From: an uncultured Oscillospiraceae bacterium
GTDB lineage: Bacteria; Bacillota; Clostridia; Oscillospirales; Acutalibacteraceae
Assembly: GCA_948471095.1 (NCBI GenBank)
Contig: CAOKRG010000005.1
Span: 19,701 to 83,700, forward strand
Length of the DNA stretch: 64,000 nt
Direction of reading: 5' to 3'
The notes beneath the pieces are model-generated. The model was given only the letters and a program-made list of their open reading frames with translations, did no database searches and was not told the DNA's origin. Each line of letters starts with the position of its first letter. The first letter of the stretch is position 1. The translations under genes were made by a program, and so were the position numbers. Of this stretch, positions 1-64,000 are shown piece after piece.

Positions 1-651
1 GCTGCCCTGCCCGCCCAAGGTAACCGCCAGGGAGAGCCGGGGGTATTCCTGGTGCAGCCGGCTCCACACAGCCTCCGGGTCCTGGCTTCCGGCGATCTGC
101 TCCGCCTCCACCTCGTTGACCAGCAGCCAGCCCAGCTTCCCAAAGTCCACCTGGGCAAGCGCTTCGTCATAGGGCGAGGGGTTCAGCACCACGGTCAGGC
201 CCTGGCGGGCCCCCTCCTCCACCAGCAGGGGGAGGAGGTTCACCTCGTTTTGCAGGACCAGATAGTCCCCCGGCCCGAAATGGCTGAGGGCCCGCCGGAT
301 CTGTCCCTCGTCCAAGGCCTGGTTGGAGCCGCCATAAAGCAAAATGCAGTTTTCCCCCTGGGGCGTCACTTGGATGACGGCGCTGCCCTGGGGCTGGGGG
401 GCGGGGAGCAGGAATTGGACGTCCACGCCGTTTTCCTCCAGCAGCTGCCGCAGGGGCCCTCCTCCGGCCCCCACGCGCCCGCCATGGTATACCTGGGCCC
501 CGGCCCGGGCCAGGGCGATGGACTGGTTGAGCCCTTTTCCGCCGGGGTTGACGGCCATGGAGCGGGCGCTCAAGGTCTCGCCGGGGCGGACGAAGCGGGG
601 GACCTGGTAGACGTAGTCCAGATTAAGCGAACCGAAGTTTAGGACTTTCAT
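1..651 (-). CDS. rbsK: Ribokinase (PfkB family), 5' part, cut by window edge
   Basis: The first 217 codons of a PfkB-family sugar kinase read leftward and run off the left edge without a stop. The protein starts MKVLNFGSLNLDYVY and carries the substrate-binding NPGGKGLNQ motif near residues 35-43, the classic N-terminal ribokinase signature. Ribokinase phosphorylates D-ribose at O5 with ATP in the cytoplasm. The ATG at 649-651 is preceded by a good AAAGGAG ribosome site. The ATP-binding C-terminal motif (GAGD) lies outside the window, so the exact sugar cannot be fixed; another PfkB kinase is possible. Confidence 0.85.
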   Translation of the reverse strand, partial: MKVLNFGSLNLDYVYQVPRFVRPGETLSARSMAVNPGGKGLNQSIALARAGAQVYHGGRVGAGGGPLRQLLEENGVDVQFLLPAPQPQGSAVIQVTPQGENCILLYGGSNQALDEGQIRRALSHFGPGDYLVLQNEVNLLPLLVEEGARQGLTVVLNPSPYDEALAQVDFGKLGWLLVNEVEAEQIAGSQDPEAVWSRLHQEYPRLSLAVTLGGQGS

Positions 652-859
652 GGGGATGTGGCTCCTTTCTGCGATGGCGGAGGGAACGCGGCCCAAGGAG
701 GCGCGTCCTCCAGCCTTTTGAACCGCGCCGCGGGGTAATTTCTAAGACTATTGTAGCGGATGCCGGGGAAAAAGGCAAGGGGGAAGCGGCCAGAAGGAAG
801 TGTCCAAACGCGCGTTTTGAGAAGCTGTATTTATAAATTGCTGTAGCAGTAGACAAGGG

Positions 860-1262
860 GAACATTTTAGGTCGGGACTGCGTCCCGAAGGGGCCTACGG
901 CCCTGTGAAAGAATGTTTTGGCCTCCGGCGGCTTAGGGGCGTTGAGTCTCGGCTACCGCCTCGGTCGGTTCGCGGCATGTCTGCCGCTGGCAGACGCTCA
1001 CCCCCTAAGAACCCTACCAGGGGCCGCGACTTCGCGGAGCGAAGGTCGACGCCCCTGGACCGCGTATTTTCCCTACTTTTACCTGCCAGCGTAATCGTTC
1101 TTCATTTGTGAATACAGGTTTTAAATATGAAAGTTTACGGAGCGCAACAGTAAAAGTTTTGTCCACTTTTTCAAGAAGTGGACGAGTTATCCAAAGGATA
1201 ACTCGTGGGTTCTTAAGGGCAGAGCCCCTAAGCCGCCGGAGGCCTTAACCGTACTTTTCAGA
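860..1262. repeat. Family-A intergenic repeat cluster between rbsK and the metal permease
   Basis: This gap holds two copies of the dispersed palindromic repeat family described in the findings. The copy at about 860-1080 contains small nested palindromes, including TGTCTGCCGCTGGCAGAC. The copy at about 1138-1262 starts with AGTAAAAGTTTTGTCCAC and ends with CCTAAGCCGCCGGAGGCC. The short ORFs crossing it are repeat sequence and not credible genes. From 652 to 859 I see only the leader and promoter side of rbsK and no gene. Confidence 0.75.
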
Positions 1263-1308
1263 GCCGCCCGCGAACGCTCACACAAACACGCCCTAAGAAA
1301 GGAGCCTT

Positions 1309-2157
1309 ATGAAAGAAGTCATTCTCGACGCCCTGCTGGATTCCCTAAAAAGCCTTCCCTTCCTCTTTGGCGCATACCTGCTCATCGAGTTTCTGGAGCA
1401 CCGCGCCAGCCGGCGCTTGACCGCCGCCCTCTCCAGGCCGGGGCCTTTCGGGCCCTTGGGCGGGGCCCTGCTGGGCTGCGTGCCCCAGTGCGGCTTCTCC
1501 GTGGCCGCCGCCAATTTCTACGCGGGCCGCCTCATCTCCCCCGGCACCCTGCTGGCGGTTTTCCTGGCCACCTCCGACGAGGCCGTCCCCATCCTTCTCA
1601 GCCGCCCGGGCGCGCTGCCCGCCTTGGGGCGCCTCCTGGCGGTAAAGCTGGTTGCCGCCGCTTTCTTCGGCCTGCTCGCGGACGTTCTGGCGAAGCGCTT
1701 TTTCCGCCCAGCGCCCGGCCAGCCCTTCCGCGGCCTGTGCGAAGACTGCGGCTGCGGGGAAAAGGGCATCGCGCGCTCCGCCCTGAGGCACACGGTCCAG
1801 GTGTTCCTCTTCCTGCTGCTGGTCAACCTGGCTCTGGGCGCGGCCATCCATTTTGTGGGCAGCGGGGCCATCTCCCGGGCGCTGCTCTCCGGCAGCGTGT
1901 TCCAGCCCCTTCTGGCGGCTTTGCTGGGGTTCGTCCCCAACTGCGCCGCTTCCGTTCTTTTGACGGAGCTGTATTTGGAGGGCTCCCTCTCCTTTGGTTC
2001 GGCGGTGGCCGGCCTGTGCACCGGGGCGGGCCTGGGGCTGGCGGTGCTGCTGCGCGTCAACAAAAACTGGAAGGAAAACCTCGTCCTGATTTTGGCGCTC
2101 TACGCCTCCGCCGTCCTTACCGGCTTTCTCTGCTCCGCCGGGTGGGCGGGAGCATAG
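1309..2157 (+). CDS. Putative heavy-metal/arsenic-type permease (ArsP_2-like, 10-TM family)
   Basis: This 282-residue integral membrane protein has eight or more hydrophobic segments. Two internally similar halves carry a Cys motif each: GCVPQCGFS near residues 48-56 and GFVPNCAAS near 206-214. That pattern is typical of the family annotated as putative 10-TM heavy-metal exporter or putative manganese transporter (ArsP_2). A Cys-rich cytoplasmic loop (CEDCGCGEKG, about 145-154) may bind metal. The ATG follows AAGAAAGGAGCC. It stands alone, just upstream of the V-ATPase promoter and on the same strand. The metal is not determined by the sequence. Confidence 0.75.
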   Translation: MKEVILDALLDSLKSLPFLFGAYLLIEFLEHRASRRLTAALSRPGPFGPLGGALLGCVPQCGFSVAAANFYAGRLISPGTLLAVFLATSDEAVPILLSRPGALPALGRLLAVKLVAAAFFGLLADVLAKRFFRPAPGQPFRGLCEDCGCGEKGIARSALRHTVQVFLFLLLVNLALGAAIHFVGSGAISRALLSGSVFQPLLAALLGFVPNCAASVLLTELYLEGSLSFGSAVAGLCTGAGLGLAVLLRVNKNWKENLVLILALYASAVLTGFLCSAGWAGA

Positions 2158-2209
2158 GGAGGGGGGCCTGGAAAATTCTTCCTGGGCCGTCAAATTTTTG
2201 ATTTAGGTT

Positions 2210-2238
2210 TTGACTTTTATAGAGGCAGGCGGTATAAT
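2210..2238 (+). promoter_or_regulatory. Sigma-A promoter of the V-ATPase operon
   Basis: TTGACT at 2210-2215 and TATAAT at 2233-2238 are separated by exactly 17 bp. This is the best promoter upstream of the nine-gene ATPase operon. Transcription from about 2245 would give a leader of roughly 245 nt before the first start codon. Confidence 0.8.
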
Positions 2239-2244
2239 AGACTT

Positions 2245-2477
2245 GCCCGGAAGCATATGCTGGGGCCGGACGGCCGTCTTGGCGGGTTCGTTCCAGACGG
2301 CCGCCCACGGGCTCCGGCTTGCCGGGGCGGGCCCGGAGGCAAAAAGCCCCCGTCCGCCCCATTGAGTTTGGGGCGCGCCCTCCTAGGAAGAGGAAGGCCG
2401 CGCCCCGCCGCTGCACGGGATTTATTACATTCCCGCCATACCCGGCAGCTCGCCGGTTGGAACACGGGTATATATGC
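2245..2477 (+). promoter_or_regulatory. Long GC-rich structured 5' leader of the V-ATPase operon
   Basis: Between the promoter and the ribosome site of the first ATPase gene lie about 230 nt without a credible ORF. The stretch has several possible hairpins: GGACGGCCGTCTTGG can pair with CCAGACGGCCGCC, and there are further GC-rich arms around 2320-2420. I could not match it to a riboswitch class from memory. It may be a regulatory leader or an ordinary structured UTR. Confidence 0.4.
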
Positions 2478-2492
2478 AGGAGGTGAAAGAGT

Positions 2493-2810
2493 TTGGCAAA
2501 AGAGACCATGCAGGCCATCAGCGACGCGGAGCTGAAAGCCCGGGAAGCGGTGCTGCACGCCAAGGCGGAGGGCGAACGCATTGAAGCGGACGCCGCCGCC
2601 CAGGGCAGGCAGGCCGTGGCGGGCGCCGTGAAGGAGGCTCGGAAGAAAGCCGAGGTCCTGTGCGGGGTGGCCCGCGCGGACGCGGAAAAGCTTGGCGCCG
2701 GCATGAAGCGGCAGACCCAGGAAGAGCAGGACCGCCTGCGCGCCGCCGCCCAGCAGGGCCGGGGCAAGGTCGTGGAAGAGATCCGGAAGATCGTTTTGGA
2801 AAAGACCTGA
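2493..2810 (+). CDS. ntpF: V-type ATPase peripheral stalk subunit G/H (NtpF-like)
   Basis: A 105-residue, highly charged Ala/Glu/Lys/Arg-rich protein that is almost all predicted coiled coil. As the first gene of the operon it matches the position of ntpF in Enterococcus, whose product pairs with subunit E to form the peripheral stalk. The start is a TTG (TTGGCAAAAGAG) behind a strong AGGAGGTGA site at 2479-2487; an internal ATG five codons later lacks such a site. The sequence of this subunit is poorly conserved in general, so the assignment leans on position, length and coiled-coil character. Confidence 0.75.
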   Translation: MAKETMQAISDAELKAREAVLHAKAEGERIEADAAAQGRQAVAGAVKEARKKAEVLCGVARADAEKLGAGMKRQTQEEQDRLRAAAQQGRGKVVEEIRKIVLEKT

Positions 2811-2852
2811 GCCCGCCCGTCCGGTTGAGCGGACTCAACACAAGGAGGTTCG

Positions 2853-4883
2853 ATGCAGATGGCGGTAGTGGAAATGAAGCGCATTCACGTATACGCGCTG
2901 AAGAACAACCGCAAAAAGATTCTGGAGATGCTGCAGCGGAGAGCCGTCGTGGAGGTCGACACCCCGGAAGAGGCCAGCCTGGGAGAGGCGAAGGGCCCCT
3001 TCTCCAAAACGGACACCGCTTCCGCGCGGCTCACGTTCGAAAAAAACGTCCAGCTCATCGGCAGCGCCGTGGAGACGCTGGACAGCTACGCCCCCCCGCA
3101 GAAGTCCATGCTGGCCATGCTGGAGGGGCGCACGGGCGTTAACGCCCACCAGGTGCAGCAGACGGCCGAGGCCGCGCCGGAGGTCGCCAAGATCGCGGCC
3201 AACATCGTGGCCCTGGGCAAGCGCGTGAACGACCAGCAGGCGGAGATCGCCCGGCTGGAGGCCCAGCTGGAGGCCCTGAAGCCCTGGATGGGCCTGGATA
3301 TCTCCATGCGCACCGTGGGCACCAACTCCACCAGCGTGTTCATTGGCACCTTTCCGGAGGAGCTGACCGCTGGGGAGATCAAGACCCGCCTGGCCGCCGC
3401 CCTGCCGGACGTGCCCGGCGTGGAGGCCGAGGTGGTGAGCACCCAGCCCCAGCAGACCTGCGCGTTCATCGTCTGCCTGGGCCGGGTTGGCTCCAAGGTA
3501 GAGGCCGCCCTGCGGGGCATGGGCTTCACCTATCCGGCGGCCCCTTCCAAAAAGCCCCCCGCCCAGCGGGCGGAGGACCTGCAGGCCCGCATCGCCGCGG
3601 CCCAAAAGGACATTGAGGACGCCGGCAGGGAGATCGCCTCCTACGCCGGCCGGCGGCAGGAGCTGCTGTTTACGTCCGACTACTATTCCATGCGCGCCAA
3701 CAAGTACCAGGTGCTGGGAGACCTGTGGCAGAGCCCCCACGTCTTCTACCTGACCGGCTATGTGGCCGCGCCCAGGGCCCCGGCCCTGCAGCGGGAGCTG
3801 GAGGAGAAGTACCAGGCCTTTGTGGAGGTGGAAACCCCCGCCGAAGGCGAGGAGCTTCCCATCCAGCTGCAAAACGGCTTCTTCGCCGCCCCGGTGGAGG
3901 GGGTCATCGAGGGCTACAGCCTGCCCGGCAAGCACGAGGTGGACCCCTCGAAGGTGATGTGCGTGTTCTATTACGTGCTCTTCGGCATGATGCTCTCCGA
4001 CGCGGCCTACGGGTTTTTGATCTCCCTTTGCACGGGCATTGTGCTGCTGAAGTTCAAAAACATTGAGGAAAGCCTGCGCAAGACCATGCGGATGTTCTTC
4101 TTCTGCGGCCTTTCCACCATGTTCTGGGGCGTGCTGTTCGGCAGCTACTTCGGCGACGCCATCGACGTGGTGGCCAACACCTTCTTTGGGGCCAACATCC
4201 ATGTGCAGCCCCTGTGGTTCGCGCCCCTGGAGCAGCCCATGCGGCTGATGCTCTTCTCGTTCCTCTTGGGCATCATCCACCTGTTCGCGGGCCTTGCCAT
4301 GCAGATCTACCAGCTGTGCCGCCGGGGCAAGTACCTGGACGCCCTGTATGACAGCGGCTTCTGGTATATGCTGGTGGGCGGGCTGATCATCGCCCTGGTG
4401 TCCCTGGACATGTTCCAGGAGATGATGGGCCTGTCCCTTGCCATCCCCCCCATCGTCACCACCATTGCGCTGGTGTTTGCCGCCATTGGCGCGGTGGGCA
4501 TTGTGGCCACCAGCGGCCGGGAGAGCCGGGGCGTGAAGCGCTTCTTAAAGGGGCTTTACGGCCTTTACGGCGTGTCCAGCTGGCTTTCGGATATTCTGTC
4601 CTATTCCCGCCTGCTGGCGCTGGGTCTGGCCACCGGCGTCATCGCCCAGGTATTCAATATGCTGGGCACCATGGCGGGCGGCGGCCCGGTGGGCGTGGCC
4701 CTGTTCATTGTGGTCTTCCTCATCGGCCATGTCCTCAACCTGCTGATCAACCTGCTGGGGGCCTACGTACATACCAACCGTTTGCAGTACGTGGAGTTCT
4801 TCGGCAAGTTTTACGAGGGCGGCGGGCGCAAATTCGAGCCCTTTGCCGCCAAAACCAAATACTTTAAGATTACGGAGGAATAA
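2853..4883 (+). CDS. ntpI: V-type ATPase subunit I (a-type stator membrane subunit)
   Basis: This 676-residue protein is the membrane stator subunit that forms the ion half-channels against the K ring. The N-terminal ~340 residues are soluble with coiled-coil arms. The C-terminal half carries about seven membrane segments and conserved V-type features, including the stretch LSYSRLLALGLATGVIA near residue 575, which holds the conserved arginine that works with the rotor carboxylates. The length is typical for bacterial subunit I. The ATG follows ACAAGGAGGTTCG. The gene ends three bases before the K subunit start, consistent with co-translation. Confidence 0.95.
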   Translation: MQMAVVEMKRIHVYALKNNRKKILEMLQRRAVVEVDTPEEASLGEAKGPFSKTDTASARLTFEKNVQLIGSAVETLDSYAPPQKSMLAMLEGRTGVNAHQVQQTAEAAPEVAKIAANIVALGKRVNDQQAEIARLEAQLEALKPWMGLDISMRTVGTNSTSVFIGTFPEELTAGEIKTRLAAALPDVPGVEAEVVSTQPQQTCAFIVCLGRVGSKVEAALRGMGFTYPAAPSKKPPAQRAEDLQARIAAAQKDIEDAGREIASYAGRRQELLFTSDYYSMRANKYQVLGDLWQSPHVFYLTGYVAAPRAPALQRELEEKYQAFVEVETPAEGEELPIQLQNGFFAAPVEGVIEGYSLPGKHEVDPSKVMCVFYYVLFGMMLSDAAYGFLISLCTGIVLLKFKNIEESLRKTMRMFFFCGLSTMFWGVLFGSYFGDAIDVVANTFFGANIHVQPLWFAPLEQPMRLMLFSFLLGIIHLFAGLAMQIYQLCRRGKYLDALYDSGFWYMLVGGLIIALVSLDMFQEMMGLSLAIPPIVTTIALVFAAIGAVGIVATSGRESRGVKRFLKGLYGLYGVSSWLSDILSYSRLLALGLATGVIAQVFNMLGTMAGGGPVGVALFIVVFLIGHVLNLLINLLGAYVHTNRLQYVEFFGKFYEGGGRKFEPFAAKTKYFKITEE

Positions 4884-5378
<495 letters not shown>

Positions 5379-5415
5379 TGGCCGGGCGCGGGCCCAGAAG
5401 AGAGGAGGATGATCC

Positions 5416-6009
5416 ATGACCGGACTGGAATCCATTTTGAGCCAGATCGCCGGCGACGGACAAAAAGAAGCGGAGGAAGTGCTTTCCGTTTCCAAGGCCA
5501 AGGCCGCGGAAACCCTGGAAACGGCCCAGGCCAAGGCAAAGGAAGAGGCCGCCGCCGTTTTAAAGGACGCGGAGCGCCGGGCCCAGGACATTCGGGACCG
5601 GGCCCAGTCCGCGGCGGAGCTGGAGCAGCGCAACCAGATGCTGGTCTTTAAGCAGGAGCTCATCCGCGAGGCGGTGGGAGCCGCCCGGGAGAGCCTGGAA
5701 AACGCCCCGGACGGGGAATATTTCGAGATTCTTTTAAAGCTTTACCGCCGCTTTGCCCAGGAGGGCCGGGGCGAGATGAGGCTCTGTAAGCGGGACCTTG
5801 CCCGCCTGCCCGACGACTTTTTGGCCCGGATGCGCAAGGCCGTGCCCGGGGCGGAGGTCACCATCTCCCCCCAGCCCCATCCCATTGCCAACGGCTTCCT
5901 GCTGGTCTATGGCGGTGTGGACATTAACTGCACCTTCCAGGCCATTTTCGAGGACGCTTACGACGAGCTGCGGGACGCTGCCGGACGGCTGCTGTTCCCC
6001 GTGGCCTAA
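5416..6009 (+). CDS. ntpE: V-type ATPase subunit E (peripheral stalk)
   Basis: A 197-residue peripheral stalk subunit. Residues 1-100 form an Ala/Glu/Lys-rich coiled coil that would pair with the NtpF-like subunit. The C-terminal globular part, with the segment GFLLVYGGVDINCTFQAI, is characteristic of family E, where it grips the top of the A/B head. The ATG follows GAGGAGGATGATCC. The gene lies between K and C exactly as in the ntp order. Confidence 0.93.
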   Translation: MTGLESILSQIAGDGQKEAEEVLSVSKAKAAETLETAQAKAKEEAAAVLKDAERRAQDIRDRAQSAAELEQRNQMLVFKQELIREAVGAARESLENAPDGEYFEILLKLYRRFAQEGRGEMRLCKRDLARLPDDFLARMRKAVPGAEVTISPQPHPIANGFLLVYGGVDINCTFQAIFEDAYDELRDAAGRLLFPVA

Positions 6010-6036
6010 TCCCGCCCGAAGAAAGGAAGCCGTGCT

Positions 6037-7002
6037 ATGAAAGAGGATTACATCTATGCGGTGGCGCGGGTGCGGGCCCGGGAGCTGGGGCTTTTAAGCC
6101 GCCAGGACGTGGACCAGCTGATGGCCTGCAAAACCTATGAGGAGTGCCTGCGGACCCTTTCCGACAAGGGCTGGGGCGCGGGCGAGGCCTCCTCCGCCGA
6201 AGCGGTCTTGGCCGCGGAGGAGGAGAAGACCTGGGCGTTCATCCACGAGCTGACGGACGACATGGCCCCCTTCAAGGTGCTGCTGCTGCCCACCGACTAC
6301 AACAACATGAAGGCCGCCATCAAGGCCGTGGTCACCGGGGTGGAGCCCCACCAGGTGTTCCTGCCCGGGGGCGAGATCGACCCGGAGCTGATGCTGCGCT
6401 GCGTGCGGGAGGGGGATTTCTCCCCCCTGCCCGAGGACATGGCCCAGGCTGCGGACGAGGCCTACCACGCCCTGCTGCAAAAGGAGGACGGCCAGATGTG
6501 CGACGTCATCCTGGACCGGGCCTGCCTGATGGGCGTGGTCCGCTGCGGCAAGGAGAGCGGCGTGCCCATTTTGGCGGACTACGCGGAGATGCTCTGCGCC
6601 ACCTCCAACGTGAAGGTGGCCGTGCGCGCCTGCAAAACCGGCAAGAGCCGGGCTTTCCTGGACATGGCCCTGGCTCCCTGCGCCACCTTGGACGCGGGCA
6701 GCCTGGCGGCGGCCGCCTGCAAGAGCCTGGACGACCTGTTCGGCTACCTGGCGGCCACGCCCTACAGCGAGGCGGCGGGCAAGATGAAGGAGTCCTACTC
6801 CGCCTTTGAAAAGTGGTGCGACGACAAGGTGATGGACCTGGTGAAGGGCCAGAAGATGAACCCCTTTACCGTGGGCCCCCTGTTCGCCTTTGTCATCGCC
6901 CGGCGCAACGAGATCAGCACCGTGCGGATCATCCTTTCCGGCAAGCTCAACGAGCTGGACGATGGGATGATCCGGGAAAGACTGAGGGATATGTATGTAT
7001 AG
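6037..7002 (+). CDS. ntpC: V-type ATPase subunit C (d-type central stalk socket)
   Basis: A 321-residue soluble alpha-helical subunit that docks the central stalk onto the K ring. It shows family features such as YNNMKAAIKAVVTG (residues ~88-101) and a C-terminal segment FAFVIARRNEISTVRIIL that recurs in bacterial C subunits. The start ATG follows GAAAGGAAGCCGTGCT. Its 3' end overlaps the F subunit start by 8 nt, implying translational coupling. Confidence 0.93.
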   Translation: MKEDYIYAVARVRARELGLLSRQDVDQLMACKTYEECLRTLSDKGWGAGEASSAEAVLAAEEEKTWAFIHELTDDMAPFKVLLLPTDYNNMKAAIKAVVTGVEPHQVFLPGGEIDPELMLRCVREGDFSPLPEDMAQAADEAYHALLQKEDGQMCDVILDRACLMGVVRCGKESGVPILADYAEMLCATSNVKVAVRACKTGKSRAFLDMALAPCATLDAGSLAAAACKSLDDLFGYLAATPYSEAAGKMKESYSAFEKWCDDKVMDLVKGQKMNPFTVGPLFAFVIARRNEISTVRIILSGKLNELDDGMIRERLRDMYV

Positions 7003-7315
7003 AATAGCCGTTTTGGGCGACCGCGACAGCATCTACGGCTTCGCTGCCCTGGGGCTGGAGGTGTTCCCAGTCGCCGGAACTGAGGAAGGGGCCAAAACCC
7101 TGCGCCGCCTGTGCGAGCAGGACTACGCCGTGATCTACATCACCGAAGCCTTGGCCGAGGGCCTGGCCGCCGAGCTGGACCGCTGCCGCCAGAGCCTGCT
7201 GCCCGCCGTCATCCCCATTCCCGGGGTGCGGGGCAACACGGGCCTTGGCATCAACATGGTCAAGCATTCGGTAGAGCAGGCCGTGGGCTCCGACATTATA
7301 TTCAATGGTAATTAA
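6995..7315 (+). CDS. ntpG: V-type ATPase subunit F (central stalk)
   Basis: A 106-residue Rossmann-like small subunit that binds subunit D in the central shaft. The sequence opens YRIAVLGDRDSIYGFAALG, the standard start of this family, and has the IPIPGVRGNTGLG loop near the end. It overlaps subunit C by 8 nt. Called NtpG in Enterococcus nomenclature and F in the V/A-ATPase scheme. The length is normal. Confidence 0.94.
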   Translation: MYRIAVLGDRDSIYGFAALGLEVFPVAGTEEGAKTLRRLCEQDYAVIYITEALAEGLAAELDRCRQSLLPAVIPIPGVRGNTGLGINMVKHSVEQAVGSDIIFNGN

Positions 7316-7345
7316 ATACATTCGAGAAACGGGTGATCGGTAAAC

Positions 7346-9115
7346 ATGAGCAATGGCACCATCAAAAAGATAGCCGGACCTCTCGTGATCGCCAAAGGCA
7401 TGCGCGACGCCAACATGTTCGACGTGGTGCGCGTCAGTGAGCGCCGCCTGATCGGCGAGATCATCGAGATCCACGGCGACGAAGCCTCCATTCAGGTTTA
7501 TGAGGAGACTTCGGGCCTGGCCCCCGGCGAGCCGGTGGTCTCCACCGGCCAGCCCATGAGCGTGGAGCTGGGTCCAGGCCTTATTACCAGCATCTACGAC
7601 GGCATCCAGCGCCCGCTGGACGACATTATGAAGATCTCCGGCAACAACCTGCAGCGCGGCGTGGAGGTCCCCTCGCTGAAGCGGGACCTGGAGTGGGACT
7701 TTGTGCCCAGCGCCAAGGCGGGGGACGAAGTGACCGGCGGCGACATCATCGGCTCTGTGCAGGAGACGGTGGTGGTATCCCATAAAATTATGATTCCCCC
7801 TGGGATCTCCGGCAAAATTAAGGAGATTAAGGCCGGGAAGTTTAAGGTGACCGACACTGTAGCCACCGTGGAGACCAAGGACGGCGTGAAGAACATCGGC
7901 CTGATGCAGACCTGGCCTGTGCGTATGGGCCGGCCCTACAAGGAGAAGATGTCTCCCGACATGCCCCTGATCACCGGCCAGCGGGTGGTGGACTGCATGT
8001 TCCCCATTGCCAAAGGCGGCGTGGCGGCGGTTCCGGGCCCCTTCGGCAGCGGCAAAACCGTGGTGCAGCATCAGCTGGCCAAGTGGGCCGAGGCGGACAT
8101 TGTGGTCTACATTGGCTGCGGCGAACGCGGCAACGAGATGACCGACGTGCTCAACGAGTTCCCCGAGCTGGTGGACCCCAAAACCGGCCAGTCCCTGATG
8201 AAGCGCACGGTGCTTATCGCCAACACCTCCGACATGCCTGTGGCGGCCCGTGAGGCCTCCATCTACACGGGCATCACCATTGCCGAGTACTTCCGGGACA
8301 TGGGCTACTCCGTGGCTCTGATGGCCGACTCCACCTCCCGCTGGGCCGAGGCTCTGCGCGAGATGTCCGGCCGCCTGGAAGAGATGCCCGGCGAAGAGGG
8401 CTACCCCGCCTACCTGGGCAGCCGTCTGGCCCAGTTCTACGAGCGGGCCGGCTCCGTCAAGACCCTGTGCTCCGGGGAGCGCGAGGGCGCCCTGTCCGTT
8501 ATCGGCGCCGTGTCCCCTCCCGGCGGCGACATTTCCGAGCCGGTTTCCCAGGCGACCCTGCGCATTGTAAAGGTCTTCTGGGGGCTGGACTCCTCCCTGG
8601 CCCAGCAGCGGCACTTCCCGGCCATCAACTGGCTGACCAGCTACTCGCTGTACCTGGACAACATGGAGGCCTGGTTCAACACCAACGTGGCCGAGGACTG
8701 GACCGCCCTGCGCACCCAGCTGATGGGCCTGCTGCAGGACGAGGCCGAGCTGCAGGAAATCGTGCAGCTGGTGGGCATGGACGCCCTTTCGGCTCCGGAC
8801 CGGCTGAAGCTGGAAGTGGCCCGGTCCATCCGCGAGGACTTTTTGCATCAGAACGCCTTTGACGAGGTGGACACCTACACCTCTTTGGAAAAGCAGCACA
8901 GCATGATGCTGCTCATCACCGGCTACTATGAGAAGGCCCGGGAGGCCCTCGCCGCCGGGGTGGACATCCAGAAGCTCATCGACCTGCCGGTGCGCGAGCA
9001 GATCGGCCGCTTTAAGTACACGGCCCCGGACAAGGTAAAGGAGACCTACGAGCAGGTCATGGGCCAGCTGGACAAGGAACTGCATGACGCCAGAGAGACA
9101 AAGGAGGACTTCTAA
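7346..9115 (+). CDS. ntpA: V-type ATPase catalytic subunit A
   Basis: The 589-residue catalytic subunit. The Walker A loop GPFGSGKT lies at residues 231-238. The non-homologous insert that distinguishes A from F-type beta follows the N-terminal barrel, and the conserved sequence [19 protein letters not shown] follows the Walker B region. ATP is hydrolysed, or made, at the A/B interface to drive ion movement. The start ATG follows a GGGTGATCGG region. The stop shares a base with the start of subunit B (TAATG), giving tight coupling of the two head subunits. Confidence 0.97.
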
Positions 9116-10488
9116 TGCCAAAGGAATATAGAACCATCCAGGAAGTGGCGGGCCCTCTGATGCTTGTGCGGGACGTGGAAAACGTCTCTTACGACGAGCT
9201 GGCGGAAATCGAGCTGGCAAACGGCGAGCGCCGCCGCTGCAAGGTCCTGGAGATCAACGAGGGCAACGCCCTGGTGCAGCTGTTCGAGAACTCCACGGGC
9301 ATCAACCTCTCCAACTCCAAGGTGCGCTTTTTGGGCCACAGCATGGAGCTGGGGGTCAGCGAGGACATGCTGGGACGGGTGTTCGACGGCCTGGGCCGGC
9401 CCATTGACAACGGTCCGGAGATTCTGCCGGACCGCCGGGTGGACGTGAACGGCCTGCCCATGAACCCCGCCGCCCGCAACTACCCCCAGGAGTTCATTCA
9501 GACCGGCGTTTCCGCCATTGACGGCCTGAACACCTTGGTGCGCGGCCAGAAGCTGCCCATCTTCTCCGCCTCCGGTCTGCCCCACGCCCAGCTGGCGGCG
9601 CAGATTGCCCGCCAGGCCAAGGTGCGGGGCACCAACGACCCCTTCGTGGTGGTGTTCGCGGCCATGGGCATCACCTTCGAGGAGTCCAACTTCTTCGTCC
9701 AGAGCTTCCGGGAGACCGGGGCCATCGACCGTACCGTCATGTTCGTCAACCTGGCCAACGACCCGGCCGTAGAGCGCATCGCCACCCCCAAGATGGCCCT
9801 GACCGCCGCCGAGTACCTGGCCTTTGAGAAGAACATGCACGTGCTGGTCATTTTGACCGACATTACCAACTACGCCGACGCCCTGCGCGAGGTTTCCGCC
9901 GCCCGGAAGGAAGTTCCCGGCCGCCGCGGCTACCCGGGCTACATGTACACGGACCTGGCCACCCTGTACGAGCGGGCGGGCCGTCAGAAGGGCAAGACCG
10001 GGTCCATCACCATGATCCCCATCCTGACCATGCCCGAGGGCGACAAGACCCACCCCATCCCGGACCTGACCGGCTACATCACCGAGGGCCAGATCATCCT
10101 GAGCCAGGAGCTGTACCGCAAGAACGTGACCCCGCCCATCGACGTGCTGCCCTCTCTGAGCCGTTTGAAGGACAAGGGCATTGGCGAGGGCCGCACCCGC
10201 GCCGACCACGCCGCCACCATGAACCAGCTGTTCGCCGCCTATGCCCGCGGCAAGGAGGCCAAGGAGCTGATGGTGGTTCTGGGCGAGGCGGCCTTGACGG
10301 ACATCGACAAGCTGTACGCCAAGTTTGCGGACGCCTTTGAAACCGAGTACGTCTCCCAGGGCTACAACGCCAACCGGGACATTGAGGACACCCTGGACAT
10401 TGGCTGGAAGCTGCTGTCCATTCTGCCCCGCAGCGAGCTCAAGCGTATCAACGACAAGTTCCTGGATCAGTATTACGGAAAGGTGTGA
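9115..10488 (+). CDS. ntpB: V-type ATPase non-catalytic subunit B
   Basis: A 457-residue subunit that alternates with A in the hexameric head. It lacks a functional P-loop: the corresponding position reads [12 protein letters not shown], as in other B subunits. It keeps the [22 protein letters not shown] signature in pieces, with the arginines that complete the catalytic site at the A/B interface. Its ATG overlaps the stop of subunit A by one base, and the gene has normal family length. Confidence 0.97.
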
Positions 10489-10494
10489 TGCCCC

Positions 10495-11151
10495 GTGGCG
10501 AGCAAACAGATCACCCCCACCCGCATGGAGCTGACCCGCCTGAAGAAAAAGCTGGTAACAGCCACCCGGGGCCACAAGCTCCTGAAGGACAAGCGGGACG
10601 AGCTGATGCGGCAGTTCCTGGAAAAGGTGCGGGAAAACAAGGCCCTGCGGGAGCGCGTGGAAGCGGGCATTGCCGCCGCCAACAAAAACTTTTTGCTGGC
10701 CAGGGCGGGGATGCAGGACCAGGTGCTGAACACGGCCATGCTTGCCCCCAAGCAGCGGGTTTCCGTTGAAAGCGGCATTGAAAACGTGATGAGCGTGGAC
10801 ATTCCCACCTTTGACTTCAAGACCCGCACGCCGGACCAGAACGACATGTTCTCCTATGGCTTCGCCTTCACCTCCAGCGACCTGGACGGGGCGGTGAAGT
10901 CTCTGGCGGACATATTCCCGGACATGCTGAAGCTGGCCGAATGCGAGAAGGGCTGCCAGCTGATGGCGGTGGAGATTGAGAAGACCCGCCGCCGGGTAAA
11001 CGCCCTGGAGCACGTGATGATCCCGGAGCTGCAGGCCAACATCAAGTATATCTCCATGAAGCTGGACGAGAACGAGCGGTCTACGCAGATCCGGCTGATG
11101 AAGGTTAAGGACATGGTGCTGAAGGACGCGCACAATTACGAGACCTTCTAA
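10495..11151 (+). CDS. ntpD: V-type ATPase subunit D (central stalk)
   Basis: A 218-residue two-helix coiled-coil rotor shaft subunit. The N-terminus has the diagnostic ITPTRMELTRLKKKL and RGHKLLKDKRDELM segments; the C-terminal helix closes the coiled coil. The start is GTG at 10495 with GGAAAGGTG upstream. A start ten bases earlier (ATG at 10488) is in another frame and is not used. Last gene of the operon, followed directly by a terminator. Confidence 0.95.
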   Translation: MASKQITPTRMELTRLKKKLVTATRGHKLLKDKRDELMRQFLEKVRENKALRERVEAGIAAANKNFLLARAGMQDQVLNTAMLAPKQRVSVESGIENVMSVDIPTFDFKTRTPDQNDMFSYGFAFTSSDLDGAVKSLADIFPDMLKLAECEKGCQLMAVEIEKTRRRVNALEHVMIPELQANIKYISMKLDENERSTQIRLMKVKDMVLKDAHNYETF

Positions 11152-11163
11152 AAAAGATTAGAA

Positions 11164-11199
11164 AAAGGGCTTCCCTGGCAAAGAGGGGAGCCCTTTTTA
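11164..11199 (+). terminator. Intrinsic terminator of the V-ATPase operon
   Basis: A GC-rich hairpin, AAGGGCTTCCC pairing with GGGGAGCCCTT across a short loop, ends in a T run. It starts 13 bp after the ntpD stop. Confidence 0.9.
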
Positions 11200-11224
11200 T
11201 GTGAAGCAACTACACAGGCAAAAA

Positions 11225-11330
11225 CAGCGAGCCATTAAAAGTTTCGTCCACCTTTTCAAAGGTGGCAGAGCGCGAGACGGCGTCTCGCGCTCTGCAAGGG
11301 GCCTAACGCCCCTTGACCGCGTATGACCTT
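11225..11330. repeat. Family-A repeat downstream of the V-ATPase operon
   Basis: The copy begins TTAAAAGTTTCGTCCACC with its hairpin CACCTTTTCAAAGGTG. It carries a nested palindrome (GCGAGACGGCGTCTCGC inside AGAGC/GCTCT arms) and ends with AAGGGGCCTAACGCCCCTT. The remaining bases to 11420 show nothing recognisable. Confidence 0.7.
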
Positions 11331-11437
11331 ATGCTCAGCCATGCCAGCCGCTAAGAACTGCCAGCCATAGTCCAGCCCGCTCCGGGCACCCTACTCTCAC
11401 CGGCCCCGGTCGGACTAGCATCAGGAGGCGATTCCTT

Positions 11438-11956
11438 GTGAAAACTTTGATCATCTATTGCTCAAAAACCGGCTTCACCCGCAAATACGCCCAATGGCTG
11501 CGGGACGACCTGGACTGCGACTGCGTTCCCTTCGCCGAGCGGCATTCCGCCGGCCTGGACCAGTATGGGGCCGTGGCCTTTGGCTCCGGCTGCTATGTGG
11601 GCAGAATTAATAAGCTGGGCTGGTTTAAGCGCCAAATGCCCGGCCTGGAAGGAAAAAAACTGGCCGTCTTCTTCACCGGCGCCATGGAGCCCGCCCCTTC
11701 GGACGTGCGCCGCCTGGAGCGGGAAAATTTCAGCCCCAAGGAGCTGTGCCAGGTGAAGACTTTTTACCTGCAAGGGGGCCTCAACTACGCGGGCATGAAC
11801 CCCGTGGACAAGGCCCTGATGGCGGTGTTCCGGCAGGCGCTGCGGTCGAAATCCGACTCCCCCCGCTACCGGGTCATGCTGCAAAACGTGGAGCAGTCCT
11901 TCGACAAAACGGAGCGGGCCAGCCTGCGGCCTTTGGAAGAGTATTTGACCAGCTGA
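11438..11956 (+). CDS. Flavodoxin-domain protein
   Basis: A 172-residue protein with a flavodoxin/HemG-like fold. The N-terminus reads KTLIIYCSKTGFTRKYAQWL, in which the SKTGFT loop is the FMN phosphate-binding site. A second loop, AFGSGCYVG (~47-55), and FFTGAMEPAP (~85-94) fit the flavin-ring loops. Such proteins carry electrons or act in reductive stress responses. Start GTG at 11438 with CAGGAGGCG upstream. It is a single-gene unit convergent with lexA. The redox partner is unknown. Confidence 0.8.
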   Translation: MKTLIIYCSKTGFTRKYAQWLRDDLDCDCVPFAERHSAGLDQYGAVAFGSGCYVGRINKLGWFKRQMPGLEGKKLAVFFTGAMEPAPSDVRRLERENFSPKELCQVKTFYLQGGLNYAGMNPVDKALMAVFRQALRSKSDSPRYRVMLQNVEQSFDKTERASLRPLEEYLTS

Positions 11957-11962
11957 GGCGTT

Positions 11963-12544
11963 TTATAAATAGCGGATAATGGCAATGACCTTGCCCAGCA
12001 CGCTGGCGCAGTCGGAATAGATGGGTTCAAAATCCGGGTTCTCCGGCTGAAGCCGCACGCAGCCCTGCTCCCGGTACAGGCGCTTTACCGTGGCTTCGTC
12101 CTCGATCATGGCCACCACGATCTCCCCATCGGCAGCGGTGGGCGTGCGCTCGGCCACCACATAGTCCCCGTCCAAAATGCCCGCATCCCGCATGCTCAAC
12201 CCCCGGACATGGAGGGCGAAAAGCTCCTTGCCCTCCTTCTGGGGAAACGGGAGGTAGCCCTCAATGTCCTCCACGGCCAAAATGGGCATGCCAGCGGTAA
12301 CCTGGCCCAAAATGGGCACCTGCGCCGCGGGCTGGCTGCCCTCAATGCGGATGGAGCGGTTCAGCCCGGCCTCGCGGGAGATGTAGCCCAGTCGTTCCAG
12401 CGTCTTTAGGTGCGCGTGGACCGTGGAGGTGGATTTGAGCCCCGTGGCCGCACAGATCTCCCGTACCGAAGGGGGCACGCCCAGGGGCGTGGTTTTCACC
12501 AGATAGTCGTATACTTTTTTTTGGCTCTCAGTCAGGCCGTCCAT
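11963..12544 (-). CDS. lexA: LexA repressor (SOS regulator)
   Basis: A 193-residue LexA. The winged helix at residues 1-65 includes PSVREICAATGLKSTSTVHA. The self-cleavage site Ala84-Gly85 lies in QVTAGMP. The catalytic dyad is Ser117 (HVRGLSMRDAGI) and Lys154 (EATVKRLYRE), so RecA-triggered autocleavage should work. I chose the ATG at 12542-12544 because CAAGGAGGTCTC sits directly before it; the upstream in-frame codons have no such site. I could not find a clear GAAC-N4-GTTC operator in the 200 bp upstream, so autoregulation is not shown by the sequence. Confidence 0.95.
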   Translation of the reverse strand: MDGLTESQKKVYDYLVKTTPLGVPPSVREICAATGLKSTSTVHAHLKTLERLGYISREAGLNRSIRIEGSQPAAQVPILGQVTAGMPILAVEDIEGYLPFPQKEGKELFALHVRGLSMRDAGILDGDYVVAERTPTAADGEIVVAMIEDEATVKRLYREQGCVRLQPENPDFEPIYSDCASVLGKVIAIIRYL

Positions 12545-12617
12545 AATGAGACCTCCTTGGGGAAATTGGGACATGCTTATGTCCTCCGGCGGCCAGGGTT
12601 TCACCCTGGACTGGACC

Positions 12618-12657
12618 AAACTTTTTGAAAAAAGTTTGGATCAAAAACTTTTAAACG
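12618..12657. repeat. Small hairpin repeat upstream of lexA (family C)
   Basis: CCAAACTTTTTGAAAAAAGTTTGG is a perfect inverted repeat, followed by ATCAAAAACTTTTAAA. Nearly the same 40 bp recur at 48602-48642, downstream of rplI. Confidence 0.6.
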
Positions 12658-12869
12658 TTTTACGGGGGTGGAGGGAGTGAGTTGGGCGCTCGGTTTGGGG
12701 CTTGCACGTTTACCACGCAAAACCAAGATTTGCAACCGAAGTTGGCCCCTCCGTTTATTAGAAAAGTGGGTGAATTTTTTTTAGCGCGCTGACCAATAGA
12801 TTTTCATTTATCAGCGCAGTTAAGCGTCCTCAAAACCGCGTGGTCTGATAGAGCGAAAAACTCCAAAAA

Positions 12870-13062
12870 AGTAACATTAAAAGTTTCGTCCGTCTCGCCT
12901 GCCGGCTCGGTCGGCGCTGAACGGTCGCCACTGGCGACCGTTCAGCGCCCTTTTCAAAAGTTGCGGGGGTTCGGGGGTGAGCGTCTGCCAGTGGCAGACA
13001 TGCCGCGAACCGACCGAGGCGGTAGCCGAGACTCGGAGTCCCCGAGGTCTTGCGCCGGAGGC
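12870..13062. repeat. Family-A repeat in the lexA-spoIIQ gap
   Basis: This copy contains two nested palindromes built on a GCCACTGGC-like core: GAACGGTCGCCACTGGCG with its arm, and GTCTGCCAGTGGCAGAC. It ends near TTGCGCCGGAGGCC. Between 12660 and 12870 and between 13063 and 13220 I see no gene. Confidence 0.7.
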
Positions 13063-13232
13063 CAGTAGCTGAGGGGATGCTTCGCATACATTATAACACA
13101 GTCTCCGCGAAATTGCAAAACATCCGTTTGAAAATTTTCCTCCGCGCCGCGCTTTCCCTTTCCCGAAAAATTTTCAAGGTTTATTCACAGCCCCGTAACA
13201 AATCCTGGGAGGGAATCCGGTATAATAAGCCT

Positions 13233-13338
13233 GTACTCAAAAGAAATGGACCTTCCTTTTCTTGAGATACATGTTCTACCCTCCTCAATAATACCCCTCA
13301 AACGTGAAAGGGACCGGTTTATTGCCGGTCCCTTTTCC
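13233..13338 (+). ncRNA. Candidate small RNA ahead of spoIIQ, ending in a terminator
   Basis: A TATAAT at 13221-13226, with no clear -35, precedes about 100 nt that contain a hairpin (CTCAA...TTGAG arms at about 13236-13265) and a strong terminator at 13307-13338. The terminator lies only 13 bp before the spoIIQ promoter. It may be a small RNA, or the terminator may just insulate spoIIQ. Confidence 0.3.
13307..13338. terminator. Bidirectional intrinsic terminator upstream of spoIIQ
   Basis: AAAGGGACCGG pairs with CCGGTCCCTTTT across a short TTTATTG loop. It is flanked by A and T runs, so it could work on both strands. Confidence 0.8.
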
Positions 13339-13350
13339 GTGTTTCCCGCT

Positions 13351-13379
13351 GCATATTTTCCAGGCCTTCCGGCCACAAT
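13351..13379 (+). promoter_or_regulatory. Predicted sigma-F promoter of spoIIQ
   Basis: GCATA at 13351-13355, a 15-bp spacer and GGCCACAAT at 13371-13379 match the forespore sigma-F pattern (GYATA, N15, GGNNANANT) at every fixed position. It ends about 45 bp before the start codon. Confidence 0.65.
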
Positions 13380-13423
13380 ACAGTTGCGAACCAAATCTGT
13401 ATCTGCTGAAAGGAATGTCTGGT

Positions 13424-14236
13424 ATGAATGGTAAACGTTTTTCCGAGAATAAGGCCCGGCGCAACGGATTCTACCTGGCCCTGGCTGTGTGCCTGGTGGC
13501 GGTGGGCGTGGCCGCTTGGAGCACCTTTGACGCGGTGCAGGGCTACATGAGCACCCAGGAGGCCCCCGGGACCTCCTCTGTCAACGACGACCCCCAACTC
13601 AGCCGTAGTCCCCGGCCCAGCGCGCCCACATCCAGCCAGAGCGGCGCGGCCCCGGCCCCCACGCCCAGCCCGACGCTGAAGCCCGCCGCCACGCCCAAGG
13701 CCACCCTGGCCCCCAAGCCCTCCGATCCCCCCGCGGCCGCGCCTACCCCGGATCCCGCCGCCCAGGAGGAAGCCCCGGCGGAAGAGCCCCAGGTGCCGGT
13801 GAACGGACCCATCTATGAGGTCAGCGAGGAGATGATCTACCCGGTAGGCTCTCAGGAGGCGTCCAAGGCCTACAGCGCCGGAGCGCCGGTATATTCCGCC
13901 ACCATGAAGGACTGGCGGATCCACGCTGGCACGGACCTGGCCGCCGAGGCAGGGGAACAGGTGCTGGCCTGCGGCAACGGCATCGTGCGGGAGACCTACA
14001 CGGACCGGATGCTGGGCAATGTGGCCCGCATTGAGCACGGCGACTACGACTTCTACTACTGCGGGCTGGGGGAGGACTTCCTGGTTTCCCCTGGAGACCT
14101 GGTGACCATGGGCCAGGCCATCGGCACGGTGACGGCGGTTCCGGCGGAGTCTGCCGAAGCCCCCCACCTGCACCTGGAAGTGCGCCGGGACGCATCCTAT
14201 CTGGACCCCCAGAGCGTTCTGGACGGCATAAACTGA
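13424..14236 (+). CDS. spoIIQ: SpoIIQ-like LytM (M23) sporulation protein
   Basis: A 270-residue bitopic membrane protein. One transmembrane helix (residues 14-33) is followed by a Pro/Ala/Thr-rich linker (50-125) and a LytM domain (140-265). The zinc motifs are intact, HAGTD (His167, Asp171) and HLHLEV (248-253), as in clostridial SpoIIQ and unlike the degenerate Bacillus form. SpoIIQ in the forespore binds SpoIIIAH in the mother cell during engulfment. I chose the ATG at 13424 because the predicted sigma-F promoter and GAAAGGA lie at the right distance. spoIIID follows, convergently; in C. difficile the two genes are adjacent. A general M23 peptidase is the alternative. Confidence 0.8.
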   Translation: MNGKRFSENKARRNGFYLALAVCLVAVGVAAWSTFDAVQGYMSTQEAPGTSSVNDDPQLSRSPRPSAPTSSQSGAAPAPTPSPTLKPAATPKATLAPKPSDPPAAAPTPDPAAQEEAPAEEPQVPVNGPIYEVSEEMIYPVGSQEASKAYSAGAPVYSATMKDWRIHAGTDLAAEAGEQVLACGNGIVRETYTDRMLGNVARIEHGDYDFYYCGLGEDFLVSPGDLVTMGQAIGTVTAVPAESAEAPHLHLEVRRDASYLDPQSVLDGIN

Positions 14237-14249
14237 TTTTTCCACAGGA

Positions 14250-14292
14250 CAGAGCCCGCCGCTAATTCCGCGCGGCGGGCTCTGTTTGCTTT
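14250..14292 (+). terminator. Intrinsic terminator of spoIIQ
   Basis: CAGAGCCCGCCGC pairs with GCGGCGGGCTCTG, followed by TTTGCTTTT, 14 bp after the stop codon. Confidence 0.85.
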
Positions 14293-14394
14293 TGTGGGGG
14301 CGCGGCCTCGCCTCCCAGGGAACCCCCGCTCTATCCGGCCATTTCCAACAGCGCCCCGGCGGGGTGCGCCAGCCTGTAGGAGGGCTGCCGGCCG

Positions 14395-14649
14395 TCATTT
14401 TTGATGCTCATATTTTTTCTTCGTGGCCAGGCCCCCGCGGATGTGCCGCTGGGCCTTGTTGACCGCCAGGACGTTTTTCACGTCCCGGTAAAGCCCCCGG
14501 TCGATGTACTTGAGGCGCTGCGATACATCCTTATGTACCGTACTCTTGCTTACCCCAAACTGTTTGGCGGCGCAGCGGACGGTGGCCTTGTTTTCCACAA
14601 TATATTCCCCTAACTTGGTTGCTCGGTCATCGATCACATTGTTTGACAT
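14395..14649 (-). CDS. spoIIID: SpoIIID, sporulation transcription regulator (full-length copy)
   Basis: An 84-residue SpoIIID. The helix-turn-helix KATVRCAAKQFGVSKSTVHK (about residues 21-40) and the C-terminal AQRHIRGGLATKKKY match the family closely. It is a mother-cell DNA-binding regulator made under sigma-E that reshapes the regulon and helps switch on sigK. The ATG at 14647-14649 has AAGAAGGTGCC upstream. Codons 1-39 and the 34 bp before the ATG lie in a 152-bp segment repeated perfectly at 22025-22176. The 5' half of this intact gene was therefore supplied by the recombinase element to its right. Confidence 0.92.
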   Translation of the reverse strand: MSNNVIDDRATKLGEYIVENKATVRCAAKQFGVSKSTVHKDVSQRLKYIDRGLYRDVKNVLAVNKAQRHIRGGLATKKKYEHQK

Positions 14650-14683
14650 ATAGGGCACCTTCTTTCGGTGTTCTATATGTATG
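14532..14683. repeat. Left 152-bp direct repeat (att-type boundary of the spoIIID element)
   Basis: This stretch is identical base for base to 22025-22176. It covers the first 39 codons of spoIIID, its ribosome site and the -10-like CATACATA at 14676-14683. Sequences diverge immediately on both sides. Confidence 0.95.
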
Positions 14684-14704
14684 CGCCGCCCGGGGAGAGT
14701 ATGC
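14676..14704 (-). promoter_or_regulatory. Sigma-E-like promoter of full-length spoIIID (element-supplied -35)
   Basis: On the minus strand GCATACT (14704-14698), a 14-bp spacer and CATACATA (14683-14676) fit the sigma-E pattern KMATATT-N14-CATACAHT with one mismatch in each box. The -10 is inside the direct repeat and the -35 is element sequence. Confidence 0.55.
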
Positions 14705-14733
14705 GGGTGAGTCTGAAGGGGCAAGAGTCTGCT

Positions 14734-15399
14734 TTAAAGCAGGCTCTTGAGCATACCCAGTACCGCCAGCAGATCGTCTGCCGCATCCACCCCGCCGGGT
14801 ACAGCGCGCCCACCGCGGTTGAGCCACAGGGCGGGAATACCGCAATCCGCCGCGCCCTGCACGTCGCTGGTAAGGGAATCGCCAATATGCAGCACATCGC
14901 CCGGGGCAAGGCCCACGGCGGCAAGGGCATATTCGAACAGGGCCCGGTCAGGCTTATACGCCCTGGCGTCCTCACTGGTAAATACGCCGGAGGGCCCTAG
15001 GGCATGGAAACGGATGGCCTCCTGAATATCCGCTCTGTCGATGTTGGATACGATATAAATGGGGAGCGGGCACAGGGCGAAGAACTCTCTCGCATCGGGA
15101 AAAAGGGGCGGTTTCTGCCAGTGGGCGAACATGGCCCGGCTCAATTTATCCACATTGGCAGAGGAGCCAAAATGCCGGATGGTATCGGCCAGTGAGCGAA
15201 TTTCCAGCTCCCGCTGGCTGACATAATTGTCTCCGCAAGCGGAGAGGAACTCCGTTTGAAAGGCGGCCCACCAGTATGCGCCCACCTCTGAAGCGGACGC
15301 GGCCCAGCCGGTATCAGCGATTTCCTGCGAAATCCTTTGAACGATCTCACCGTCCTCATGAACGACGGTGCCGTAAAAATCCAAGAAAACAGCTTGCAT
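14734..15399 (-). CDS. HAD-family hydrolase
   Basis: A 221-residue haloacid-dehalogenase-type phosphatase. All four HAD motifs are visible: LDFYGTVV (nucleophile Asp, with Tyr where many members have a second Asp), IVSNID, the Lys of AYKPDRALF, and HIGDSLTSDVQGA. The cap domain sits between motifs I and II, as in YjjG/haloacid dehalogenase types. The ATG at 15397-15399 follows AGGAGGGACC; a TTG one codon earlier is also possible. It lies between the left repeat and a dead recombinase stub, so it is probably element cargo. The substrate is unknown. Confidence 0.8.
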   Translation of the reverse strand: MQAVFLDFYGTVVHEDGEIVQRISQEIADTGWAASASEVGAYWWAAFQTEFLSACGDNYVSQRELEIRSLADTIRHFGSSANVDKLSRAMFAHWQKPPLFPDAREFFALCPLPIYIVSNIDRADIQEAIRFHALGPSGVFTSEDARAYKPDRALFEYALAAVGLAPGDVLHIGDSLTSDVQGAADCGIPALWLNRGGRAVPGGVDAADDLLAVLGMLKSLL

Positions 15400-15489
15400 C
15401 AAGATTCTGGTCCCTCCTTTTACTCAGCTGGGGGCTGGCACAGTCGTGGCGGCGGGGTAAACCGATGGCCGCAGCTGTTATGCCAGCAT

Positions 15490-15628
15490 GGAGATGTACC
15501 AGCACGTCCCCAGTACTACTCTTGGTGTCTTCCGAGAAAAGCCCCTTCTGGGCCTCCAGGCTGTTGAGCTGGCCTTCCTTATCGGTGGAGACACGGCAGT
15601 AGGCGGCGATATTCACGGGGTACCTCAT
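15490..15628 (-). pseudogene. Serine recombinase N-terminal remnant
   Basis: The first ~45 codons read MRYPVNIAAYCRVSTDKEG and continue to TGDVLVHLHA, a typical resolvase-domain start with the catalytic Ser in CRVST. After about 15490 the similarity stops and the frame reads into unrelated sequence overlapping the HAD gene. It is the broken end of a second, older recombinase, suggesting that one element landed in or next to another. Confidence 0.75.
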
Positions 15629-15726
15629 TAATTGATTTCAGACTTTTTGTTACTACTGAGTTTACCGCACTTCTTTCGAGAAGGCAACAAAAAATTGGCG
15701 GGGCCGGTTCGGCTCCGCCATATAAG

Positions 15727-16074
15727 TTAGGTATTTGTTTCAACAATCGATTTCAACTCTTTGTGGAGCATGGGAATGTCAACTGACACAGTATCCCACA
15801 CGATCTGCATATTGATCCCGGAATAACCGTGCACAATGCGGTTGCGCATACCGTATATCTGCTGCCAGGGGATGGTCTTGATCTGCGCCTTGGTCTCGTC
15901 GCTCAGGGATCCTTTTGCAAGTTCGCCGATCTGCATAAGGTTGAAAACTGTGGCTTCCAAGCGCATAGTATCAGATGAAAAATCTTCCAGTGAGCGGCAG
16001 TCGGCACAGTATTTCATAATGCTTTCGATGTTCTGGAGAATCTTTTTGAGTACCGCAACATCTTTACTGCTCAT
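15727..16074 (-). CDS. hepT: HepT-like ribonuclease toxin (DUF86)
   Basis: A 115-residue HEPN-fold toxin. The RNase motif RX4H is intact in MRNRIVHGY near residues 81-89, and the all-helical body matches the family length. It overlaps the 3' end of the upstream mntA-like gene by 11 nt, so the two are translated together. HepT is an RNase held inactive by AMP groups that its partner MntA adds to a Tyr near the motif; Tyr90 (HGY) is the likely target. Probably an addiction module that stabilises the element. Confidence 0.88.
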   Translation of the reverse strand: MSSKDVAVLKKILQNIESIMKYCADCRSLEDFSSDTMRLEATVFNLMQIGELAKGSLSDETKAQIKTIPWQQIYGMRNRIVHGYSGINMQIVWDTVSVDIPMLHKELKSIVETNT

Positions 16075-16363
16075 AAATTGGTACCCCCGTCTGCTCTATC
16101 TCCATTTCAATTTGAGAGCCTTTTTCAACTTGAGACACATCGATTAGGTCAACCGGTACGCTCAATGTGGATGCAACACCTTCCAGCAGACCAAAGAAAG
16201 CCAGTCCGCGCAAACCGCTGTCCACTAAGATGTCTACATCGCTTCGAAGAGTGGCCTGTCCCTTTGCATAGGAACCGAACAGCACCGCGCGCCGCACGCC
16301 GAATCCCGCGAAAATTGGGTGGAGGATGTTTTCGATTTCGTGGATGGAATAAACCCTTTGCAT
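16064..16363 (-). CDS. mntA: MntA-like nucleotidyltransferase antitoxin
   Basis: A minimal nucleotidyltransferase, 99 residues from the chosen start. The catalytic pattern GSX10DXD is intact in FGSYAKGQATLRSDVDIL. Such proteins AMPylate HepT toxins. I chose the ATG at 16361-16363 because AAAAGGGGG precedes it and because a promoter with -10 at 16385-16390 overlaps the longer start at 16396. It pairs with the overlapping hepT. Confidence 0.88.
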   Translation of the reverse strand: MQRVYSIHEIENILHPIFAGFGVRRAVLFGSYAKGQATLRSDVDILVDSGLRGLAFFGLLEGVASTLSVPVDLIDVSQVEKGSQIEMEIEQTGVPIYEQ

Positions 16364-16384
16364 AGGCCGCCCCCTTTTAAGAGT

Positions 16385-16413
16385 ATTGTACCGCATTATG
16401 AAAGGAAAAGCAA
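16385..16413 (-). promoter_or_regulatory. Promoter of the mntA-hepT pair
   Basis: On the minus strand TTGCTT (16413-16408) and TACAAT (16390-16385) are separated by 17 bp, starting a transcript about 20 nt before the mntA start codon. Confidence 0.55.
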
Positions 16414-16420
16414 GAGGGAA

Positions 16421-16606
16421 TCACATGGCCGGCGTGATGGCTTCCCCCTCTGTTTCTTCTCCAACGGGAACCTTCTGCGCTGCCTGCCGCACCGCGTTTT
16501 CCACCTTTTGGCGGTCTGTTTCGAGGAAAACCTTTAGTATGTAATTTACTGTTAGGCTGTCGGGGTTGGGATTGTGGAAACGGTAATTCAACTTTTTCTT
16601 TTTCAA
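16421..16606 (-). CDS. Small conserved integrative-element protein
   Basis: A 61-residue basic protein starting MKKKKLNYRFHNPNPDSLTV. From memory, short proteins opening with KKLNYRFHNPN recur beside recombinase genes in Clostridia integrative elements; their function is not known. It is predicted to be mainly helical, with a possible helix at residues 18-45. It lies upstream of mntA-hepT on the same strand. Confidence 0.6.
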   Translation of the reverse strand: MKKKKLNYRFHNPNPDSLTVNYILKVFLETDRQKVENAVRQAAQKVPVGEETEGEAITPAM

Positions 16607-16619
16607 ATTATCTTCGCAC

Positions 16620-16790
16620 TAATAGATTGACGGCTCTCCGAAATGAAAATTCCTTGGGGCAGGAGCGTGTCGATGTTGAATCTTCCCCGGCTGGAGCCTC
16701 ATGTCCTGTAGGGTCTCGCCGTCAATGACGGCAAGCTTTTCGATGGGTTATGGGTTTTGGCATATACATCAGTCCTTTCGGCAAAAAAGA
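16620..16790 (-). pseudogene. Possible coding remnant upstream of the small element protein
   Basis: On the minus strand a readable stretch, KLAVIDGETLQDMRLQPGK and onward to a stop at about 16620, has no proper start: the ATG region near 16769 is in another frame. It looks like a frameshifted or truncated small gene. I cannot name it. Confidence 0.3.
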
Positions 16791-16795
16791 AACGC

Positions 16796-16826
16796 TCCCA
16801 GCTTAAAAAAGTGGGAGCAGTATTCA
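16796..16826. terminator. Hairpin, possible terminator in the element
   Basis: CGCTCCCA pairs with TGGGAGC around an AT-rich loop. It lies between the small-protein region and the ParB-like gene and could end the minus-strand recombinase operon transcript. Confidence 0.4.
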
Positions 16827-16830
16827 CATT

Positions 16831-16859
16831 GCGAGCCGGAAAGGATTTTGGTATAATGT
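16831..16859 (+). promoter_or_regulatory. Outward-facing consensus promoter inside the element (+ strand)
   Basis: TTGCGA and TATAAT are spaced by 17 bp. Downstream, GTGGAGAAGG precedes an ATG at 16876 opening a 23-codon ORF that ends at 16947, overlapping the 3' end of the ParB-like gene. It may be the leftover start of a lost gene, or it may make antisense RNA to the recombinase operon. Confidence 0.45.
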
Positions 16860-16921
16860 GGAGAAGGTAAACTCCATGGCACAAGTTAGGTACAAAATCT
16901 ACACGCTGTCTGCAACAGCTC

Positions 16922-17716
16922 TCATGCCCCTGTCATCAGCTTACTGACTGCCAGCCTCCCGACAGGGCTGCGTTTTCTGCCGTTATACTCCTCAAGAAGT
17001 ACTGCCGCCAGCCCGGAGGAGCCGTGACCGCGCTCTTTTGCGTTGCGCATGAGCTGCTTGACCGGGACGGCCCCAAGCTTCTCGGCGAAGATATCCTCAT
17101 TGAGCTCGTCGCCGTATGCAGCCGCAAGCTTCGCTACTGCCGCGAGCATTTTGCCCGAGAGGGAATTTGCCTCCCCCTCCCAGGTGCCAACGCAGAGCCG
17201 CAGCACCCGGTTTAATATCTGGTAGCCGTATTTTTCATAAATGCTCTCCACAGTGGAGATGGCCCAGATGCGGTTTCCACCGGCGCCGTCGCCGATTTTC
17301 AGCCCATAGGATTCCACAAGCGCCAGTATTGCAAGCTGCCGTTCATTGCCAGCCTCCAGGTTTGCCGCAAAAATCTCCAGAGCGCTCAGCGCCCGAACGT
17401 ACCGCATCTGGTTTGCGAAAATATCCGCCTCATGCTGGTACTCCAGGTCGTCATAGACCATACACCACACCGGCGTCTCCCTTGAACCGGAGATTTTTGC
17501 CACGATCTCCACGGTGTGCTGGCCGTTGAAAACATAGTTGACGCCGTCGCGGCGGCTGATTTTGACCGGGTTGACCTGATAAAGGTCAAAGTCGGCGGAA
17601 GCCCGGTCGATCTGTGTCTGGGATAGGGCCCGCTGGTATTTTTGGTTGGACACCAGATTCTTGATGGGGATTAGCTCGAAGTGTACATTGGGAACATATC
17701 TCTGCTGCTGGTCCAT
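16922..17716 (-). CDS. ParB-like-domain protein of the element
   Basis: 264 residues from the chosen ATG. The N-terminal ~85 residues resemble a ParB/sulfiredoxin-type fold: an opening IPIKNLVSNQKYQRALS, then VNPVKISRRDGVNYVFNGQH, where FNGQHT takes the place of the usual DGxHR motif. The rest is helical with no domain I recognise. GGAGGATTGAC precedes the ATG at 17714-17716. It follows another ParB-like gene without a gap, so the pair is co-expressed with the recombinases. A role in partition, DNA binding or nucleotide hydrolysis is inferred only. Confidence 0.6.
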   Translation of the reverse strand: MDQQQRYVPNVHFELIPIKNLVSNQKYQRALSQTQIDRASADFDLYQVNPVKISRRDGVNYVFNGQHTVEIVAKISGSRETPVWCMVYDDLEYQHEADIFANQMRYVRALSALEIFAANLEAGNERQLAILALVESYGLKIGDGAGGNRIWAISTVESIYEKYGYQILNRVLRLCVGTWEGEANSLSGKMLAAVAKLAAAYGDELNEDIFAEKLGAVPVKQLMRNAKERGHGSSGLAAVLLEEYNGRKRSPVGRLAVSKLMTGA

Positions 17717-17717
17717 G

Positions 17718-18539
17718 TCAATCCTCCAATAGCGCCGATAGTGCGGACTCCGCCGCTGTATATAGGTCAAACAGGGCCTGTTCCAACTTCTCCCGGCATA
17801 CCGCCGAGGCCCCGGAAAGGCTGGCCTTCCCCCCGGCACGCTCTAATATATTCACCCACGAGGGTATAGTGAGGGCAAGGCTCATAAGCGGACCGTCCGG
17901 GTCAAAGGCCGGCATATCCTTTACCGTAGGAGCCGGTGGGGCGGGGGTAAGATATCCGCCTTTGCCGGGGATATGCGCCATGGCCCAAAGCTCCCGGGAA
18001 CTCTTATGCTCCAAGCGCGTGAATTTGCGCAGGTGAAGCGCGTACCTACCTGAGAGGACCCCGTCCGCCAGCTCCGGCTCCTTATGCCGCAGAATATCAA
18101 GCTTATTGGCAAAGCTCTTGTACTCGAGCAGGGTAGTGGGGGAGATGCCGAACTTTGCCGATATCCTTCCGGCTAATTCAGCGGGGGGCGCCCCGGGAGA
18201 TTTTGCCCTTGACATCAGGTACAGCTTTCCCAACAGATAATACCGTGCGGCGGTCGCAATATGCCCCCTTCGGAGCTGCCGCTCGCAGGACCAGAGCATA
18301 GCGTCCGTTTTTGATGGGAACACCGTTTCCTCCAGGGCAAATTTGATGCCGTGCCGGGTGTAGATCTCATATCTCGGATATCCCTCAATAATGATCCTGT
18401 GCCATACGGCTACCGGCTCTCTGAGCCTGCCGGTGGTTATATCTTCTTCCAGCGCCTTAAGTTCATCCAGCGGAGGGACCATAGAAATGCATCGGAACTC
18501 CGGGTCTGATTGAAGCGTCCACAAAGCCTTCGCGCTCAT
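17718..18539 (-). CDS. ParB/Spo0J-like protein of the element
   Basis: 273 residues. The N-terminal part (LKALEEDITTGRLREPVAVW, then a YEIYTRHGIKFALEE segment) is like a diverged ParB N-terminal domain, and AGRISAKFGISPTTLLEY near residue 140 is a helix-turn-helix of the ParB type. The first ATG with a ribosome site (GAAGGAGGATATT) is at 18537-18539. Its start overlaps the stop of the upstream gene. No partner ParA is present in the element. Confidence 0.6.
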   Translation of the reverse strand: MSAKALWTLQSDPEFRCISMVPPLDELKALEEDITTGRLREPVAVWHRIIIEGYPRYEIYTRHGIKFALEETVFPSKTDAMLWSCERQLRRGHIATAARYYLLGKLYLMSRAKSPGAPPAELAGRISAKFGISPTTLLEYKSFANKLDILRHKEPELADGVLSGRYALHLRKFTRLEHKSSRELWAMAHIPGKGGYLTPAPPAPTVKDMPAFDPDGPLMSLALTIPSWVNILERAGGKASLSGASAVCREKLEQALFDLYTAAESALSALLED

Positions 18540-19123
18540 TCTATAATATCCTCCTTCTTCGGAATGGCAGGAACCAGACTGGAGTCCCCGCAAACAGAGT
18601 ATACCGTGTAATCTCCTACCAGGTCGGCGGCGATCATCTCCTTATGGGTGCGGTAGTCCGGGCCAAACTGTTTCTGCCAGTCCGCCGGGTACCGGGGAGC
18701 ATTTTTAGTATCCGGGCAGTATGTTTCCGCACAGCTTAGGTCAAATAGTATAGCTTTCTGGGTGCTGTCCAGGACAACTCTGCCCAGTGCCCGATAGCGA
18801 AGCCCCGGGTCCCACCCCATCATAGAGCAGACCATGGCGAAGAACAGTCGGCACGTTATGTGCCTGGGCCGGCGCTTTCCGGCGCGCAGGCACCATAACA
18901 GCGCGTCCCTCTGACCGGCAGGGCAGGGGAAAAGAGCCAGCGACCGCTTTTCCCGGCTTATCATTATCTGCACCGTATCATGCTCGGGGAATATGTCCAG
19001 GCAGGCGGCGTTTACGTAAAAGCAGCAGCGGGAAAAGACCGCCGCGGGCTCCCTGGTATGGGCGAAAAGCTCCCGGCGCGCTACTTGGTACTCGTCCAGA
19101 TTCAAGTTTGGCTCAGTCTCCAT
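18536..19123 (-). CDS. Conserved recombinase-element protein (function unknown)
   Basis: A 195-residue protein starting METEPNLNLDEYQVARRELF. Similar proteins, sometimes labelled integrase without catalytic evidence, sit directly after large serine recombinases in Clostridia elements. Several Cys residues (CLRAG, ITCRLFF, LSCAETYC) might bind metal. I see no tyrosine- or serine-recombinase active site. Its start overlaps the end of the recombinase gene by 11 nt and its stop overlaps the next start, so it is part of one operon. Confidence 0.6.
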   Translation of the reverse strand: METEPNLNLDEYQVARRELFAHTREPAAVFSRCCFYVNAACLDIFPEHDTVQIMISREKRSLALFPCPAGQRDALLWCLRAGKRRPRHITCRLFFAMVCSMMGWDPGLRYRALGRVVLDSTQKAILFDLSCAETYCPDTKNAPRYPADWQKQFGPDYRTHKEMIAADLVGDYTVYSVCGDSSLVPAIPKKEDIIE

Positions 19124-20927
19124 CAGGTTCCTCCAAATCGATCCCCGCCAACTCCTGCCGGATAAATTCCGCCAGTGTTTTGCGGTCCGTAGCCTTTAGG
19201 CCGCTGCCATCGTCCAAAAACCGGCTGGCGCCCTCAAGAGGTGCGGTCTCCTCTGCCCGCGCCAGGTAACAGCCCGGGCCAAAGCTCCCGGCCCGGGCGG
19301 CAGGAACGGCCCTCACCCAGCCCCGGTAGGGTGTGAGGGGCCGGCCGGCGGGACAGGCTGTTTTCGGCAGGAACGCCTGGGCGTCCGCCGCCTCACATAG
19401 AAAGACCAATTTATCGTCTGATTGGTATGGAGTGGGGATTATGCGGTAAAAATTGTCCGTGTCCCAGCCGAATATTTTGAAAAGCGTCCCGCCAAAAGCA
19501 GCGGACGGTATGGTCCGGGGACGGTATATTCCGCCTGAGCGCTTGGCGCAGACTACACCGCAGCGGTTTCCCGGTTCAGCCGGGCGCAGGGCGACACGCT
19601 TGCCGATAGGGTCCAGGAGCAGCTCAATGCGGTCATGCCCTCCTAGGCGCAGGATAAGCCGTGAGCTTAGGCTCAGGGATTTTTCCCGGAATGATACGAA
19701 TCCCATAAGCGGGGTGTCATATAGCTCAGGCCGCACAGTCTGAAATCCGCGAAGGTCCAGGTCTCCGGGGCGGAGCTCAATTTGCATAGGCGATGCGCTG
19801 TTTCCGCCAACGCTCTGGGCGGCATTCATATATTCAGCCTCACCGAACCCCGCCCAGCGAGGATGAACAACGACAAAACCTTTGAGCAGGCCCTCCTCTA
19901 CTACCCTCAGCCGGGGCAGAATCTCGCGGCCTCGGAACCTGGCATTGTCCAGCATACGCTGTACGGCGGTAAAGTCGGAGGGTGACACGATGGGCTCATG
20001 ATGCTCTAGATACCTGCTGCGGGGGCGTTCGCCGCGGTTCTTGACTGAGCGGTGGTCCCGGAAATCGGGCGTGAAGGTCTTGCGGGTATGTACCTGACCG
20101 CAGTGCCGTTCATTTCTCAGAATGCCCACAATACTGTTTGCCGTCCACTTGACGTTCCCCAGATACGACTTACGGCCCAGCGCGTTAAACGTCTCCGCAA
20201 TTTGGCGGGTGGAGTAACCATAAAGGTACATAAAAAACGCCAGCTTTACTGTGGGGGCTTCTTCCGGGTTGATAATCAGGCCGCCCTCCTCATCGTGCCG
20301 GTACCCCAGCAGTTCCGGGGTCAGGGGCAGGCCGTGGTCCAGGCGCATACGCAGAGATGCCTCCATGCTCCGGCTGCGAGTATGAGACTCCTCCTCCGCC
20401 ATTATGGCAAAAAAGCTTAAGGGCATGGATTTTTCATCGTTGAGAGAAAATATGCTTTCCGATTCAAAGAACACTCCTACTGGCGGGGATAGCCCCTTTA
20501 GGTCCAGGACGATGCTGATGCAGAGCACCACGTTCCTGGCAAAGCGGGAGACGCTTTTGGTGATGATCAGGTCCAGCTTCCCCGCCCGGCAGTCGGCAAG
20601 CATTTGATGAAAACCGTCCCGGTGGCGGTCGGTGGTGCCGGAGGCCCCTTCGTCGGAGTAGATGCCGCATAGGATCCAGTTAGGGTGCCGGACCACATAT
20701 TCCTCGTAATATTTCTTTTGCAGCTCATAGGAGCTTGTCTGCTGTACGCTGCCTGTGGAGACCCGGGCATAGACAGCCACACGCACCGGAATATCGCCGC
20801 CAAAATAATCCACGGCGGGATTCTCCGGGGTGTACTCGAAATTGCCGGTTTGCGCCTGGCTTTGTATCCGCCGCCGCATCCTGCGTTTCTGCATCTCCTT
20901 AAGGTCGTGCTTATACCGGTCAACCAT
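19113..20927 (-). CDS. Large serine recombinase
   Basis: 604 residues from the chosen ATG. The resolvase domain has the catalytic Ser in VYARVSTGS (about residue 47) and the conserved arginines in DRHRDGF and KSVSRFARN. A recombinase domain follows (about 190-300) with a zinc-ribbon-like and DNA-binding C-terminal part. This is the expected integrase/excisionase of the element. The ATG at 20925-20927 lies just after the end of the upstream resolvase-like gene, which it overlaps by 8 nt; the longer ORF to 21215 only reads antiparallel to that gene in another frame. Confidence 0.9.
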   Translation of the reverse strand: MVDRYKHDLKEMQKRRMRRRIQSQAQTGNFEYTPENPAVDYFGGDIPVRVAVYARVSTGSVQQTSSYELQKKYYEEYVVRHPNWILCGIYSDEGASGTTDRHRDGFHQMLADCRAGKLDLIITKSVSRFARNVVLCISIVLDLKGLSPPVGVFFESESIFSLNDEKSMPLSFFAIMAEEESHTRSRSMEASLRMRLDHGLPLTPELLGYRHDEEGGLIINPEEAPTVKLAFFMYLYGYSTRQIAETFNALGRKSYLGNVKWTANSIVGILRNERHCGQVHTRKTFTPDFRDHRSVKNRGERPRSRYLEHHEPIVSPSDFTAVQRMLDNARFRGREILPRLRVVEEGLLKGFVVVHPRWAGFGEAEYMNAAQSVGGNSASPMQIELRPGDLDLRGFQTVRPELYDTPLMGFVSFREKSLSLSSRLILRLGGHDRIELLLDPIGKRVALRPAEPGNRCGVVCAKRSGGIYRPRTIPSAAFGGTLFKIFGWDTDNFYRIIPTPYQSDDKLVFLCEAADAQAFLPKTACPAGRPLTPYRGWVRAVPAARAGSFGPGCYLARAEETAPLEGASRFLDDGSGLKATDRKTLAEFIRQELAGIDLEEPDGD

Positions 20928-21456
20928 CGGTGCCCCCCGGCGGCAGGAAGGCCGTGTCGCGAAGGTCCTCCAGGTAGTATGATGCCAGGGTGAAAATATC
21001 CTCGGAGATGAAATAGATACCCACGGGCGGCGTTCTGGCGGCAAGCAGCTGGGCGCATAAGGACATCTCCATGGGATCGCTGGACACATTTGAAATTTTT
21101 TGCGTAAGGATAAGGCTGACCCTGCCCGCCATGCAGTCCTCCAAAAGCCGCGCCCATTCCGGGGAGGAGGACATTTTTGGCGCGGATGAGCCATAGTCCA
21201 CATAATAGCCGGCAAGCTTCCATTTTGGGCACATGGCTATAGACGCGGCAAACTGGCTTTTATGCTTTTCCAGATAGTCATCATACTTGGTCTGGTTAAA
21301 ATAACGGATGTACACACCAATACAAAAGGGCTTCTCCGGGTCAGGCCGTTCCCTGTTAAGGCTGTTCAGCCACATACGGTGCATAGCCAGCTTTTTTGAC
21401 ATACTGGACCGGGACTGTTCCGGCGGGAGCAGTGACGAGAAGATGTTGTTATCCAA
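20920..21456 (-). CDS. Resolvase-like protein lacking the catalytic serine
   Basis: 178 residues that follow the resolvase N-terminal fold: IGVYIRYFNQTKYDDYLEKH matches the position of YARVST...Q, and LILTQKISNVSS matches LIITKSVSRFAR. The catalytic Ser and the SRFAR arginine are both missing, and no DNA-binding domain follows. It cannot cleave DNA by the usual mechanism. Start TTG at 21456 with GGACGGAGGTAAC. As the gene directly before the active recombinase, overlapping it by 8 nt, it may modulate the recombinase, for example as a directionality factor or regulatory subunit; that is inference. Confidence 0.7.
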   Translation of the reverse strand: MDNNIFSSLLPPEQSRSSMSKKLAMHRMWLNSLNRERPDPEKPFCIGVYIRYFNQTKYDDYLEKHKSQFAASIAMCPKWKLAGYYVDYGSSAPKMSSSPEWARLLEDCMAGRVSLILTQKISNVSSDPMEMSLCAQLLAARTPPVGIYFISEDIFTLASYYLEDLRDTAFLPPGGTDG

Positions 21457-21490
21457 GCTGTTACCTCCGTCCTATGTCGATTTACACTAC

Positions 21491-21500
21491 CTATTATACA
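21491..21500 (-). promoter_or_regulatory. -10 region of the recombinase operon
   Basis: On the minus strand TATAAT lies about 40 bp before the TTG start of the resolvase-like gene; the -35 is weak. It faces away from the HTH repressor promoter, so the repressor could cover both. Confidence 0.45.
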
Positions 21501-21522
21501 GCTGCTAAGCTTGAAATAAAAT

Positions 21523-21564
21523 GAACCGGCGGTTTGATATTTATCAACTGCCGGTTCGTTTTTT
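21523..21564 (+). terminator. Hairpin with T run between the divergent recombinase and repressor genes
   Basis: GAACCGGC pairs with GCCGGTTC around a loop that itself contains a smaller inverted repeat (TTGATATTTATCAA), followed by GTTTTTT. It lies just before the repressor -10 (TATAAT at 21572-21577). It may be a terminator, or the inner palindrome may be an operator. Confidence 0.5.
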
Positions 21565-21610
21565 ATATCGGCTATAATGAAAACCTATATTTTTCAGGAG
21601 GTTTCAGAAT

Positions 21611-21934
21611 ATGCAAAAAGAAGAAATCGGTATGCGGGTGCGTAATCTGCGCAGGGAGAAGCGGCTTACCCAGGAACAGCTTGCGGAGCGGCTGGACTGC
21701 TCCGTGCAGTTTTTGAGCCTGGTGGAGAGGGGGCAGCGTGGAATGAGCCTTGGGATGTTCTGCCTGTGCATAGAGGCCCTGTGCGTCTCGGCGGACGAGC
21801 TGCTGGGAAAGATCGCGGTATGTGAAAAGCAGGAGAGGGAGGAGATGCTGCTGAAGGGGTGCAGCGAGCTTGAAAGGAAAATCATCTCGGATGTGGCGGA
21901 GGTGATAAAGCGGGATCTGAGAGAAAAGAGGTGA
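21611..21934 (+). CDS. XRE-family HTH regulator of the element
   Basis: A 107-residue protein with a Cro/CI-type HTH at about residues 7-62: IGMRVRNLRREKRLTQEQLA, then QFLSLVERGQRGMS. The C-terminal helix (80-105) is charged and may dimerise. ATG at 21611 with CAGGAGG. It is divergent from the recombinase operon, the classic arrangement for the repressor that keeps an integrated element silent. Confidence 0.82.
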   Translation: MQKEEIGMRVRNLRREKRLTQEQLAERLDCSVQFLSLVERGQRGMSLGMFCLCIEALCVSADELLGKIAVCEKQEREEMLLKGCSELERKIISDVAEVIKRDLREKR

Positions 21935-21959
21935 CGTTAGCCTAAACGGGCAGGAACAC

Positions 21960-22142
21960 TTACCGTGGACCTGCCTGTTTTCTATTGTATAAACCAGATA
22001 AGCCGCTTTGCTTTGTCACTTCCATATGTACCGTACTCTTGCTTACCCCAAACTGTTTGGCGGCGCAGCGGACGGTGGCCTTGTTTTCCACAATATATTC
22101 CCCTAACTTGGTTGCTCGGTCATCGATCACATTGTTTGACAT
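21960..22142 (-). pseudogene. Truncated spoIIID copy at the right element boundary
   Basis: The ATG at 22140-22142 opens with codons 1-39 of spoIIID, identical to the left copy, then runs into element sequence (MEVTKQSGLSGLYNRKQAGPR) and stops at 21960, for 60 residues. The first HTH helices are present but the basic C-terminus is gone. This copy keeps the gene's original upstream flank, so it would be expressed when spoIIID normally is. It is a remnant and could in theory compete with the intact protein. Confidence 0.85.
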
Positions 22143-22176
22143 ATAGGGCACCTTCTTTCGGTGTTCTATATGTATG
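22025..22176. repeat. Right 152-bp direct repeat (att-type boundary of the spoIIID element)
   Basis: Perfect copy of 14532-14683. Beyond 22176 lies the presumed original upstream flank of spoIIID. Confidence 0.95.
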
Positions 22177-22197
22177 TGGAAAAGAGGGGAGATATGT
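22169..22197 (-). promoter_or_regulatory. Presumed native sigma-E-like promoter of spoIIID
   Basis: On the minus strand ACATATC (22197-22191), 14 bp and CATACATA (22176-22169) fit the sigma-E pattern. The spacing is the same as at the left copy, but the -35 sequence is different. It now drives the truncated copy. Confidence 0.55.
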
Positions 22198-22258
22198 TTG
22201 CAAAATGGCGGGCGGGAGACAGGGCGCGAAGGCGCTCTTTCTCCTTATCAGATTGTCT

Positions 22259-22795
22259 CTAGAGATACTTTATCATACAATACTCGTCCGCATAGGTACC
22301 GTCCGGGTATTTCAGCGCCCGGGGCCGGGTTCCGGTCACCGCAAAGCCGAAGCTCTCGTACATGCCCAAGGCCCGCTGGTTCTGGGCCACGACCTCCAGC
22401 TCCACCTGCTCGCAGCCCCGCTCTTTGCACCAAGCCAGGCAGTTCTCCATCAGCCTGCCGCCAATGCCCAGGCCCCAGGAGTCCTTTCGCACCACAAAGC
22501 CCACCTGGGCCCGATGCCTGCACCTCTGCCACCGGCCGTTTACCAGCCCGGCGGAGCTCTGCCCCACCAGCCTGCCCTGGTAAAACGCCGCATACCACTG
22601 CAAATCTGGGTTTTCCTCCACCGACTGGATCAGCGCCGCCTCCTGCTCCACGGTAAAGCCAAATTCTCCAGGATTGCGAATCAGAAAACGGCTCTCTCGG
22701 TCTGCGGCGTGGAACAGGTCCACCATCCCCTGGGCGTCCGACCGCACGGGCGGACGGATGGTAACGGTTTCTCTGTTTTTCAGCCGATAGTCCAT
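22259..22795 (-). CDS. GNAT-family N-acetyltransferase
   Basis: 178 residues from the ATG at 22793-22795, with AAAGGAG upstream. The GNAT acetyl-CoA loop is VRKDSWGLGIGGRLME (about residues 105-120), and the late motif ALGMYESFGF is present. It resembles RimI/Rimj-like small-molecule or protein acetylases; the substrate cannot be told. The next gene is a related GNAT of the same layout, likely an old duplication, and this gene would have been spoIIID's upstream neighbour before the element arrived. Confidence 0.85.
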   Translation of the reverse strand: MDYRLKNRETVTIRPPVRSDAQGMVDLFHAADRESRFLIRNPGEFGFTVEQEAALIQSVEENPDLQWYAAFYQGRLVGQSSAGLVNGRWQRCRHRAQVGFVVRKDSWGLGIGGRLMENCLAWCKERGCEQVELEVVAQNQRALGMYESFGFAVTGTRPRALKYPDGTYADEYCMIKYL

Positions 22796-22820
22796 AAATG
22801 CCAACTCCTTTCTGTTATTG

Positions 22821-23378
22821 CTATACCGTCAGCTTCCGAACCATCATGTACTCATTCCGCAGGCTCCCGTCCCTTAGGCGAAAGGCGTCCGGCCTCACGC
22901 CGGTGATGCGAAAGCCCATCTTTTCATACAGGGCCCTGGCCCTGCTGTTGCCTTCTACAAACTCCAGCTCCATCTGGGCAACGCCCTCCCAGCCCTCCGC
23001 AATGTGGATGAGCTCCTGGAACATGGCCGTGCCGATGCCCAGCCCCCAGAATTCGCGAAGCAGGGCGATGGCCACCGCGGCCCTGTGGCGGGTCTTTTGG
23101 TTTACCCTACGGCTGATATCGCAGTTCCCGGCTATTCTGCCGTCCACCTCGCAGACCAGCACCGCCGCGTTTTCCGAGGCGTTCATGCTCTCAACCCACC
23201 TCAGCTCGCTCTCGGGCGTGTATTTGCCGCATTCCTCGGGGGTGCGCAGGATGAATTCCGACTCCCCGGCGGACTTCACCAGGTAGTCCAGCAGTCCCGG
23301 CACGTCTTCCTGCCGGGGGTTTCTCAGCAGGGCCCTGCGGCCGTCCTTCAGCAAGATTGGGATTTCTCTCGTCAACAT
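22821..23378 (-). CDS. GNAT-family N-acetyltransferase
   Basis: 185 residues. It has the acetyl-CoA loop LLREFWGLGIGTAMFQ and the C-terminal ARALYEKMGF motif. The overall plan (RPP/RNP.. start, ELRW.. segment, EYMMVRKL end) parallels the GNAT gene 25 bp downstream. ATG with GAAAGGAGCC. The substrate is unknown; possibly ribosomal protein or antibiotic acetylation. Confidence 0.85.
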   Translation of the reverse strand: MLTREIPILLKDGRRALLRNPRQEDVPGLLDYLVKSAGESEFILRTPEECGKYTPESELRWVESMNASENAAVLVCEVDGRIAGNCDISRRVNQKTRHRAAVAIALLREFWGLGIGTAMFQELIHIAEGWEGVAQMELEFVEGNSRARALYEKMGFRITGVRPDAFRLRDGSLRNEYMMVRKLTV

Positions 23379-23429
23379 AAAGGGGCTCCTTTCACGCGGA
23401 CTCTGGCCGGTTGCCCGGCAGAGCGCCGC

Positions 23430-25736
23430 TCATTTGCTCTCCTCCCGCAGCTCCACCCGGCGGATTTTGCCGCTGATGGTCTTGGGCAGCTCCTTGCGGA
23501 ACTCCACGATGCGGGGATACTTATAGGGGGCGGTGTGCTTCTTTACATAGGTCTGAATTTCCTTCTTTAGTTCGTCTGTGCCCTCGGTGCCCCGGGTCAG
23601 CACAATGTCCGCCTTGACCACCTGGCCCCGGATGGGGTCCGGCGCGGCGGTGATGGCGCATTCCAGCACATAGGGCAGCTCCATAATCACGCTTTCAATC
23701 TCAAAGGGCCCGATGCGGTAGCCGCTGGACTTGATCACATCGTCCGTGCGGCCCACGTACCAGAAGAAGCCGTCCTCGTCCCGCCAGGCGGTGTCGCCGG
23801 TGTGGTACAGGCCGTCGTGCCAGGAGGCCTTGGTGTTGGCCTCGTCCTGGTAATAGCCCCGGAACAGGCCGCAGGGCACCCTTTTATCCGTGCGGATGAC
23901 GATCTCCCCGGTCTCCCCCACCGGGGCGCTGGTACCGTCCGGAAGGACTACGTCTACATCGTAGAGGGGGCTGGGCACGCCCATGGACCCCACCTTGGGG
24001 ATGGTCCCCACGGGGTTGTAGATGACGCAGGTGGTCTCCGTCTGGCCGAATCCCTCCATCAGCATGAGGCCGGTGGCCCGCTTCCACTGCTCATAGACCT
24101 CCGGGTTCAGCGCCTCCCCGGCGGTGGTGGAGTACTCAATGCCGGATAGGTCGTACTTGGAGAGGTCCTCCTTGATGAAGAACCGGTACATGGTGGGCGG
24201 CGCGCAGAAGGTGGTAATGTGGTATTTGGCGAACATGGGCAGAATGTCGTGGGCGTCAAACTTGTCGAAATCATAGGTGAAGATAGCCGCCTCGCACATC
24301 CACTGGCCATAGTACTTGCCCCACATGGCCTTGCCCCAGCCGGTATCGGAGATGGTAAAGTGCAGGCCGTCCGGGTTCACATTGTGCCAGTACCGGGCCG
24401 TAATGTAGTGGCCCAGGGCGTATTTGTAGCTGTGCTCCGCGATCTTCGGGTATCCGGTGGTGCCGGAGGTGAAATACATCAGCATCAAATCGTTGCCGCA
24501 AGGGGAGTCGGGCCTGCGGGCGTACTCCTCCGGGAAAGCCGCCATCTCCCGGTCAAAATCGTGCCAGCCGGGAAGCCCCTGGCGGTTTTCCCCCACCAGA
24601 ATCTTGACCTCCACCCCCGGGCAGTTTTCCGCGGCCTTATGGGCCTCGCCGGCGGTCTGGCCGTCGCTGGTGCAGATAATCGCCTTAACGCCCGCCGCTT
24701 TAAAGCGGTAGTCGAAGTCGTGCTCCATCAAAAGATGGGTGGCGGGAATGATCACCGCGCCCATCTTGTGCAGGGCCGTAATCACGAACCAGAACTGATA
24801 GTGGCGCTTGAGCACCACCAGCACCTTATCCCCCCGCTTGATCCCCAACGATTCCAGGTAGTTGGCTGTCTGGGCCGACTTTTTGCTGATGTCCCCAAAG
24901 GTGAACCGCCGCTCGTTCTTCTCCCGGTCCACATGAAGCATGGCCAGCTTATCCGGGGTCCGCCGGGCGATCTCGTCCACGATATCGAAGGCGAAATTAA
25001 AATTATCCTCGTTTTTAAACCGGATGCCATTTAGAATGCCGTTCTCGTCCAGGGTGGTCTCCACAAAGGGGTTGGAGACGTTTTCCCGGTGCTGCCGGGC
25101 CAGCTTGCGGTCAATCAGCGTCTGGAAGCGGTCGTTTTCCGGCGGAAGCTCCTCCGCGCCCTTCATCACCATGGCGTAGAGCTGGCAGTCCTGCCCGCCG
25201 GTGGCGATCATCCCATGGGGCGTGCCGGAGTTGTAATAGATGGAGTCCCCCTCGTTGAGGACCTCGATATGGGAGCCGATCTGCGCCTTCATAGAGCCTT
25301 TTACCACGATGTCGAACTCCTGCCCCGCGTGGGAAGCCAGCTTGATCGCCACATGCTGCTCCGCCTCGGAATAGGGCATGGTGACAAAGAAGGGCTCGGC
25401 GGTTTTGTTCTTAAAAAGCGGAGCCAGGTTGAGGTATTTGAAGCCGTGCCGCCGGGTAATCGGCAGGCCGTCCCCATGGCGGACAATGGTGTAGGTGGAC
25501 AGGGTGGGGCTTACCCCGCGAATCAGGTCGGTGGGGTCCACGCCGAAGCGCTTGGCGCACTTATAGATGAAGGTGAAGCTGAAATCCTGCTCCCCGGCCT
25601 CGCAGCGTCCGTACTCCTCCCGGCCGGTCCCCGTGCACTTGGCCATCTCCTCCTCGCTGAGCCCGGCAATCTCCCGCATGGTCCGAATCCTCTGGGCCAC
25701 CTCTGCCAGCTGGGCTTTCAAATCTGCTTTTTCCAT
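23430..25736 (-). CDS. HTH-cupin-AMP-binding acyl-CoA synthetase fusion
   Basis: 768 residues in three parts: an XRE-type HTH (about 10-72), a cupin domain (about 120-195, with HVAIKLASHAGQEFDIVVKG), and an ANL-family adenylation enzyme (about 220-765). The enzyme part has the phosphate loop YFTSGTTGYPK, the A8 hinge GYRIGPFEIESV and the terminal catalytic Lys in TISGKIRR. It activates a carboxylic acid with ATP and joins it to CoA; the architecture suggests a ligand-sensing regulator fused to its own enzyme. ATG at 25734-25736 after AGGGGGAAGGCCC. A T-box leader lies upstream on the same strand. Confidence 0.88.
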   Translation of the reverse strand: MEKADLKAQLAEVAQRIRTMREIAGLSEEEMAKCTGTGREEYGRCEAGEQDFSFTFIYKCAKRFGVDPTDLIRGVSPTLSTYTIVRHGDGLPITRRHGFKYLNLAPLFKNKTAEPFFVTMPYSEAEQHVAIKLASHAGQEFDIVVKGSMKAQIGSHIEVLNEGDSIYYNSGTPHGMIATGGQDCQLYAMVMKGAEELPPENDRFQTLIDRKLARQHRENVSNPFVETTLDENGILNGIRFKNEDNFNFAFDIVDEIARRTPDKLAMLHVDREKNERRFTFGDISKKSAQTANYLESLGIKRGDKVLVVLKRHYQFWFVITALHKMGAVIIPATHLLMEHDFDYRFKAAGVKAIICTSDGQTAGEAHKAAENCPGVEVKILVGENRQGLPGWHDFDREMAAFPEEYARRPDSPCGNDLMLMYFTSGTTGYPKIAEHSYKYALGHYITARYWHNVNPDGLHFTISDTGWGKAMWGKYYGQWMCEAAIFTYDFDKFDAHDILPMFAKYHITTFCAPPTMYRFFIKEDLSKYDLSGIEYSTTAGEALNPEVYEQWKRATGLMLMEGFGQTETTCVIYNPVGTIPKVGSMGVPSPLYDVDVVLPDGTSAPVGETGEIVIRTDKRVPCGLFRGYYQDEANTKASWHDGLYHTGDTAWRDEDGFFWYVGRTDDVIKSSGYRIGPFEIESVIMELPYVLECAITAAPDPIRGQVVKADIVLTRGTEGTDELKKEIQTYVKKHTAPYKYPRIVEFRKELPKTISGKIRRVELREESK

Positions 25737-25779
25737 TGGGCCTTCCCCCTTGAATCTAGTATAAAATATTTTTGGTTAA

Positions 25780-25850
25780 TTCTATCGTTAACACAGTTTA
25801 AAAGAGATATTCCGGCTCTTTTGAACCAGGCGGCGCAGCCGCCCTGCCCG
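25780..25850. repeat. Hairpin repeat between the T-box terminator and the synthetase gene
   Basis: On the minus strand GGTTCAAAAGAG can fold with CTCTTTTAAAC and is followed by GTGTTAACGATAG. About 70 bp of this are nearly repeated at 29145-29215, ahead of the TIGR04086 gene. Function unknown. Confidence 0.6.
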
Positions 25851-25858
25851 TGGCGGAC

Positions 25859-25896
25859 AAAAAAACCGCCCCACGGGGAATTTCCCCATGAGACGG
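25859..25896 (-). terminator. T-box terminator hairpin
   Basis: On the minus strand CCGTCTCATGGGGAA pairs with TTCCCCGTGGGGCGG and is followed by seven T residues. It directly follows the T-box sequence. Confidence 0.88.
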
Positions 25897-26207
25897 ATGT
25901 TTTCCGCGGTACCACTCATCTTGCGCTGCTTCCGGCACAGCGCCCCTCTGCGGGCTCCAGCAAGCCCTCTGCCCTAACGCGGCGGCACGGGAGGCGTCTA
26001 CTGCTCGGGCGGCTCCCGCTTCACGGCAAAAAACGCCGCTTGGGAGCCTCCAAGGTTCGGGCCTCCGGCTCGGAAGGGATCGGCAAATGGGGGCGCGCTC
26101 CGCTGGCTTGCACCGGCCGCCAGCTCTCTGGGGGAGGCCGCTCCCCGGCCTTCTTCGTCACAGCCTTTGTCTTTATGTGGTTATGCTCTCCACCAAACGT
26201 GGAGAAT
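25859..26207 (-). promoter_or_regulatory. T-box riboswitch leader
   Basis: About 350 nt of leader. It shows the T-box sequence GAGTGGTACCGCGG (TGGTACCGCG at 25914-25905), the terminator just after it, the stem I apical module AGAGAGCTGGCGGCCGGTGC with its AAGCCAGC arm, a stem I base with GTGACGAAGAAGG, and the stem II-like AGCAGTAGACGC. T-boxes bind an uncharged tRNA and let transcription continue. In GATCCC at 26081-26076 the specifier could be AUC (Ile) or UCC (Ser); I could not fold it to decide. The next gene is the acyl-CoA synthetase fusion 120 bp on. Confidence 0.88.
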
Positions 26208-26213
26208 AGAATC

Positions 26214-26242
26214 ATCATACACCAGCGCAGGGCAATTGTCAA
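26214..26242 (-). promoter_or_regulatory. Promoter of the T-box leader
   Basis: On the minus strand TTGACA (26242-26237), a 17-bp spacer and TATGAT (26219-26214). The -35 overlaps the stop codon of rsgA. Confidence 0.85.
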
Positions 26243-27312
26243 GTAAAGTCTGTAAATTTTTTCTTATACTTGCTGGCCTGGCGCCGGTTTTTAGCTAGAG
26301 CCCTGCTGGGCTGGCCCTGCTTCATCCGCTGGCTGGCCCGGGACTCCCCGGCCAGCTGCCGGTAGTTTTTCCAGCGCTGGGGCGAGAGCTCCCCGCTTTC
26401 CAGCGCGGCCCGGACAGCGCAGCCGGGCTCCTGCTCGTGCCGGCAGTCCCGGAAGCGGCACTGGCCCAAAAGGCGCTCCACATCGGGAAACGCCGCCGTA
26501 AGGCCAGCCTGGGCGTCCCACATGCCCAGCTCCCGCATGCCCGGGGTGTCGATGACCAGCACGCCGGAGGGCAGGCGCAGCAGCTGCCTGTGGGTGGTGG
26601 TATGCCGGCCCCGGGCGTCGTCCTCCCGGATGCCGCCGGTGTCCATGACCTCCTCCCCGGTCAGGGCGTTGATGAGGCTGGACTTCCCCACGCCGGAAGA
26701 GCCCAGAAACGCCGCCGTGGTCCGGGGCCTCAGATAGGGCTCCAGCTGCTCCATGCCCTGGCCGGTTTTGGCGCTCAGGACCAGCACCGGGGCCTCTCCG
26801 GCCGCGTTTTCCGCCTGCTCCACCATGGCCCGGTGGTCCCCGGGCAGGTCGGCCTTGGTCAGCAGCACCACGGGCCGGGCCCCGGAGTTCCAGGCCAAAG
26901 TCAGGTAGCGCTCCAGGCGCTTCACGTTAAAGTTTTCGTTTAGGGACTGTACGGCGAACGCCACATCCATGTTGGCGGCCACGGCCTGTCCCATGGCGTG
27001 CCAAGTGTCCATGCGGGCAAAGAAGCTTCTGCGGGGCAGGGTTTTCACGATCTGCCAGTCGCCGGCCGTCTCCGAAGCCGGGTCCCCGGCGGGCAGGGCC
27101 AGCACAAAGTCCCCGGTGGTGGGGAAGTCCTGGCCTCCCTCATAATAGTACTCCTTGGCCTTCAGGCGGCCATAGCGCTCCCCTTCCGGGGTGACCAGCT
27201 GCCAGCGCTCCTTAAAAACCGCCGAAACGCGGGCCGGGACAAGCGCCGCCCCGGCGGAATCCTCCCGGGGCATGAGCTCCTGGGGAAAGCCGTACTCTAA
27301 AAGATTTGTCAT
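26239..27312 (-). CDS. rsgA: Ribosome small subunit-dependent GTPase A
   Basis: 357 residues: an OB-fold N-terminus, a circularly permuted GTPase (TKADLPG for G4, then GSSGVGKSS for G1 and DTPGMRELG for G3) and a C-terminal zinc knuckle with CRFRDCRHEQEPGC. RsgA helps 30S subunit maturation and is stimulated by the ribosome. ATG at 27312 with GGAGG in the loop of a small hairpin (CGATT...AATCG). It lies alone between two terminators/regulators. Confidence 0.95.
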   Translation of the reverse strand: MTNLLEYGFPQELMPREDSAGAALVPARVSAVFKERWQLVTPEGERYGRLKAKEYYYEGGQDFPTTGDFVLALPAGDPASETAGDWQIVKTLPRRSFFARMDTWHAMGQAVAANMDVAFAVQSLNENFNVKRLERYLTLAWNSGARPVVLLTKADLPGDHRAMVEQAENAAGEAPVLVLSAKTGQGMEQLEPYLRPRTTAAFLGSSGVGKSSLINALTGEEVMDTGGIREDDARGRHTTTHRQLLRLPSGVLVIDTPGMRELGMWDAQAGLTAAFPDVERLLGQCRFRDCRHEQEPGCAVRAALESGELSPQRWKNYRQLAGESRASQRMKQGQPSRALAKNRRQASKYKKKFTDFT

Positions 27313-27397
27313 TCGATTCCTCCAATCGGAAATAAGTGTTCCTCCTGCTTACGAAAAATCGACTCATAAGACATCACTCCTTTCGAGAATTGGGGGA

Positions 27398-27434
27398 TAA
27401 AAAAGGCAGATGCCGGAGCTCCCGGCGTCTGCCT
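27398..27434 (-). terminator. Intrinsic terminator upstream of rsgA
   Basis: On the minus strand AGGCAGACGCCGGGA pairs with TCCGGCATCTGCCT followed by TTTTTT. It ends transcripts from the DUF4349 gene side or serves as an attenuator 85 bp before rsgA. Confidence 0.8.
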
Positions 27435-27469
27435 GATTGTACCATAGGTACGGGAATTTGTCAATCGCT

Positions 27470-27625
27470 CAGGGCGCAAGCGCATTGATAAAGGGAGATA
27501 GGCTGGTCAGTGAGCCAGTAAAAGTTTTGTCCACTTTTTCAAAAGTGGCGGGGTTTTTAGGGGCAGAGCCCCTGAACCGCCGGAGGCCTTCTAATACTTC
27601 CATAACACCGCCTTTTGGACACTCC
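27470..27625. repeat. Family-A repeat between the DUF4349 gene and rsgA
   Basis: Full copy with CAGTGAGCCAGTAAAAG, the TCCACTTTTTCAAAAGTGG hairpin, GGGGCAGAGCCCC and a TTTTGGACACTCCC end. The reverse complement of the same layout is at 35865-36030. No gene is seen between 27435 and 27653. Confidence 0.8.
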
Positions 27626-27653
27626 CGGGCGCGGTGCGCGTCTTTTAGGCCCT

Positions 27654-28619
27654 TTAGGCCTCCGGCCCGCCGGGACCTTCCTGGCCCTGTGCCCTTTGCC
27701 GCATGGCTTCCAACGCCTCCCTGTTCCGCCTCCGGCGCTCCCGGGCCGCGCGGCGGGGCTTGCGGGTGCACAGCAGGACGATCCCCGCCATCAGGGCCAG
27801 CAGCGCCAGCACGGGCAGATGCGTTGCCACAAACAGCCCCAGCTCCTGGAAGAAGCGCCCAATGCCCCGGGCGTTTTCCTCCATGCCCCGCAGGGCCCGG
27901 CTCCCCCAGCTCTCCGGGGCGGGCTCGGTCAGCTCCCGCACCTCCTGCAGGTGCATGTGCACGGCGCTGTATTCGATCTGATCGTCGTATACCCGCAGGG
28001 CCGACTCATAGTTTTCCAGCTGATACCGCACCTGGGTCAGCCGGTCCTCGATGCCCAGCACATCCTCCAGCTTGTCCGCCTGGGCCAGCAGCTCCATCAG
28101 GCGCTCCTGCTCCACCAGCAGGGCCTTCTTGTGGCTTTCGGCGTCCACATAGTCCAGGGTCACGTCTTCCTCCTGCACCGTGCGCTCCACCACGTTGCAC
28201 TGGCCCTCCAGCGCGGCCAGGAAATCCTCCAGCCGGCCGCTGGGAATCCGCAGGACCAGCTGGCAGCTGCGGCGGGACTGGTTGTGGGCGTAAAGCTCCG
28301 AGCTCTCCATGTAGCCGCCCGCCTGGGCGAGCTCCCGCTTAAGCCAGGCCATGGCCCCCTCGTAGTCCTCCGTCTCGGCGGAAACGCTGGCCGTGACGAT
28401 CCGCTTGCGGCCGATGGAGGCCAGCTCCCGCTCCATGCCGGCGCCGCCCTCCCCGGCGTCCGCCGCGCTGGAAACGGACTCCCCCGTGTATTGCACGGAC
28501 TCCTCCGTCATGTAGTTGGCCGCGCTGCTGGACGAGTCTTTCCCGCTTCCCCCGCATCCCGCCAAAACCAGGGCCAGCAGCAGGGCCAGGGCCGCGGCCC
28601 GCCTCTCTCTGCACCTCAT
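27654..28619 (-). CDS. DUF4349-type lipoprotein
   Basis: 321 residues. A lipobox LVLAGCGG (cleavage before Cys ~22) follows a basic signal segment. Residues 65-240 have the DUF4349 pattern: a beta-rich RIVTASVSAETEDYE start, then a coiled coil with the motif QVRYQLENYES near 200. A transmembrane helix (about 265-290) and a basic tail follow. These are surface-anchored proteins of unknown role. ATG with GGAAAGGAG. Confidence 0.8.
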   Translation of the reverse strand: MRCRERRAAALALLLALVLAGCGGSGKDSSSSAANYMTEESVQYTGESVSSAADAGEGGAGMERELASIGRKRIVTASVSAETEDYEGAMAWLKRELAQAGGYMESSELYAHNQSRRSCQLVLRIPSGRLEDFLAALEGQCNVVERTVQEEDVTLDYVDAESHKKALLVEQERLMELLAQADKLEDVLGIEDRLTQVRYQLENYESALRVYDDQIEYSAVHMHLQEVRELTEPAPESWGSRALRGMEENARGIGRFFQELGLFVATHLPVLALLALMAGIVLLCTRKPRRAARERRRRNREALEAMRQRAQGQEGPGGPEA

Positions 28620-28736
28620 CCTCTTCTCTCCTTTCCGCTTCGGGCCTTTTCTTGCATTATACCCAAGAACGGGGAGAATTTCAATGAGAATGACACGGTT
28701 GTAACCGCAAGTTACAAGGTTGTAACTCTCCGGGAG

Positions 28737-29117
28737 TCAAAACTTCGCCTTATGCTTCCGGTTCGCCCCCAATATGCCGCCGATGGCTCCGCTTAAGAGC
28801 ACCGCCGCCGCTTTGCCGCCGCTGGCCGGTTCCAGCTCCAGGCCGAAGAGCAGCACCGTGGCCGCCGCCGCGCACAGCAAAAAGACCGCCCCGCAGCCCA
28901 GGCCCAGCAGCATGCCCCGCTCTTTGGCGGAAAGGGACGCGGCCAGCCCGCCCAGAAACACCGCCCCGCAGGCGGCAAGGGTGGTCGCCAGGGTCAGCGA
29001 GGCCCGGGGCAGGGCCCCCATGCGGGCCGCCGCAAAAGCGATGGCCGCCAGCAGCAGCAGGCTGGCGCAAAGGGCGGTCAGGACCGAAAGCAGAAGGGCG
29101 CGAATCCATTTCATCAT
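28737..29117 (-). CDS. TIGR04086-family membrane protein
   Basis: 126 residues with four predicted transmembrane helices and short loops, ending in a basic tail (NRKHKAKF). The family is typical of spore-forming Firmicutes and often lies next to yajC, as it does here. ATG at 29115-29117 after GTGAGGTC. Function unknown. Confidence 0.8.
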   Translation of the reverse strand: MMKWIRALLLSVLTALCASLLLLAAIAFAAARMGALPRASLTLATTLAACGAVFLGGLAASLSAKERGMLLGLGCGAVFLLCAAAATVLLFGLELEPASGGKAAAVLLSGAIGGILGANRKHKAKF

Positions 29118-29144
29118 AAAGAAAGACCTCACAGCTCATAATGT

Positions 29145-29215
29145 GCTATCGTTAACACGGTTTGAAAAAGGGTATTCTGCCTCTTTCAAACCAGGCGGCG
29201 CAGCCGTCCAGCCTG
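29145..29215. repeat. Second copy of the GTTAAC hairpin repeat
   Basis: Nearly the same as 25780-25850: GTTAACACGGTTTGAAAAAG with its hairpin partner CTTTCAAACC and GGCGGCGCAGCCG. It is placed before the TIGR04086 gene. The rest of the gap to 29391 has nothing recognisable. Confidence 0.6.
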
Positions 29216-29391
29216 AAAATTCGGTATCTGCCGATTTTCAAGTGCGTTTACTATAACCCATATGAGCGGGAGGCCTCTTTTAGAACCTGGACTTGCCGAA
29301 GAGGAAAACGCCGGACAGGCGGGAGATTCTGCCGCCCTTCCGGCGTTTCCCGCCTGTGAATCCTGGTTCTTGATTTCTGTTTTGACCCCGG

Positions 29392-29730
29392 TCAGGTATT
29401 GTCGTCCTCGTGCACCGTGTCCACGCTGCCGATGGACCAACGCTTTACCCGCAGCTTGGACTTGTCGCTGCCGGTCTCGATGATGACGGAGTCGGACTCG
29501 TCCTTCACGGCCACAATCCGGCCGCAGATGCCGCCGATGGTGGTGATCTCATCGCCAACCTGGGCGTTTTTGCGCATTTCGGCCTCTTTTTTCTTCTTCT
29601 TGTTCTGGGGGCGGAAGAAAATAAAGTACAGGGCCACAAAGAACAGGCCGTATACCAGCAGCATGAGGATCAGGCTCATGCCGCCGCCCGCTCCGGCGGC
29701 GGCAGCGTCCAATAGGTGTAGGTTAGACAT
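29392..29730 (-). CDS. yajC: Preprotein translocase subunit YajC
   Basis: 112 residues. One transmembrane helix (about 18-40, LILMLLVYGLFFVALYFIFF) is followed by a positively charged RPQNKKKKKEAE stretch and a small C-terminal domain (AQVGDEITTIGGICGRIVAV). YajC associates with SecDF at the Sec translocon. The ribosome site is weak (GGGATGTG). Confidence 0.92.
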   Translation of the reverse strand: MSNLHLLDAAAAGAGGGMSLILMLLVYGLFFVALYFIFFRPQNKKKKKEAEMRKNAQVGDEITTIGGICGRIVAVKDESDSVIIETGSDKSKLRVKRWSIGSVDTVHEDDNT

Positions 29731-29864
29731 GATTTATGAACACATCCCTTCTAGTCATTGGCTTTTATTATATCAGGAAGTTGGCGAACATGCAAGCACA
29801 ATCTTTTTAAGGGGAGCGGCCAAACGGGTGTTTTGTTATTAGAGAAAGGCTCGCCAAGCGCAAC

Positions 29865-29955
29865 AGCAAAAGTTTCGGCAGGCGAGACCCCACTCCGTAA
29901 CATTTCCATATAAATGCGCCCTTTGGACACTCCCCTCCCCTTTTTAAACCCGCCC
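29865..29955. repeat. Partial family-A repeat
   Basis: Contains GCGCAACAGCAAAAGTTTCG and, at the far end, CCTTTGGACACTCCC, like the ends of the larger copies; the middle is missing. The rest of the 29731-30026 gap holds the yajC leader and no gene. Confidence 0.5.
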
Positions 29956-30026
29956 CCCCCGCTTGGGGTATACCGGCCGGGCCCCCGCGCATACCTATAA
30001 CCATCAACCCCAAAGGAGGCGCGCCT

Positions 30027-30317
30027 ATGAGCTGCCGAATGGCTGAACTGCGCAGCAAGGAAGTGGTCAGCGTCCGGGACGGCGGACGGCTGGGCTTTGT
30101 GTGCGACTTGGAGATGGACGTGAAAACCGCCGCCATCACCGCCCTGGTGGTCTATGGCCGCTCCCGGCTCTTCGGGCTGCTGGGCCGGGAGCCGGACACC
30201 GTCATTCCCTGGGACGAGGTGGAGATGATCGGCGGGGACATCGTACTGGTCAAGTGCCCCGCCCCGCCCCGGGAGCAGGGCCTGCTGGGGAAGCTCTGGG
30301 ATAAGCTGGTGAACTGA
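30027..30317 (+). CDS. YlmC/YmxH-family PRC-barrel protein
   Basis: 96 residues, a single PRC-barrel: MAELRSKEVVSVRDGGRLGF, then DVKTAAITALVVYGRSR. This family is tied to sporulation in Firmicutes (YlmC/YmxH), often under sigma-E or sigma-G. ATG with AAAGGAGGCGCG. The two end repeats and the downstream patatin are not related. Exact role unknown. Confidence 0.8.
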   Translation: MSCRMAELRSKEVVSVRDGGRLGFVCDLEMDVKTAAITALVVYGRSRLFGLLGREPDTVIPWDEVEMIGGDIVLVKCPAPPREQGLLGKLWDKLVN

Positions 30318-30318
30318 G

Positions 30319-31206
30319 CTACCCCTCCAGATAGGCCCGAAGCTGGGGCAGCGCCCGGCGGCAGACGGCCGCGCCCTGGTCATAGAGGGCCTGGAGCTTT
30401 CCCAGGTCCTTTTCCGTGCGCCGGACCTCCACCGGCTCCGGCGGGCGGATGACGAAGACCTTCCCCTGGGCCTCCAGCCGGTCCAGCTCATCCATTTCCC
30501 TGTTGTAATGCCGGGGGACGTTTAAAATGGAGCGGACCAGCTCCGGATATTTGCGGTAAAAGCGGGCATAGGCCCGGGCGGCGGGGCGGGAGACAGGCCC
30601 CTTCTGGTAGCCGTGCTCCCGGGTGGTGACCACCACCACCTTGCCATAGCCCTCGTCCAGGGGCCTGCGGTAGGGGATGGACACGTCCAGCCCGCCGTCC
30701 AGATAGGGCGCGCGCCCCACCTCCACCATGGGGGCCAGAAGGGGCAGGCTGGCGCTGGCCCGGACGGCGGCGTAAATGTCCGGCACGGCGGACTTTTCAA
30801 AATACTCCGCCTTGCCGGTCAGGCAGTTGACCGCCACGGCGGTGAACTGGCAGGGAGACCCCTGGAACGCCTCCCGGTCCAGGGGGAAGATGGTGTCGCT
30901 GATCTCCCCGAAAAGGAAGTCGAAATTGAAAATGCTCCGGTTGCGGATGAGGCTGCGCATCCCCATATAGCGGGGGTCGTTGACAAAGGTCAGGTTGATC
31001 TGGGCGGTGCGTCCCTTTTGGCCGGAGACGAAGTTGACCCCGGTCAGGGCCCCGGCGGAGACCCCGAACACCCCGTCGAAGCCAATGCCCTCTTCCAGCA
31101 TCACGTCGGTAACCCCGGCGGAAAACAGGCAGCGCAGGGAGCCGCCCTCCAAGGCAAGCGCTTTGTTTGGCAAAAAAATCAAATCCTTTCGCGAGAGAGT
31201 TGACAT
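30319..31206 (-). CDS. Patatin-like phospholipase
   Basis: 295 residues. It shows the oxyanion GGSLRCLF, the nucleophile Ser in FGVSAGALTG (about residue 49) and the catalytic Asp in YLDGGLDVSIPY. This is a Ser-Asp dyad lipid acyl hydrolase of the family common in Firmicutes; its substrate is unknown. Convergent with the YlmC-like gene, whose stop lies within a base of its own. The ribosome site is weak. Confidence 0.85.
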   Translation of the reverse strand: MSTLSRKDLIFLPNKALALEGGSLRCLFSAGVTDVMLEEGIGFDGVFGVSAGALTGVNFVSGQKGRTAQINLTFVNDPRYMGMRSLIRNRSIFNFDFLFGEISDTIFPLDREAFQGSPCQFTAVAVNCLTGKAEYFEKSAVPDIYAAVRASASLPLLAPMVEVGRAPYLDGGLDVSIPYRRPLDEGYGKVVVVTTREHGYQKGPVSRPAARAYARFYRKYPELVRSILNVPRHYNREMDELDRLEAQGKVFVIRPPEPVEVRRTEKDLGKLQALYDQGAAVCRRALPQLRAYLEG

Positions 31207-31234
31207 AGATTAAATATTACCCCAATGTTTAACA

Positions 31235-31310
31235 GTAGGAATATACGCGGTCAAGGGGCGTTAGGCCCCTTGCGGATTCTTAAGGCAGAGCCTTAAGCCG
31301 CCGGAGGCGA
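31235..31310. repeat. Family-A repeat upstream of the patatin gene
   Basis: GGTCAAGGGGCGTTAGGCCCC and GATTCTTAAGGCAGAGCCTTAAGCCGCCGGAGGC, joined directly to a family-B copy. Confidence 0.65.
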
Positions 31311-31511
31311 CCTTGCCCTTAAGGCGGCGCAGTAGAAACCGATAGCGCACAAGGCCTAAGCGTCACCCCTGGCATCCATAGCGCACTTGTGCTGCGCCGC
31401 CGCCCTTGACAACGCCTTAGAGCGAAGCGAATAACAGTGGACTGCTTCCCCCCGGTTAGCTTTTGTGGGATGAGCCAGCTGTTCCGCAAGGAGGGCGGCG
31501 GCGCGGGCATC
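31310..31511. repeat. Family-B MITE-like repeat, left half only (copy 1)
   Basis: Starts with the outer end ACCTTGCCCTTAAGGCGGCG, then the inner end CTGCGCCGCCGCCC at 31392, then the core GCGAAGCGAATAACAGTGG. The core half (TTTTGTGGGATGAGCC) is the reverse of that in copy 3. It stops next to the GNAT gene without its right half. Confidence 0.7.
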
Positions 31512-31525
31512 ATGACCGTCTCTGG

Positions 31526-32008
31526 TTATAACGCGCCCGAGAGCCGCTTTTCCATGAGAAAATTGGTTAAAGCCACGCCCCGGCGCTCCACCTGGTTTTC
31601 CCGCAGGACCCGGTAGCCCCGGTGGAGGAAGAAGGGCCGCGCGGTCAGGGAGGCATAGGTGTAGACCTTCCCGGCCCGGGACGCGGCCTCCAGGGCGGCG
31701 CACAGGGCGCTGGCAACACCCTGGCCCTGGCGGTCCTTGTGGACGTACAGCCGGTCCAGATAGCCGCTCTCCGGGTCCAGGTCCCCAAAGCCCGCAATTC
31801 GGCCTCCAATTTCGGCCACCAGGGCGCGGCGGCCTTGAAAGAACCGTTCCCAAGCGGCGCTGGGAGCCCCTGGGCTGGGAGCCCAGGCCTCCAGCTGGGC
31901 GGGAGTATAGTCCCGGGCGTTGACGGTGTGCACGGTCTGGTAAAAGAGCGCGGCCAGCAAGGGGCCGTCCCCGGGCCGGTAAGGGCGCAGGATGATTGAG
32001 CCCGCCAT
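31526..32008 (-). CDS. GNAT-family N-acetyltransferase
   Basis: 160 residues. The acetyl-CoA loop YVHKDRQGQGVASALC is at about residues 88-103 and the RPFFLHRGYRVL motif follows. It resembles PhnO/YafP-type acetyltransferases. ATG at 32006-32008 with AAGGAGGC. A truncated family-B repeat abuts its 3' end. Substrate unknown. Confidence 0.85.
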   Translation of the reverse strand: MAGSIILRPYRPGDGPLLAALFYQTVHTVNARDYTPAQLEAWAPSPGAPSAAWERFFQGRRALVAEIGGRIAGFGDLDPESGYLDRLYVHKDRQGQGVASALCAALEAASRAGKVYTYASLTARPFFLHRGYRVLRENQVERRGVALTNFLMEKRLSGAL

Positions 32009-32054
32009 GGCGGAAGCCTCCTTTTTTTATTTTTTGAGAAGAACGGACGGGAAA

Positions 32055-32085
32055 GCGGCGTTCTTCCGCCGCTTCTTTTTTCTTT
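32055..32085 (+). terminator. Intrinsic terminator between the GNAT gene and htrA
   Basis: AAGCGGCG pairs with CCGCCGCTT followed by CTTTTTTCTTT on the + strand. No gene precedes it on that strand within 700 bp; it may end an antisense or small transcript. The start-to-start gap here also holds the htrA promoter region. Confidence 0.6.
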
Positions 32086-32213
32086 CCTGAATCTTTCAGC
32101 GGAACTCCTTTTTTTCTTCACATCGTTTTCACATTGCGGGGGGATAATACAGACACAACAAAAGAACAGCGCAACGTGAAACAGAAACCAAAAACTTGAA
32201 AGGAGCTGCTTTT

Positions 32214-33740
32214 ATGTGTCGCGAAAACGATAACTTGACCAATTCTTCCAACGCTTCCACCAGTTCCACCAACGGGCAGGCTCCCGCCGGCAGCCAGCCC
32301 GCCAGCCAGCAGGCCGGCGCGTCCCCATACAGCGGGTACGCTCAGCCTTCCCAGGGCGCCTCTCCGGCCCCCTATTCCAACTACCAGCAAGGCTACCCGG
32401 CCTCTCAGCCGGTGCAGCAGACCAGCTACAGCTGGGGCCCCCAGCCTCCTTATTATGCCCAGCCCCAGCCGCCCAAGCCCAAAAAGAAGCGCAGCCCCGG
32501 CAAAACCGCCGCCAAGGCCGTTGCCGCCGTGCTGGCCTGCGCGGTGGTGTCCATGGGCTCGGTGGGCGCGTTCGCGGCCATGATTCAAAGCGGCGTGGTG
32601 GACGTGCGGAGCCCGGAGGGGGCGGAAAAAACCGCCGCCTTCACCCTTTATAAAAAGGACGAGTCCAGTGTAGCTACGCCTACCTCCACCCGGGAGGGCA
32701 TGAGCACCCAGGAGGTGGCCCAGAAGCTGATTCCCTCGGTGGTGTGCGTGCAGAACTACCAGGTGGTGCAGCAGTCCATGGACGACCTGTTCGGCGGCTT
32801 CGGCTACTTCTTCGGGGGCCAGGGCGGACAGGGAGGCCAGGGGCAGCAGGGCGGCGAGCTCTCTCCCGCCGGGGAGGGCTCCGGCATCGTCATCTCCAAG
32901 GACGGCTATATCGTCACCAACCAGCACGTGATCAGCGGAGCCTCCAACATTAAGGTGGTAACCTCCGACGGGGCCACCTACGAGGCGGAGCTCATCGGCG
33001 AGGACACCCAGACGGACCTGGCCGTGATCAAGATCAACGCGGAAACCGAGCTGGTGCCCGCCGAGTTCGGCGACTCGGAGGACCTGCAGGTCACCGACCA
33101 GGTACTGGCCATCGGCAACCCGGGAGGCCTGCAGTTTAACTCCAGCGTCACCATCGGCTATGTGTCGGCCCTAAACCGGCCCGTCACCAATGGCGAGACC
33201 GGCTTTGTGGTCAACTGCATCCAGACCGACGCGGCCATCAACCCCGGCAACTCCGGCGGCGCTTTGGTCAACTCCGACGGCCTGGTGGTGGGCATCAACT
33301 CCTCCAAGATCGCCAAGACCGACTACGAGGGCATGGGCTTCGCCATCCCCTCCAGCGTGGCCCAGCCCATCGTCTCCGACCTGATCGAGCACGGCTACGT
33401 CACCAGCCGGCCCATGCTGGGCATTATGGGCGGCTATGTTGACCGCACCTTGTCCAGCTTCTACCGGGGCCTGCCCCAGGGCTACTATGTGGCCGAGGTA
33501 ACCTCCGATGAGGCAAAGGCTTCCGGCCTGCAGCAGTATGACACTATCACCGCCATTGACGATGTGCAGGTTACCTCCGAAAACACCATCGCCTCCTATA
33601 TCGCCAACAAAAAGCCCGGCGATAAAGTGACCCTGACCGTGGACCGTCCCCTAGCGGGGCAGACCGGGTTAAAGATCGAGCTGGTCCTCTCCGCCAACAC
33701 GGGCATGTCCCGGACCCAGCCGGAGGCGGAAGCCTCCTGA
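32214..33740 (+). CDS. htrA: HtrA/DegP-family serine protease with PDZ domain
   Basis: 508 residues. A Gln/Pro/Tyr-rich cytoplasmic N-terminus (1-90) and a transmembrane helix (99-124) precede a trypsin-like domain with the triad His238 (TNQHVI), Asp268 (TDLAVI) and Ser347 (GNSGGA), then a PDZ domain (about 405-495). A membrane-anchored quality-control protease. I chose the ATG at 32214 with AAAGGAGCTGC. A Gly/Gln loop (202-214) is inserted in the protease domain. Regulation by an envelope-stress system is likely by family but not visible. Confidence 0.93.
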   Translation: MCRENDNLTNSSNASTSSTNGQAPAGSQPASQQAGASPYSGYAQPSQGASPAPYSNYQQGYPASQPVQQTSYSWGPQPPYYAQPQPPKPKKKRSPGKTAAKAVAAVLACAVVSMGSVGAFAAMIQSGVVDVRSPEGAEKTAAFTLYKKDESSVATPTSTREGMSTQEVAQKLIPSVVCVQNYQVVQQSMDDLFGGFGYFFGGQGGQGGQGQQGGELSPAGEGSGIVISKDGYIVTNQHVISGASNIKVVTSDGATYEAELIGEDTQTDLAVIKINAETELVPAEFGDSEDLQVTDQVLAIGNPGGLQFNSSVTIGYVSALNRPVTNGETGFVVNCIQTDAAINPGNSGGALVNSDGLVVGINSSKIAKTDYEGMGFAIPSSVAQPIVSDLIEHGYVTSRPMLGIMGGYVDRTLSSFYRGLPQGYYVAEVTSDEAKASGLQQYDTITAIDDVQVTSENTIASYIANKKPGDKVTLTVDRPLAGQTGLKIELVLSANTGMSRTQPEAEAS

Positions 33741-33828
33741 CGGCAAAACGATAATCCCCGCTCCGGGGTTTCTATAGATTCTCTTGCTTAGAGTACAAGT
33801 TTTCTTTTTCATAATCTCCTTTTTCAAA

Positions 33829-33869
33829 GGGAAGGCCCAGGGCGTATGCTCTGGGCTTTCCCCGTTTTT
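33829..33869 (+). terminator. Intrinsic terminator downstream of htrA
   Basis: GGGAAGGCCCAGGG pairs with CTCTGGGCTTTCCC and ends in CGTTTTT. A smaller GC hairpin (CCCCGCTCCGGGG) lies 70 bp earlier. Confidence 0.85.
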
Positions 33870-33935
33870 GAAGGTTCAAAACCGTTCAACCGGCCGGTTT
33901 CCCCATTATACACCCGGCGGGCCAAAACTTCAAGC

Positions 33936-33964
33936 TTGATTTTCCCCCCTCCATCCCGTATAAT
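33936..33964 (+). promoter_or_regulatory. Promoter of trmB
   Basis: TTGATT at 33936-33941, a 17-bp spacer and TATAAT at 33959-33964, 31 bp before the start codon. Confidence 0.8.
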
Positions 33965-33995
33965 TGGCTTGACTCTTTTTACAGGGAGGCTTTTT

Positions 33996-34649
33996 ATGCG
34001 TATGCGGAGAAAGGCCTGGGCCAAGCCGGAGCTGGCCCGGTGCCCCTACTATATCCCGGACCCCGCCGCTCTGCGGGGCGGCTGGAAGGACCGCTTCGCC
34101 CGCCCGGAGCAGCCGCTGTACCTGGACCTGGGCTGTGGCAAATGCGTCTTTTTGGCCGGGGCCGCGGCCCGGCGGCGGGACGTGAACTGGGTGGGCGTCG
34201 ACGTCAGCTATGACATTCTGGGCGTGGGGCGGCGGAACATTCAGGAGGCCTTTGGAGAAGAGGAGCCGGACAACGCGCTGCTGTGCTACTACAACATTGA
34301 GCGCCTGCCGGAGCTTTTCGCCCCCGGGGAGGCGGACCGGCTGTATATCAATTTCTGCAACCCCTGGCCCGCCGCCCGCTGCCACAAGCGCCGCCTGACC
34401 CACACCCGCCAGCTTTTGGCCTACAAGCCCCTGCTGGCCCCGGAGGGGGAGATCTGGTTTAAAACCGACAACGAGGACCTGTACCTGGCCACCAAGCGCT
34501 ACCTGGGCGAGGCGGGCTTCGCCATTTTTTACGACTGCAAGGACCTGCACGCCCAAGGGGACCCGGAGAACATCCTGACCGAACACGAGATCAAATTCTC
34601 CGCCCAGGGGATCAAGATCAAGGCTTTGCGGGCCAAAATCGCGGAATAG
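33996..34649 (+). CDS. trmB: tRNA (guanine-N7-)-methyltransferase
   Basis: 217 residues. The SAM-binding motif is YLDLGCGKCVFLA, and the catalytic/tRNA-binding region is INFCNPWPAARCHKRRLTH, where most TrmB proteins have DPWPK..KRRL. It methylates G46 of tRNA. I chose the ATG at 33996 with CAGGGAGGC and the promoter just upstream; a longer ORF start is before the promoter. Single-gene unit. Confidence 0.93.
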   Translation: MRMRRKAWAKPELARCPYYIPDPAALRGGWKDRFARPEQPLYLDLGCGKCVFLAGAAARRRDVNWVGVDVSYDILGVGRRNIQEAFGEEEPDNALLCYYNIERLPELFAPGEADRLYINFCNPWPAARCHKRRLTHTRQLLAYKPLLAPEGEIWFKTDNEDLYLATKRYLGEAGFAIFYDCKDLHAQGDPENILTEHEIKFSAQGIKIKALRAKIAE

Positions 34650-34651
34650 CG

Positions 34652-34687
34652 GAAGGACCGCCGTTTTACCACGGCGGTCCTTTTTTA
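34652..34687 (+). terminator. Intrinsic terminator of trmB
   Basis: AAGGACCGCCG pairs with CGGCGGTCCTT followed by TTTTT, just after the stop. Confidence 0.92.
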
Positions 34688-34701
34688 GGAAATATGGATA
34701 G

Positions 34702-35214
34702 TTATTTAAGCTGGACCTCATACTGCGTGCCGTCCGGGCCAACGCCGGTGGCCGCGCCCTCCTGCCGGCGCATCTCCTCATAGCTGCCGTACTGGCGGCA
34801 GCTCTCATCCAGCGAGAGCCCCAGCCACATGATATCGCCGTCCGGCGTGTTCAGCCAAACCTTCAGCATGTTGCTTTCCGGGAGGTATTCCACCCGCTCT
34901 GCCAGGAACTCCGTCTCATCCCCCATCCCGTTTTGCATGCGGACGAGGCATTTCTTTCCCTGGGTTTCGGGCAGCTGCTGGGGAGACCGCATAAAGGCGG
35001 TGACATGGGTGAAAACGCTGCCGCCCGGGGCCGCGCTGGCCCCCACCGCCGCCAGCACCGCCAGGGCCAAAATGGCGGCGGTTACCAGCAGGTTGCGGAC
35101 GGCCTTTCTGGGCCTGCGTTTTTGTTCGGTCATTCTGATTGCCTCCTTTACTGCGTCCGGGGGGGCGTTCAGCTTGGAACACGCGCGCTTATATACATCG
35201 GGATAAAATTCCAT
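34702..35214 (-). CDS. Putative membrane anti-sigma factor
   Basis: 170 residues: an N-terminal cytoplasmic ~35 residues, one transmembrane helix (about 40-58), then an extracellular domain without a family I know. Its start overlaps the stop of the ECF sigma gene (TAATG), the usual place and topology of an anti-sigma factor. The very short cytoplasmic part, MEFYPDVYKRACSKLNAPP..., lacks a zinc anti-sigma HxxxCxxC motif. Anti-sigma function is inferred from position and topology. Confidence 0.65.
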   Translation of the reverse strand: MEFYPDVYKRACSKLNAPPDAVKEAIRMTEQKRRPRKAVRNLLVTAAILALAVLAAVGASAAPGGSVFTHVTAFMRSPQQLPETQGKKCLVRMQNGMGDETEFLAERVEYLPESNMLKVWLNTPDGDIMWLGLSLDESCRQYGSYEEMRRQEGAATGVGPDGTQYEVQLK

Positions 35215-35687
35215 TATGAGCCCTCCTCTAAAATCTCTTTCAGTTTTTGCCGGGCCCGCTGCAGCCGGGTGGATACGGTGGACTCTTTGAGCCCGCACAG
35301 CTGCGCCACCTCCCGGACCGCGTAGCCCTCGTAATAATACAGGTACAGGGGCGTCCGGTACTTCTGGGGCAGGTCCATCACCGCCTGGAACACGCCGCCC
35401 TCCTCGGGAGAGGCCTCTTCCAGCAGGGCGGCGCAGTCCTCCAGGGGCGCGGACCGGCGGAACCAGGCGGACCGCAGCAGCTTGCGGGACTGGTTCACCG
35501 CCACCCGGATGAGCCACCGGCGCACATGCTCCCGGCTCTCGAAGACCGTCTTTTCCTGGTAGAGCTTGAGCAGTACGTCCTGCAGCACGTCCTCGCTGTC
35601 GGCGGCGTTTTTGCAGGTGTGAAAGGCCACCCGGTAGACGGTCCCGGCGAACTCCTGGGCATATCCGGCAAACTCCTCGTCGCTCAT
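35214..35687 (-). CDS. ECF-type RNA polymerase sigma factor
   Basis: 157 residues. Region 2 has ADSEDVLQDVLLKLYQ, and region 4 has YEGYAVREVAQLCGLKESTV followed by a basic helix, the -35 recognition helix. The Firmicutes-type DAEDxxQ is altered to SEDVLQ. It is translationally coupled to a membrane protein, so an envelope signal is likely. ATG with AAGGGGGCAAAGCC. Confidence 0.88.
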   Translation of the reverse strand: MSDEEFAGYAQEFAGTVYRVAFHTCKNAADSEDVLQDVLLKLYQEKTVFESREHVRRWLIRVAVNQSRKLLRSAWFRRSAPLEDCAALLEEASPEEGGVFQAVMDLPQKYRTPLYLYYYEGYAVREVAQLCGLKESTVSTRLQRARQKLKEILEEGS

Positions 35688-35864
35688 GGCTTTGCCCCCT
35701 TTCCTGCCAGCGTCTTGAAAAGCTTTTCACTTATAGTACCATTTAGGGCGGTTAAATATCTCAGAAGGGGAGAAATTTTTTCTGGCCCTGCGGCGCGTTG
35801 CCCCAGACCGGCCCCCCGCCGGGAGCGGCACTGCGCGGCCGCGCCGCCCGCAAATGGGCCGGGG

Positions 35865-36030
35865 GTGTCCAAAGCACGCAGTTTTTTATAGAGTAATACG
35901 GAGTGGCCTCCGGCGGCTTAGGGGCTCTGCCCCTAAGAACCCTGCCACTTTTGAAAAAGTGGACAAAACATTTACTGGCTCACTGACCATTCTAACTCCC
36001 TTTATCAACGCCTTTGGACACTCCCAACAA
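35865..36030. repeat. Family-A repeat (inverted relative to 27470-27625)
   Basis: It has TCCGGCGGCTTAGGGGCTCTGCCCC, the CCACTTTTGAAAAAGTGG hairpin, TTTACTGGCTCACTGACC and CCTTTGGACACTCCC. It is almost the exact reverse complement of the 27-kb copy. Confidence 0.8.
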
Positions 36031-36042
36031 GCCCCGGGGGGC

Positions 36043-36071
36043 TTGACAGAATTGTAGATTTCCTGTATGAT
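36043..36071 (+). promoter_or_regulatory. Promoter of the sugar isomerase gene
   Basis: TTGACA at 36043-36048, a 17-bp spacer and TATGAT at 36066-36071: a near-consensus promoter directly after the repeat. Confidence 0.88.
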
Positions 36072-36142
36072 ATATATGGAATAATATGGCAGTCTGCCAC
36101 CTTCCGCTTGGGCGGGCTGTCCAATTTAAGGAGGAATCCCCC

Positions 36143-37030
36143 ATGAATGTAAACATCGGCACCTACTCCTTCGGCGGAATCGCCAGCTACCTGGGCCTGG
36201 GCCCCAGCCTGAAGGAAAAGTTCGAGACCGCCAAGTCCCTGGGCTTCACCGGCGTGGAGCTGCTGCCCGTGGACCTGGACAACGACGTGGAAGACGTCAA
36301 AAAATGGGCCCAGGAGTGCGGCCTGGAGATCGTCTCCGTCCATGCCAAGCCCACCGAGGAGATCGTGAAGAAGATGGCCGCCTTGGGCGGCAAGGCCGTC
36401 ATCTGGGCCAGCACGGACTTCTGCAACAAGGAAGAGGCCATCGAGGTGGCCCACGAGCTGGACGCCATGGCGGAGATGGCCGAGCCCTATGGCATTAAGA
36501 TCGGCTACCACAACCACAGCAAGGAGTTCTACATGGACCAGGGCCTGCCCCTTTTGGAGCATGTGGCCAACAACTCCAGCAAGTGCTATTTCCAGCTGGA
36601 CTGCGGCTGGACCATGAACGCCGGTACTTACCCGCCCTCCTTCATCCGCCGGTATAAGAACCGCATTGTGGCCATCCACGTCAAGGAGAACGCCAAGGTC
36701 CAGGGTCCCGGGCCCCAGCCCCGGTCCGCCCACGCCGAAGGTACCCACGAGAGCCCCTTTGCCCATGTGAAGGAGATGAGCCTGGAGGAACGCCAGGCCA
36801 TGCTGGACCAGTATAACGCCCGCAACCAGAGCCCCGAGGGCAAGAAGAAGTTCGAGGTCCAGTGCAAGATCGGCGCGCCGGAGTCCAACATGGACTGGCA
36901 GGAGATCAAGAACGCCCTGGACGAGCAGGACTTCGAGGCCTTCTGGGTGGTGGAGCGCGAGGGCTTCTATGGGGACCACGACCAGTGCCTGCGGGAGGAC
37001 TGCGCCTGGATCAAGGAGAACATTCACTAA
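36143..37030 (+). CDS. Sugar phosphate isomerase/epimerase (AP endonuclease 2 TIM barrel)
   Basis: 295 residues with a TIM-barrel plan. The metal ligands appear as GVELLP, GYHNHSKEF, the Asp/Glu of FQLDCGWT, AIHVKEN and WVVEREG. It belongs to the broad IolE/xylose isomerase-like clan, usually acting on sugars or sugar phosphates with a divalent metal. ATG at 36143 with AAGGAGG. It has its own promoter and no sugar operon beside it. The real substrate is open. Confidence 0.85.
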   Translation: MNVNIGTYSFGGIASYLGLGPSLKEKFETAKSLGFTGVELLPVDLDNDVEDVKKWAQECGLEIVSVHAKPTEEIVKKMAALGGKAVIWASTDFCNKEEAIEVAHELDAMAEMAEPYGIKIGYHNHSKEFYMDQGLPLLEHVANNSSKCYFQLDCGWTMNAGTYPPSFIRRYKNRIVAIHVKENAKVQGPGPQPRSAHAEGTHESPFAHVKEMSLEERQAMLDQYNARNQSPEGKKKFEVQCKIGAPESNMDWQEIKNALDEQDFEAFWVVEREGFYGDHDQCLREDCAWIKENIH

Positions 37031-37049
37031 AAAGCCAAGCAAAGCCAAA

Positions 37050-37132
37050 ATGAAAGCGCGCAGCGGCAGTAAAAGTTCTTGAAGATTCTTAAGGAACTTC
37101 TTTCAAGAAGTTTCTTAAGCCGCCAGAGGCGA
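37050..37132. repeat. Family-A end sequence, left side of the 37-kb composite
   Basis: GCAGTAAAAGTTCTTGAAG, then CTTAAGGAACTTCTTTCAAG and TTCTTAAGCCGCCAGAGG. Its reverse complement closes the composite at 37575-37640. Confidence 0.75.
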
Positions 37133-37557
37133 CCTTGCCCTTAAAGGCGGCGCAGAACGAAACAAGCAGCGCGCCCGGCGTACTCATCCCCTATAGCCCT
37201 ATGTGCAGCGTAGTGCTGCGCCGCCAGCCCAGATAACGCATTTGAACGCAGTGAAAACAGTGGACTCCCTCCACTCAGCCAGCCATTTCCGCTTGTGGCC
37301 GGCTGGTAGGAAGGAGTCCACTGTTTTTCGCTTCGCTGATCGCGCTTTTGAACGCCGTGAAAACAGTGGGCTTCCTTCGCACAGCCAACCATTTCCACTT
37401 GTGGCTAACTGAGTAGAAAGGAGTCCACTGTTTTTCGCTTCGCTCAAAGGCATTACAAAGACTGGCGGCGCAGCTTTACGCTGCATCGCAAGCTTTTTGA
37501 GATGAACGGGCTTGTTGCGCTGCTTGGTTTGCTCTGCGCCGCCTTTAAGGGCAAGGT
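37132..37557. repeat. Family-B MITE-like repeat (copy 2, with a tandem core)
   Basis: A 426-bp element. Outer inverted ends are ACCTTGCCCTTAAAGGCGGC and its reverse. Inner inverted ends start CTGCGCCGCC (37216) and finish GGCGGCGCAG (37473). The core is duplicated as two ~106-bp units (37241-37346 and 37347-37447), each with AACAGTGG near the start and AGTCCACTGTTTTTCGC at the end. No ORF of note inside. Confidence 0.8.
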
Positions 37558-37608
37558 CGCGAGACGCTGTCTCGCGCTCTGCTTAAGGAACTTCTTGAAA
37601 GAAGTTCC

Positions 37609-38223
37609 TTAAGAATCTTCAAGAACTTTTACTGCGCCTTGGGGGTATAGCAACGCCAGCGCTTCTTCCCGGGTGTATAGGGCGTTCAGCGCCGCCAGCA
37701 GGCCGTTGGCCGAAAGCCGCTCCGGCAGGCCCAGCTCCTTCTGTACCATCCGCCGCCGGGCCGCGCTCTCCGGGCCCCCGCTCAGCCCCAAAGCGTATAG
37801 ATCCCCCTTGGTCAGCGGCTCTTTTTTTTCCGCCTCTCCCCCATCGTCTATGTCCGCCCCGGCCCGCCGCAGGCAGTCCTCCAGCACCGCCAGGCTCATG
37901 CCCTCCACACCCAGCTTGCCCTCTTTGGAGGGCTTTGCCTTCCGCCGCTCCTTGCCGGGTACGTCCGGGGTATAGGCGTGCTTCACCTGGCTGGGCGGCA
38001 GGCACTGGCTCAGGCGGCTGCGGATGAGAAACCCGGCCCCGTCGCTGTCCGTAAAGACCACGACCCCCCGCTCCGCCGCAAGCCTGCGGATCAACGCCAG
38101 TTTTTCCTGGTCGTGGAAGATTTGAAAGCCGCCCGTCTCCACGATAATCCCTTCCACCAGCCCGGAGAGTTTGGCCTTGTCCGCCCGGCCCTCCACCACG
38201 ATGGCCTCCCGAACCCGGATCAT
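37609..38223 (-). CDS. rnmV: Ribonuclease M5-like Toprim protein (with DUF4093)
   Basis: 204 residues. The Toprim core shows IVVEGRADKAKLSG at the start and VVFTDSDGAGFLIR, the DxD metal site. The DUF4093 C-terminal half is helical. RNase M5 matures 5S rRNA. Its ATG overlaps the end of holA by 4 nt. The last ~8 codons (encoding AVKVLEDS and the stop) lie inside a family-A repeat end, so the native C-terminus has been replaced or extended. Confidence 0.82.
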   Translation of the reverse strand: MIRVREAIVVEGRADKAKLSGLVEGIIVETGGFQIFHDQEKLALIRRLAAERGVVVFTDSDGAGFLIRSRLSQCLPPSQVKHAYTPDVPGKERRKAKPSKEGKLGVEGMSLAVLEDCLRRAGADIDDGGEAEKKEPLTKGDLYALGLSGGPESAARRRMVQKELGLPERLSANGLLAALNALYTREEALALLYPQGAVKVLEDS

Positions 38224-39275
38224 CCTCTCGCCTCCTGCCCGGCCAGCAGCAGGCGGGCCACCAGGCTGTCCAGCACCAGCCGGGGCTCCAGCCGGGAGCC
38301 CTTTAGGGCTAGGTCCGCTTCCAGCAGCAGGTCCAGATACCGGCTCAGCAGGCTCATGGGGGTTCGGGCCACAGCCCGCATGGCCTTTTCCAGGCGGAAG
38401 CCCAGCCGCTTGTACTCCGGCGCGTATTCGGCGGGGGCCATGCAGGTCAGCCCGCTTTCCAGCGCGGCCTTTACCCGGAACAGGTCCAAAAAGGAGTTGG
38501 CCATGGCCGCCAAAATGGCCACCGGCTCCTCATTCTGATAAAAAAGCTGCTCCAGATGCTCATAGGCCTTTTCATAGTTCCCGGCCACCAGGGCGTTGGT
38601 CATCAAAAACACGGTGATCTCCGTGGTCTTGGGGGTCAGCTCCTCCACAGTCCGCACGGTTATTTCCCGCCCCCCCTGAGAGAGGGTGTAGGCGCACAGC
38701 TTCTCCACCTCTCCCAGTAGGGCGGTCAGGCCCGTGCCCACATACTCCACCAGCCGCCCGGCGGCGGGGGCGGCCAGCACGCAGCCCTGCTTCTCCGCCT
38801 CCCTGGCCAGGAAGCGCTTTAGCTCACCGGGCTCCCGAGCCTTAAACTCCACCACCTGGCCCCGCTTCTCGCAGCGCTCCGCCAGCCGCTTCCACTTGGG
38901 CGCTTTCCGGTCAAAGTCCAGGGTGGGATACCACAGCACCAGCGCCGTGGTATCGGGCAGGTCGTCCACCAAAGCGCACAGGCGGTCCAGCTCCTCCTGG
39001 GGCTTCTCCGCCGGATTCCAGTCCGCCGCGGCCACGCATTTCTGCTCCGCGAAAAAAGGCAGGGCCACCGCCGCATCCACAATGCGGACCGCCTCGGCCG
39101 AGCCGGGGAACTCGTTGCGGTTGAACTCTGGAAAACTCTCTCCCCCGGCCTTCTGAATGAGCTTTTTCGCAGCCCGCTTTAAAAGCAATTTTTCCTCGCC
39201 GTACAGCAGGTAGACCCCGGGCGGGGGCGTTCCGGCCAGGAGCTGCTTCAGTTCTTGTTCGGAGATGTTGGGCAT
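38220..39275 (-). CDS. holA: DNA polymerase III subunit delta
   Basis: 351 residues, the clamp-loader delta subunit. The N-terminal VYLLYGEEKLLLKRAAKKLI matches the family; there is no ATP-binding site, as expected, and the C-terminal collar helices are present. I chose the ATG at 39273-39275 with AAAGGAGCC; the longer ORF upstream is repeat sequence. It overlaps rnmV by 4 nt. Confidence 0.9.
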   Translation of the reverse strand: MPNISEQELKQLLAGTPPPGVYLLYGEEKLLLKRAAKKLIQKAGGESFPEFNRNEFPGSAEAVRIVDAAVALPFFAEQKCVAAADWNPAEKPQEELDRLCALVDDLPDTTALVLWYPTLDFDRKAPKWKRLAERCEKRGQVVEFKAREPGELKRFLAREAEKQGCVLAAPAAGRLVEYVGTGLTALLGEVEKLCAYTLSQGGREITVRTVEELTPKTTEITVFLMTNALVAGNYEKAYEHLEQLFYQNEEPVAILAAMANSFLDLFRVKAALESGLTCMAPAEYAPEYKRLGFRLEKAMRAVARTPMSLLSRYLDLLLEADLALKGSRLEPRLVLDSLVARLLLAGQEARG

Positions 39276-39344
39276 GGCGGGAGGCTCCTTTCGGAGAGAA
39301 TTTGGGGAGGTTTGGAGAGAGCATGTCCAAACCCAGTGAGAAGC

Positions 39345-39445
39345 AAGCTTACTGAGCGCAACAGTAAAAGTTTTGTCCACTTTTTCAAAAGTGGCAGAGC
39401 ACGACTTCGCAAAGCGAAGTCGCCGACAGAGTCTCGCGACCTTGA
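39345..39445. repeat. Family-A repeat, left side of the 39-kb composite
   Basis: GAGCGCAACAGTAAAAG, the CCACTTTTTCAAAAGTGG hairpin, and an inserted palindrome CGACTTCGCAAAGCGAAGTC. Confidence 0.75.
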
Positions 39446-39785
39446 CCTTGCCCTTAAAAGGCGGCGCAGTAAAAAAGTTTAGCGCACCGCACCCCATCAT
39501 CACAAAAAGCCAAGCTTAGCGCCTCCTGGCTGCGCCGCCGCCCTAAAAAAGCGCATTTAAGCGAAGCGCCAAACAGCGGACTGTTCGATGCAGCTGCCCT
39601 CCTTACGGAACAGGCGGCTCATCCCACAAAAAGGCAGCTGGGGGGAAAACAGGCCACTGCTATTCGCTTCGCTCTAAGGCGTTACATAAAGGACGGCGGC
39701 GCAGCACAAATGCGCTATAGGGACTTGGGAGACGATTTGGCTTTCTGCTCTATCCGTTTTTACTGCGCCGCCTTAAGGGCAAGGT
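39445..39785. repeat. Family-B MITE-like repeat (copy 3)
   Basis: A 341-bp element with outer inverted ends (ACCTTGCCCTTAAAAGGCGG and its reverse, ending 39785) and inner inverted ends at 39530 (CTGCGCCGCCGCCC) and 39704 (GGCGGCGCAG). The core has GCGAAGCG, AACAGCGGAC and CTATTCGCTTCGC and is folded back on itself. No gene inside. Confidence 0.8.
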
Positions 39786-40070
39786 CAAGGTCGGGTCTCG
39801 CCTGTCGGCTCGGTCGGTTCGCAGCTTGTCTGCCACTGGCAGACGCTCACCCTCCGGCGGCTTAGGGGCTTATGACATTGGCTGCGCCAAGTCCCCCTAA
39901 GAACCCTACCAGGTGCCTGTCTCGTCTGCCGACTCGGGTGCTGTGTGCCGGGTACTTGGCTGCGCCAAGTACAGCACACGTTCAGCACCGACCGGAGCGG
40001 CAGCGTAGACCGGGTCAGAACGATTGCCACTGGCAATCTTCCCCGCCCCTTGACCGCGTACATTGGTCCC
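39785..40070. repeat. Family-A palindrome mosaic upstream of nifU's 3' end
   Basis: Several nested palindromes: TGTCTGCCACTGGCAGACG, GTACTTGGCTGCGCCAAGTAC and GATTGCCACTGGCAATC, flanked by TCGGTCGGTTCGCAGC. It ends 15 bp from the nifU stop. Confidence 0.75.
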
Positions 40071-40084
40071 CCGTTAACGGGTTC

Positions 40085-40516
40085 TTAGATCGAGCACCCG
40101 CATTCCTCGCACTCCGGGATCGCCCCGACGATGGGCTCCGGGTCTACGCCGATGCGCTTATAATAGTCGGAGACCGCCGCCTTGATGGCCTGCTCCGCCA
40201 GCACCGAGCAGTGGACCTTCACCGGCGGCAGGCCGTCCAGGGCCTCCATCACCGCCTTGTTGGTCAGCTTCAGGGCCTCGCTGATGGGCTTGCCCTTGAT
40301 CAGCTCCGTGGCCATGCTGCTGGTGGCGATGGCCGCGCCGCAGCCGAAGGTCATAAAGGAAACGTCCGTGATCACGTCCCCCTCCACCTTGATGTACATG
40401 CGCATAATGTCCCCGCACTTGGGGTTGCCAACCTCCCCCACGCCGCTGAAATCCTTCATTTCGCCCACATTGCGGGGGTTGGCAAAATGGTCCATCACTT
40501 TTTCACTGTATGCCAT
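40085..40516 (-). CDS. nifU: Iron-sulfur cluster scaffold protein (NifU/IscU)
   Basis: 143 residues. The three cluster-ligand cysteines are Cys34 (NPKCGD), Cys59 (TFGCGA) and Cys103 (VHCSVL), with the conserved Asp after the first. It accepts sulfur from the adjacent NifS and assembles Fe-S clusters. A Cys-rich tail (CEECGCSI) is extra. ATG with AAAGGATTGACC. Confidence 0.95.
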   Translation of the reverse strand: MAYSEKVMDHFANPRNVGEMKDFSGVGEVGNPKCGDIMRMYIKVEGDVITDVSFMTFGCGAAIATSSMATELIKGKPISEALKLTNKAVMEALDGLPPVKVHCSVLAEQAIKAAVSDYYKRIGVDPEPIVGAIPECEECGCSI

Positions 40517-40532
40517 AATAGGTCAATCCTTT

Positions 40533-40721
40533 CTACTTCATTTTACGAATGATCCCGCGGTATTTTTTCCAGTCCGCCAGTTCCGCTTTAAACTCCCGCC
40601 TGCCCTGCACCAGCAGATTGATCACAAAAGTGGGAACGCTGAGAAGCAGGGACAACCCCAGCACCCGGCGGAGCCTTCCAGCCAGGGCGGCGCGTTTTGG
40701 GTCTTTACATATAGGGGTCAT
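40533..40721 (-). CDS. Small membrane protein between nifS and nifU
   Basis: 62 residues, basic at both ends with one hydrophobic segment (about 20-38, [21 protein letters not shown]). Its start overlaps the nifS stop by 17 nt and it ends 17 bp before nifU, so it fits in the operon. No family recognised; the reading frame may be real because of its position and clean overlap. Confidence 0.5.
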
Positions 40722-41916
40722 AGTTTACCTTTCCCGTCTGGATGGCGTCCCACAGGGGCGACATCTTCCGCAGCCGCTCGATAATCTGGGGCAGCACCTC
40801 CAAGATATAGTCCACGTCCTCCATGGTGTTGTAGTCCCCGAGGGAGATGCGCAGGGAGCCGTGGGCCACCTCGTGGGGCAGGCCGATGGCCAGCAGCACA
40901 TGGCTGGGGTCCAAAGAGCCGCTGGTGCAGGCCGAGCCCGAAGAGGCGCTGATCCCGTGCATATCCAACAGCAGCAGCAGGCTCTCCCCCTCCACCCCCT
41001 GGAAGCAGAAGCTCACATTGCCGGGCAGGCGGCGCTCCCGGCTGCCGTTCAGGCGGCTGCGCTCAATCTTCAGCAGGCCGTCAATGAGCTTTTCCCGCAT
41101 GGGGGTCAGCCGGGCTACGCGCTCATCGACGGTGTCCACGGCCCGTCTGACGGCCGTGGCAAGGCCCACGATCTGGGCCACGTTCTCGGTTCCGGCCCGG
41201 CGGCCCCGCTCCTGGGCCCCGCCGTCCATAAAGTTGTCGATAAACACCCCCGCCCGGATGTACAGGGCCCCCACGCCCTTGGGCGCGTGGATTTTGTGGC
41301 CGGAGAGGGAGAGCATATCGATGTTCTGCGCTTTCACGTCAATGGGCACGCTGCCGACGGCCTGCACCGCGTCCGTGTGGAACAGCACCCCGTGCTTTTG
41401 GCAGACCGCCCCGATCTCCGGGATGGGCTGGATGGTTCCGATCTCGTTGTTGGCGTACATAATGGTGACCAAAGCAGTCTTCTCGGTGATGGCCGCTTCC
41501 AGCTCCTCCACCCGCACCAGGCCGTCCTCGTGCACAGGCAGGTAGGTGACGGTGAAGCCCTCCCGTTCCAGGGCCTGGCAGGTGTGCAGCACCGCGTGGT
41601 GCTCGAAGGCGGAGGTGATGACGTGGTCTTTCCCGTGCTTTCTCCTCTGCGCCCGGGCCGCGCCCTTAATGGCCCAGTTGTCGCTCTCGCTGCCGCAGCT
41701 GGTAAAGTAGATCTCGTTGGGCCTTGCCCCCAGGCAGGCGGCTACCGTGGCCCGGGCCTCCTCCAGGGGGGCCTTGGCCCGCTGGCCCAGCTCATACAGG
41801 CTGGAAGGGTTGCCGTATACCTCCTTGTAGAAGGGCAGCATGGCCTCCAGCACCTCTTCCGACACCGCCGTGGTGGCGGCGTTGTCTACATATACGCTTC
41901 GTCTGGCATTCTCCAT
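40705..41916 (-). CDS. nifS: Cysteine desulfurase (NifS/IscS)
   Basis: 403 residues. The PLP lysine is in [11 protein letters not shown] and the catalytic Cys in [13 protein letters not shown], with the long loop typical of group I IscS/NifS. It takes sulfur from cysteine for the scaffold encoded downstream. ATG with GGAAGTC. A palindrome-containing promoter lies about 100 bp upstream. Confidence 0.95.
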
Positions 41917-42014
41917 ATTTTTAAGACTTCCTTTCGTCTTTTTGCTGCATCATGCGGGGCGGCTCCAAGGCAGGCCGCGCGGCATTCCCTTGGCTATCCT
42001 TCCCCGGCAAGATT

Positions 42015-42044
42015 AATATATACCAATTTAGTATACTTTGTCAA
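42015..42044 (-). promoter_or_regulatory. nifSU promoter overlapped by a Rrf2/IscR-type operator
   Basis: On the minus strand TTGACA (42044-42039) is followed, 18 bp on, by TATATT. The spacer holds the palindrome TATACTAAATTGGTATA (42035-42019; one imperfect pair). A palindrome of this length and AT-rich centre between the promoter boxes of an Fe-S operon fits an IscR/Rrf2-type repressor. No iscR gene is in the window. Confidence 0.6.
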
Positions 42045-42348
42045 GCCCTCCGGGCAAGATATCGGAATTTTTTTCGTCTTTTCCGGCATAAAGCAAAAAG
42101 CGGCACCCCACACTACAATCACGCGAGCATGGCTGGCCGGGAGAAACGCTGCGCGGCCGGAGAACGATTTACTCTGCCAGTTAAAAGCAGGCAATGTACG
42201 CGGCCCCTTCGGGACGGCTTCGCGAAGCCAACGTCATATGTCCCGACCCAAGCCTCCCTATCGTTTACCGGCTGAGCAGTAATAGTATGAATACAGGCCC
42301 CCTCCCTGATATCAACGCCTTTCGACAACCTCCGCTGGGAAATGGTGG

Positions 42349-42377
42349 TTGACAGACCGGCCGGGAAATAGTAAAAT
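42349..42377 (+). promoter_or_regulatory. Promoter of the RNase J gene
   Basis: TTGACA at 42349-42354, 17 bp and TAAAAT at 42372-42377. A leader of about 140 nt follows, with a GCGGCAACCCGCCGC hairpin. Confidence 0.75.
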
Positions 42378-42523
42378 ATGAAGTAATACCCTATTGGCTG
42401 AATGCGGCAACCCGCCGCTTTTATCTTTATAATTGATTCCAATACTCCGGCACGCAGCGCCCGCGCCCGTGGGCTTGCAGGCCCGGCCCCGCGCTGTCCG
42501 GACGTCTTTAAGGAGGAAGATTT

Positions 42524-44503
42524 GTGACAGAAAACGAAAAAAAGAATACCAGGCCCCGCCGCCCGGCCGGCAAGGACCCCAGGACCCAGGACCAGGCCTT
42601 GACCAGCCCGGCTGAGGCCCCGAAGATCGGAAAAATCGCCGGACCCAAGCCGGCGGAAAAACAGCCCGCCCAGCGCCGGACCCGCAAGCAGGCCCCCAAG
42701 CAGCCCGCGGCCCAGAGAAAGCCTAAGCGGCAGGTCCTGGGTTCCGCCCCCATCGCGGCAGCCCAGCAGGCGGCGGTCCAGACCGCCCGGGCCGAAGCGC
42801 CCCAGCCTGCCCGCCGGGGGCGGGGCAGGCCCCGCAAGACCCAAAGGCCCTCCATCCGGGCCTACTTTTTGGGCGGGCTCAATGAGATCGGGAAAAACTT
42901 TACCCTCTACGAGTGCCAGGACGACATGGTCATTGTGGACTGCGGCCTGGCCTTCCCGGACGAGGACATGCTGGGCGTGGACCTGGTCATCCCGGATTTC
43001 AGCTTTGTGGAGAAGAACCGGGCCAAAATCAAGGGCATCGTCATCACCCACGGCCACGAGGACCACATTGGCGCGGTGCCCTACCTGCTGAAAAAGCTCA
43101 ACATTCCCGTGTACGGCACCGCCCTGACCATCGGGCTGATCGAGAGCAAGCTCAAGGAGCACGGCCTTACCGGCTCCGCCCGGCTTCAGGTGGCCCCGCC
43201 CGGGTCCCGCATCCGCCTGGGCTGCATGGAGGTGGAGCTCATCCACGTGAACCACTCCATCGCCGACTCGGTGGCCCTGGCCATCCACAGCCCCGCCGGG
43301 ATACTGGTGCACACCGGCGACTTTAAGGTGGACTTCTCCCCCGCCGAAGGGGAGATCATCGACCTGACCCGCTTTGCCGAGCTGGGCAAGCAGGGGGTGC
43401 TGGCCCTTCTGGCGGACTCCACCAACGCGGAGCGCCCCGGCTACACCAAGACCGAGCAGAGCGTCAACGACTCCTTGGACTCCCTGTTTATGCGGGCCGA
43501 GGGCAAGCGCATTATCGTGGCGACCTTCGCCTCCTCCATCAGCCGGGTGCAGATGATCATCAACTGTGCCGTGAAATACGGCCGCAAGGTGGCCCTCTCC
43601 GGCCGCAGCATGGTGAACGTGATGGGCATTGCCAGCGAGCTGGGTTACCTGGACGTGCCGGACGGGGTGCTCATCGACCTGAGCCTGATCAACCGCTACG
43701 AGCCCGGCCAGCTGGTGCTCATCACCACCGGCAGCCAGGGCGAGCCCATGTCCGCCCTGACCCGCATGGCCTTTTCCGACCACCGGCAGGTGGCCATCGG
43801 CCCCGGGGACTTCATCATCCTCTCCGCCCGGCCCATTCCCGGAAACGAGAAGACCGTGGGGGCCGTGGTGGACGAGCTGCTCAAGCAGGGCTGCACGGTC
43901 ATTTACGAGTCCATGTACGAGGTCCACGTCTCCGGCCACGCCTGCCAGGAGGAGCTCAAGCTCATCCACGGGCTGACCAAACCCAAGTTTTTCATCCCGG
44001 TCCATGGGGAGCAGAAGCACCTGCAAAAGCACGCGGGCCTGGCCATGGCCATGGGCATGCCCCGGGAGAACATCTTCATCGGGGCCATCGGCAATGTGCT
44101 GGAAATCCACGAGGACGGCATGAAGCAGCTGGGCGATGTGCCCGCGGGCAGCGTGATGGTGGACGGCCTGGGCGTGGGCGATGTGGGCAGCATCGTGCTG
44201 CGGGACCGCAAGCACCTGGCCGAGGACGGCCTGATCGTGGCGGTGTGCTCCATCGACTCCCACTCCGGCCATGTGGTGGCCGGGCCGGATATTGTGTCCC
44301 GGGGCTTTGTGTACGTGCGGGAGTCCGAGGCCCTGATGGTGGAGGCCAAAAAGCTGGTGCGCAGCACCCTGGAGGACTGCGCCAAGCACCGGGTGCGGGA
44401 TTGGAGCGGCATGAAGCAGAGCGTCAAGGACGAGCTCTCCCGGTTCCTCTACCGCAAGACCCAGCGCAACCCCATGATCCTGCCGATCATTATGGAGGTG
44501 TAG
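42524..44503 (+). CDS. rnj: Ribonuclease J with a basic N-terminal extension
   Basis: 659 residues. The metallo-beta-lactamase/beta-CASP core starts near residue 112; the metal motif HGHEDH is at 176-181. The family's usual ~555 residues are preceded by ~110 residues rich in Lys, Arg, Pro, Gln and Ala, ending with RRGRGRPRKTQ, an AT-hook-like motif. RNase J is the main 5'-3' exo/endoribonuclease of Firmicutes; the extension may bind RNA or DNA. Start GTG at 42524 after AAGGAGGAAG. Confidence 0.92.
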   Translation: MTENEKKNTRPRRPAGKDPRTQDQALTSPAEAPKIGKIAGPKPAEKQPAQRRTRKQAPKQPAAQRKPKRQVLGSAPIAAAQQAAVQTARAEAPQPARRGRGRPRKTQRPSIRAYFLGGLNEIGKNFTLYECQDDMVIVDCGLAFPDEDMLGVDLVIPDFSFVEKNRAKIKGIVITHGHEDHIGAVPYLLKKLNIPVYGTALTIGLIESKLKEHGLTGSARLQVAPPGSRIRLGCMEVELIHVNHSIADSVALAIHSPAGILVHTGDFKVDFSPAEGEIIDLTRFAELGKQGVLALLADSTNAERPGYTKTEQSVNDSLDSLFMRAEGKRIIVATFASSISRVQMIINCAVKYGRKVALSGRSMVNVMGIASELGYLDVPDGVLIDLSLINRYEPGQLVLITTGSQGEPMSALTRMAFSDHRQVAIGPGDFIILSARPIPGNEKTVGAVVDELLKQGCTVIYESMYEVHVSGHACQEELKLIHGLTKPKFFIPVHGEQKHLQKHAGLAMAMGMPRENIFIGAIGNVLEIHEDGMKQLGDVPAGSVMVDGLGVGDVGSIVLRDRKHLAEDGLIVAVCSIDSHSGHVVAGPDIVSRGFVYVRESEALMVEAKKLVRSTLEDCAKHRVRDWSGMKQSVKDELSRFLYRKTQRNPMILPIIMEV

Positions 44504-44544
44504 GGAAGATTTTTTCCATTTGCGCTTTGGGAGCCTTGTTGCTG

Positions 44545-44815
44545 TTACTCGGTCAATGCTGGGGGTCGGGACTACGTCCCGAAGTGGGCCTACGGCCCAG
44601 AAAGTACGGTTAAGGCCTCCGGCGGCTTAGGGGCGTTGCCCCTAAGAACCCTACCAGGTGCCTAACGCACCTGGACCGCGTACATTTCGTTGCCAAACCT
44701 CAGGGGCAGCATCAGTCCCCCCACTGAGCACACAGCCCGCGTCTAGCACCACCCGCCGCAACGTAAAAGTTTTTGAGGATTCTTAAGGAACTTTTTTCAA
44801 AAAGTTCCTTAAGCC
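44545..44815. repeat. Family-A repeats downstream of rnj
   Basis: Two linked copies: one at about 44560-44690 (TCGGGACTACGTCCCGAAG, GCCTCCGGCGGCTTAGG) and one at about 44760-44815 (AAAAGTTTTTGAGGATTC, CTTAAGGAAC hairpin). Confidence 0.75.
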
Positions 44816-44866
44816 GCCGGAGGCAGCCGGAGGCAGCTGGAGGCAGCTGGAGGCAACCGAAGGCAA
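44816..44866 (+). repeat. Decamer tandem repeat in front of gdpP
   Basis: About five imperfect copies of GGAGGCAGCC in a row, each containing GGAGG. They replace the usual single ribosome site spacing; the last copies lie just before the gdpP start. Confidence 0.8.
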
Positions 44867-44872
44867 GAGGAG

Positions 44873-46855
44873 ATGAGAGAATTGAGGAGGAAAAAAGTTT
44901 GGGTCACATCGCCGCTGATGTATTTGATGGCGGCGGCAATGGTCGCCATGGCCGCGGCGGTTTATCCCTACAGCCGCATTCTGTTCGCCGTGGAGCTGAC
45001 CGCCGCGGGGCTCTGCTCCCTGGCCACGGTGGTCTCCGGGCTGATCTACCGCCAGAACGTGGCCTCCACGGTGCGGGCCGCCGGAAAGGTGCTGGCGGCC
45101 GAGGAAGAGGAGGCCCTGCAGGACTTCGCCATGCCCGTGGCCGTGGTGGCCCCGGCCGGGGACCTGGTGTGGACCAACCGGGCCTTTGCCGCGTCCCTGG
45201 GCAAGGGCAAGCCCTGCCTGGGGGAAAACGTGCTGAAATTCATCTATCCCAAGACCTTCCGCCAGGTGCTGGAGGAAAAGGGGGCCTCGGTCTCCCACGG
45301 GGGCCGGGAGTATACCGTATATGGGGCCTGGGCCCAGCGGGGGCACATCTTATATTTTGTGGATGACACCTACTTTAAAAATGTGGACAAAGAGTTCCGG
45401 GAGCGCCGCCCGGTGGTGTGCCTGGCCGTGTTCGACAACCGGGAGGAAATGGCCCGGGACAGCCTGGGAGGCGAGGAATCCCGGGTGACCGCCGAGGTGG
45501 AAGCCGCCCTACGGGGCTGGGTTGTGGATGAGCTCAAGGGCTTTATCCGCAAAATGTCCAATGGGCGGTACCTGTTCGTCACCGACGACGCCCATATCGA
45601 GGAGGCCAAGCAAAAGCGCTTCCAGGTGCTGGACCATGTGCGGGAGGTGAAGAACAGCCGCAACCACATGAGCGCCACGGTGTCCATCGGCGTGGGCCGT
45701 GGGGCCCGCACCATCGCGGAAAGCGAGCGCTGGGCCCGCCAGGCCATCGATATGGCCCTGGGCCGGGGCGGCGACCAGGTGGCCGTAAAGCAGGGAGGGG
45801 ATACATACGAGTTTTTCGGCGGCCTCTCCAAAGGGGTGGAAAAGCGGGACAAGGTGCGCACACGGGTCATTGCCGCCACCCTCACCGACCATGTAAAGGC
45901 CAGCGACCGGGTGTTTATTATGGGCCACACCAACTCCGATCTGGACAGCGTGGGCTCCGCCGTGGGCATGTGGGCGGCGATCTATAAGGGGCTGGAGAAA
46001 CAGGCCAGCATCGTCATCCACCGGGGCTCCACCCTGGCCGGGTCCCTAGTGGACATGGTGGACGAGGCCTACCCGGACGAGGACCTGTTCATCAGCCCTA
46101 TGGAGGCCCTGCAGGCCGCCACGGAGCGCTCCCTGCTGATTGTGGTGGACACCCACTCGGTCAACTATGTGGAAAGCCGGGAACTGCTGGCCCGCATCCC
46201 CCGGGTGGTGGTCATCGACCATCACCGGATGATGGTGACCCACATCAAAAACGCCCTGATCTTCTACCACGAGCCCTATGCCAGCTCAGCCTCCGAAATG
46301 GTCACGGAGCTGGCCCAGTACATCAAGTCCTCCGCCATCGACAGCGTGGACGCCCAGGCGCTGCTGGCGGGCATTATGCTGGACACCAAAAACTTTGTGC
46401 TGAAAACCGGCGTGCGCACCTTCGAGGCCTCCGCCTACCTGCGCCGCTGGGGCGCGGACACGGTCTCGGTCAAAAAGCTCTTCTCCAATACGCTGGACAG
46501 CTACAAGCGCCGGTCCCAGCTGGTTTCCGGGGCGGAAATCTACAAGGGCTGCGCCATTGCCACCTCCAGCTGGGAGTTTGAAGACATGCGGGTGGCCGCT
46601 GCCCAGGCCGCCGACGAGCTGCTGTCCATCCAGGGGGTGCTGGCCTCCTTCGTGCTGTACAAGACCGGCGTGGACGTGAACATTTCCGGCCGGAGCCTGG
46701 GGGATGTGAACGTGCAGGTGATTCTGGAGGAATTCGGCGGGGGCGGGCACCTGACCATGGCCGGGGCCCAGATTAAGAACATCACCATCGGCGAGGCCCG
46801 GCGGGCCCTGATCCGGGCCCTGGACCAGAAGCTGGAAGAGACCAAGAGCAATTGA
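44873..46855 (+). CDS. gdpP: Cyclic-di-AMP phosphodiesterase GdpP
   Basis: 660 residues. Two transmembrane helices (about 14-31 and 36-58), a PAS-like segment (about 85-165), a degenerate GGDEF domain (about 175-310) and a DHH/DHHA1 domain (from about 345) with MGHTNSDLDS and Asp-His-His at 449-451. It lowers c-di-AMP. ATG follows AGAGGAG; the multiple GGAGG copies upstream are unusual. In many Firmicutes rplI follows directly; here two genes lie between. Confidence 0.93.
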   Translation: MRELRRKKVWVTSPLMYLMAAAMVAMAAAVYPYSRILFAVELTAAGLCSLATVVSGLIYRQNVASTVRAAGKVLAAEEEEALQDFAMPVAVVAPAGDLVWTNRAFAASLGKGKPCLGENVLKFIYPKTFRQVLEEKGASVSHGGREYTVYGAWAQRGHILYFVDDTYFKNVDKEFRERRPVVCLAVFDNREEMARDSLGGEESRVTAEVEAALRGWVVDELKGFIRKMSNGRYLFVTDDAHIEEAKQKRFQVLDHVREVKNSRNHMSATVSIGVGRGARTIAESERWARQAIDMALGRGGDQVAVKQGGDTYEFFGGLSKGVEKRDKVRTRVIAATLTDHVKASDRVFIMGHTNSDLDSVGSAVGMWAAIYKGLEKQASIVIHRGSTLAGSLVDMVDEAYPDEDLFISPMEALQAATERSLLIVVDTHSVNYVESRELLARIPRVVVIDHHRMMVTHIKNALIFYHEPYASSASEMVTELAQYIKSSAIDSVDAQALLAGIMLDTKNFVLKTGVRTFEASAYLRRWGADTVSVKKLFSNTLDSYKRRSQLVSGAEIYKGCAIATSSWEFEDMRVAAAQAADELLSIQGVLASFVLYKTGVDVNISGRSLGDVNVQVILEEFGGGGHLTMAGAQIKNITIGEARRALIRALDQKLEETKSN

Positions 46856-46879
46856 CGCAGCGCAAGGAGGGAAAGCATC

Positions 46880-47662
46880 ATGCTGTGCAACGAGTTCGAC
46901 CCGGAGCGTCGGGCCATCATCAACCCAGAGGACTGCTATCAGCCCGTTGAGGGCTTCCCTGAGATCTGTATCGGGATTTTTTCCAAGCCCATTATGGAAT
47001 GGATTCTGGAAACCTACGGCGGGGAAGAGGTCAGCCATTTCGGCTGCTGCATTGGGGCCATACCCGTTTATAAAATCAAGGCCCATGGCACAGAGGCGGC
47101 GGTGTTCATGCCCCTGGTGGGCGGGCCTGGAGCCGCCTCCACCATGGAAGTGTGCATCCCCCAGGGCGGGAAATACTTTGTGTATTTCGGCGCCGCCGGG
47201 GTGCTGCAAAAGGGGATCTCCCACGGCAAGCTTCTGCTGCCCACGGCGGCAGTGAGGGACGAGGGGCTCTCCTACCACTACCTGCCCCCGGCGGACGAAG
47301 TGGAGCTGGACCCCAAAAGCGTGTCCGCCTGCCGGGAGGCCCTGGAAAGCCTGGGCGTGCCCTATGCCCAGGGCAAGACCTGGACCACGGACGCTTTTTA
47401 TCGGGAGACCCGGCAGAAAGCCGCCCGCCGCCGGGAGCAGGGCTGCGTCTTTGTGGAGATGGAGTGCGCCAGCTTGGCGGCGGTTGCCCAGTTCCGGGGG
47501 GTACCCTTTGCGGAGTTTTTCTATGCCACAGACACCGTGGACGACGCGGGATGGGACAGCGGCGTCCTCCACGAAAAGGGCCGGGGCCTGGAGGAAGTCT
47601 GCTTCCGGGCGGCGGTGGAAACCGGCAAGCGCATGGCCGCACGGGGCAGGTCAGTAAAATAA
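46880..47662 (+). CDS. Nucleoside phosphorylase (PNP/UDP family)
   Basis: 260 residues. The phosphate-binding GPGAAST, the base site WTTDAFYRET and VEMECASLAAVAQF are family markers, where the Glu/Met of the last motif holds ribose. It splits a nucleoside by phosphorolysis; uridine-type substrates are most likely from the overall pattern. ATG after CGCAAGGAGGG, 24 bp behind gdpP, so likely co-transcribed. Confidence 0.85.
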   Translation: MLCNEFDPERRAIINPEDCYQPVEGFPEICIGIFSKPIMEWILETYGGEEVSHFGCCIGAIPVYKIKAHGTEAAVFMPLVGGPGAASTMEVCIPQGGKYFVYFGAAGVLQKGISHGKLLLPTAAVRDEGLSYHYLPPADEVELDPKSVSACREALESLGVPYAQGKTWTTDAFYRETRQKAARRREQGCVFVEMECASLAAVAQFRGVPFAEFFYATDTVDDAGWDSGVLHEKGRGLEEVCFRAAVETGKRMAARGRSVK

Positions 47663-47694
47663 TTGACCTCTTGCGAAATAGTGGAGAACGAAGA

Positions 47695-47800
47695 AAATTG
47701 CGCGGTGAAGGGGCGTTAGGCCCCTTCCAGGGTGTGGGACAGAGTCCCACGGTCTTGCCGCAGGGCTGCCCTTTGGCCCGGAGGCCTTTTCTTACTCAAT
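47695..47800. repeat. Partial family-A repeat
   Basis: AAGGGGCGTTAGGCCCCTT and a GTGGGACAGAGTCCCAC palindrome, ending near GCCCGGAGGCC. Confidence 0.6.
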
Positions 47801-47848
47801 AAATTTTTCCGCAAGAGGTTTAATCAAGGAAAGCAAAGAAGTGGTTTT

Positions 47849-48100
47849 ATGTTCATTCTATCCCAGGATGGCAAAAGCCTGGGCCAGTATCAGCTGCTGA
47901 TGGTCAAGAAAGTGCATGGGGGCAAATACGTCCCAGACTACGCCATCTTTGGCTACTGCCCCACAGGCAACGCCGACCGGGCGCTGTTCTCAGAACCCAT
48001 TATCGGCTACTACGACAGCGAGGAGCAGGCACAGAAAGTGCTGGAGGATATTGCCGCCGCGATGGAAAACGGCGCGGCGGTGTGCCGGCTGAAAAAATAA
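47849..48100 (+). CDS. Conserved hypothetical protein upstream of rplI
   Basis: 83 residues starting [20 protein letters not shown]. It reads like a compact alpha/beta protein and I know no function. ATG at 47849 with AAGCAAAGAAG, weak. It lies 23 bp before the rplI start. Confidence 0.6.
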
Positions 48101-48123
48101 ATAACAGAGAGGAACGACGCATC

Positions 48124-48570
48124 ATGAAGGTAATTTTGCTGCAAGACGTAAAGAGCATCGGCAAGAAAGGCGAGCTCAAGGAGGTCTCCGACGGCTACGC
48201 CCGGAACTTCCTTCTGCCCCGGAAGCTGGCCAAGGAGGCCAACGCCCAGGCCATGAACGAGTTTAAAAACGCCGAGGCCGCCAAAGAATACAAGGTGAAA
48301 AAGGAGACCGAAAAGGCCCAGGAGAACGCCAAAGCCCTCTCCGGCAAGACCGTGAAGATCCCCGCCAAGGTCGGGCAGAACGGCAAGCTCTTCGGGTCCG
48401 TCACCGCCAAGGAGCTGGCCGAGGAGATCGCCAAGCAGTACGGCGTGGAGGTGGACAAGCGCAAGATCGCGCTGGAAAACGACATCAAGGCCTTTGGGAC
48501 CTATAACTTCGACGTAAAGTTCTACAACGGCATCTCCGCCTCCATGAGCGTGGTGGTCTGCGAGGCGTAA
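48124..48570 (+). CDS. rplI: 50S ribosomal protein L9
   Basis: 148 residues, the normal length. It opens [20 protein letters not shown] and shows the family helix and C-terminal domain. ATG with AGAGGAACG. In most relatives it lies between gdpP and dnaB, as here. Confidence 0.97.
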
Positions 48571-48601
48571 GGCTAAGACCGCAGGGCGCCGCCCTGCAAC
48601 C

Positions 48602-48642
48602 CGCAAACTTTTTGAAAAGAGTTTGATCAAAAACTTTTAATC
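48602..48642. repeat. Family-C hairpin repeat downstream of rplI
   Basis: CAAACTTTTTGAAAAGAGTTTG, then ATCAAAAACTTTTAA: second copy of the lexA-upstream repeat. Confidence 0.6.
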
Positions 48643-48739
48643 CGAATTTTTTCGGGTTGTTAACAGGGCGCTGGTGCCGCGGGGCCGAAGGTTCCAGCTA
48701 TCACCCTCTTTTAGAGATCAGACACATAGCTGGCGGTAG

Positions 48740-48895
48740 GGCAATAAACTCGACAAAATCGAATTAAAGTTTTCGTCCACCTTTTTCAAAAGGTGGTGGG
48801 GTTGTAGGGGTAAGCGTGTGCCAATGGCACACAAGCTGCGAACCGACCGAGCCGGTAGACGAGACTCGACGCCCCTACGGCCTTGATAGAGAGGA
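48740..48895. repeat. Family-A repeat upstream of dnaB
   Basis: ATTAAAGTTTTCGTCCACC, its CACCTTTTTCAAAAGGTG hairpin, GTGTGCCAATGGCACAC and GCTGCGAACCGACCGAGCC; ends 8 bp before the dnaB start. Confidence 0.75.
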
Positions 48896-48903
48896 GGTCC
48901 ACC

Positions 48904-50277
48904 GTGGAAGAGTTTTTGAATACCCAGGCCCAACCCGGGATGCAGATGCCCTTCAGCCTGGAGGCGGAGCAGTCCGTGCTGGGGGCGGTGCTGCTGGACC
49001 CGGAGTGCCTGTCCGTTGTGGCGGAAATTCTGCCCCGGACCGAGTATTTTTACGCGGTAAACAACCAGCTTATCTATGGGGCCATGCTGGAGATGTTCAC
49101 CCTGGGCCAGCCGGTAGACTTCGTCACCGTGCTGGAAAAGCTGCGGGACGTGAAGGAGTTCGACCGGGAGACCGGCCGGGTCTACCTGGCCCAGCTGGCC
49201 CAGCTGGTGCCCTCCCTGAGCAACGTGGAGGTCTATGCGGGCATTGTCCGGGACCGGTACGATGTGCGCACCTTGATGCAGGCCGCCCGGGGCATTCTGG
49301 ACGACGCCAGCGCCGGGGCGGAGGAGTCCTCCCTGCTGCTGGATTCGGCGGAGCAGCGCATTTATGAGATCCGCCGGGGCAAGGCCGTGCAGGGCCTGCA
49401 GCCGGTACGGGAGATCCTGCTGGACACCTTCGACCGGCTGGACCGGCTGAACTCCCCGGACCGGGACAAGTACCGGGGCATCCCCACGGGCATCGGCCTG
49501 CTGGACAGCACCATCACCGGCCTCAACCGGTCGGACCTGATTGTGCTGGCGGCCCGGCCCGGCGTGGGCAAAACCAGCTTCGGGCTGAACATCGCCCGCC
49601 ACGCCGCCATCACCTGCAAACGGCGGGTGGCCTTTTTCTCCCTGGAAATGGGCAAGGAGCAGCTCTGCTCCCGCCTGCTCTCCACCGAGGCCTCGGTGGA
49701 GGGCACCAAGCTGCGCAGCGGGGACCTTTCCAACGAGGAGTGGACCCGGCTCATCGAGGCCGGGGACATCCTCAGCGGCTCGGAAATGTATTTCGACGAT
49801 GTACCCGGTATTACCGTGCCGGAGATCAAGGCCAAGGTCCGGCGGCTGAAAAACGTGGACCTGGTGATCATCGACTATTTGCAGCTGATGACCAGCGCCA
49901 AGCGCATCGACAACCGGGTCAACGAGGTGGCGGAGATCACCCGGAGCCTGAAAATCATGGCCAAGGAGCTGGACGTGCCGGTCATCGCCATGTCCCAGCT
50001 GCGCCGCCCCACGGACCGCTCCAAGGACCACCGGCCCGGCCTCTCCGAGCTGCGGGACTCGGGCTCCATCGAGCAGGATGCGGACATCGTCATTTTCCTC
50101 CACCGGGAGGCCTACAACGCCGCCAGCGAGGGCGGCGAGGTCACGGAGGACATGGACACCAGCGCCGCCGAGATCATCGTGGCCAAAAACCGCCACGGGG
50201 CCACCATCGACGTGCCCGTCCACTGGCAGCCGGAGTACATGCGCTTCACCTCCCGGGAGGTGATCCGCCATGCCTGA
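48904..50277 (+). CDS. dnaB: Replicative DNA helicase DnaB
   Basis: 457 residues. N-terminal DnaB domain (about 15-115) and RecA-like core with the Walker A ARPGVGKTSFG, Walker B LVIIDYLQLM, and H-Q region SQLRRPTDRS. It unwinds DNA at the fork. Start GTG at 48904 with AGAGAGGAGGTCC. It overlaps tilS by 8 nt. Confidence 0.97.
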   Translation: MEEFLNTQAQPGMQMPFSLEAEQSVLGAVLLDPECLSVVAEILPRTEYFYAVNNQLIYGAMLEMFTLGQPVDFVTVLEKLRDVKEFDRETGRVYLAQLAQLVPSLSNVEVYAGIVRDRYDVRTLMQAARGILDDASAGAEESSLLLDSAEQRIYEIRRGKAVQGLQPVREILLDTFDRLDRLNSPDRDKYRGIPTGIGLLDSTITGLNRSDLIVLAARPGVGKTSFGLNIARHAAITCKRRVAFFSLEMGKEQLCSRLLSTEASVEGTKLRSGDLSNEEWTRLIEAGDILSGSEMYFDDVPGITVPEIKAKVRRLKNVDLVIIDYLQLMTSAKRIDNRVNEVAEITRSLKIMAKELDVPVIAMSQLRRPTDRSKDHRPGLSELRDSGSIEQDADIVIFLHREAYNAASEGGEVTEDMDTSAAEIIVAKNRHGATIDVPVHWQPEYMRFTSREVIRHA

Positions 50278-51601
50278 GCCCTCCCTGGCAGGGGCCAGCC
50301 TGGACGGCCTGCCGGATTCTGGCAGGCTGGTGGTGGGCTTCTCCGGCGGGGCGGACTCCACCGCCCTGGCCCACTGGCTCATGGGGCATGTCCCCCGGGA
50401 GCGGATTGTTTTGGCCCATGTGAACCACATGCTCCGGGGGGCGGAGGCGGACCGGGACCAGGCCTTTGCCGAAGGCTTCGCCCAGCGGCACGGCCTGGCC
50501 ATAGAGGTGCTGCGGGCGGACGTGGCGGGGCTTGCCAAGGCCCGGGGCCAGGGCCTTGAGGAGTGCGGCCGGGACGTGCGGTACGGGTTCTTCCACCGGC
50601 TGGCCCCGGGGGAAAACGACCGCATCCTCACCGCCCACAACGCCAACGACAACACGGAGACTTTGCTGCTCAACCTCTGCCGGGGCACGGGGCTGGAGGG
50701 CCTCTGCGGCATTCCCCGGCGGCGGGGGAAGATCCTGCGCCCCCTGCTGGGAGTGGAGCGGGAAGAGATCGAGGCCTACTGCCAGGCCCATGGCTTGGAC
50801 TTTGTGACGGACAGCTCCAATTTGTCCGACAGCTTTGCCCGCAACCGGGTGCGGCACGGCGTCCTGCCGGTGCTGCGGGAGCTGAACCCCCGGTTCGTCC
50901 AGGCGGCGTGCCACACGGCGGCGCTGCTGGCCGGAGACCGGGACTGTTTAAACGCCCAAGCCCGGTCCCTGCTGGCCGGGGCCCGGAGCCCCTGGGGCCT
51001 GGAAGCGGCCCCCCTGCGCGCCGCGCCGGAGGCCCTGTCAGCCCGGGCGCTGAAGCTCTTTCTGGAAGAGGCGGGCTGCGGCGCGTTGGAATGGAAGCAT
51101 CTTCAAGAGGCCCGGGGCGTTCTGTCTCAGGGGGGGCGCATGGACCTGCCCGGGGGGATCGTCCTAGCCTGCGCCCAGGGAGTGCTGTGGGCGGGGCGTC
51201 CGGACCTGCCGGAGCCCTTTGATTTCCCGGTCAAATTGGGAGAAAACCCGCTTCCCGGGGGAAAAATTCTAGTATTGGAGAAAAAAAGCCGGGCAGAACT
51301 TGAAAAATCGGAAAAAATTCAAAATTTGTTATTCAAAAACGCGTTGGACTGTGATATAATGACAGGAACTCCGAGAGTGCGTTCCCGCCGGTCCGGAGAC
51401 CGGTTCGCCCCGGCGGGGCGGGGCCTGAGCAAGCCGATCAAGCAGATCTTTCAAGAGCTTCGGGTCCCCGCCCCCCTTCGAAGCCAGGTCCCCCTGCTGG
51501 ACTGGAACGGGGAGCTGGCCTGGGTCCAGGGCGCGGGCGCGGGGGAGCGCTTTCGGGTGAGGGAGGAAACCAGGAATGTGTGGACCGTCGCGGTCCGCTA
51601 G
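50270..51601 (+). CDS. tilS: tRNA(Ile)-lysidine synthase
   Basis: 443 residues. The PP-loop SGGADSTALAHWL is at about residues 25-37, followed by HVNHMLRG. The C-terminal tRNA-binding domain ends near residue 440 (RSGDRFAPAGRGLSKPIKQI). It makes lysidine at C34 of tRNA-Ile(CAU). It overlaps dnaB by 8 nt and precedes hpt, as in B. subtilis. Confidence 0.95.
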   Translation: MPEPSLAGASLDGLPDSGRLVVGFSGGADSTALAHWLMGHVPRERIVLAHVNHMLRGAEADRDQAFAEGFAQRHGLAIEVLRADVAGLAKARGQGLEECGRDVRYGFFHRLAPGENDRILTAHNANDNTETLLLNLCRGTGLEGLCGIPRRRGKILRPLLGVEREEIEAYCQAHGLDFVTDSSNLSDSFARNRVRHGVLPVLRELNPRFVQAACHTAALLAGDRDCLNAQARSLLAGARSPWGLEAAPLRAAPEALSARALKLFLEEAGCGALEWKHLQEARGVLSQGGRMDLPGGIVLACAQGVLWAGRPDLPEPFDFPVKLGENPLPGGKILVLEKKSRAELEKSEKIQNLLFKNALDCDIMTGTPRVRSRRSGDRFAPAGRGLSKPIKQIFQELRVPAPLRSQVPLLDWNGELAWVQGAGAGERFRVREETRNVWTVAVR

Positions 51602-51622
51602 GGATAAGGAGAGGGATTGGAT

Positions 51623-52192
51623 ATGGTGGAAGAAAAAACAATGCTGGACGACATTGAGCGGGAGCTTTTCACCAAAGAGGAGCTGGCCGCCATTGTCTCC
51701 CGGATGGGCCGGGAGATCAGCTGGGACTATAAAGGTAAAAACCTGCTGCTAGTCAGCGTGCTCAAGGGCTCGGTGGTCTTTATGGCCGACCTGATGCGGG
51801 CCATCACTTTGCCCCTGGGCATAGACTTTATGGTGGTTTCCAGCTATGGCAAGGGCGCAAAAACCACCGGCGTGGTGAAAATCGTGCTGGACTTGAACAT
51901 TCCCCTGGAAGAATATGACCTGCTTATTGTGGAGGATATTTTGGACAGCGGCAAAACGCTGCATTACCTGATGGAGGTGCTGGGGGCCCGAAACCCCAAA
52001 AGCATCCGCATTTGTACCCTGTTTGACAAACCGGAACGCCGGGAGGCGGAAGTGAGCCCCACCTATGTGGGGGCGCGCATTCCGGATGCGTTTATTGTGG
52101 GGTACGGCCTGGATTACGCGGGAAAATACCGCAATCTGCCGTTTGTGGGCGTACTAAAGCCCCAGGTGTACGGCGAACCGGTTGAAAAATAA
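51623..52192 (+). CDS. hpt: Hypoxanthine phosphoribosyltransferase
   Basis: 189 residues from the ATG; a TTG two codons earlier (51617) sits better behind AAGGAG and is an alternative. The PRPP loop is IVEDILDSGKTL, and VSVLKGSVVFMADL is the family start. It salvages hypoxanthine and guanine. The tilS-hpt-ftsH order is typical. Confidence 0.95.
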   Translation: MVEEKTMLDDIERELFTKEELAAIVSRMGREISWDYKGKNLLLVSVLKGSVVFMADLMRAITLPLGIDFMVVSSYGKGAKTTGVVKIVLDLNIPLEEYDLLIVEDILDSGKTLHYLMEVLGARNPKSIRICTLFDKPERREAEVSPTYVGARIPDAFIVGYGLDYAGKYRNLPFVGVLKPQVYGEPVEK

Positions 52193-52246
52193 CCGTGTTT
52201 ACCGTGCCGGAAAACGGCGGGCGGAAGCAAATAGGAGGGCAAATCT

Positions 52247-54259
52247 TTGGACGGCAACAATGGCAAAAAACTGCGAAACCTTCTGCTGTACATCGGCATT
52301 CCGGTGGTGGTGCTTTTCATCATCATCTTCCTGTTCAGCAACCGGAACCCGCAGGGAGCGAACTACAAGTATTCGGACATTTTGGACTACTTTGAAAACC
52401 AGCGGGTGACCGAGTACTCCTTGAACCTGGGCACCGGCGAGATGGTCATGAAGCTGGACGACGGCTCCGTGGTCGGCTTTGTCATGCCCAGCGTGGACCT
52501 GTTCTACCGCTATGCCGGGGATGACATCGAGGCTTATAACGAGGCCCATCCCAATGAGAAAATGGTGCAGGACGTGACCAGGCCGGCGGAAACCAGCTGG
52601 CTGATCAGCCTGCTGCCCACGCTGATTCTGTTTGGCGGGCTTATTTTCTTCTGGATCTTCATGATGCGGCATTTGGGCGGAGCCGGAGGCGGCGACAAAC
52701 AGATGAACTTCGGCAAGGCCAAAATCAAGCAGATGAGCGATGAAAAGCGCAAGACCACCTTTGCGGACGTGGCCGGGGCGGACGAGGAAAAGGAAGAGCT
52801 GCGGGAGATTGTGGAGTTTTTGAAGAATCCCTCCAAGTACAACTCCCTGGGCGCCCGCATTCCCAAGGGCGTGCTGCTGGTGGGCCCTCCCGGCACTGGT
52901 AAAACCCTGCTGGCCCGGGCGGTAGCCGGAGAGGCGGGGGTGCCCTTCTTCTCCATTTCCGGCTCTGACTTTGTGGAGATGTTCGTGGGCGTGGGCGCGT
53001 CCCGCGTCCGTGACCTGTTTGACAAGGCCAAAAAGAATCATCCCTGCATCATCTTCATTGACGAGATTGACGCGGTGGGCCGCCAGAGAGGCGCTGGCCT
53101 GGGCGGCGGCCATGACGAGCGGGAGCAGACCTTGAACCAGCTGCTGGTGGAAATGGACGGTTTTGGCGCCAACGAGGGCGTGATTATGATTGCCGCCACC
53201 AACCGCCCGGATATTTTGGACCCCGCCCTGATGCGGCCGGGCCGCTTTGACCGCCAGGTCATGGTGGGCAGCCCGGACATTAAGGGCCGGGAGGAGATTC
53301 TGCGGGTCCATGCCAAGGGCAAGCCTTTGGCTCCCGATGTGGTGCTGGCTACCATTGCCAAGTCCACAGCGGGCTTTACCGGAGCGGACCTGGAGAACCT
53401 TTTAAACGAGGCCGCCCTGCTGGCCGCCCGGAAGAACCTAAAAGCCATTACTATGGTGGAGATTGAAGAGGCGACCATCAAAGTGGTGGTGGGCACGGAG
53501 AAAAAGAGCCGGGTTATGAGCGAGAAGGAGAAGAAGCTCACCGCCTATCACGAGGCCGGCCACGCCATCGCCTCCTATTACTGCAAAACCCAGGACCCCG
53601 TGCACCAGATCTCCATCATTCCCCGAGGCATGGCCGGAGGCTACACCATGCACCTGCCTACCGAGGACCGGTCCTACCGCTCCCGCAATGAGATGCGGGA
53701 GGAGCTGGTGGTGCTTTTGGGTGGACGGGTGGCCGAAGCTCTGGTGTTGGACGACATCTCCACCGGGGCTTCCAGCGACATTGAGCGGGCCACAAAAATT
53801 GCCCGGGCCATGGTGACCAAATATGGCATGAGCGAGAAGCTGGGGCCCATCACCTATGGCTCCGATGGTTCCAATCCCTTCTTGGGCAAGGAGATGGGCC
53901 ACATCAGCAACTATTCGGAGCAGACCGCCTCAGAGATTGACGAGGAGATTCAAAAGCTGATTTCCACCGCCTACCAGCAGACGGAGATGATCCTGCGGGA
54001 CCATATTGAAGAGCTGCACCGGTTGGCCGGGGTTCTGTACGAAAAGGAAAAGCTGGACGACAAGGAGTTCCAGCTGGTTATGGACGGGACGCTGCTGCCC
54101 GGGGCCGGCGAAGCTCCCGCCCTGGAGGAGGGAAGCGGCTCCGCGCCGGTTTCGGGAGAGTCCTCCTCTCCCGCAGAAGGGGACTCCCAGAATTCTGAGA
54201 AAAAGGAAGCTGCTGCGGATGCGGGAGCTTCCGGCCCGGAAGAGGGCAAAAACGGCTAA
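52247..54259 (+). CDS. ftsH: ATP-dependent zinc metalloprotease FtsH
   Basis: 670 residues. Two transmembrane helices (about 12-30 and 119-140), AAA core with Walker A GPPGTGKT (213-220), Walker B IIFIDEI, and zinc site HEAGH (435-439). A Glu/Ala-rich tail ends it. It degrades membrane and soluble proteins. The start is TTG at 52247 behind AGGAGGGC. Confidence 0.97.
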
Positions 54260-54283
54260 CAAAGAAAACTTCATCCTCAAAGA

Positions 54284-54319
54284 AAAGGCCTGCCGCGTCC
54301 CTGCGGCAGGGCCTTTCTT
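54284..54319 (+). terminator. Intrinsic terminator of the dnaB-tilS-hpt-ftsH operon
   Basis: AAAGGCCTGCCGC pairs with GCGGCAGGGCCTTT and ends in CTTC. The rest of the gap to 54575 holds no gene that I can support. Confidence 0.88.
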
Positions 54320-54575
54320 CTGCGGCAAGCGTGACGCTTGACCCACTCCGCGGGGACGGGCAAAGCAGCGCCCTACTTTCGAGGGAGGCGTTAGCTAGGC
54401 CAACGCATCCGCTGGAGGCTGCCGTGGGGTCGGTGAGCCTTATTGATAGACAAATGGGACTGGCCCGTGCGCCAGAAAAGGACCTGCACTTTTCCCAGCG
54501 GCCAGAGAGCCCTTCCACTCCGAAGCCCTTTTGCCCTGCCTATTTTGTACCCTTCGCAAGAAAGGAATAGAATTC

Positions 54576-56558
54576 ATGCCAAAAAAGCCTGTATACGACA
54601 ATGAAAGCATTCAAAGCCTTAAAGGCGCGGACCGGGTGCGCCTGCGTCCCGCCGTTATCTTTGGTTCCGACGGCATCGACGGCTGCCAGCACTCGGTGTT
54701 TGAGATCCTCTCCAACTCCATTGACGAGGCCCGGGAGGGCCGGGGCAGCGAGATATCCGTCACTCGTTTTCTGGACCATTCCGTCCAGGTGGAGGACCAT
54801 GGCAGCGGCATCCCGGTGGAGTACAACCCCAAGGAGGAGCGCTACAACTGGGAGCTGGTGTTCTGCGAGATGTACGCCGGAGGCAAGTACAACAACAGCT
54901 CCGGGGCCAACTATGAGTACTCCCTGGGCCTGAACGGCCTGGGCCTGTGCGCCACCCAGTACGCCGCAGAATATATGGACGTGGACATCCGCCGGGACGG
55001 CTTCCGGTACACCCTGCGCTTTGAGCACGGCGAGAACGTGGGCGGCTTGCAGAAGGAGCCCTATAAAAAGAAGGACACCGGCACTCTCATCAAGTGGAGG
55101 CCGGATCTTCAAGTCTTTACGGATATCGACATCAGCGCGGAATACTACCTGGACGCGCTCAAGCGCCAGGCCGTGGTCAACGCCGGGGTTACCTTCCACT
55201 TTTTCAACGAGACCGCCCCGGGCGTGTTTGAGCGGACGGACTTCTGCTATGAAAACGGCATTTTGGATCACGCCCGGGAGCTCTGCGGGGAGGATTCCCT
55301 GACTGGGGTGCAGCTGTGGCAGAGCGAGAAGCGGGTAAGGGACCGGGCCGACATGCCGGAATACAACACGAAAATCAATGTGGCGGCGGCTTTCTCCAAC
55401 CGGGTGCATGTGGCGGAGTATTACCACAATTCCAGCTGGCTGGAGCACGGCGGGGCCCCGGACAAGGCGGTGCGCAGCGCCTTTGTGAGCCAGATTGACA
55501 GCTACCTGAAGCAGAACGGCAAGTATAACAAGTCGGAGGGCAAGATCACCTTCCAGGACGTGGAGGACTGCCTGATTATCGTGATCTCCTCCTTCTCCAC
55601 CCAGACCTCCTATGAGAACCAGACCAAAAAGGCCATTACCAACAAGGGCATTCAAGAGGCCATGACCGAGATGCTCCGCCACAGCCTGGAGGTCTATTTC
55701 ATTGAGAACCCCATGGACGCGGACAAGATTGCCAGCCAGGTGCTGGTGAACAAGCGCAGCCGGGAGGACGCGGAGAAGACCCGGCTGAACATCAAGACGA
55801 AGCTGACCGGCAAGATGGACATGGCAAACCGGGTGCAGAAGTTTGTGGACTGCCGCTCCAAGGACGTGAACGAGCGGGAGCTGTTCATCGTGGAGGGCGA
55901 CTCGGCTCTGGGATCGGTAAAGCAGGCCCGGGACGGCAACTTCCAGGCCGTGATGCCCATCCGGGGCAAAATCCTAAACTGCCTCAAGGCGGACTATGAC
56001 CGGATTTTTAAGTCGGACATCATCACCGACCTGATCCGGGTGCTGGGCTGCGGGGTCCAGGTGAAGACCAAGGCCAACAAAAACCTGGGCGTGTTCGACA
56101 TCAACAACCTGCGGTGGAGCAAGATCATCTTCTGCACGGACGCGGATGTGGACGGGTTCCAGATTCGGGTGCTGCTGCTGACCATGGTTTACCGGCTGGC
56201 CCCGGCCCTGATCGAGGCGGGCAAGGTGTTCATCGCCGAGAGCCCCCTTTATGAGATCACCAGCAAGGACGAGACCTATTTCGCCTATAACGAGCAGGAG
56301 AAGGCGGAGTTTCTTAAGAAGCTGGAGGGGCAGAAATACACCATCCAGCGCAGCAAGGGCCTGGGCGAAAACGAGCCGGACATGATGAGCCTGACCACCA
56401 TGAACCCCAAAACCCGCCGGCTCATCAAGGTGAACCCCGGAGACGGGGAGGACGCGGCCCGGATGTTCGAGATTATGCAGGGCAACGACCTGGAAGGCCG
56501 CAAGGAGTACATTGCGGAACATGGCGCGGAGTATACGGAGGAGCTGGACGTAAGCTGA
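54576..56558 (+). CDS. parE: DNA topoisomerase IV subunit B
   Basis: 660 residues. GHKL ATPase with SNSIDEAREGRG and VEDHGSGIPVEY, a transducer domain and a Toprim with EGDSALGS. The ATP-site helix RPAVIFGSDGIDG differs from the textbook RPGMYIG, as in other Clostridia ParE proteins. ATG at 54576 with AAAGGAATAG. Its stop overlaps the GNAT start (TGATG). Confidence 0.93.
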   Translation: MPKKPVYDNESIQSLKGADRVRLRPAVIFGSDGIDGCQHSVFEILSNSIDEAREGRGSEISVTRFLDHSVQVEDHGSGIPVEYNPKEERYNWELVFCEMYAGGKYNNSSGANYEYSLGLNGLGLCATQYAAEYMDVDIRRDGFRYTLRFEHGENVGGLQKEPYKKKDTGTLIKWRPDLQVFTDIDISAEYYLDALKRQAVVNAGVTFHFFNETAPGVFERTDFCYENGILDHARELCGEDSLTGVQLWQSEKRVRDRADMPEYNTKINVAAAFSNRVHVAEYYHNSSWLEHGGAPDKAVRSAFVSQIDSYLKQNGKYNKSEGKITFQDVEDCLIIVISSFSTQTSYENQTKKAITNKGIQEAMTEMLRHSLEVYFIENPMDADKIASQVLVNKRSREDAEKTRLNIKTKLTGKMDMANRVQKFVDCRSKDVNERELFIVEGDSALGSVKQARDGNFQAVMPIRGKILNCLKADYDRIFKSDIITDLIRVLGCGVQVKTKANKNLGVFDINNLRWSKIIFCTDADVDGFQIRVLLLTMVYRLAPALIEAGKVFIAESPLYEITSKDETYFAYNEQEKAEFLKKLEGQKYTIQRSKGLGENEPDMMSLTTMNPKTRRLIKVNPGDGEDAARMFEIMQGNDLEGRKEYIAEHGAEYTEELDVS

Positions 56559-56977
56559 TGGATATCGTAAAGTGCGAATTGAAGGATGTACCGGTCTTAG
56601 CCAGATTGAATAAACAGTTGATCGAGGACGAAAAAAGTGATAACCCGATGAATATCCGGGAACTAGAGGAGAGAATGCGGGGATTCCTGGGCGCGGATTA
56701 TCAGGCGTACTTTTTTGAAGCCGACGGCGTCATAGTGGGGTATGCCCTTGTGAAAACCACCTGTAATCCAGTCTACCTGCGGCAGTTTCTGATCGACAGA
56801 GGGTTCCGGCACAGGCATTACGGCAGAGAGGCCTTCCAGGCCCTGATGGGGCGGCTCGGTGTGGAGGCCATTGACCTTGAGGTCCTGGCCTGGAATGAGG
56901 CCGGAAAGCGCTTTTGGGAGAGCTGCGGCTTTACCGACATCAGCAGGTATATGAGGTGCAAAAGAGAAAAATCGTGA
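56558..56977 (+). CDS. GNAT acetyltransferase inserted between parE and parC
   Basis: 139 residues. The acetyl-CoA region RGFRHRHYGREAFQALM (about 92-108) lacks the classic Q/RxxGxG/A, and WNEAGKRFWESCGF is the late motif. Its ATG overlaps the parE stop and it ends 12 bp before parC, so all three are translated in series. Composition is a little more AT-rich than the neighbours. The substrate is unknown; control of topoisomerase by acetylation is only a thought. Confidence 0.75.
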   Translation: MDIVKCELKDVPVLARLNKQLIEDEKSDNPMNIRELEERMRGFLGADYQAYFFEADGVIVGYALVKTTCNPVYLRQFLIDRGFRHRHYGREAFQALMGRLGVEAIDLEVLAWNEAGKRFWESCGFTDISRYMRCKREKS

Positions 56978-56989
56978 TTAGGTGAGAAT

Positions 56990-59215
56990 ATGCCAAGAAA
57001 AGAAAAGAAGGCCCCCAAGGGCTCCAAGGCAAAGGGCTACATTGCCGGAGCGGGGGAAATTGTGGAGCAGGACGTGGGGGACACCCTGCGGAAGAACTAC
57101 ATGCCCTACGCCATGAGCGTCATTTTAAGCCGGGCCCTGCCGGAGATCGACGGCCTGAAGCCCTCCCAGCGCAAGCTGCTGTACACCATGTACAAGATGG
57201 GCCTGCTGACCTCCGGACGCACCAAGAGCGCCAACATCGTGGGCCAGACCATGAAGCTGAACCCCCACGGAGACGGGCCCATTTACGATACCATGGTCCG
57301 CCTTTCCCGGGGCTACGAGGCCCTGCTGCACCCCTATGTGGACAGCAAGGGCAACTTTGGCAAGGCCTACTCCCGGGACATGGCCTGGGCCGCCTCCCGG
57401 TATACCGAGGCCAGGCTGGACGGCCTCTGCCGGGAGCTTTTCGCGGACATTGACAAGGACACCGTAGACTTTGTGGACAACTACGACAGCACCATGAAGG
57501 AGCCCGTACTGCTGCCCGCCTCCTTCCCCAGCATTCTGGTAAACCCCACCACGGGCATCGCCGTGGGCATGGCCTGCAACATCTGCTCTTTCAATCTGGC
57601 CGAGGTCTGCCGCACCGCCATCGCCCTGATGCAGGACCCTCAGGCAGACCTGTTCCAGACCCTGCAGGCCCCGGATTTTCCCGGCGGCGGCCAGCTGATC
57701 TTTGACCGGGCCCAGATGGAGAAGATTTACAGCACGGGCCGGGGCAGCTTCCGGGTCCGCAGCAAGTACAGCTTCGACAAGGCGGCAAACTGCGTTGACG
57801 TGACCCAGATACCCCCCTCCACCACGGTGGAAGTGATTGTGGAAAAGATCATTGAGCTGGCCAAGCAGAACAAGCTGCGGGAAGTGGCGGACGTGCGGGA
57901 CGAGACGGACCTGGAGGGTCTTAAGATCACCATCGACCTAAAACGCGGCACAGACCCGGACAAGCTGATGCAGAAGCTCTTCAAGCTCACCACCCTGGAG
58001 GATAGCTTTGCCTGCAACTTCAACGTGCTGGTGGCTGGTGCGCCCCGGGTGATGGGCGTTCGGGAGCTGCTGGAGGAATGGACCGCCTTCCGGGTGGAGT
58101 GCATCCGGCGGCGCACGTATTTTGACCTGGCCAAAAAGCGGGAGAAGCTCCACCTGCTCCGAGGCCTGCAGGCCATTTTGCTGGATATTGACAAGGCCAT
58201 CCACATCGTGCGGGAAACTGAACAGGAGGCCGAGGTGGTGCCCAACCTGATGATTGGCTTCGGCATTGACGAGACCCAGGCGGAGTATGTGGCGGAGATC
58301 CGTCTGCGCCATCTGAACCGGGAATATATTTTGAAGCGCACCGAGGAGATCAGCCAGCTGTTGAAAGACATTGAGGAGCTGGAAGCCATTCTAGGGTCCA
58401 AGGCCAAAGTCCAGGCCATCATCATCCAGGAACTGAACGAGGTTGCCAAAAAGTACGGCCAGCCCCGCCGGACCATCCTTCTTTACGCGGACGAAATTTC
58501 GGAGGAGGCGGTTACGGAAGACGCTCCGGATTATCCAGTGCACCTCTTCTTCACCCAGGAGGGCTACTTTAAGAAGATAACGCCCCAATCCCTGCGCATG
58601 AGCGGCGAGCAGAAGCTCAAGGAGGGCGACGCCTTGGCCCAAGCCGTGGAGGCTACCAACAACACGGAGCTCCTGTTTTTCTCGGACCGCTGCCAGGTTT
58701 ACAAGCAGCGGGGCGCGGACTTCGATGACGGGAAAGCCAGCCTGCTGGGAGACTATATTCCCGCCAAGGTGCAGATGGACGAGGGCGAGCGCGCCATCTA
58801 TATGGCCTATACGCAGGACTTCTCCGGCTACCTCTTGTTTGTCTTTGAGAATGGAAAGGCCGCCAAGGTGGACCTCAGCGCCTACCAGACCAAAACCAAC
58901 CGGAAAAAGCTCCTCAGCGCCTACAGCGGCAAATCCCCCATCGTGGCTGTGATTCAACTATTTGAGGACGCGGAAGTCCTTCTCACGGCCAGCTCCGGCC
59001 GGATGCTTTTGTTCCATACTGGGCTGATTGCCTCGAAGTCCACAAAAAACACCCAGGGAGTCCAAGCGATGTCTCTGAAAAAAGGGCAGCGGGTGATGTC
59101 AGCCGTTCTTTATCAGGAGGGGCAGCTGCAAAATCCCAACCGCTACAAGAAGAAGCTCCCTGCTTTAGGCTCCCTGCCGGACGGCAGCGAGGCCGGACAG
59201 CAGCTAGAGATATAG
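56990..59215 (+). CDS. parC: DNA topoisomerase IV subunit A
   Basis: 741 residues. The active Tyr is in AASRYTEARL, following HGDGPIYDTMVRL. The beta-propeller C-terminal part has no gyrase box that I can see, so topoisomerase IV is more likely than gyrase. It separates linked chromosomes with ParE. ATG with GTGAGAATA (weak site). The gene ends exactly where the adhesin fragment begins. Confidence 0.93.
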   Translation: MPRKEKKAPKGSKAKGYIAGAGEIVEQDVGDTLRKNYMPYAMSVILSRALPEIDGLKPSQRKLLYTMYKMGLLTSGRTKSANIVGQTMKLNPHGDGPIYDTMVRLSRGYEALLHPYVDSKGNFGKAYSRDMAWAASRYTEARLDGLCRELFADIDKDTVDFVDNYDSTMKEPVLLPASFPSILVNPTTGIAVGMACNICSFNLAEVCRTAIALMQDPQADLFQTLQAPDFPGGGQLIFDRAQMEKIYSTGRGSFRVRSKYSFDKAANCVDVTQIPPSTTVEVIVEKIIELAKQNKLREVADVRDETDLEGLKITIDLKRGTDPDKLMQKLFKLTTLEDSFACNFNVLVAGAPRVMGVRELLEEWTAFRVECIRRRTYFDLAKKREKLHLLRGLQAILLDIDKAIHIVRETEQEAEVVPNLMIGFGIDETQAEYVAEIRLRHLNREYILKRTEEISQLLKDIEELEAILGSKAKVQAIIIQELNEVAKKYGQPRRTILLYADEISEEAVTEDAPDYPVHLFFTQEGYFKKITPQSLRMSGEQKLKEGDALAQAVEATNNTELLFFSDRCQVYKQRGADFDDGKASLLGDYIPAKVQMDEGERAIYMAYTQDFSGYLLFVFENGKAAKVDLSAYQTKTNRKKLLSAYSGKSPIVAVIQLFEDAEVLLTASSGRMLLFHTGLIASKSTKNTQGVQAMSLKKGQRVMSAVLYQEGQLQNPNRYKKKLPALGSLPDGSEAGQQLEI

Positions 59216-59256
59216 TTACCCTTGATCTGGAAGTCTACCATCTCCCGGCAAAGACA

Positions 59257-61601
59257 ATGCTCTCAGGAGGCACCCATATCGCCGCTTACTGTCTGGACGC
59301 GCACCTGGGGGCCACGGATGGGACTGGTTATACTTGGTCTGACCTGTCAAAAAATAACCAGAACACTATAGCGGCAATTTTGGCCCTTGGATTCCGGTGG
59401 AACAGTTCCAGCGTGTGGTCCGGGCCCAGCGACAATGCTGACAAGTGGGCAGTTACGCAGATTTTGGTATGGGAAGCCGCAGCTAATAACATATTCCTAC
59501 AGGCCAATGGGCTTTACGGCGTTAAGAGCAGTGTTGACGCTGATATCAACAGGGCGGCACCTTACGCATACAATCCCAGCGGCTTTAAGTCCTACTATGA
59601 GGCGATTAAGAAAAAATTGAACGATTTTATGAAGATACCCAGCTTTGCCAGCAAAGAGGCCAGCAATGCTGAAACTATTACCCTCCGCTGGGATGGCAGC
59701 AAATACAGCGCCACCGTGACCGACAGCAATAGTGTGCTGAAAAACTTTGACTTTTCGACCTGTCTACCGGGCGTAAGGATGTCGGCAAGCGGTGATTTGC
59801 TAACCTTGTCCACTACGGAACCTATCCTCAACCCAAAAACTTCTTCCAGAGTGCGTGACAATGACGGCTTGGCGGGAGGCAAAGGTGTAGTAGCCGTTTG
59901 GCAAACATCTGATAGTAGCCAGCAGGATTTTGCCACATATAACGCTGATGGTGGGGAACCTGTGGGGTGCTACATCAAGGTCAAAACCGACGCAGTAGGC
60001 AGTGCCGGTATCGTCAAGACCGCCGAAGATGGCAAAGTCAGCGGCCTCCAGTTCCAGATAACCGGCAGCGACGGCAGCAGCACCACTAAGACTACCGACG
60101 CAAGCGGAAATATCGACATCGACGGCCTGCCCATCTATGCAGCAGATGGGAGCAAAATCACCTATACTGCCACTGCGGTCAACGTACCAAATAAGTACGT
60201 CAAACCCGAATCACAGACTTTCCAGCTCTCTGAGGGCCAGACTGCTTCCCTCAAGTTTGACAACAAGCTCAAGCGCTGGCGTGTGACGGTCACCAAGGAG
60301 GACAACGCGACCGGCTCCACAGCCCAGGGCAACGGCTCTCTGGCAGGGGCGAAGTATGGCGTATACCGTGGTAATAAGCTCGTCAAGGAGTATGCGACCG
60401 ACAGCAACGGTCAGTTCACCACCGACTACTTCCCTTACGGTGACGATTGGACGCTCCGGGAGATAACCGCCAGTGAGGGCTACAAGGTGAGTCCGGCCTC
60501 GACCGAGCTGTGCGAGATCCCTGCCGGGACAAATGATGAATACAACGACAACACCGCCGCCGTGACCGAGGAGATCATCCGCGGCGGCGTTTCCGTTGAG
60601 AAGCGGGATACTCAGACCGGCACAACTCCCCAGGGAGACGCGAGCTTTGCGGGTATCACTTTTGAAATTATCAACGATTCAAATAACCCGGTTGAAGTGG
60701 ACGGCAGAGTGGTTTCTCCTGGCAGTGTTGCAAAAGAGATCACCACCAACGCCCAGGGCATTGCAGCCACCGGGCCCAATTCTCTCCCCTACGGCGATTA
60801 CGTCATTCGAGAGAAATCCACCAACAATTCCATGCTCAAGACGTTCACCGAGGAAATTCCTGTGACGGTCTCGGAAGATGGAAAAGTGTACACCTTCACC
60901 TCCGAAAATGACGTGGTACGCGGCGGCATTGCCATCGAGAAGCACGATAGCCAGACCGGCGCTACTCCCCAGGGCAACGCTGATTTTGCGGGTATCACCT
61001 TTGAAATCGTCAACAGCAGCGCCAACGCGGTCGTGGTGGATGAAACAACCTATGCCCCCGGTCAGGTAGTAGCAACTCTGACTACAGACGCAAGCGGTCA
61101 CGCCAGCACCACCGACAACGCTCTGCCCTATGGACGTTATACCGTCCGCGAGAAAGCGACCAACAACTCCATGCTCTTAACTTGGCGGGAGCAGCTCGTG
61201 ACCGTCAGCGAGAATAAGAAGGTGTACTCCGTTACCGCTGTTGACGATGTAGTGCGCGGCGGGCTGGCAGTGGAGAAGCGGGACAGCATTACCGGCTCCA
61301 CTCCCCAGGGTGATGCAGACTTCGAGGGGATAACCTTCGAGGTTATAAACAACAGCAAGAACCCCGTCATTGTCAACGACAAGAGCATTGCACCCGGCGA
61401 GGTAACGGCGAGGTTCGTACCGAGACTAAATGGAACGCCCACACGCTCAATACCAACGGCAACGATGATAAGCCCGAGGGCGAGTGGACGGACGAAGCGG
61501 GCACCTGGTTCGGCAAGACCACCGAGGACTGGATGGTGGAGACCCAGGATGGCCTCTGCGCTCTTCCCTATGACTACTACACGTTGGAGGTGCGCCCGTA
61601 A
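59257..61601 (+). pseudogene. Thioester-domain/Cna-B repeat surface adhesin, decayed
   Basis: The N-terminal part has a thioester domain: Cys in AAYCLDAHLG and Gln in WAVTQILVWE. At least three Cna-B repeats follow, spaced 336-339 bp (starts near 60580, 60919, 61255), each with LPYG.Y..RE. The signal peptide is missing; the frame runs open back into the 3' end of parC. At 61396-61414 an 11-bp near-duplication (GGCGAGGTAAC/GGCGAGGTTCG) shifts the frame; removing it restores APGEVRTETKWN...LEVRP. No sortase LPXTG follows. GC is lower than the rest. Confidence 0.8.
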
Positions 61602-61634
61602 GAGCGGCCCATCAGCCGCTCATGGGCGATAGAA

Positions 61635-62031
61635 ATGCCATGTGAGCAAGTGGCGGAAAAAGGCATAACGCGGCCTATAGGCCGCAATCCGTTGTCCCCC
61701 GACTTATCCGAAAAGGGAAGCCTGACGGGGAGTGTAGCATGTCGGAATATGCGGGGTGTTTGAGCTTTCCAAGCGCCGGTGCAAAGGGACAAAATATCTG
61801 TATATAAGGATGAAGACTGGATTGTTTCAACGCCAGCCGGAGGTCGAGCATAGTGTAGCCCCCTGCGTATGAAAGCTAAACTCGCAGGTGTCTTGGCAGA
61901 GACGGTTCCTCGAGACGTCTCTGCGATATGTCCAAGGCAGACCCAGCCACGGGAAAGTGGAAAACGGCGAACGGCGCATCCGATAATACAGAACGCTCAT
62001 TTCTATCGTACTAAACGGGGATTGCCTATAG
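61635..62031 (+). ncRNA. Structured RNA fragment, possibly 5' part of a group II intron
   Basis: Nearly 400 bp with no ORF and strong pairing potential: GCGGCCTATAGGCCGC; TGTCTTGGCAGAGACG with CGTCTCTGC...CCAAGGCA; CCAGCCACGGGAAAGTGG. The style recalls domain I of bacterial group II introns from Clostridia, but I cannot confirm the 5' GUGYG start and no reverse transcriptase follows. It ends inside the truncated exoA. Confidence 0.35.
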
Positions 62032-62595
62032 GTGCCTGAAAGCGTCCACAAAGCCGCTGTCCAGCAGAGTTTCCAGCCTGTCGCGTTCTTCGGATATGTA
62101 CCCCTTTTCCTGTTCCTGGAGGCGGGTGTTCTCCGGGAAAATGTCGATGGCGCTCCGGGTGACGTTGAAATCCCCGCAGATAATAACCGGTTTATTCTCC
62201 TTCAGCTCCCGCACATACGAAAACAACGCCTCGTCCCATCTGGCGCGGTAGGCCCGGCGTTCCGGGCCGCTCTGCGCGTTGGGACTATAGGCGTTGATAA
62301 TGTAAAATGCCTCGTATTCAAGTGTGATGATACGGCCCTCCCGGTCCAGGCTTTCGTTCCCCAGGCCCATCCGCACGTCAAGCGGCTCCCGCTTTGCCAG
62401 GGTCAACACACCGGCATATCCTTCCCGCTCACCGGTTTCCCAATAGTGATGGTAGCCCGGCAGGACCTTGGGGCGGCGCTGGGTCTTGACTTCTTGCAGG
62501 CACACGATGTCAGGGGAGAGGGCAAGGATAGGTTCAAAGCCGTTCTTTTCCATGCAGGCCATGAGGCCGTTGACGTTCCAGCATATCAGTTTCAA
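62026..62595 (-). pseudogene. exoA: Exodeoxyribonuclease III, 3'-truncated
   Basis: Residues 1-189 match ExoIII/ExoA: WNVNG, LQEVKT, INAYSPNAQ and GDFNV. The frame stops at FRHL at the junction with the structured RNA fragment, where the family continues about 60 residues with the substrate-binding and SDH (catalytic His) motifs. Without that His it should be inactive. Start TTG at 62595 with AAGGTGG. Confidence 0.85.
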
Positions 62596-62707
62596 GTGTT
62601 TCCACCTTCTTCTGAGTAACAAGTTCCAGTAATGTTCAAATTCGTCAGTAAGCTCATTGCTTTCTTCTCCTTATATTGTTTTATGTTATGATTTCAAACG
62701 GAAAAAC

Positions 62708-63121
62708 CTATGTTAATTTCTCTTCCTCTGCCATTTCTTCTTGCAGCTTTAACTCAAAAATAAATTCCATTGTGTAATCGCGCCTTAATGTAACATCGCT
62801 CAACTTGAGAAAAGAAATGGGGACACCATACCTATTGTGCTGAAAGGATTCGTCCAATTTCTGAAAGACGCGTTTATATATTTTGCGCCGATACTTTTTC
62901 ACTGCTGCCCGTAAATCTTCCCAGGTTTCATACTGATAGCGGGAAAGTCCGACAGCCATGCGAACATAATCGAATGTGTTCTTATTTTTGTTCTCGGGAA
63001 AACGCTCATAAACAGGCGCTGGAATATTCTGTACCAGCCTTTCTATGGGCGATGGGTCCTTTTTTGCGTGGAATGTCAGCCTGGTTGCCATAAACACTCT
63101 GATACACTCGTCTAATGACAT
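62708..63121 (-). CDS. Protein of unknown function
   Basis: 137 residues from the ATG at 63119-63121, charged and helical, no family known. The frame stays open upstream for about 40 further codons that look coding (YCGPCFNNRVWFKAISRFEVG) but have no start codon before a stop. The gene may have lost its 5' end. Its GC is lower than the average. The gap from 62622 to 62707 shows nothing. Confidence 0.55.
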   Translation of the reverse strand: MSLDECIRVFMATRLTFHAKKDPSPIERLVQNIPAPVYERFPENKNKNTFDYVRMAVGLSRYQYETWEDLRAAVKKYRRKIYKRVFQKLDESFQHNRYGVPISFLKLSDVTLRRDYTMEFIFELKLQEEMAEEEKLT

Positions 63122-63307
63122 TCCAACTTCAAATCGGGAAATAGCTTTGAACCAAACCCTATTATTGAAACAGGGGCCACAGTAGACCTGAAAGGTATTT
63201 GTTTTCAGCCCTTTTTCATATGAATGGCTCCTATTAGGAACACTGTAATATCAAGGCTTTTCGGAGCCTACACCCACAAAAAAATTTAATCAGAGCTATC
63301 ACATTAC

Positions 63308-63349
63308 GCAAAAAGCCGTCCGGCATGAAAAAACGGGCGGCTTTTTTGC
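63308..63349. terminator. Bidirectional intrinsic terminator
   Basis: GCAAAAAGCCGTCCG pairs with CGGGCGGCTTTTTTGC, with A and T runs on either side. The sequence between 63122 and 63307 has no other gene. Confidence 0.85.
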
Positions 63350-63440
63350 GTGGATAGCCGGGAGGGAGGCGAAAAAATAGTAACAAAGTTTTAGCGCAAG
63401 ATTTGTGCAACATTCACGAAATTAAAAAAGGAGGTAACGA

Positions 63441-64000
63441 ATGGCAGACGAAAAATTAAACGTGAGCCCGGAGGAAAATCCCCAGCCCAGCTTGTTCGAT
63501 GCCGGCCCGGAGGGTGCTCCTGCCCAGGACGCTCCCGCGCCGGAGCCCCCGGCCCCGGAGAACACTCCCGAGCAGGCCGCCGGGGACGCGCCCGCCCAGG
63601 ATGCCCCCGCCGGGGCCCCCGGCGAGGTGAATGTCTCCGCTGACCAGATCGAAAAGCTGATGGCGGAGCGCCGGGCGGCGGAACGTGCGGAGGTGGAAAA
63701 GAACGAGCCGCCCGAACCGGAACAGCCGCCCACCCCGGCCCCGGAGGAAAAGGCCGCCGGGGAAAAGGGGCCCGCCAAAAAGGACAAGGCCGCCAAAGAA
63801 AAAACGCCCGAGCCGGATAAGCCCAAGGGCAGGCGGGGCCGCAAGCCCAAGGAAGAAAAGGCGGGGCCCGGCGAACCGGGAGGGACGGGGGCCCGCCGTG
63901 GCCGCCCGGCCAAGGCTGATAAGGCGGCCACGGACAAGCCCCCGGCCCAACCTCGAGACAAAATGTCCCAAGGCAAGGGCGGAAAGGCCGCCACGGTAAA
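63441..64000 (+). CDS. Lys/Ala/Pro-rich AT-hook-like protein, 5' part, cut by window edge
   Basis: The first 186 codons. The sequence is almost entirely Ala, Pro, Glu and Lys with a single predicted helix (QIEKLMAERRAAERAEVEKN, about 73-92). GRRGRKPKE and ARRGRPAK resemble AT-hooks or histone-like tails. ATG at 63441 after AAGGAGGTAACG. Probably a nucleoid- or RNA-associated protein; the folded part, if any, lies beyond 64000. Its compositional bias resembles the extension of rnj. Confidence 0.7.
   Translation, partial: MADEKLNVSPEENPQPSLFDAGPEGAPAQDAPAPEPPAPENTPEQAAGDAPAQDAPAGAPGEVNVSADQIEKLMAERRAAERAEVEKNEPPEPEQPPTPAPEEKAAGEKGPAKKDKAAKEKTPEPDKPKGRRGRKPKEEKAGPGEPGGTGARRGRPAKADKAATDKPPAQPRDKMSQGKGGKAATV

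Follow-up and report, generated by a model that had tools for sequence, protein, structure and literature searches.

A probable disarmed relic of a spoIIID-intervening element in an uncultured Oscillospiraceae bacterium

The interval beside spoIIID in the window (the whole stretch of 64,000 nucleotides analyzed here) is probably a disarmed and locked relic of an element that, in relatives, splits this sporulation gene. Part of the cargo, an attR site and an orphaned second 5' half of the gene are what the window retains, and these lie next to a spoIIID that is whole, its promoter and codons 1-39 being joined precisely to the 3' half. The preliminary description of this DNA had seen here a recombinase element kin to the skin-type elements, and a reading frame made whole through a second 5' copy; both of these parts stand, and the further idea that the element carries this copy as its strategy of integration is not supported.

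The two copies of the spoIIID 5' part

The features on which the argument turns are the following.

14395..14649, - strand: spoIIID, intact frame of 84 aa starting at 14649 (Pfam SpoIIID)
14532..14683, - strand: left 152-bp repeat copy (codons 1-39, leader and -10), joined to the rest of spoIIID
22025..22176, - strand: right 152-bp repeat copy, the orphan 5' half of spoIIID
14515..14552, - strand: rebuilt attB-type site in spoIIID, with the inferred crossover dinucleotide CA (gene strand) at 14534-14535
22001..22045, - strand: attR, made of the spoIIID arm, CA (22027-22028) and the element arm

An exact comparison of 14532-14683 with 22025-22176 confirms the identity over 152 bp claimed earlier, as well as the immediate divergence outside, the flanking bases being different on both sides; the spacing of the copies is 7493 bp. 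Equally borne out are the continuity of the left copy with the rest of spoIIID, whose product matches Pfam SpoIIID (E 1.1e-36), and the passage of the right copy into element sequence, where it soon stops as a short chimeric frame (MSNN...STVHMEVTKQ...). An exact repeat of 152 bp in a coding region far exceeds chance, and its origin is not readable from the window alone.

The repeat comprises spoIIID codons 1-39, the leader and CATACATA (14676-14683, - strand), which we take to be the SigE-like -10 of the intact gene. Its -35 is presumably GCATACT (14698..14704, - strand), 14 bp from the -10, and for the orphan copy we assume the same role for ACATATC (22191..22197, - strand), again 14 bp from its -10. 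Both of these -35 sequences sit just outside the repeat copies, and the regions upstream, on the HAD side and on the GNAT side, share no significant similarity in the window.

Gene content of the interval

In the list below, LSR1 denotes the large serine recombinase of the elements that split spoIIID.

14734..15402, - strand: HAD-type hydrolase gene, between the restored spoIIID and the LSR1 stump
15464..15628, - strand: LSR1 stump, residues 1 to about 52; the remainder and attL are missing
15727..16074, - strand: HepT-like toxin
16064..16366, - strand: MntA-like antitoxin
16421..16606, - strand: small ORF with a KLNYRFHNPNP motif, candidate directionality factor
16922..17716, - strand: DUF6551 protein (Pfam), cargo
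17718..18539, - strand: cargo ORF of no assigned family
18536..19123, - strand: ORF with related ORFs in the elements of L038-L041
19113..20927, - strand: LSR2, second large serine recombinase, intact (Pfam)
20920..21456, - strand: resolvase-domain protein, below the Pfam cut-off
21611..21934, + strand: Xre-type repressor

Pfam upholds the serine recombinase (19113-20927), the Xre-type repressor (21611-21934) and the HepT/MntA pair (15727-16366) of the preliminary description, to which the LSR1 stump, the small conserved ORF at 16421-16606 and the SigE-like -35 sequences outside both copies are now added. Positions 15521-16609 are 81-82% identical to the elements of four relatives with a split spoIIID (L038-L041), each of which also carries an LSR2-type recombinase with ∼35% identity to that of the window. 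LSR2 is intact but of another type than LSR1.

There are no phage structural or packaging genes among the 10 window proteins scanned with Pfam, and the attP and attR patterns gave 0 matches each against viral contigs. A tRNA gene as the integration target was discarded, the window having none, and so was the HAD gene as a usual neighbor of spoIIID: it occurs in 3 of the 29 genus genomes (E<=1e-20), and in the other two it is on a different contig than spoIIID. On the far side of the orphan copy lie two GNAT genes, for which the loci of 19 relatives offer no match, and an acyl-CoA synthetase gene, for which a search of 11 relatives gave no copy near spoIIID.

Split spoIIID genes in relatives

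The halves of spoIIID lie apart in 21 of the 395 genomes of the order, in 8 of the 14 reached through the attR pattern, and also in three single-contig genomes (G023, G035 and G044). This count leaves out G296, where the gene meets a contig edge, and G053, G054, G105 and G208, which have one half only; the 3' half in G423 is weak (43% identity). The elements interrupt the gene at or near His codon 39, and the order is 5' half, attR, element, small ORF, LSR1, attL and 3' half; the split sporulation gene occurs together with a site-specific recombinase adjoining an att site.

The association with LSR1 is close. Of 27 loci, 23 have this gene at the spoIIID 3' half. Within the genus, LSR1 with at least 91% identity occurs in exactly those 6 of 29 genomes whose spoIIID is split, and a threshold of 50% is reached in 18 of 395 genomes, all with a split or half spoIIID. 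One intact spoIIID occurs in 21 of the 29 genus genomes, and the earlier proviso that the element reading would fall if relatives offered no empty site does not apply.

As for the att sites, attL and attR have ∼6 bp in common (TACATA), and the 152 bp is not an integrase core. The element arms form a dyad, with a mean of 17.1/26 in 19 genomes, to be compared with 6.8 for shuffled sequences and 8.7 for the highest shuffled mean. The attR element arm of the window agrees with the family consensus at 19/26; its left junction is a rebuilt attB, attL being absent.

The small ORF is present in 20 of 22 loci, and its product has no family match of weight. A SigE-like -10 precedes it in 17 of the 20, by a pattern picked after inspecting those same sequences, and a strict SigE-type pattern in 0/20; the window ORF is without the -10 of its relatives. 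For LSR1, a SigA-like promoter was considered and set aside because its signal is weak (9/23, versus 5.7 in shuffles), and we do not claim that LSR1 is constitutive. Close to where LSR1 begins, a GTAAC-type motif, chosen after inspection, is found in 13/23 (1.1 in shuffles).

State of the window element and of other restored loci

Measured against these relatives, the window copy lacks features of a gene-intervening element: spoIIID is unsplit, LSR1 is incomplete and attL and attR do not occur together. Neither attL nor the part of LSR1 beyond about residue 52 is present, and the window genome, G000, has no LSR1 match elsewhere (E<=1e-60; assembly 86.6% complete). The element therefore looks immobile, and excision of a 7.49-kb circle by a site-specific route is not expected.

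An intact spoIIID accompanied by an orphan 5' half also occurs in G286, G233, G369 and G435, none of which has an LSR1 match at the set cut-offs. The remains differ: LSR1 is cut in G286 as in G000, at nearly the same codon, and an LSR fragment is left in G369; only a cut small ORF was seen in G233, and nothing of LSR1 in G435. Not included are G046, whose two long spoIIID matches are on separate contigs, and G437/L075, where the gene is intact and accompanied only by an attR-like scar.

Origin of the arrangement

By analogy with skin and sigK, LSR1 of the split relatives, together with the small ORF product, would act on attL and attR in the mother cell during sporulation, recombining them so as to release the element and rebuild spoIIID. 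The window state may then have arisen when a split copy with a break in LSR1 recombined with a copy that was intact or had lost the element. The latter may have come from a sister chromosome, from a closely related strain, or from a circle that had been excised imprecisely and then integrated. Gene conversion may have followed, and would explain why the two 5' copies are perfectly identical. The outcome would be a spoIIID freed from excision and an element fixed in place. Given the dissimilar upstream flanks, a simple sister-chromosome event within one strain would not be sufficient without a second change.

Several features of the sequence point to such a relic: the right junction is the attR of the family, the LSR1 stump persists, the interval matches the elements of L038-L041, LSR1 sits at the 3' halves and co-occurs with the split, the arms form a dyad, and the same state recurs in G286, G233, G369 and G435. 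Against it are the HAD gene, which does not adjoin spoIIID in either of the other two genomes of the genus where it occurs; the intact LSR2, which makes other recombination possible; the LSR1 break shared with G286, which a random break would not predict; and the location of the two copies on different contigs in G233 and G369.

Could the arrangement be an effect of assembly? The repeat might have served to join a 7.49-kb circle bearing the 5' half to a chromosome that has a single intact spoIIID, or to join sequences from a mixture of strains; its 152 bp are close to short-read length and, being exact, it can be resolved in two ways; the genome is an 83-contig assembly. This is unlikely. The LSR1 stump has diverged from its relatives and is not in register with them, so that this junction is no fresh chimera, and a SigE-like -35 stands at both window copies. 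Moreover, the same order is present on single contigs in G286 and G435, where the copies are only 92% and 86% alike, which makes a collapsed repeat improbable there.

Slightly less credible still is the reading of the preliminary description, by which the element carries the 5' copy by design and each integration leaves the gene whole, in the manner of elements that rebuild the end of a tRNA gene or orfX. The window and the four other genomes with an intact gene beside an orphan half are what it would predict. Against such a strategy stands the form whose recombinase is intact, which splits spoIIID and shows no 5' copy at that end: no 5' copy was found beside any full-length LSR1, which reaches the 3' half or stops within ∼70 bp of it, and the active end thus carries no part that restores the gene. 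The restored loci are instead those with LSR1 cut (G000, G286), the small ORF cut (G233), an LSR fragment (G369) or nothing (G435). Finally, it is very improbable that the spoIIID 5' end was simply duplicated in place with no element involved, an idea to which the two identical direct copies might lend themselves. The right copy ends at the family crossover and continues as the family attR arm, and the interval has its counterpart in the elements of relatives with a split gene.

Significance

Among spore formers, only a handful of genes are known to undergo developmental DNA rearrangement, and no printed report of a spoIIID-intervening element was found in the literature searched. On balance, we favor a wider view, with somewhat less assurance than the relic itself: spoIIID may be a widespread target, not reported before, of elements that split genes in gut Clostridia, with a dedicated recombinase family, LSR1, and a small SigE-controlled partner excising them only in the mother cell, and SpoIIID, which acts before SigK, being made only after the rearrangement. 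Hosts would have escaped several times, by acquiring a second promoter and first half before the 3' half and destroying the integrase, and the window would be one such escape. If the family is as widespread as this, such a switch would come one step sooner in the mother-cell cascade of gut lineages that have been little studied, and annotation could miss spoIIID there. A comparison of split loci with empty and restored ones also opens to test the taming of an element by its host, and the escape from it.

Comparison with known systems

SCC-type elements insert at orfX, and the gene stays whole next to the element. The window gene is likewise whole beside its element, and LSR1 scores to the CcrB/CcrC models, although far below their cut-offs; unlike SCC, the form of the spoIIID family with an intact recombinase breaks the gene.

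The closest parallel is skin, in sigK of Clostridioides difficile. There, the LSR, CD1231, is reported to be constitutive and the RDF, CD1234, to be controlled by SigE and SpoIIID (PMC5025042). The spoIIID elements share with skin a large serine recombinase and attL and attR in a mother-cell sporulation gene, and they have a candidate counterpart of its small partner protein (PMC5025042). They differ in targeting spoIIID and not sigK, so that the partner protein could not need SpoIIID, and in the window the copy is disarmed and the gene whole. Skin is excised; for the spoIIID elements, excision would be expected by analogy.

In Bacillus cereus ATCC10987, gin interrupts gerE, and its excision during sporulation has been shown (PMC5595907). 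It resembles the spoIIID elements in its non-phage cargo, its several serine recombinases and its splitting of a small sporulation transcription-factor gene (PMC5595907), in another gene and in other hosts. Likewise, yin is a recombinase-bearing intervening element in a sporulation gene, yabG of Clostridium botulinum, and its integrated and excised forms coexist in culture (PMC10747680). The gene is again a different one, and yin is described there in one isolate (PMC10747680); the spoIIID elements, by contrast, occur across many genera.

The repeat and the broken element of the window

Sequence comparison bears out the earlier claim that the 152-bp copies match at every base and part ways immediately outside the repeat, and the reading of their content also stands: both hold codons 1-39 of spoIIID with its leader and -10, the right copy running on into element sequence and the left forming part of a complete SpoIIID frame, as the SpoIIID search and Pfam confirm. 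A -35 that, like the -10, we take to be SigE-like stands just outside each copy, at a distance of 14 bp from CATACATA (GCATACT for the left copy, ACATATC for the right); thus, judged by sequence, both copies look like carriers of genuine spoIIID promoters. The parts of the window concerned are the following.

14532-14683: left copy of the repeat
14734-15402: gene for a HAD-type hydrolase, adjoining the restored spoIIID on its upstream side
15464-15628: stump of LSR1, the large serine recombinase of spoIIID-splitting elements, truncated after about residue 52
15521-16609: stretch 81-82% identical to the elements of relatives' loci L038-L041
16421-16606: small ORF with the motif KLNYRFHNPNP
22025-22176: right copy of the repeat

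The element retains attR, the junction at the spoIIID 5' half (arm 19/26 against the consensus), together with the small ORF, the HepT/MntA toxin-antitoxin pair, a second large serine recombinase (LSR2) and the repressor. The junction at the 3' half, attL, is absent in the window, and past the LSR1 stump come the HAD gene and the complete spoIIID. The window's genome (G000; 86.6% complete) holds no LSR1 match at E≤1e-60; elsewhere in it, three large serine recombinase genes stand in tandem (contig C35, 20358-24021). Two genus relatives have the HAD gene (57-58% identity), on a different contig from spoIIID.

Split spoIIID among relatives

When 60 relatives were searched with the 84-aa SpoIIID, some proved to have one intact gene and others two pieces, approximately residues 1-44 and 35-83, kilobases apart. 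Among the latter, G023, G035 and G044 are single-contig genomes, so that the split there is no assembly fault. Within the genus (29 genomes, the window's included) spoIIID is intact in 21 and split in six (G001, G005, G010, G015, with its halves on two contigs, G018 and G023); in G025 only a fragment at a contig edge was seen, which leaves the window as the exception.

In an order-wide sample, 357 of 395 genomes matched SpoIIID, and 25 with weak or absent matches were re-examined. With the 60-relative search combined, the halves are apart in 21 of the 395: G001, G010, G044, G050, G096, G107, G114, G122, G154, G173, G200, G234, G265, G312, G325, G347, G380, G391, G412, G416 and G423, on separate contigs in G114, G200, G380, G391, G416 and G423. 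A single half was found in G053, G054, G105 and G208. Some draft contigs stop about 100 bp from a half (3' halves L097 and L099, of G200 and G423; 5' half L116, of G200); a mixture of excised and integrated forms could be the cause.

Integrase and attachment site

LSR1 has about 515 aa, with Resolvase, Recombinase and zinc-ribbon domains. Among 27 loci that include a 3' half, it reaches this half, or stops at most about 70 bp short, in 23, of which one is truncated by the contig start. Of the four exceptions, G096 has a related gene at the attR end, G380 has its LSR1 12 kb off on the same contig, and in G200 and G423 contig ends are close. In the genus, the genomes that have LSR1 at ≥91% identity are the six split ones and no others. 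The order sample, in which no more than three candidates were scored for any genome, gave LSR1 matches at E≤1e-100 in 27 of its 395 genomes: at ≥50% identity, all 18 have a split or half spoIIID; among the nine at 41-49%, two have the gene split and the other seven each gave one strong spoIIID match. Upstream of LSR1 in split loci, for example L039, L048 and L090, 13 of 23 sequences have, close to the start of the gene, a motif picked post hoc, GTAACAAAACG/GTAACAGAACG, which resembles the attR arm (shuffle mean 1.1); LSR1 may bind its own promoter.

Nearly all split cases break at the His39 codon. The genus junctions are GACAACCATACATAAGGA (attL) and AGTACGGTACATATGGA (attR), the window's whole gene reading AGTACGGTACATAAGGAT, and the core common to junctions is about 6 bp. 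The two element arms are dyad-related about a CA dinucleotide, with a mean of 17.1 of 26 positions matched in 19 genomes (shuffles 6.8, top shuffled mean 8.7); judged by sequence, a serine integrase site would be expected to look like this. G369 and G423 share a different orphan junction two codons further on, perhaps that of a second element type.

The attR pattern, run across the genome collection, gave 19 loci, labelled Lachnospiraceae, Acetatifactor, Fusicatenibacter and Fournierella among others. In 18 it lies where a spoIIID 5' half ends; the 19th, L075 (Acetatifactor), has an intact spoIIID and an attR-like scar (1259-1284) about 250 bp upstream. Whole-genome searches of 14 gave eight with halves apart (LSR1 adjoining the 3' half in six), one restored (G435), one scar (G437), three with the 5' half only and one with fragments.

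Restored genes and their probable origin

Is the window alone? Four further genomes, G286, G233, G369 and G435 (labelled Candidatus Scybalocola faecigallinarum), combine an intact spoIIID with an orphan 5' half terminating in an attR-like junction. A single 260-kb contig of G286 carries both copies, separated by 6.5 kb and ordered as in the window, and LSR1, truncated after residue 53, adjoins the restored promoter; in this distant locus (L132, 10055-10213) and in the window (residue 52) LSR1 breaks at nearly the same codon, at GGCAT, which a random break would not predict. G435 likewise has its copies on one contig, at a distance of 4.9 kb; no LSR1 match falls between them, and the genome has none at E≤1e-80. 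Beside the restored gene G233 has a truncated small ORF and G369 an LSR fragment; because these two genomes have their copies on separate contigs, they do not show linkage. G233, G286 and G369 fall outside the 27 LSR1-bearing genomes of the 395-genome sample (E≤1e-100). Identity between copies is 157/159 in the window (152 exact), 136/148 in G286, 236/256 in G233, 194/196 in G369 and 156/181 in G435.

The most likely origin, which fits all five restored loci, is recombination of a split with an intact copy: a split-gene chromosome would recombine, inside the element, with a copy bearing intact spoIIID, giving in one step 5' half - attR - broken element - promoter - 5' half - 3' half. The window would need an extra step. 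The sequences upstream of its two copies show no significant similarity to each other, so the intact donor copy would have come from another strain, or one side would have changed later; given either, the perfect 152-bp identity points to gene conversion between the copies.

A putative partner and comparison with known elements

Of the 22 loci that have a full-length LSR1, 20 carry the short KLNYRFHNPNP ORF at most about 1.2 kb upstream of that gene, the weakest assignments depending on the short motif; none was seen in L085 and L088. In the genus, HepT/MntA stands between the small ORF and LSR1. The ORF had no match of weight in Pfam or NCBIfam. A SigE-like -10 pattern, picked post hoc, precedes it in 17 of 20 cases (shuffle mean 2.4, maximum of 1000 shuffles 7; 0 of 20 with a stricter version), the spoIIID 5' half in 21 of 27 and LSR1 in 1 of 22; the window's small ORF has no such -10 upstream. 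By analogy with the C. difficile skin element (PMC5025042), we propose its product as a candidate directionality factor.

Among the papers listed by our literature search, whose coverage excluded preprints and most subscription papers, none described an element that interrupts spoIIID. PMC5595907, PMC6957869, PMC10747680, PMC3533761 and PMC5025042 name targets other than spoIIID. The kind of element is already known; spoIIID as a target, the breadth of its use and the recurring restored state appear to be new.
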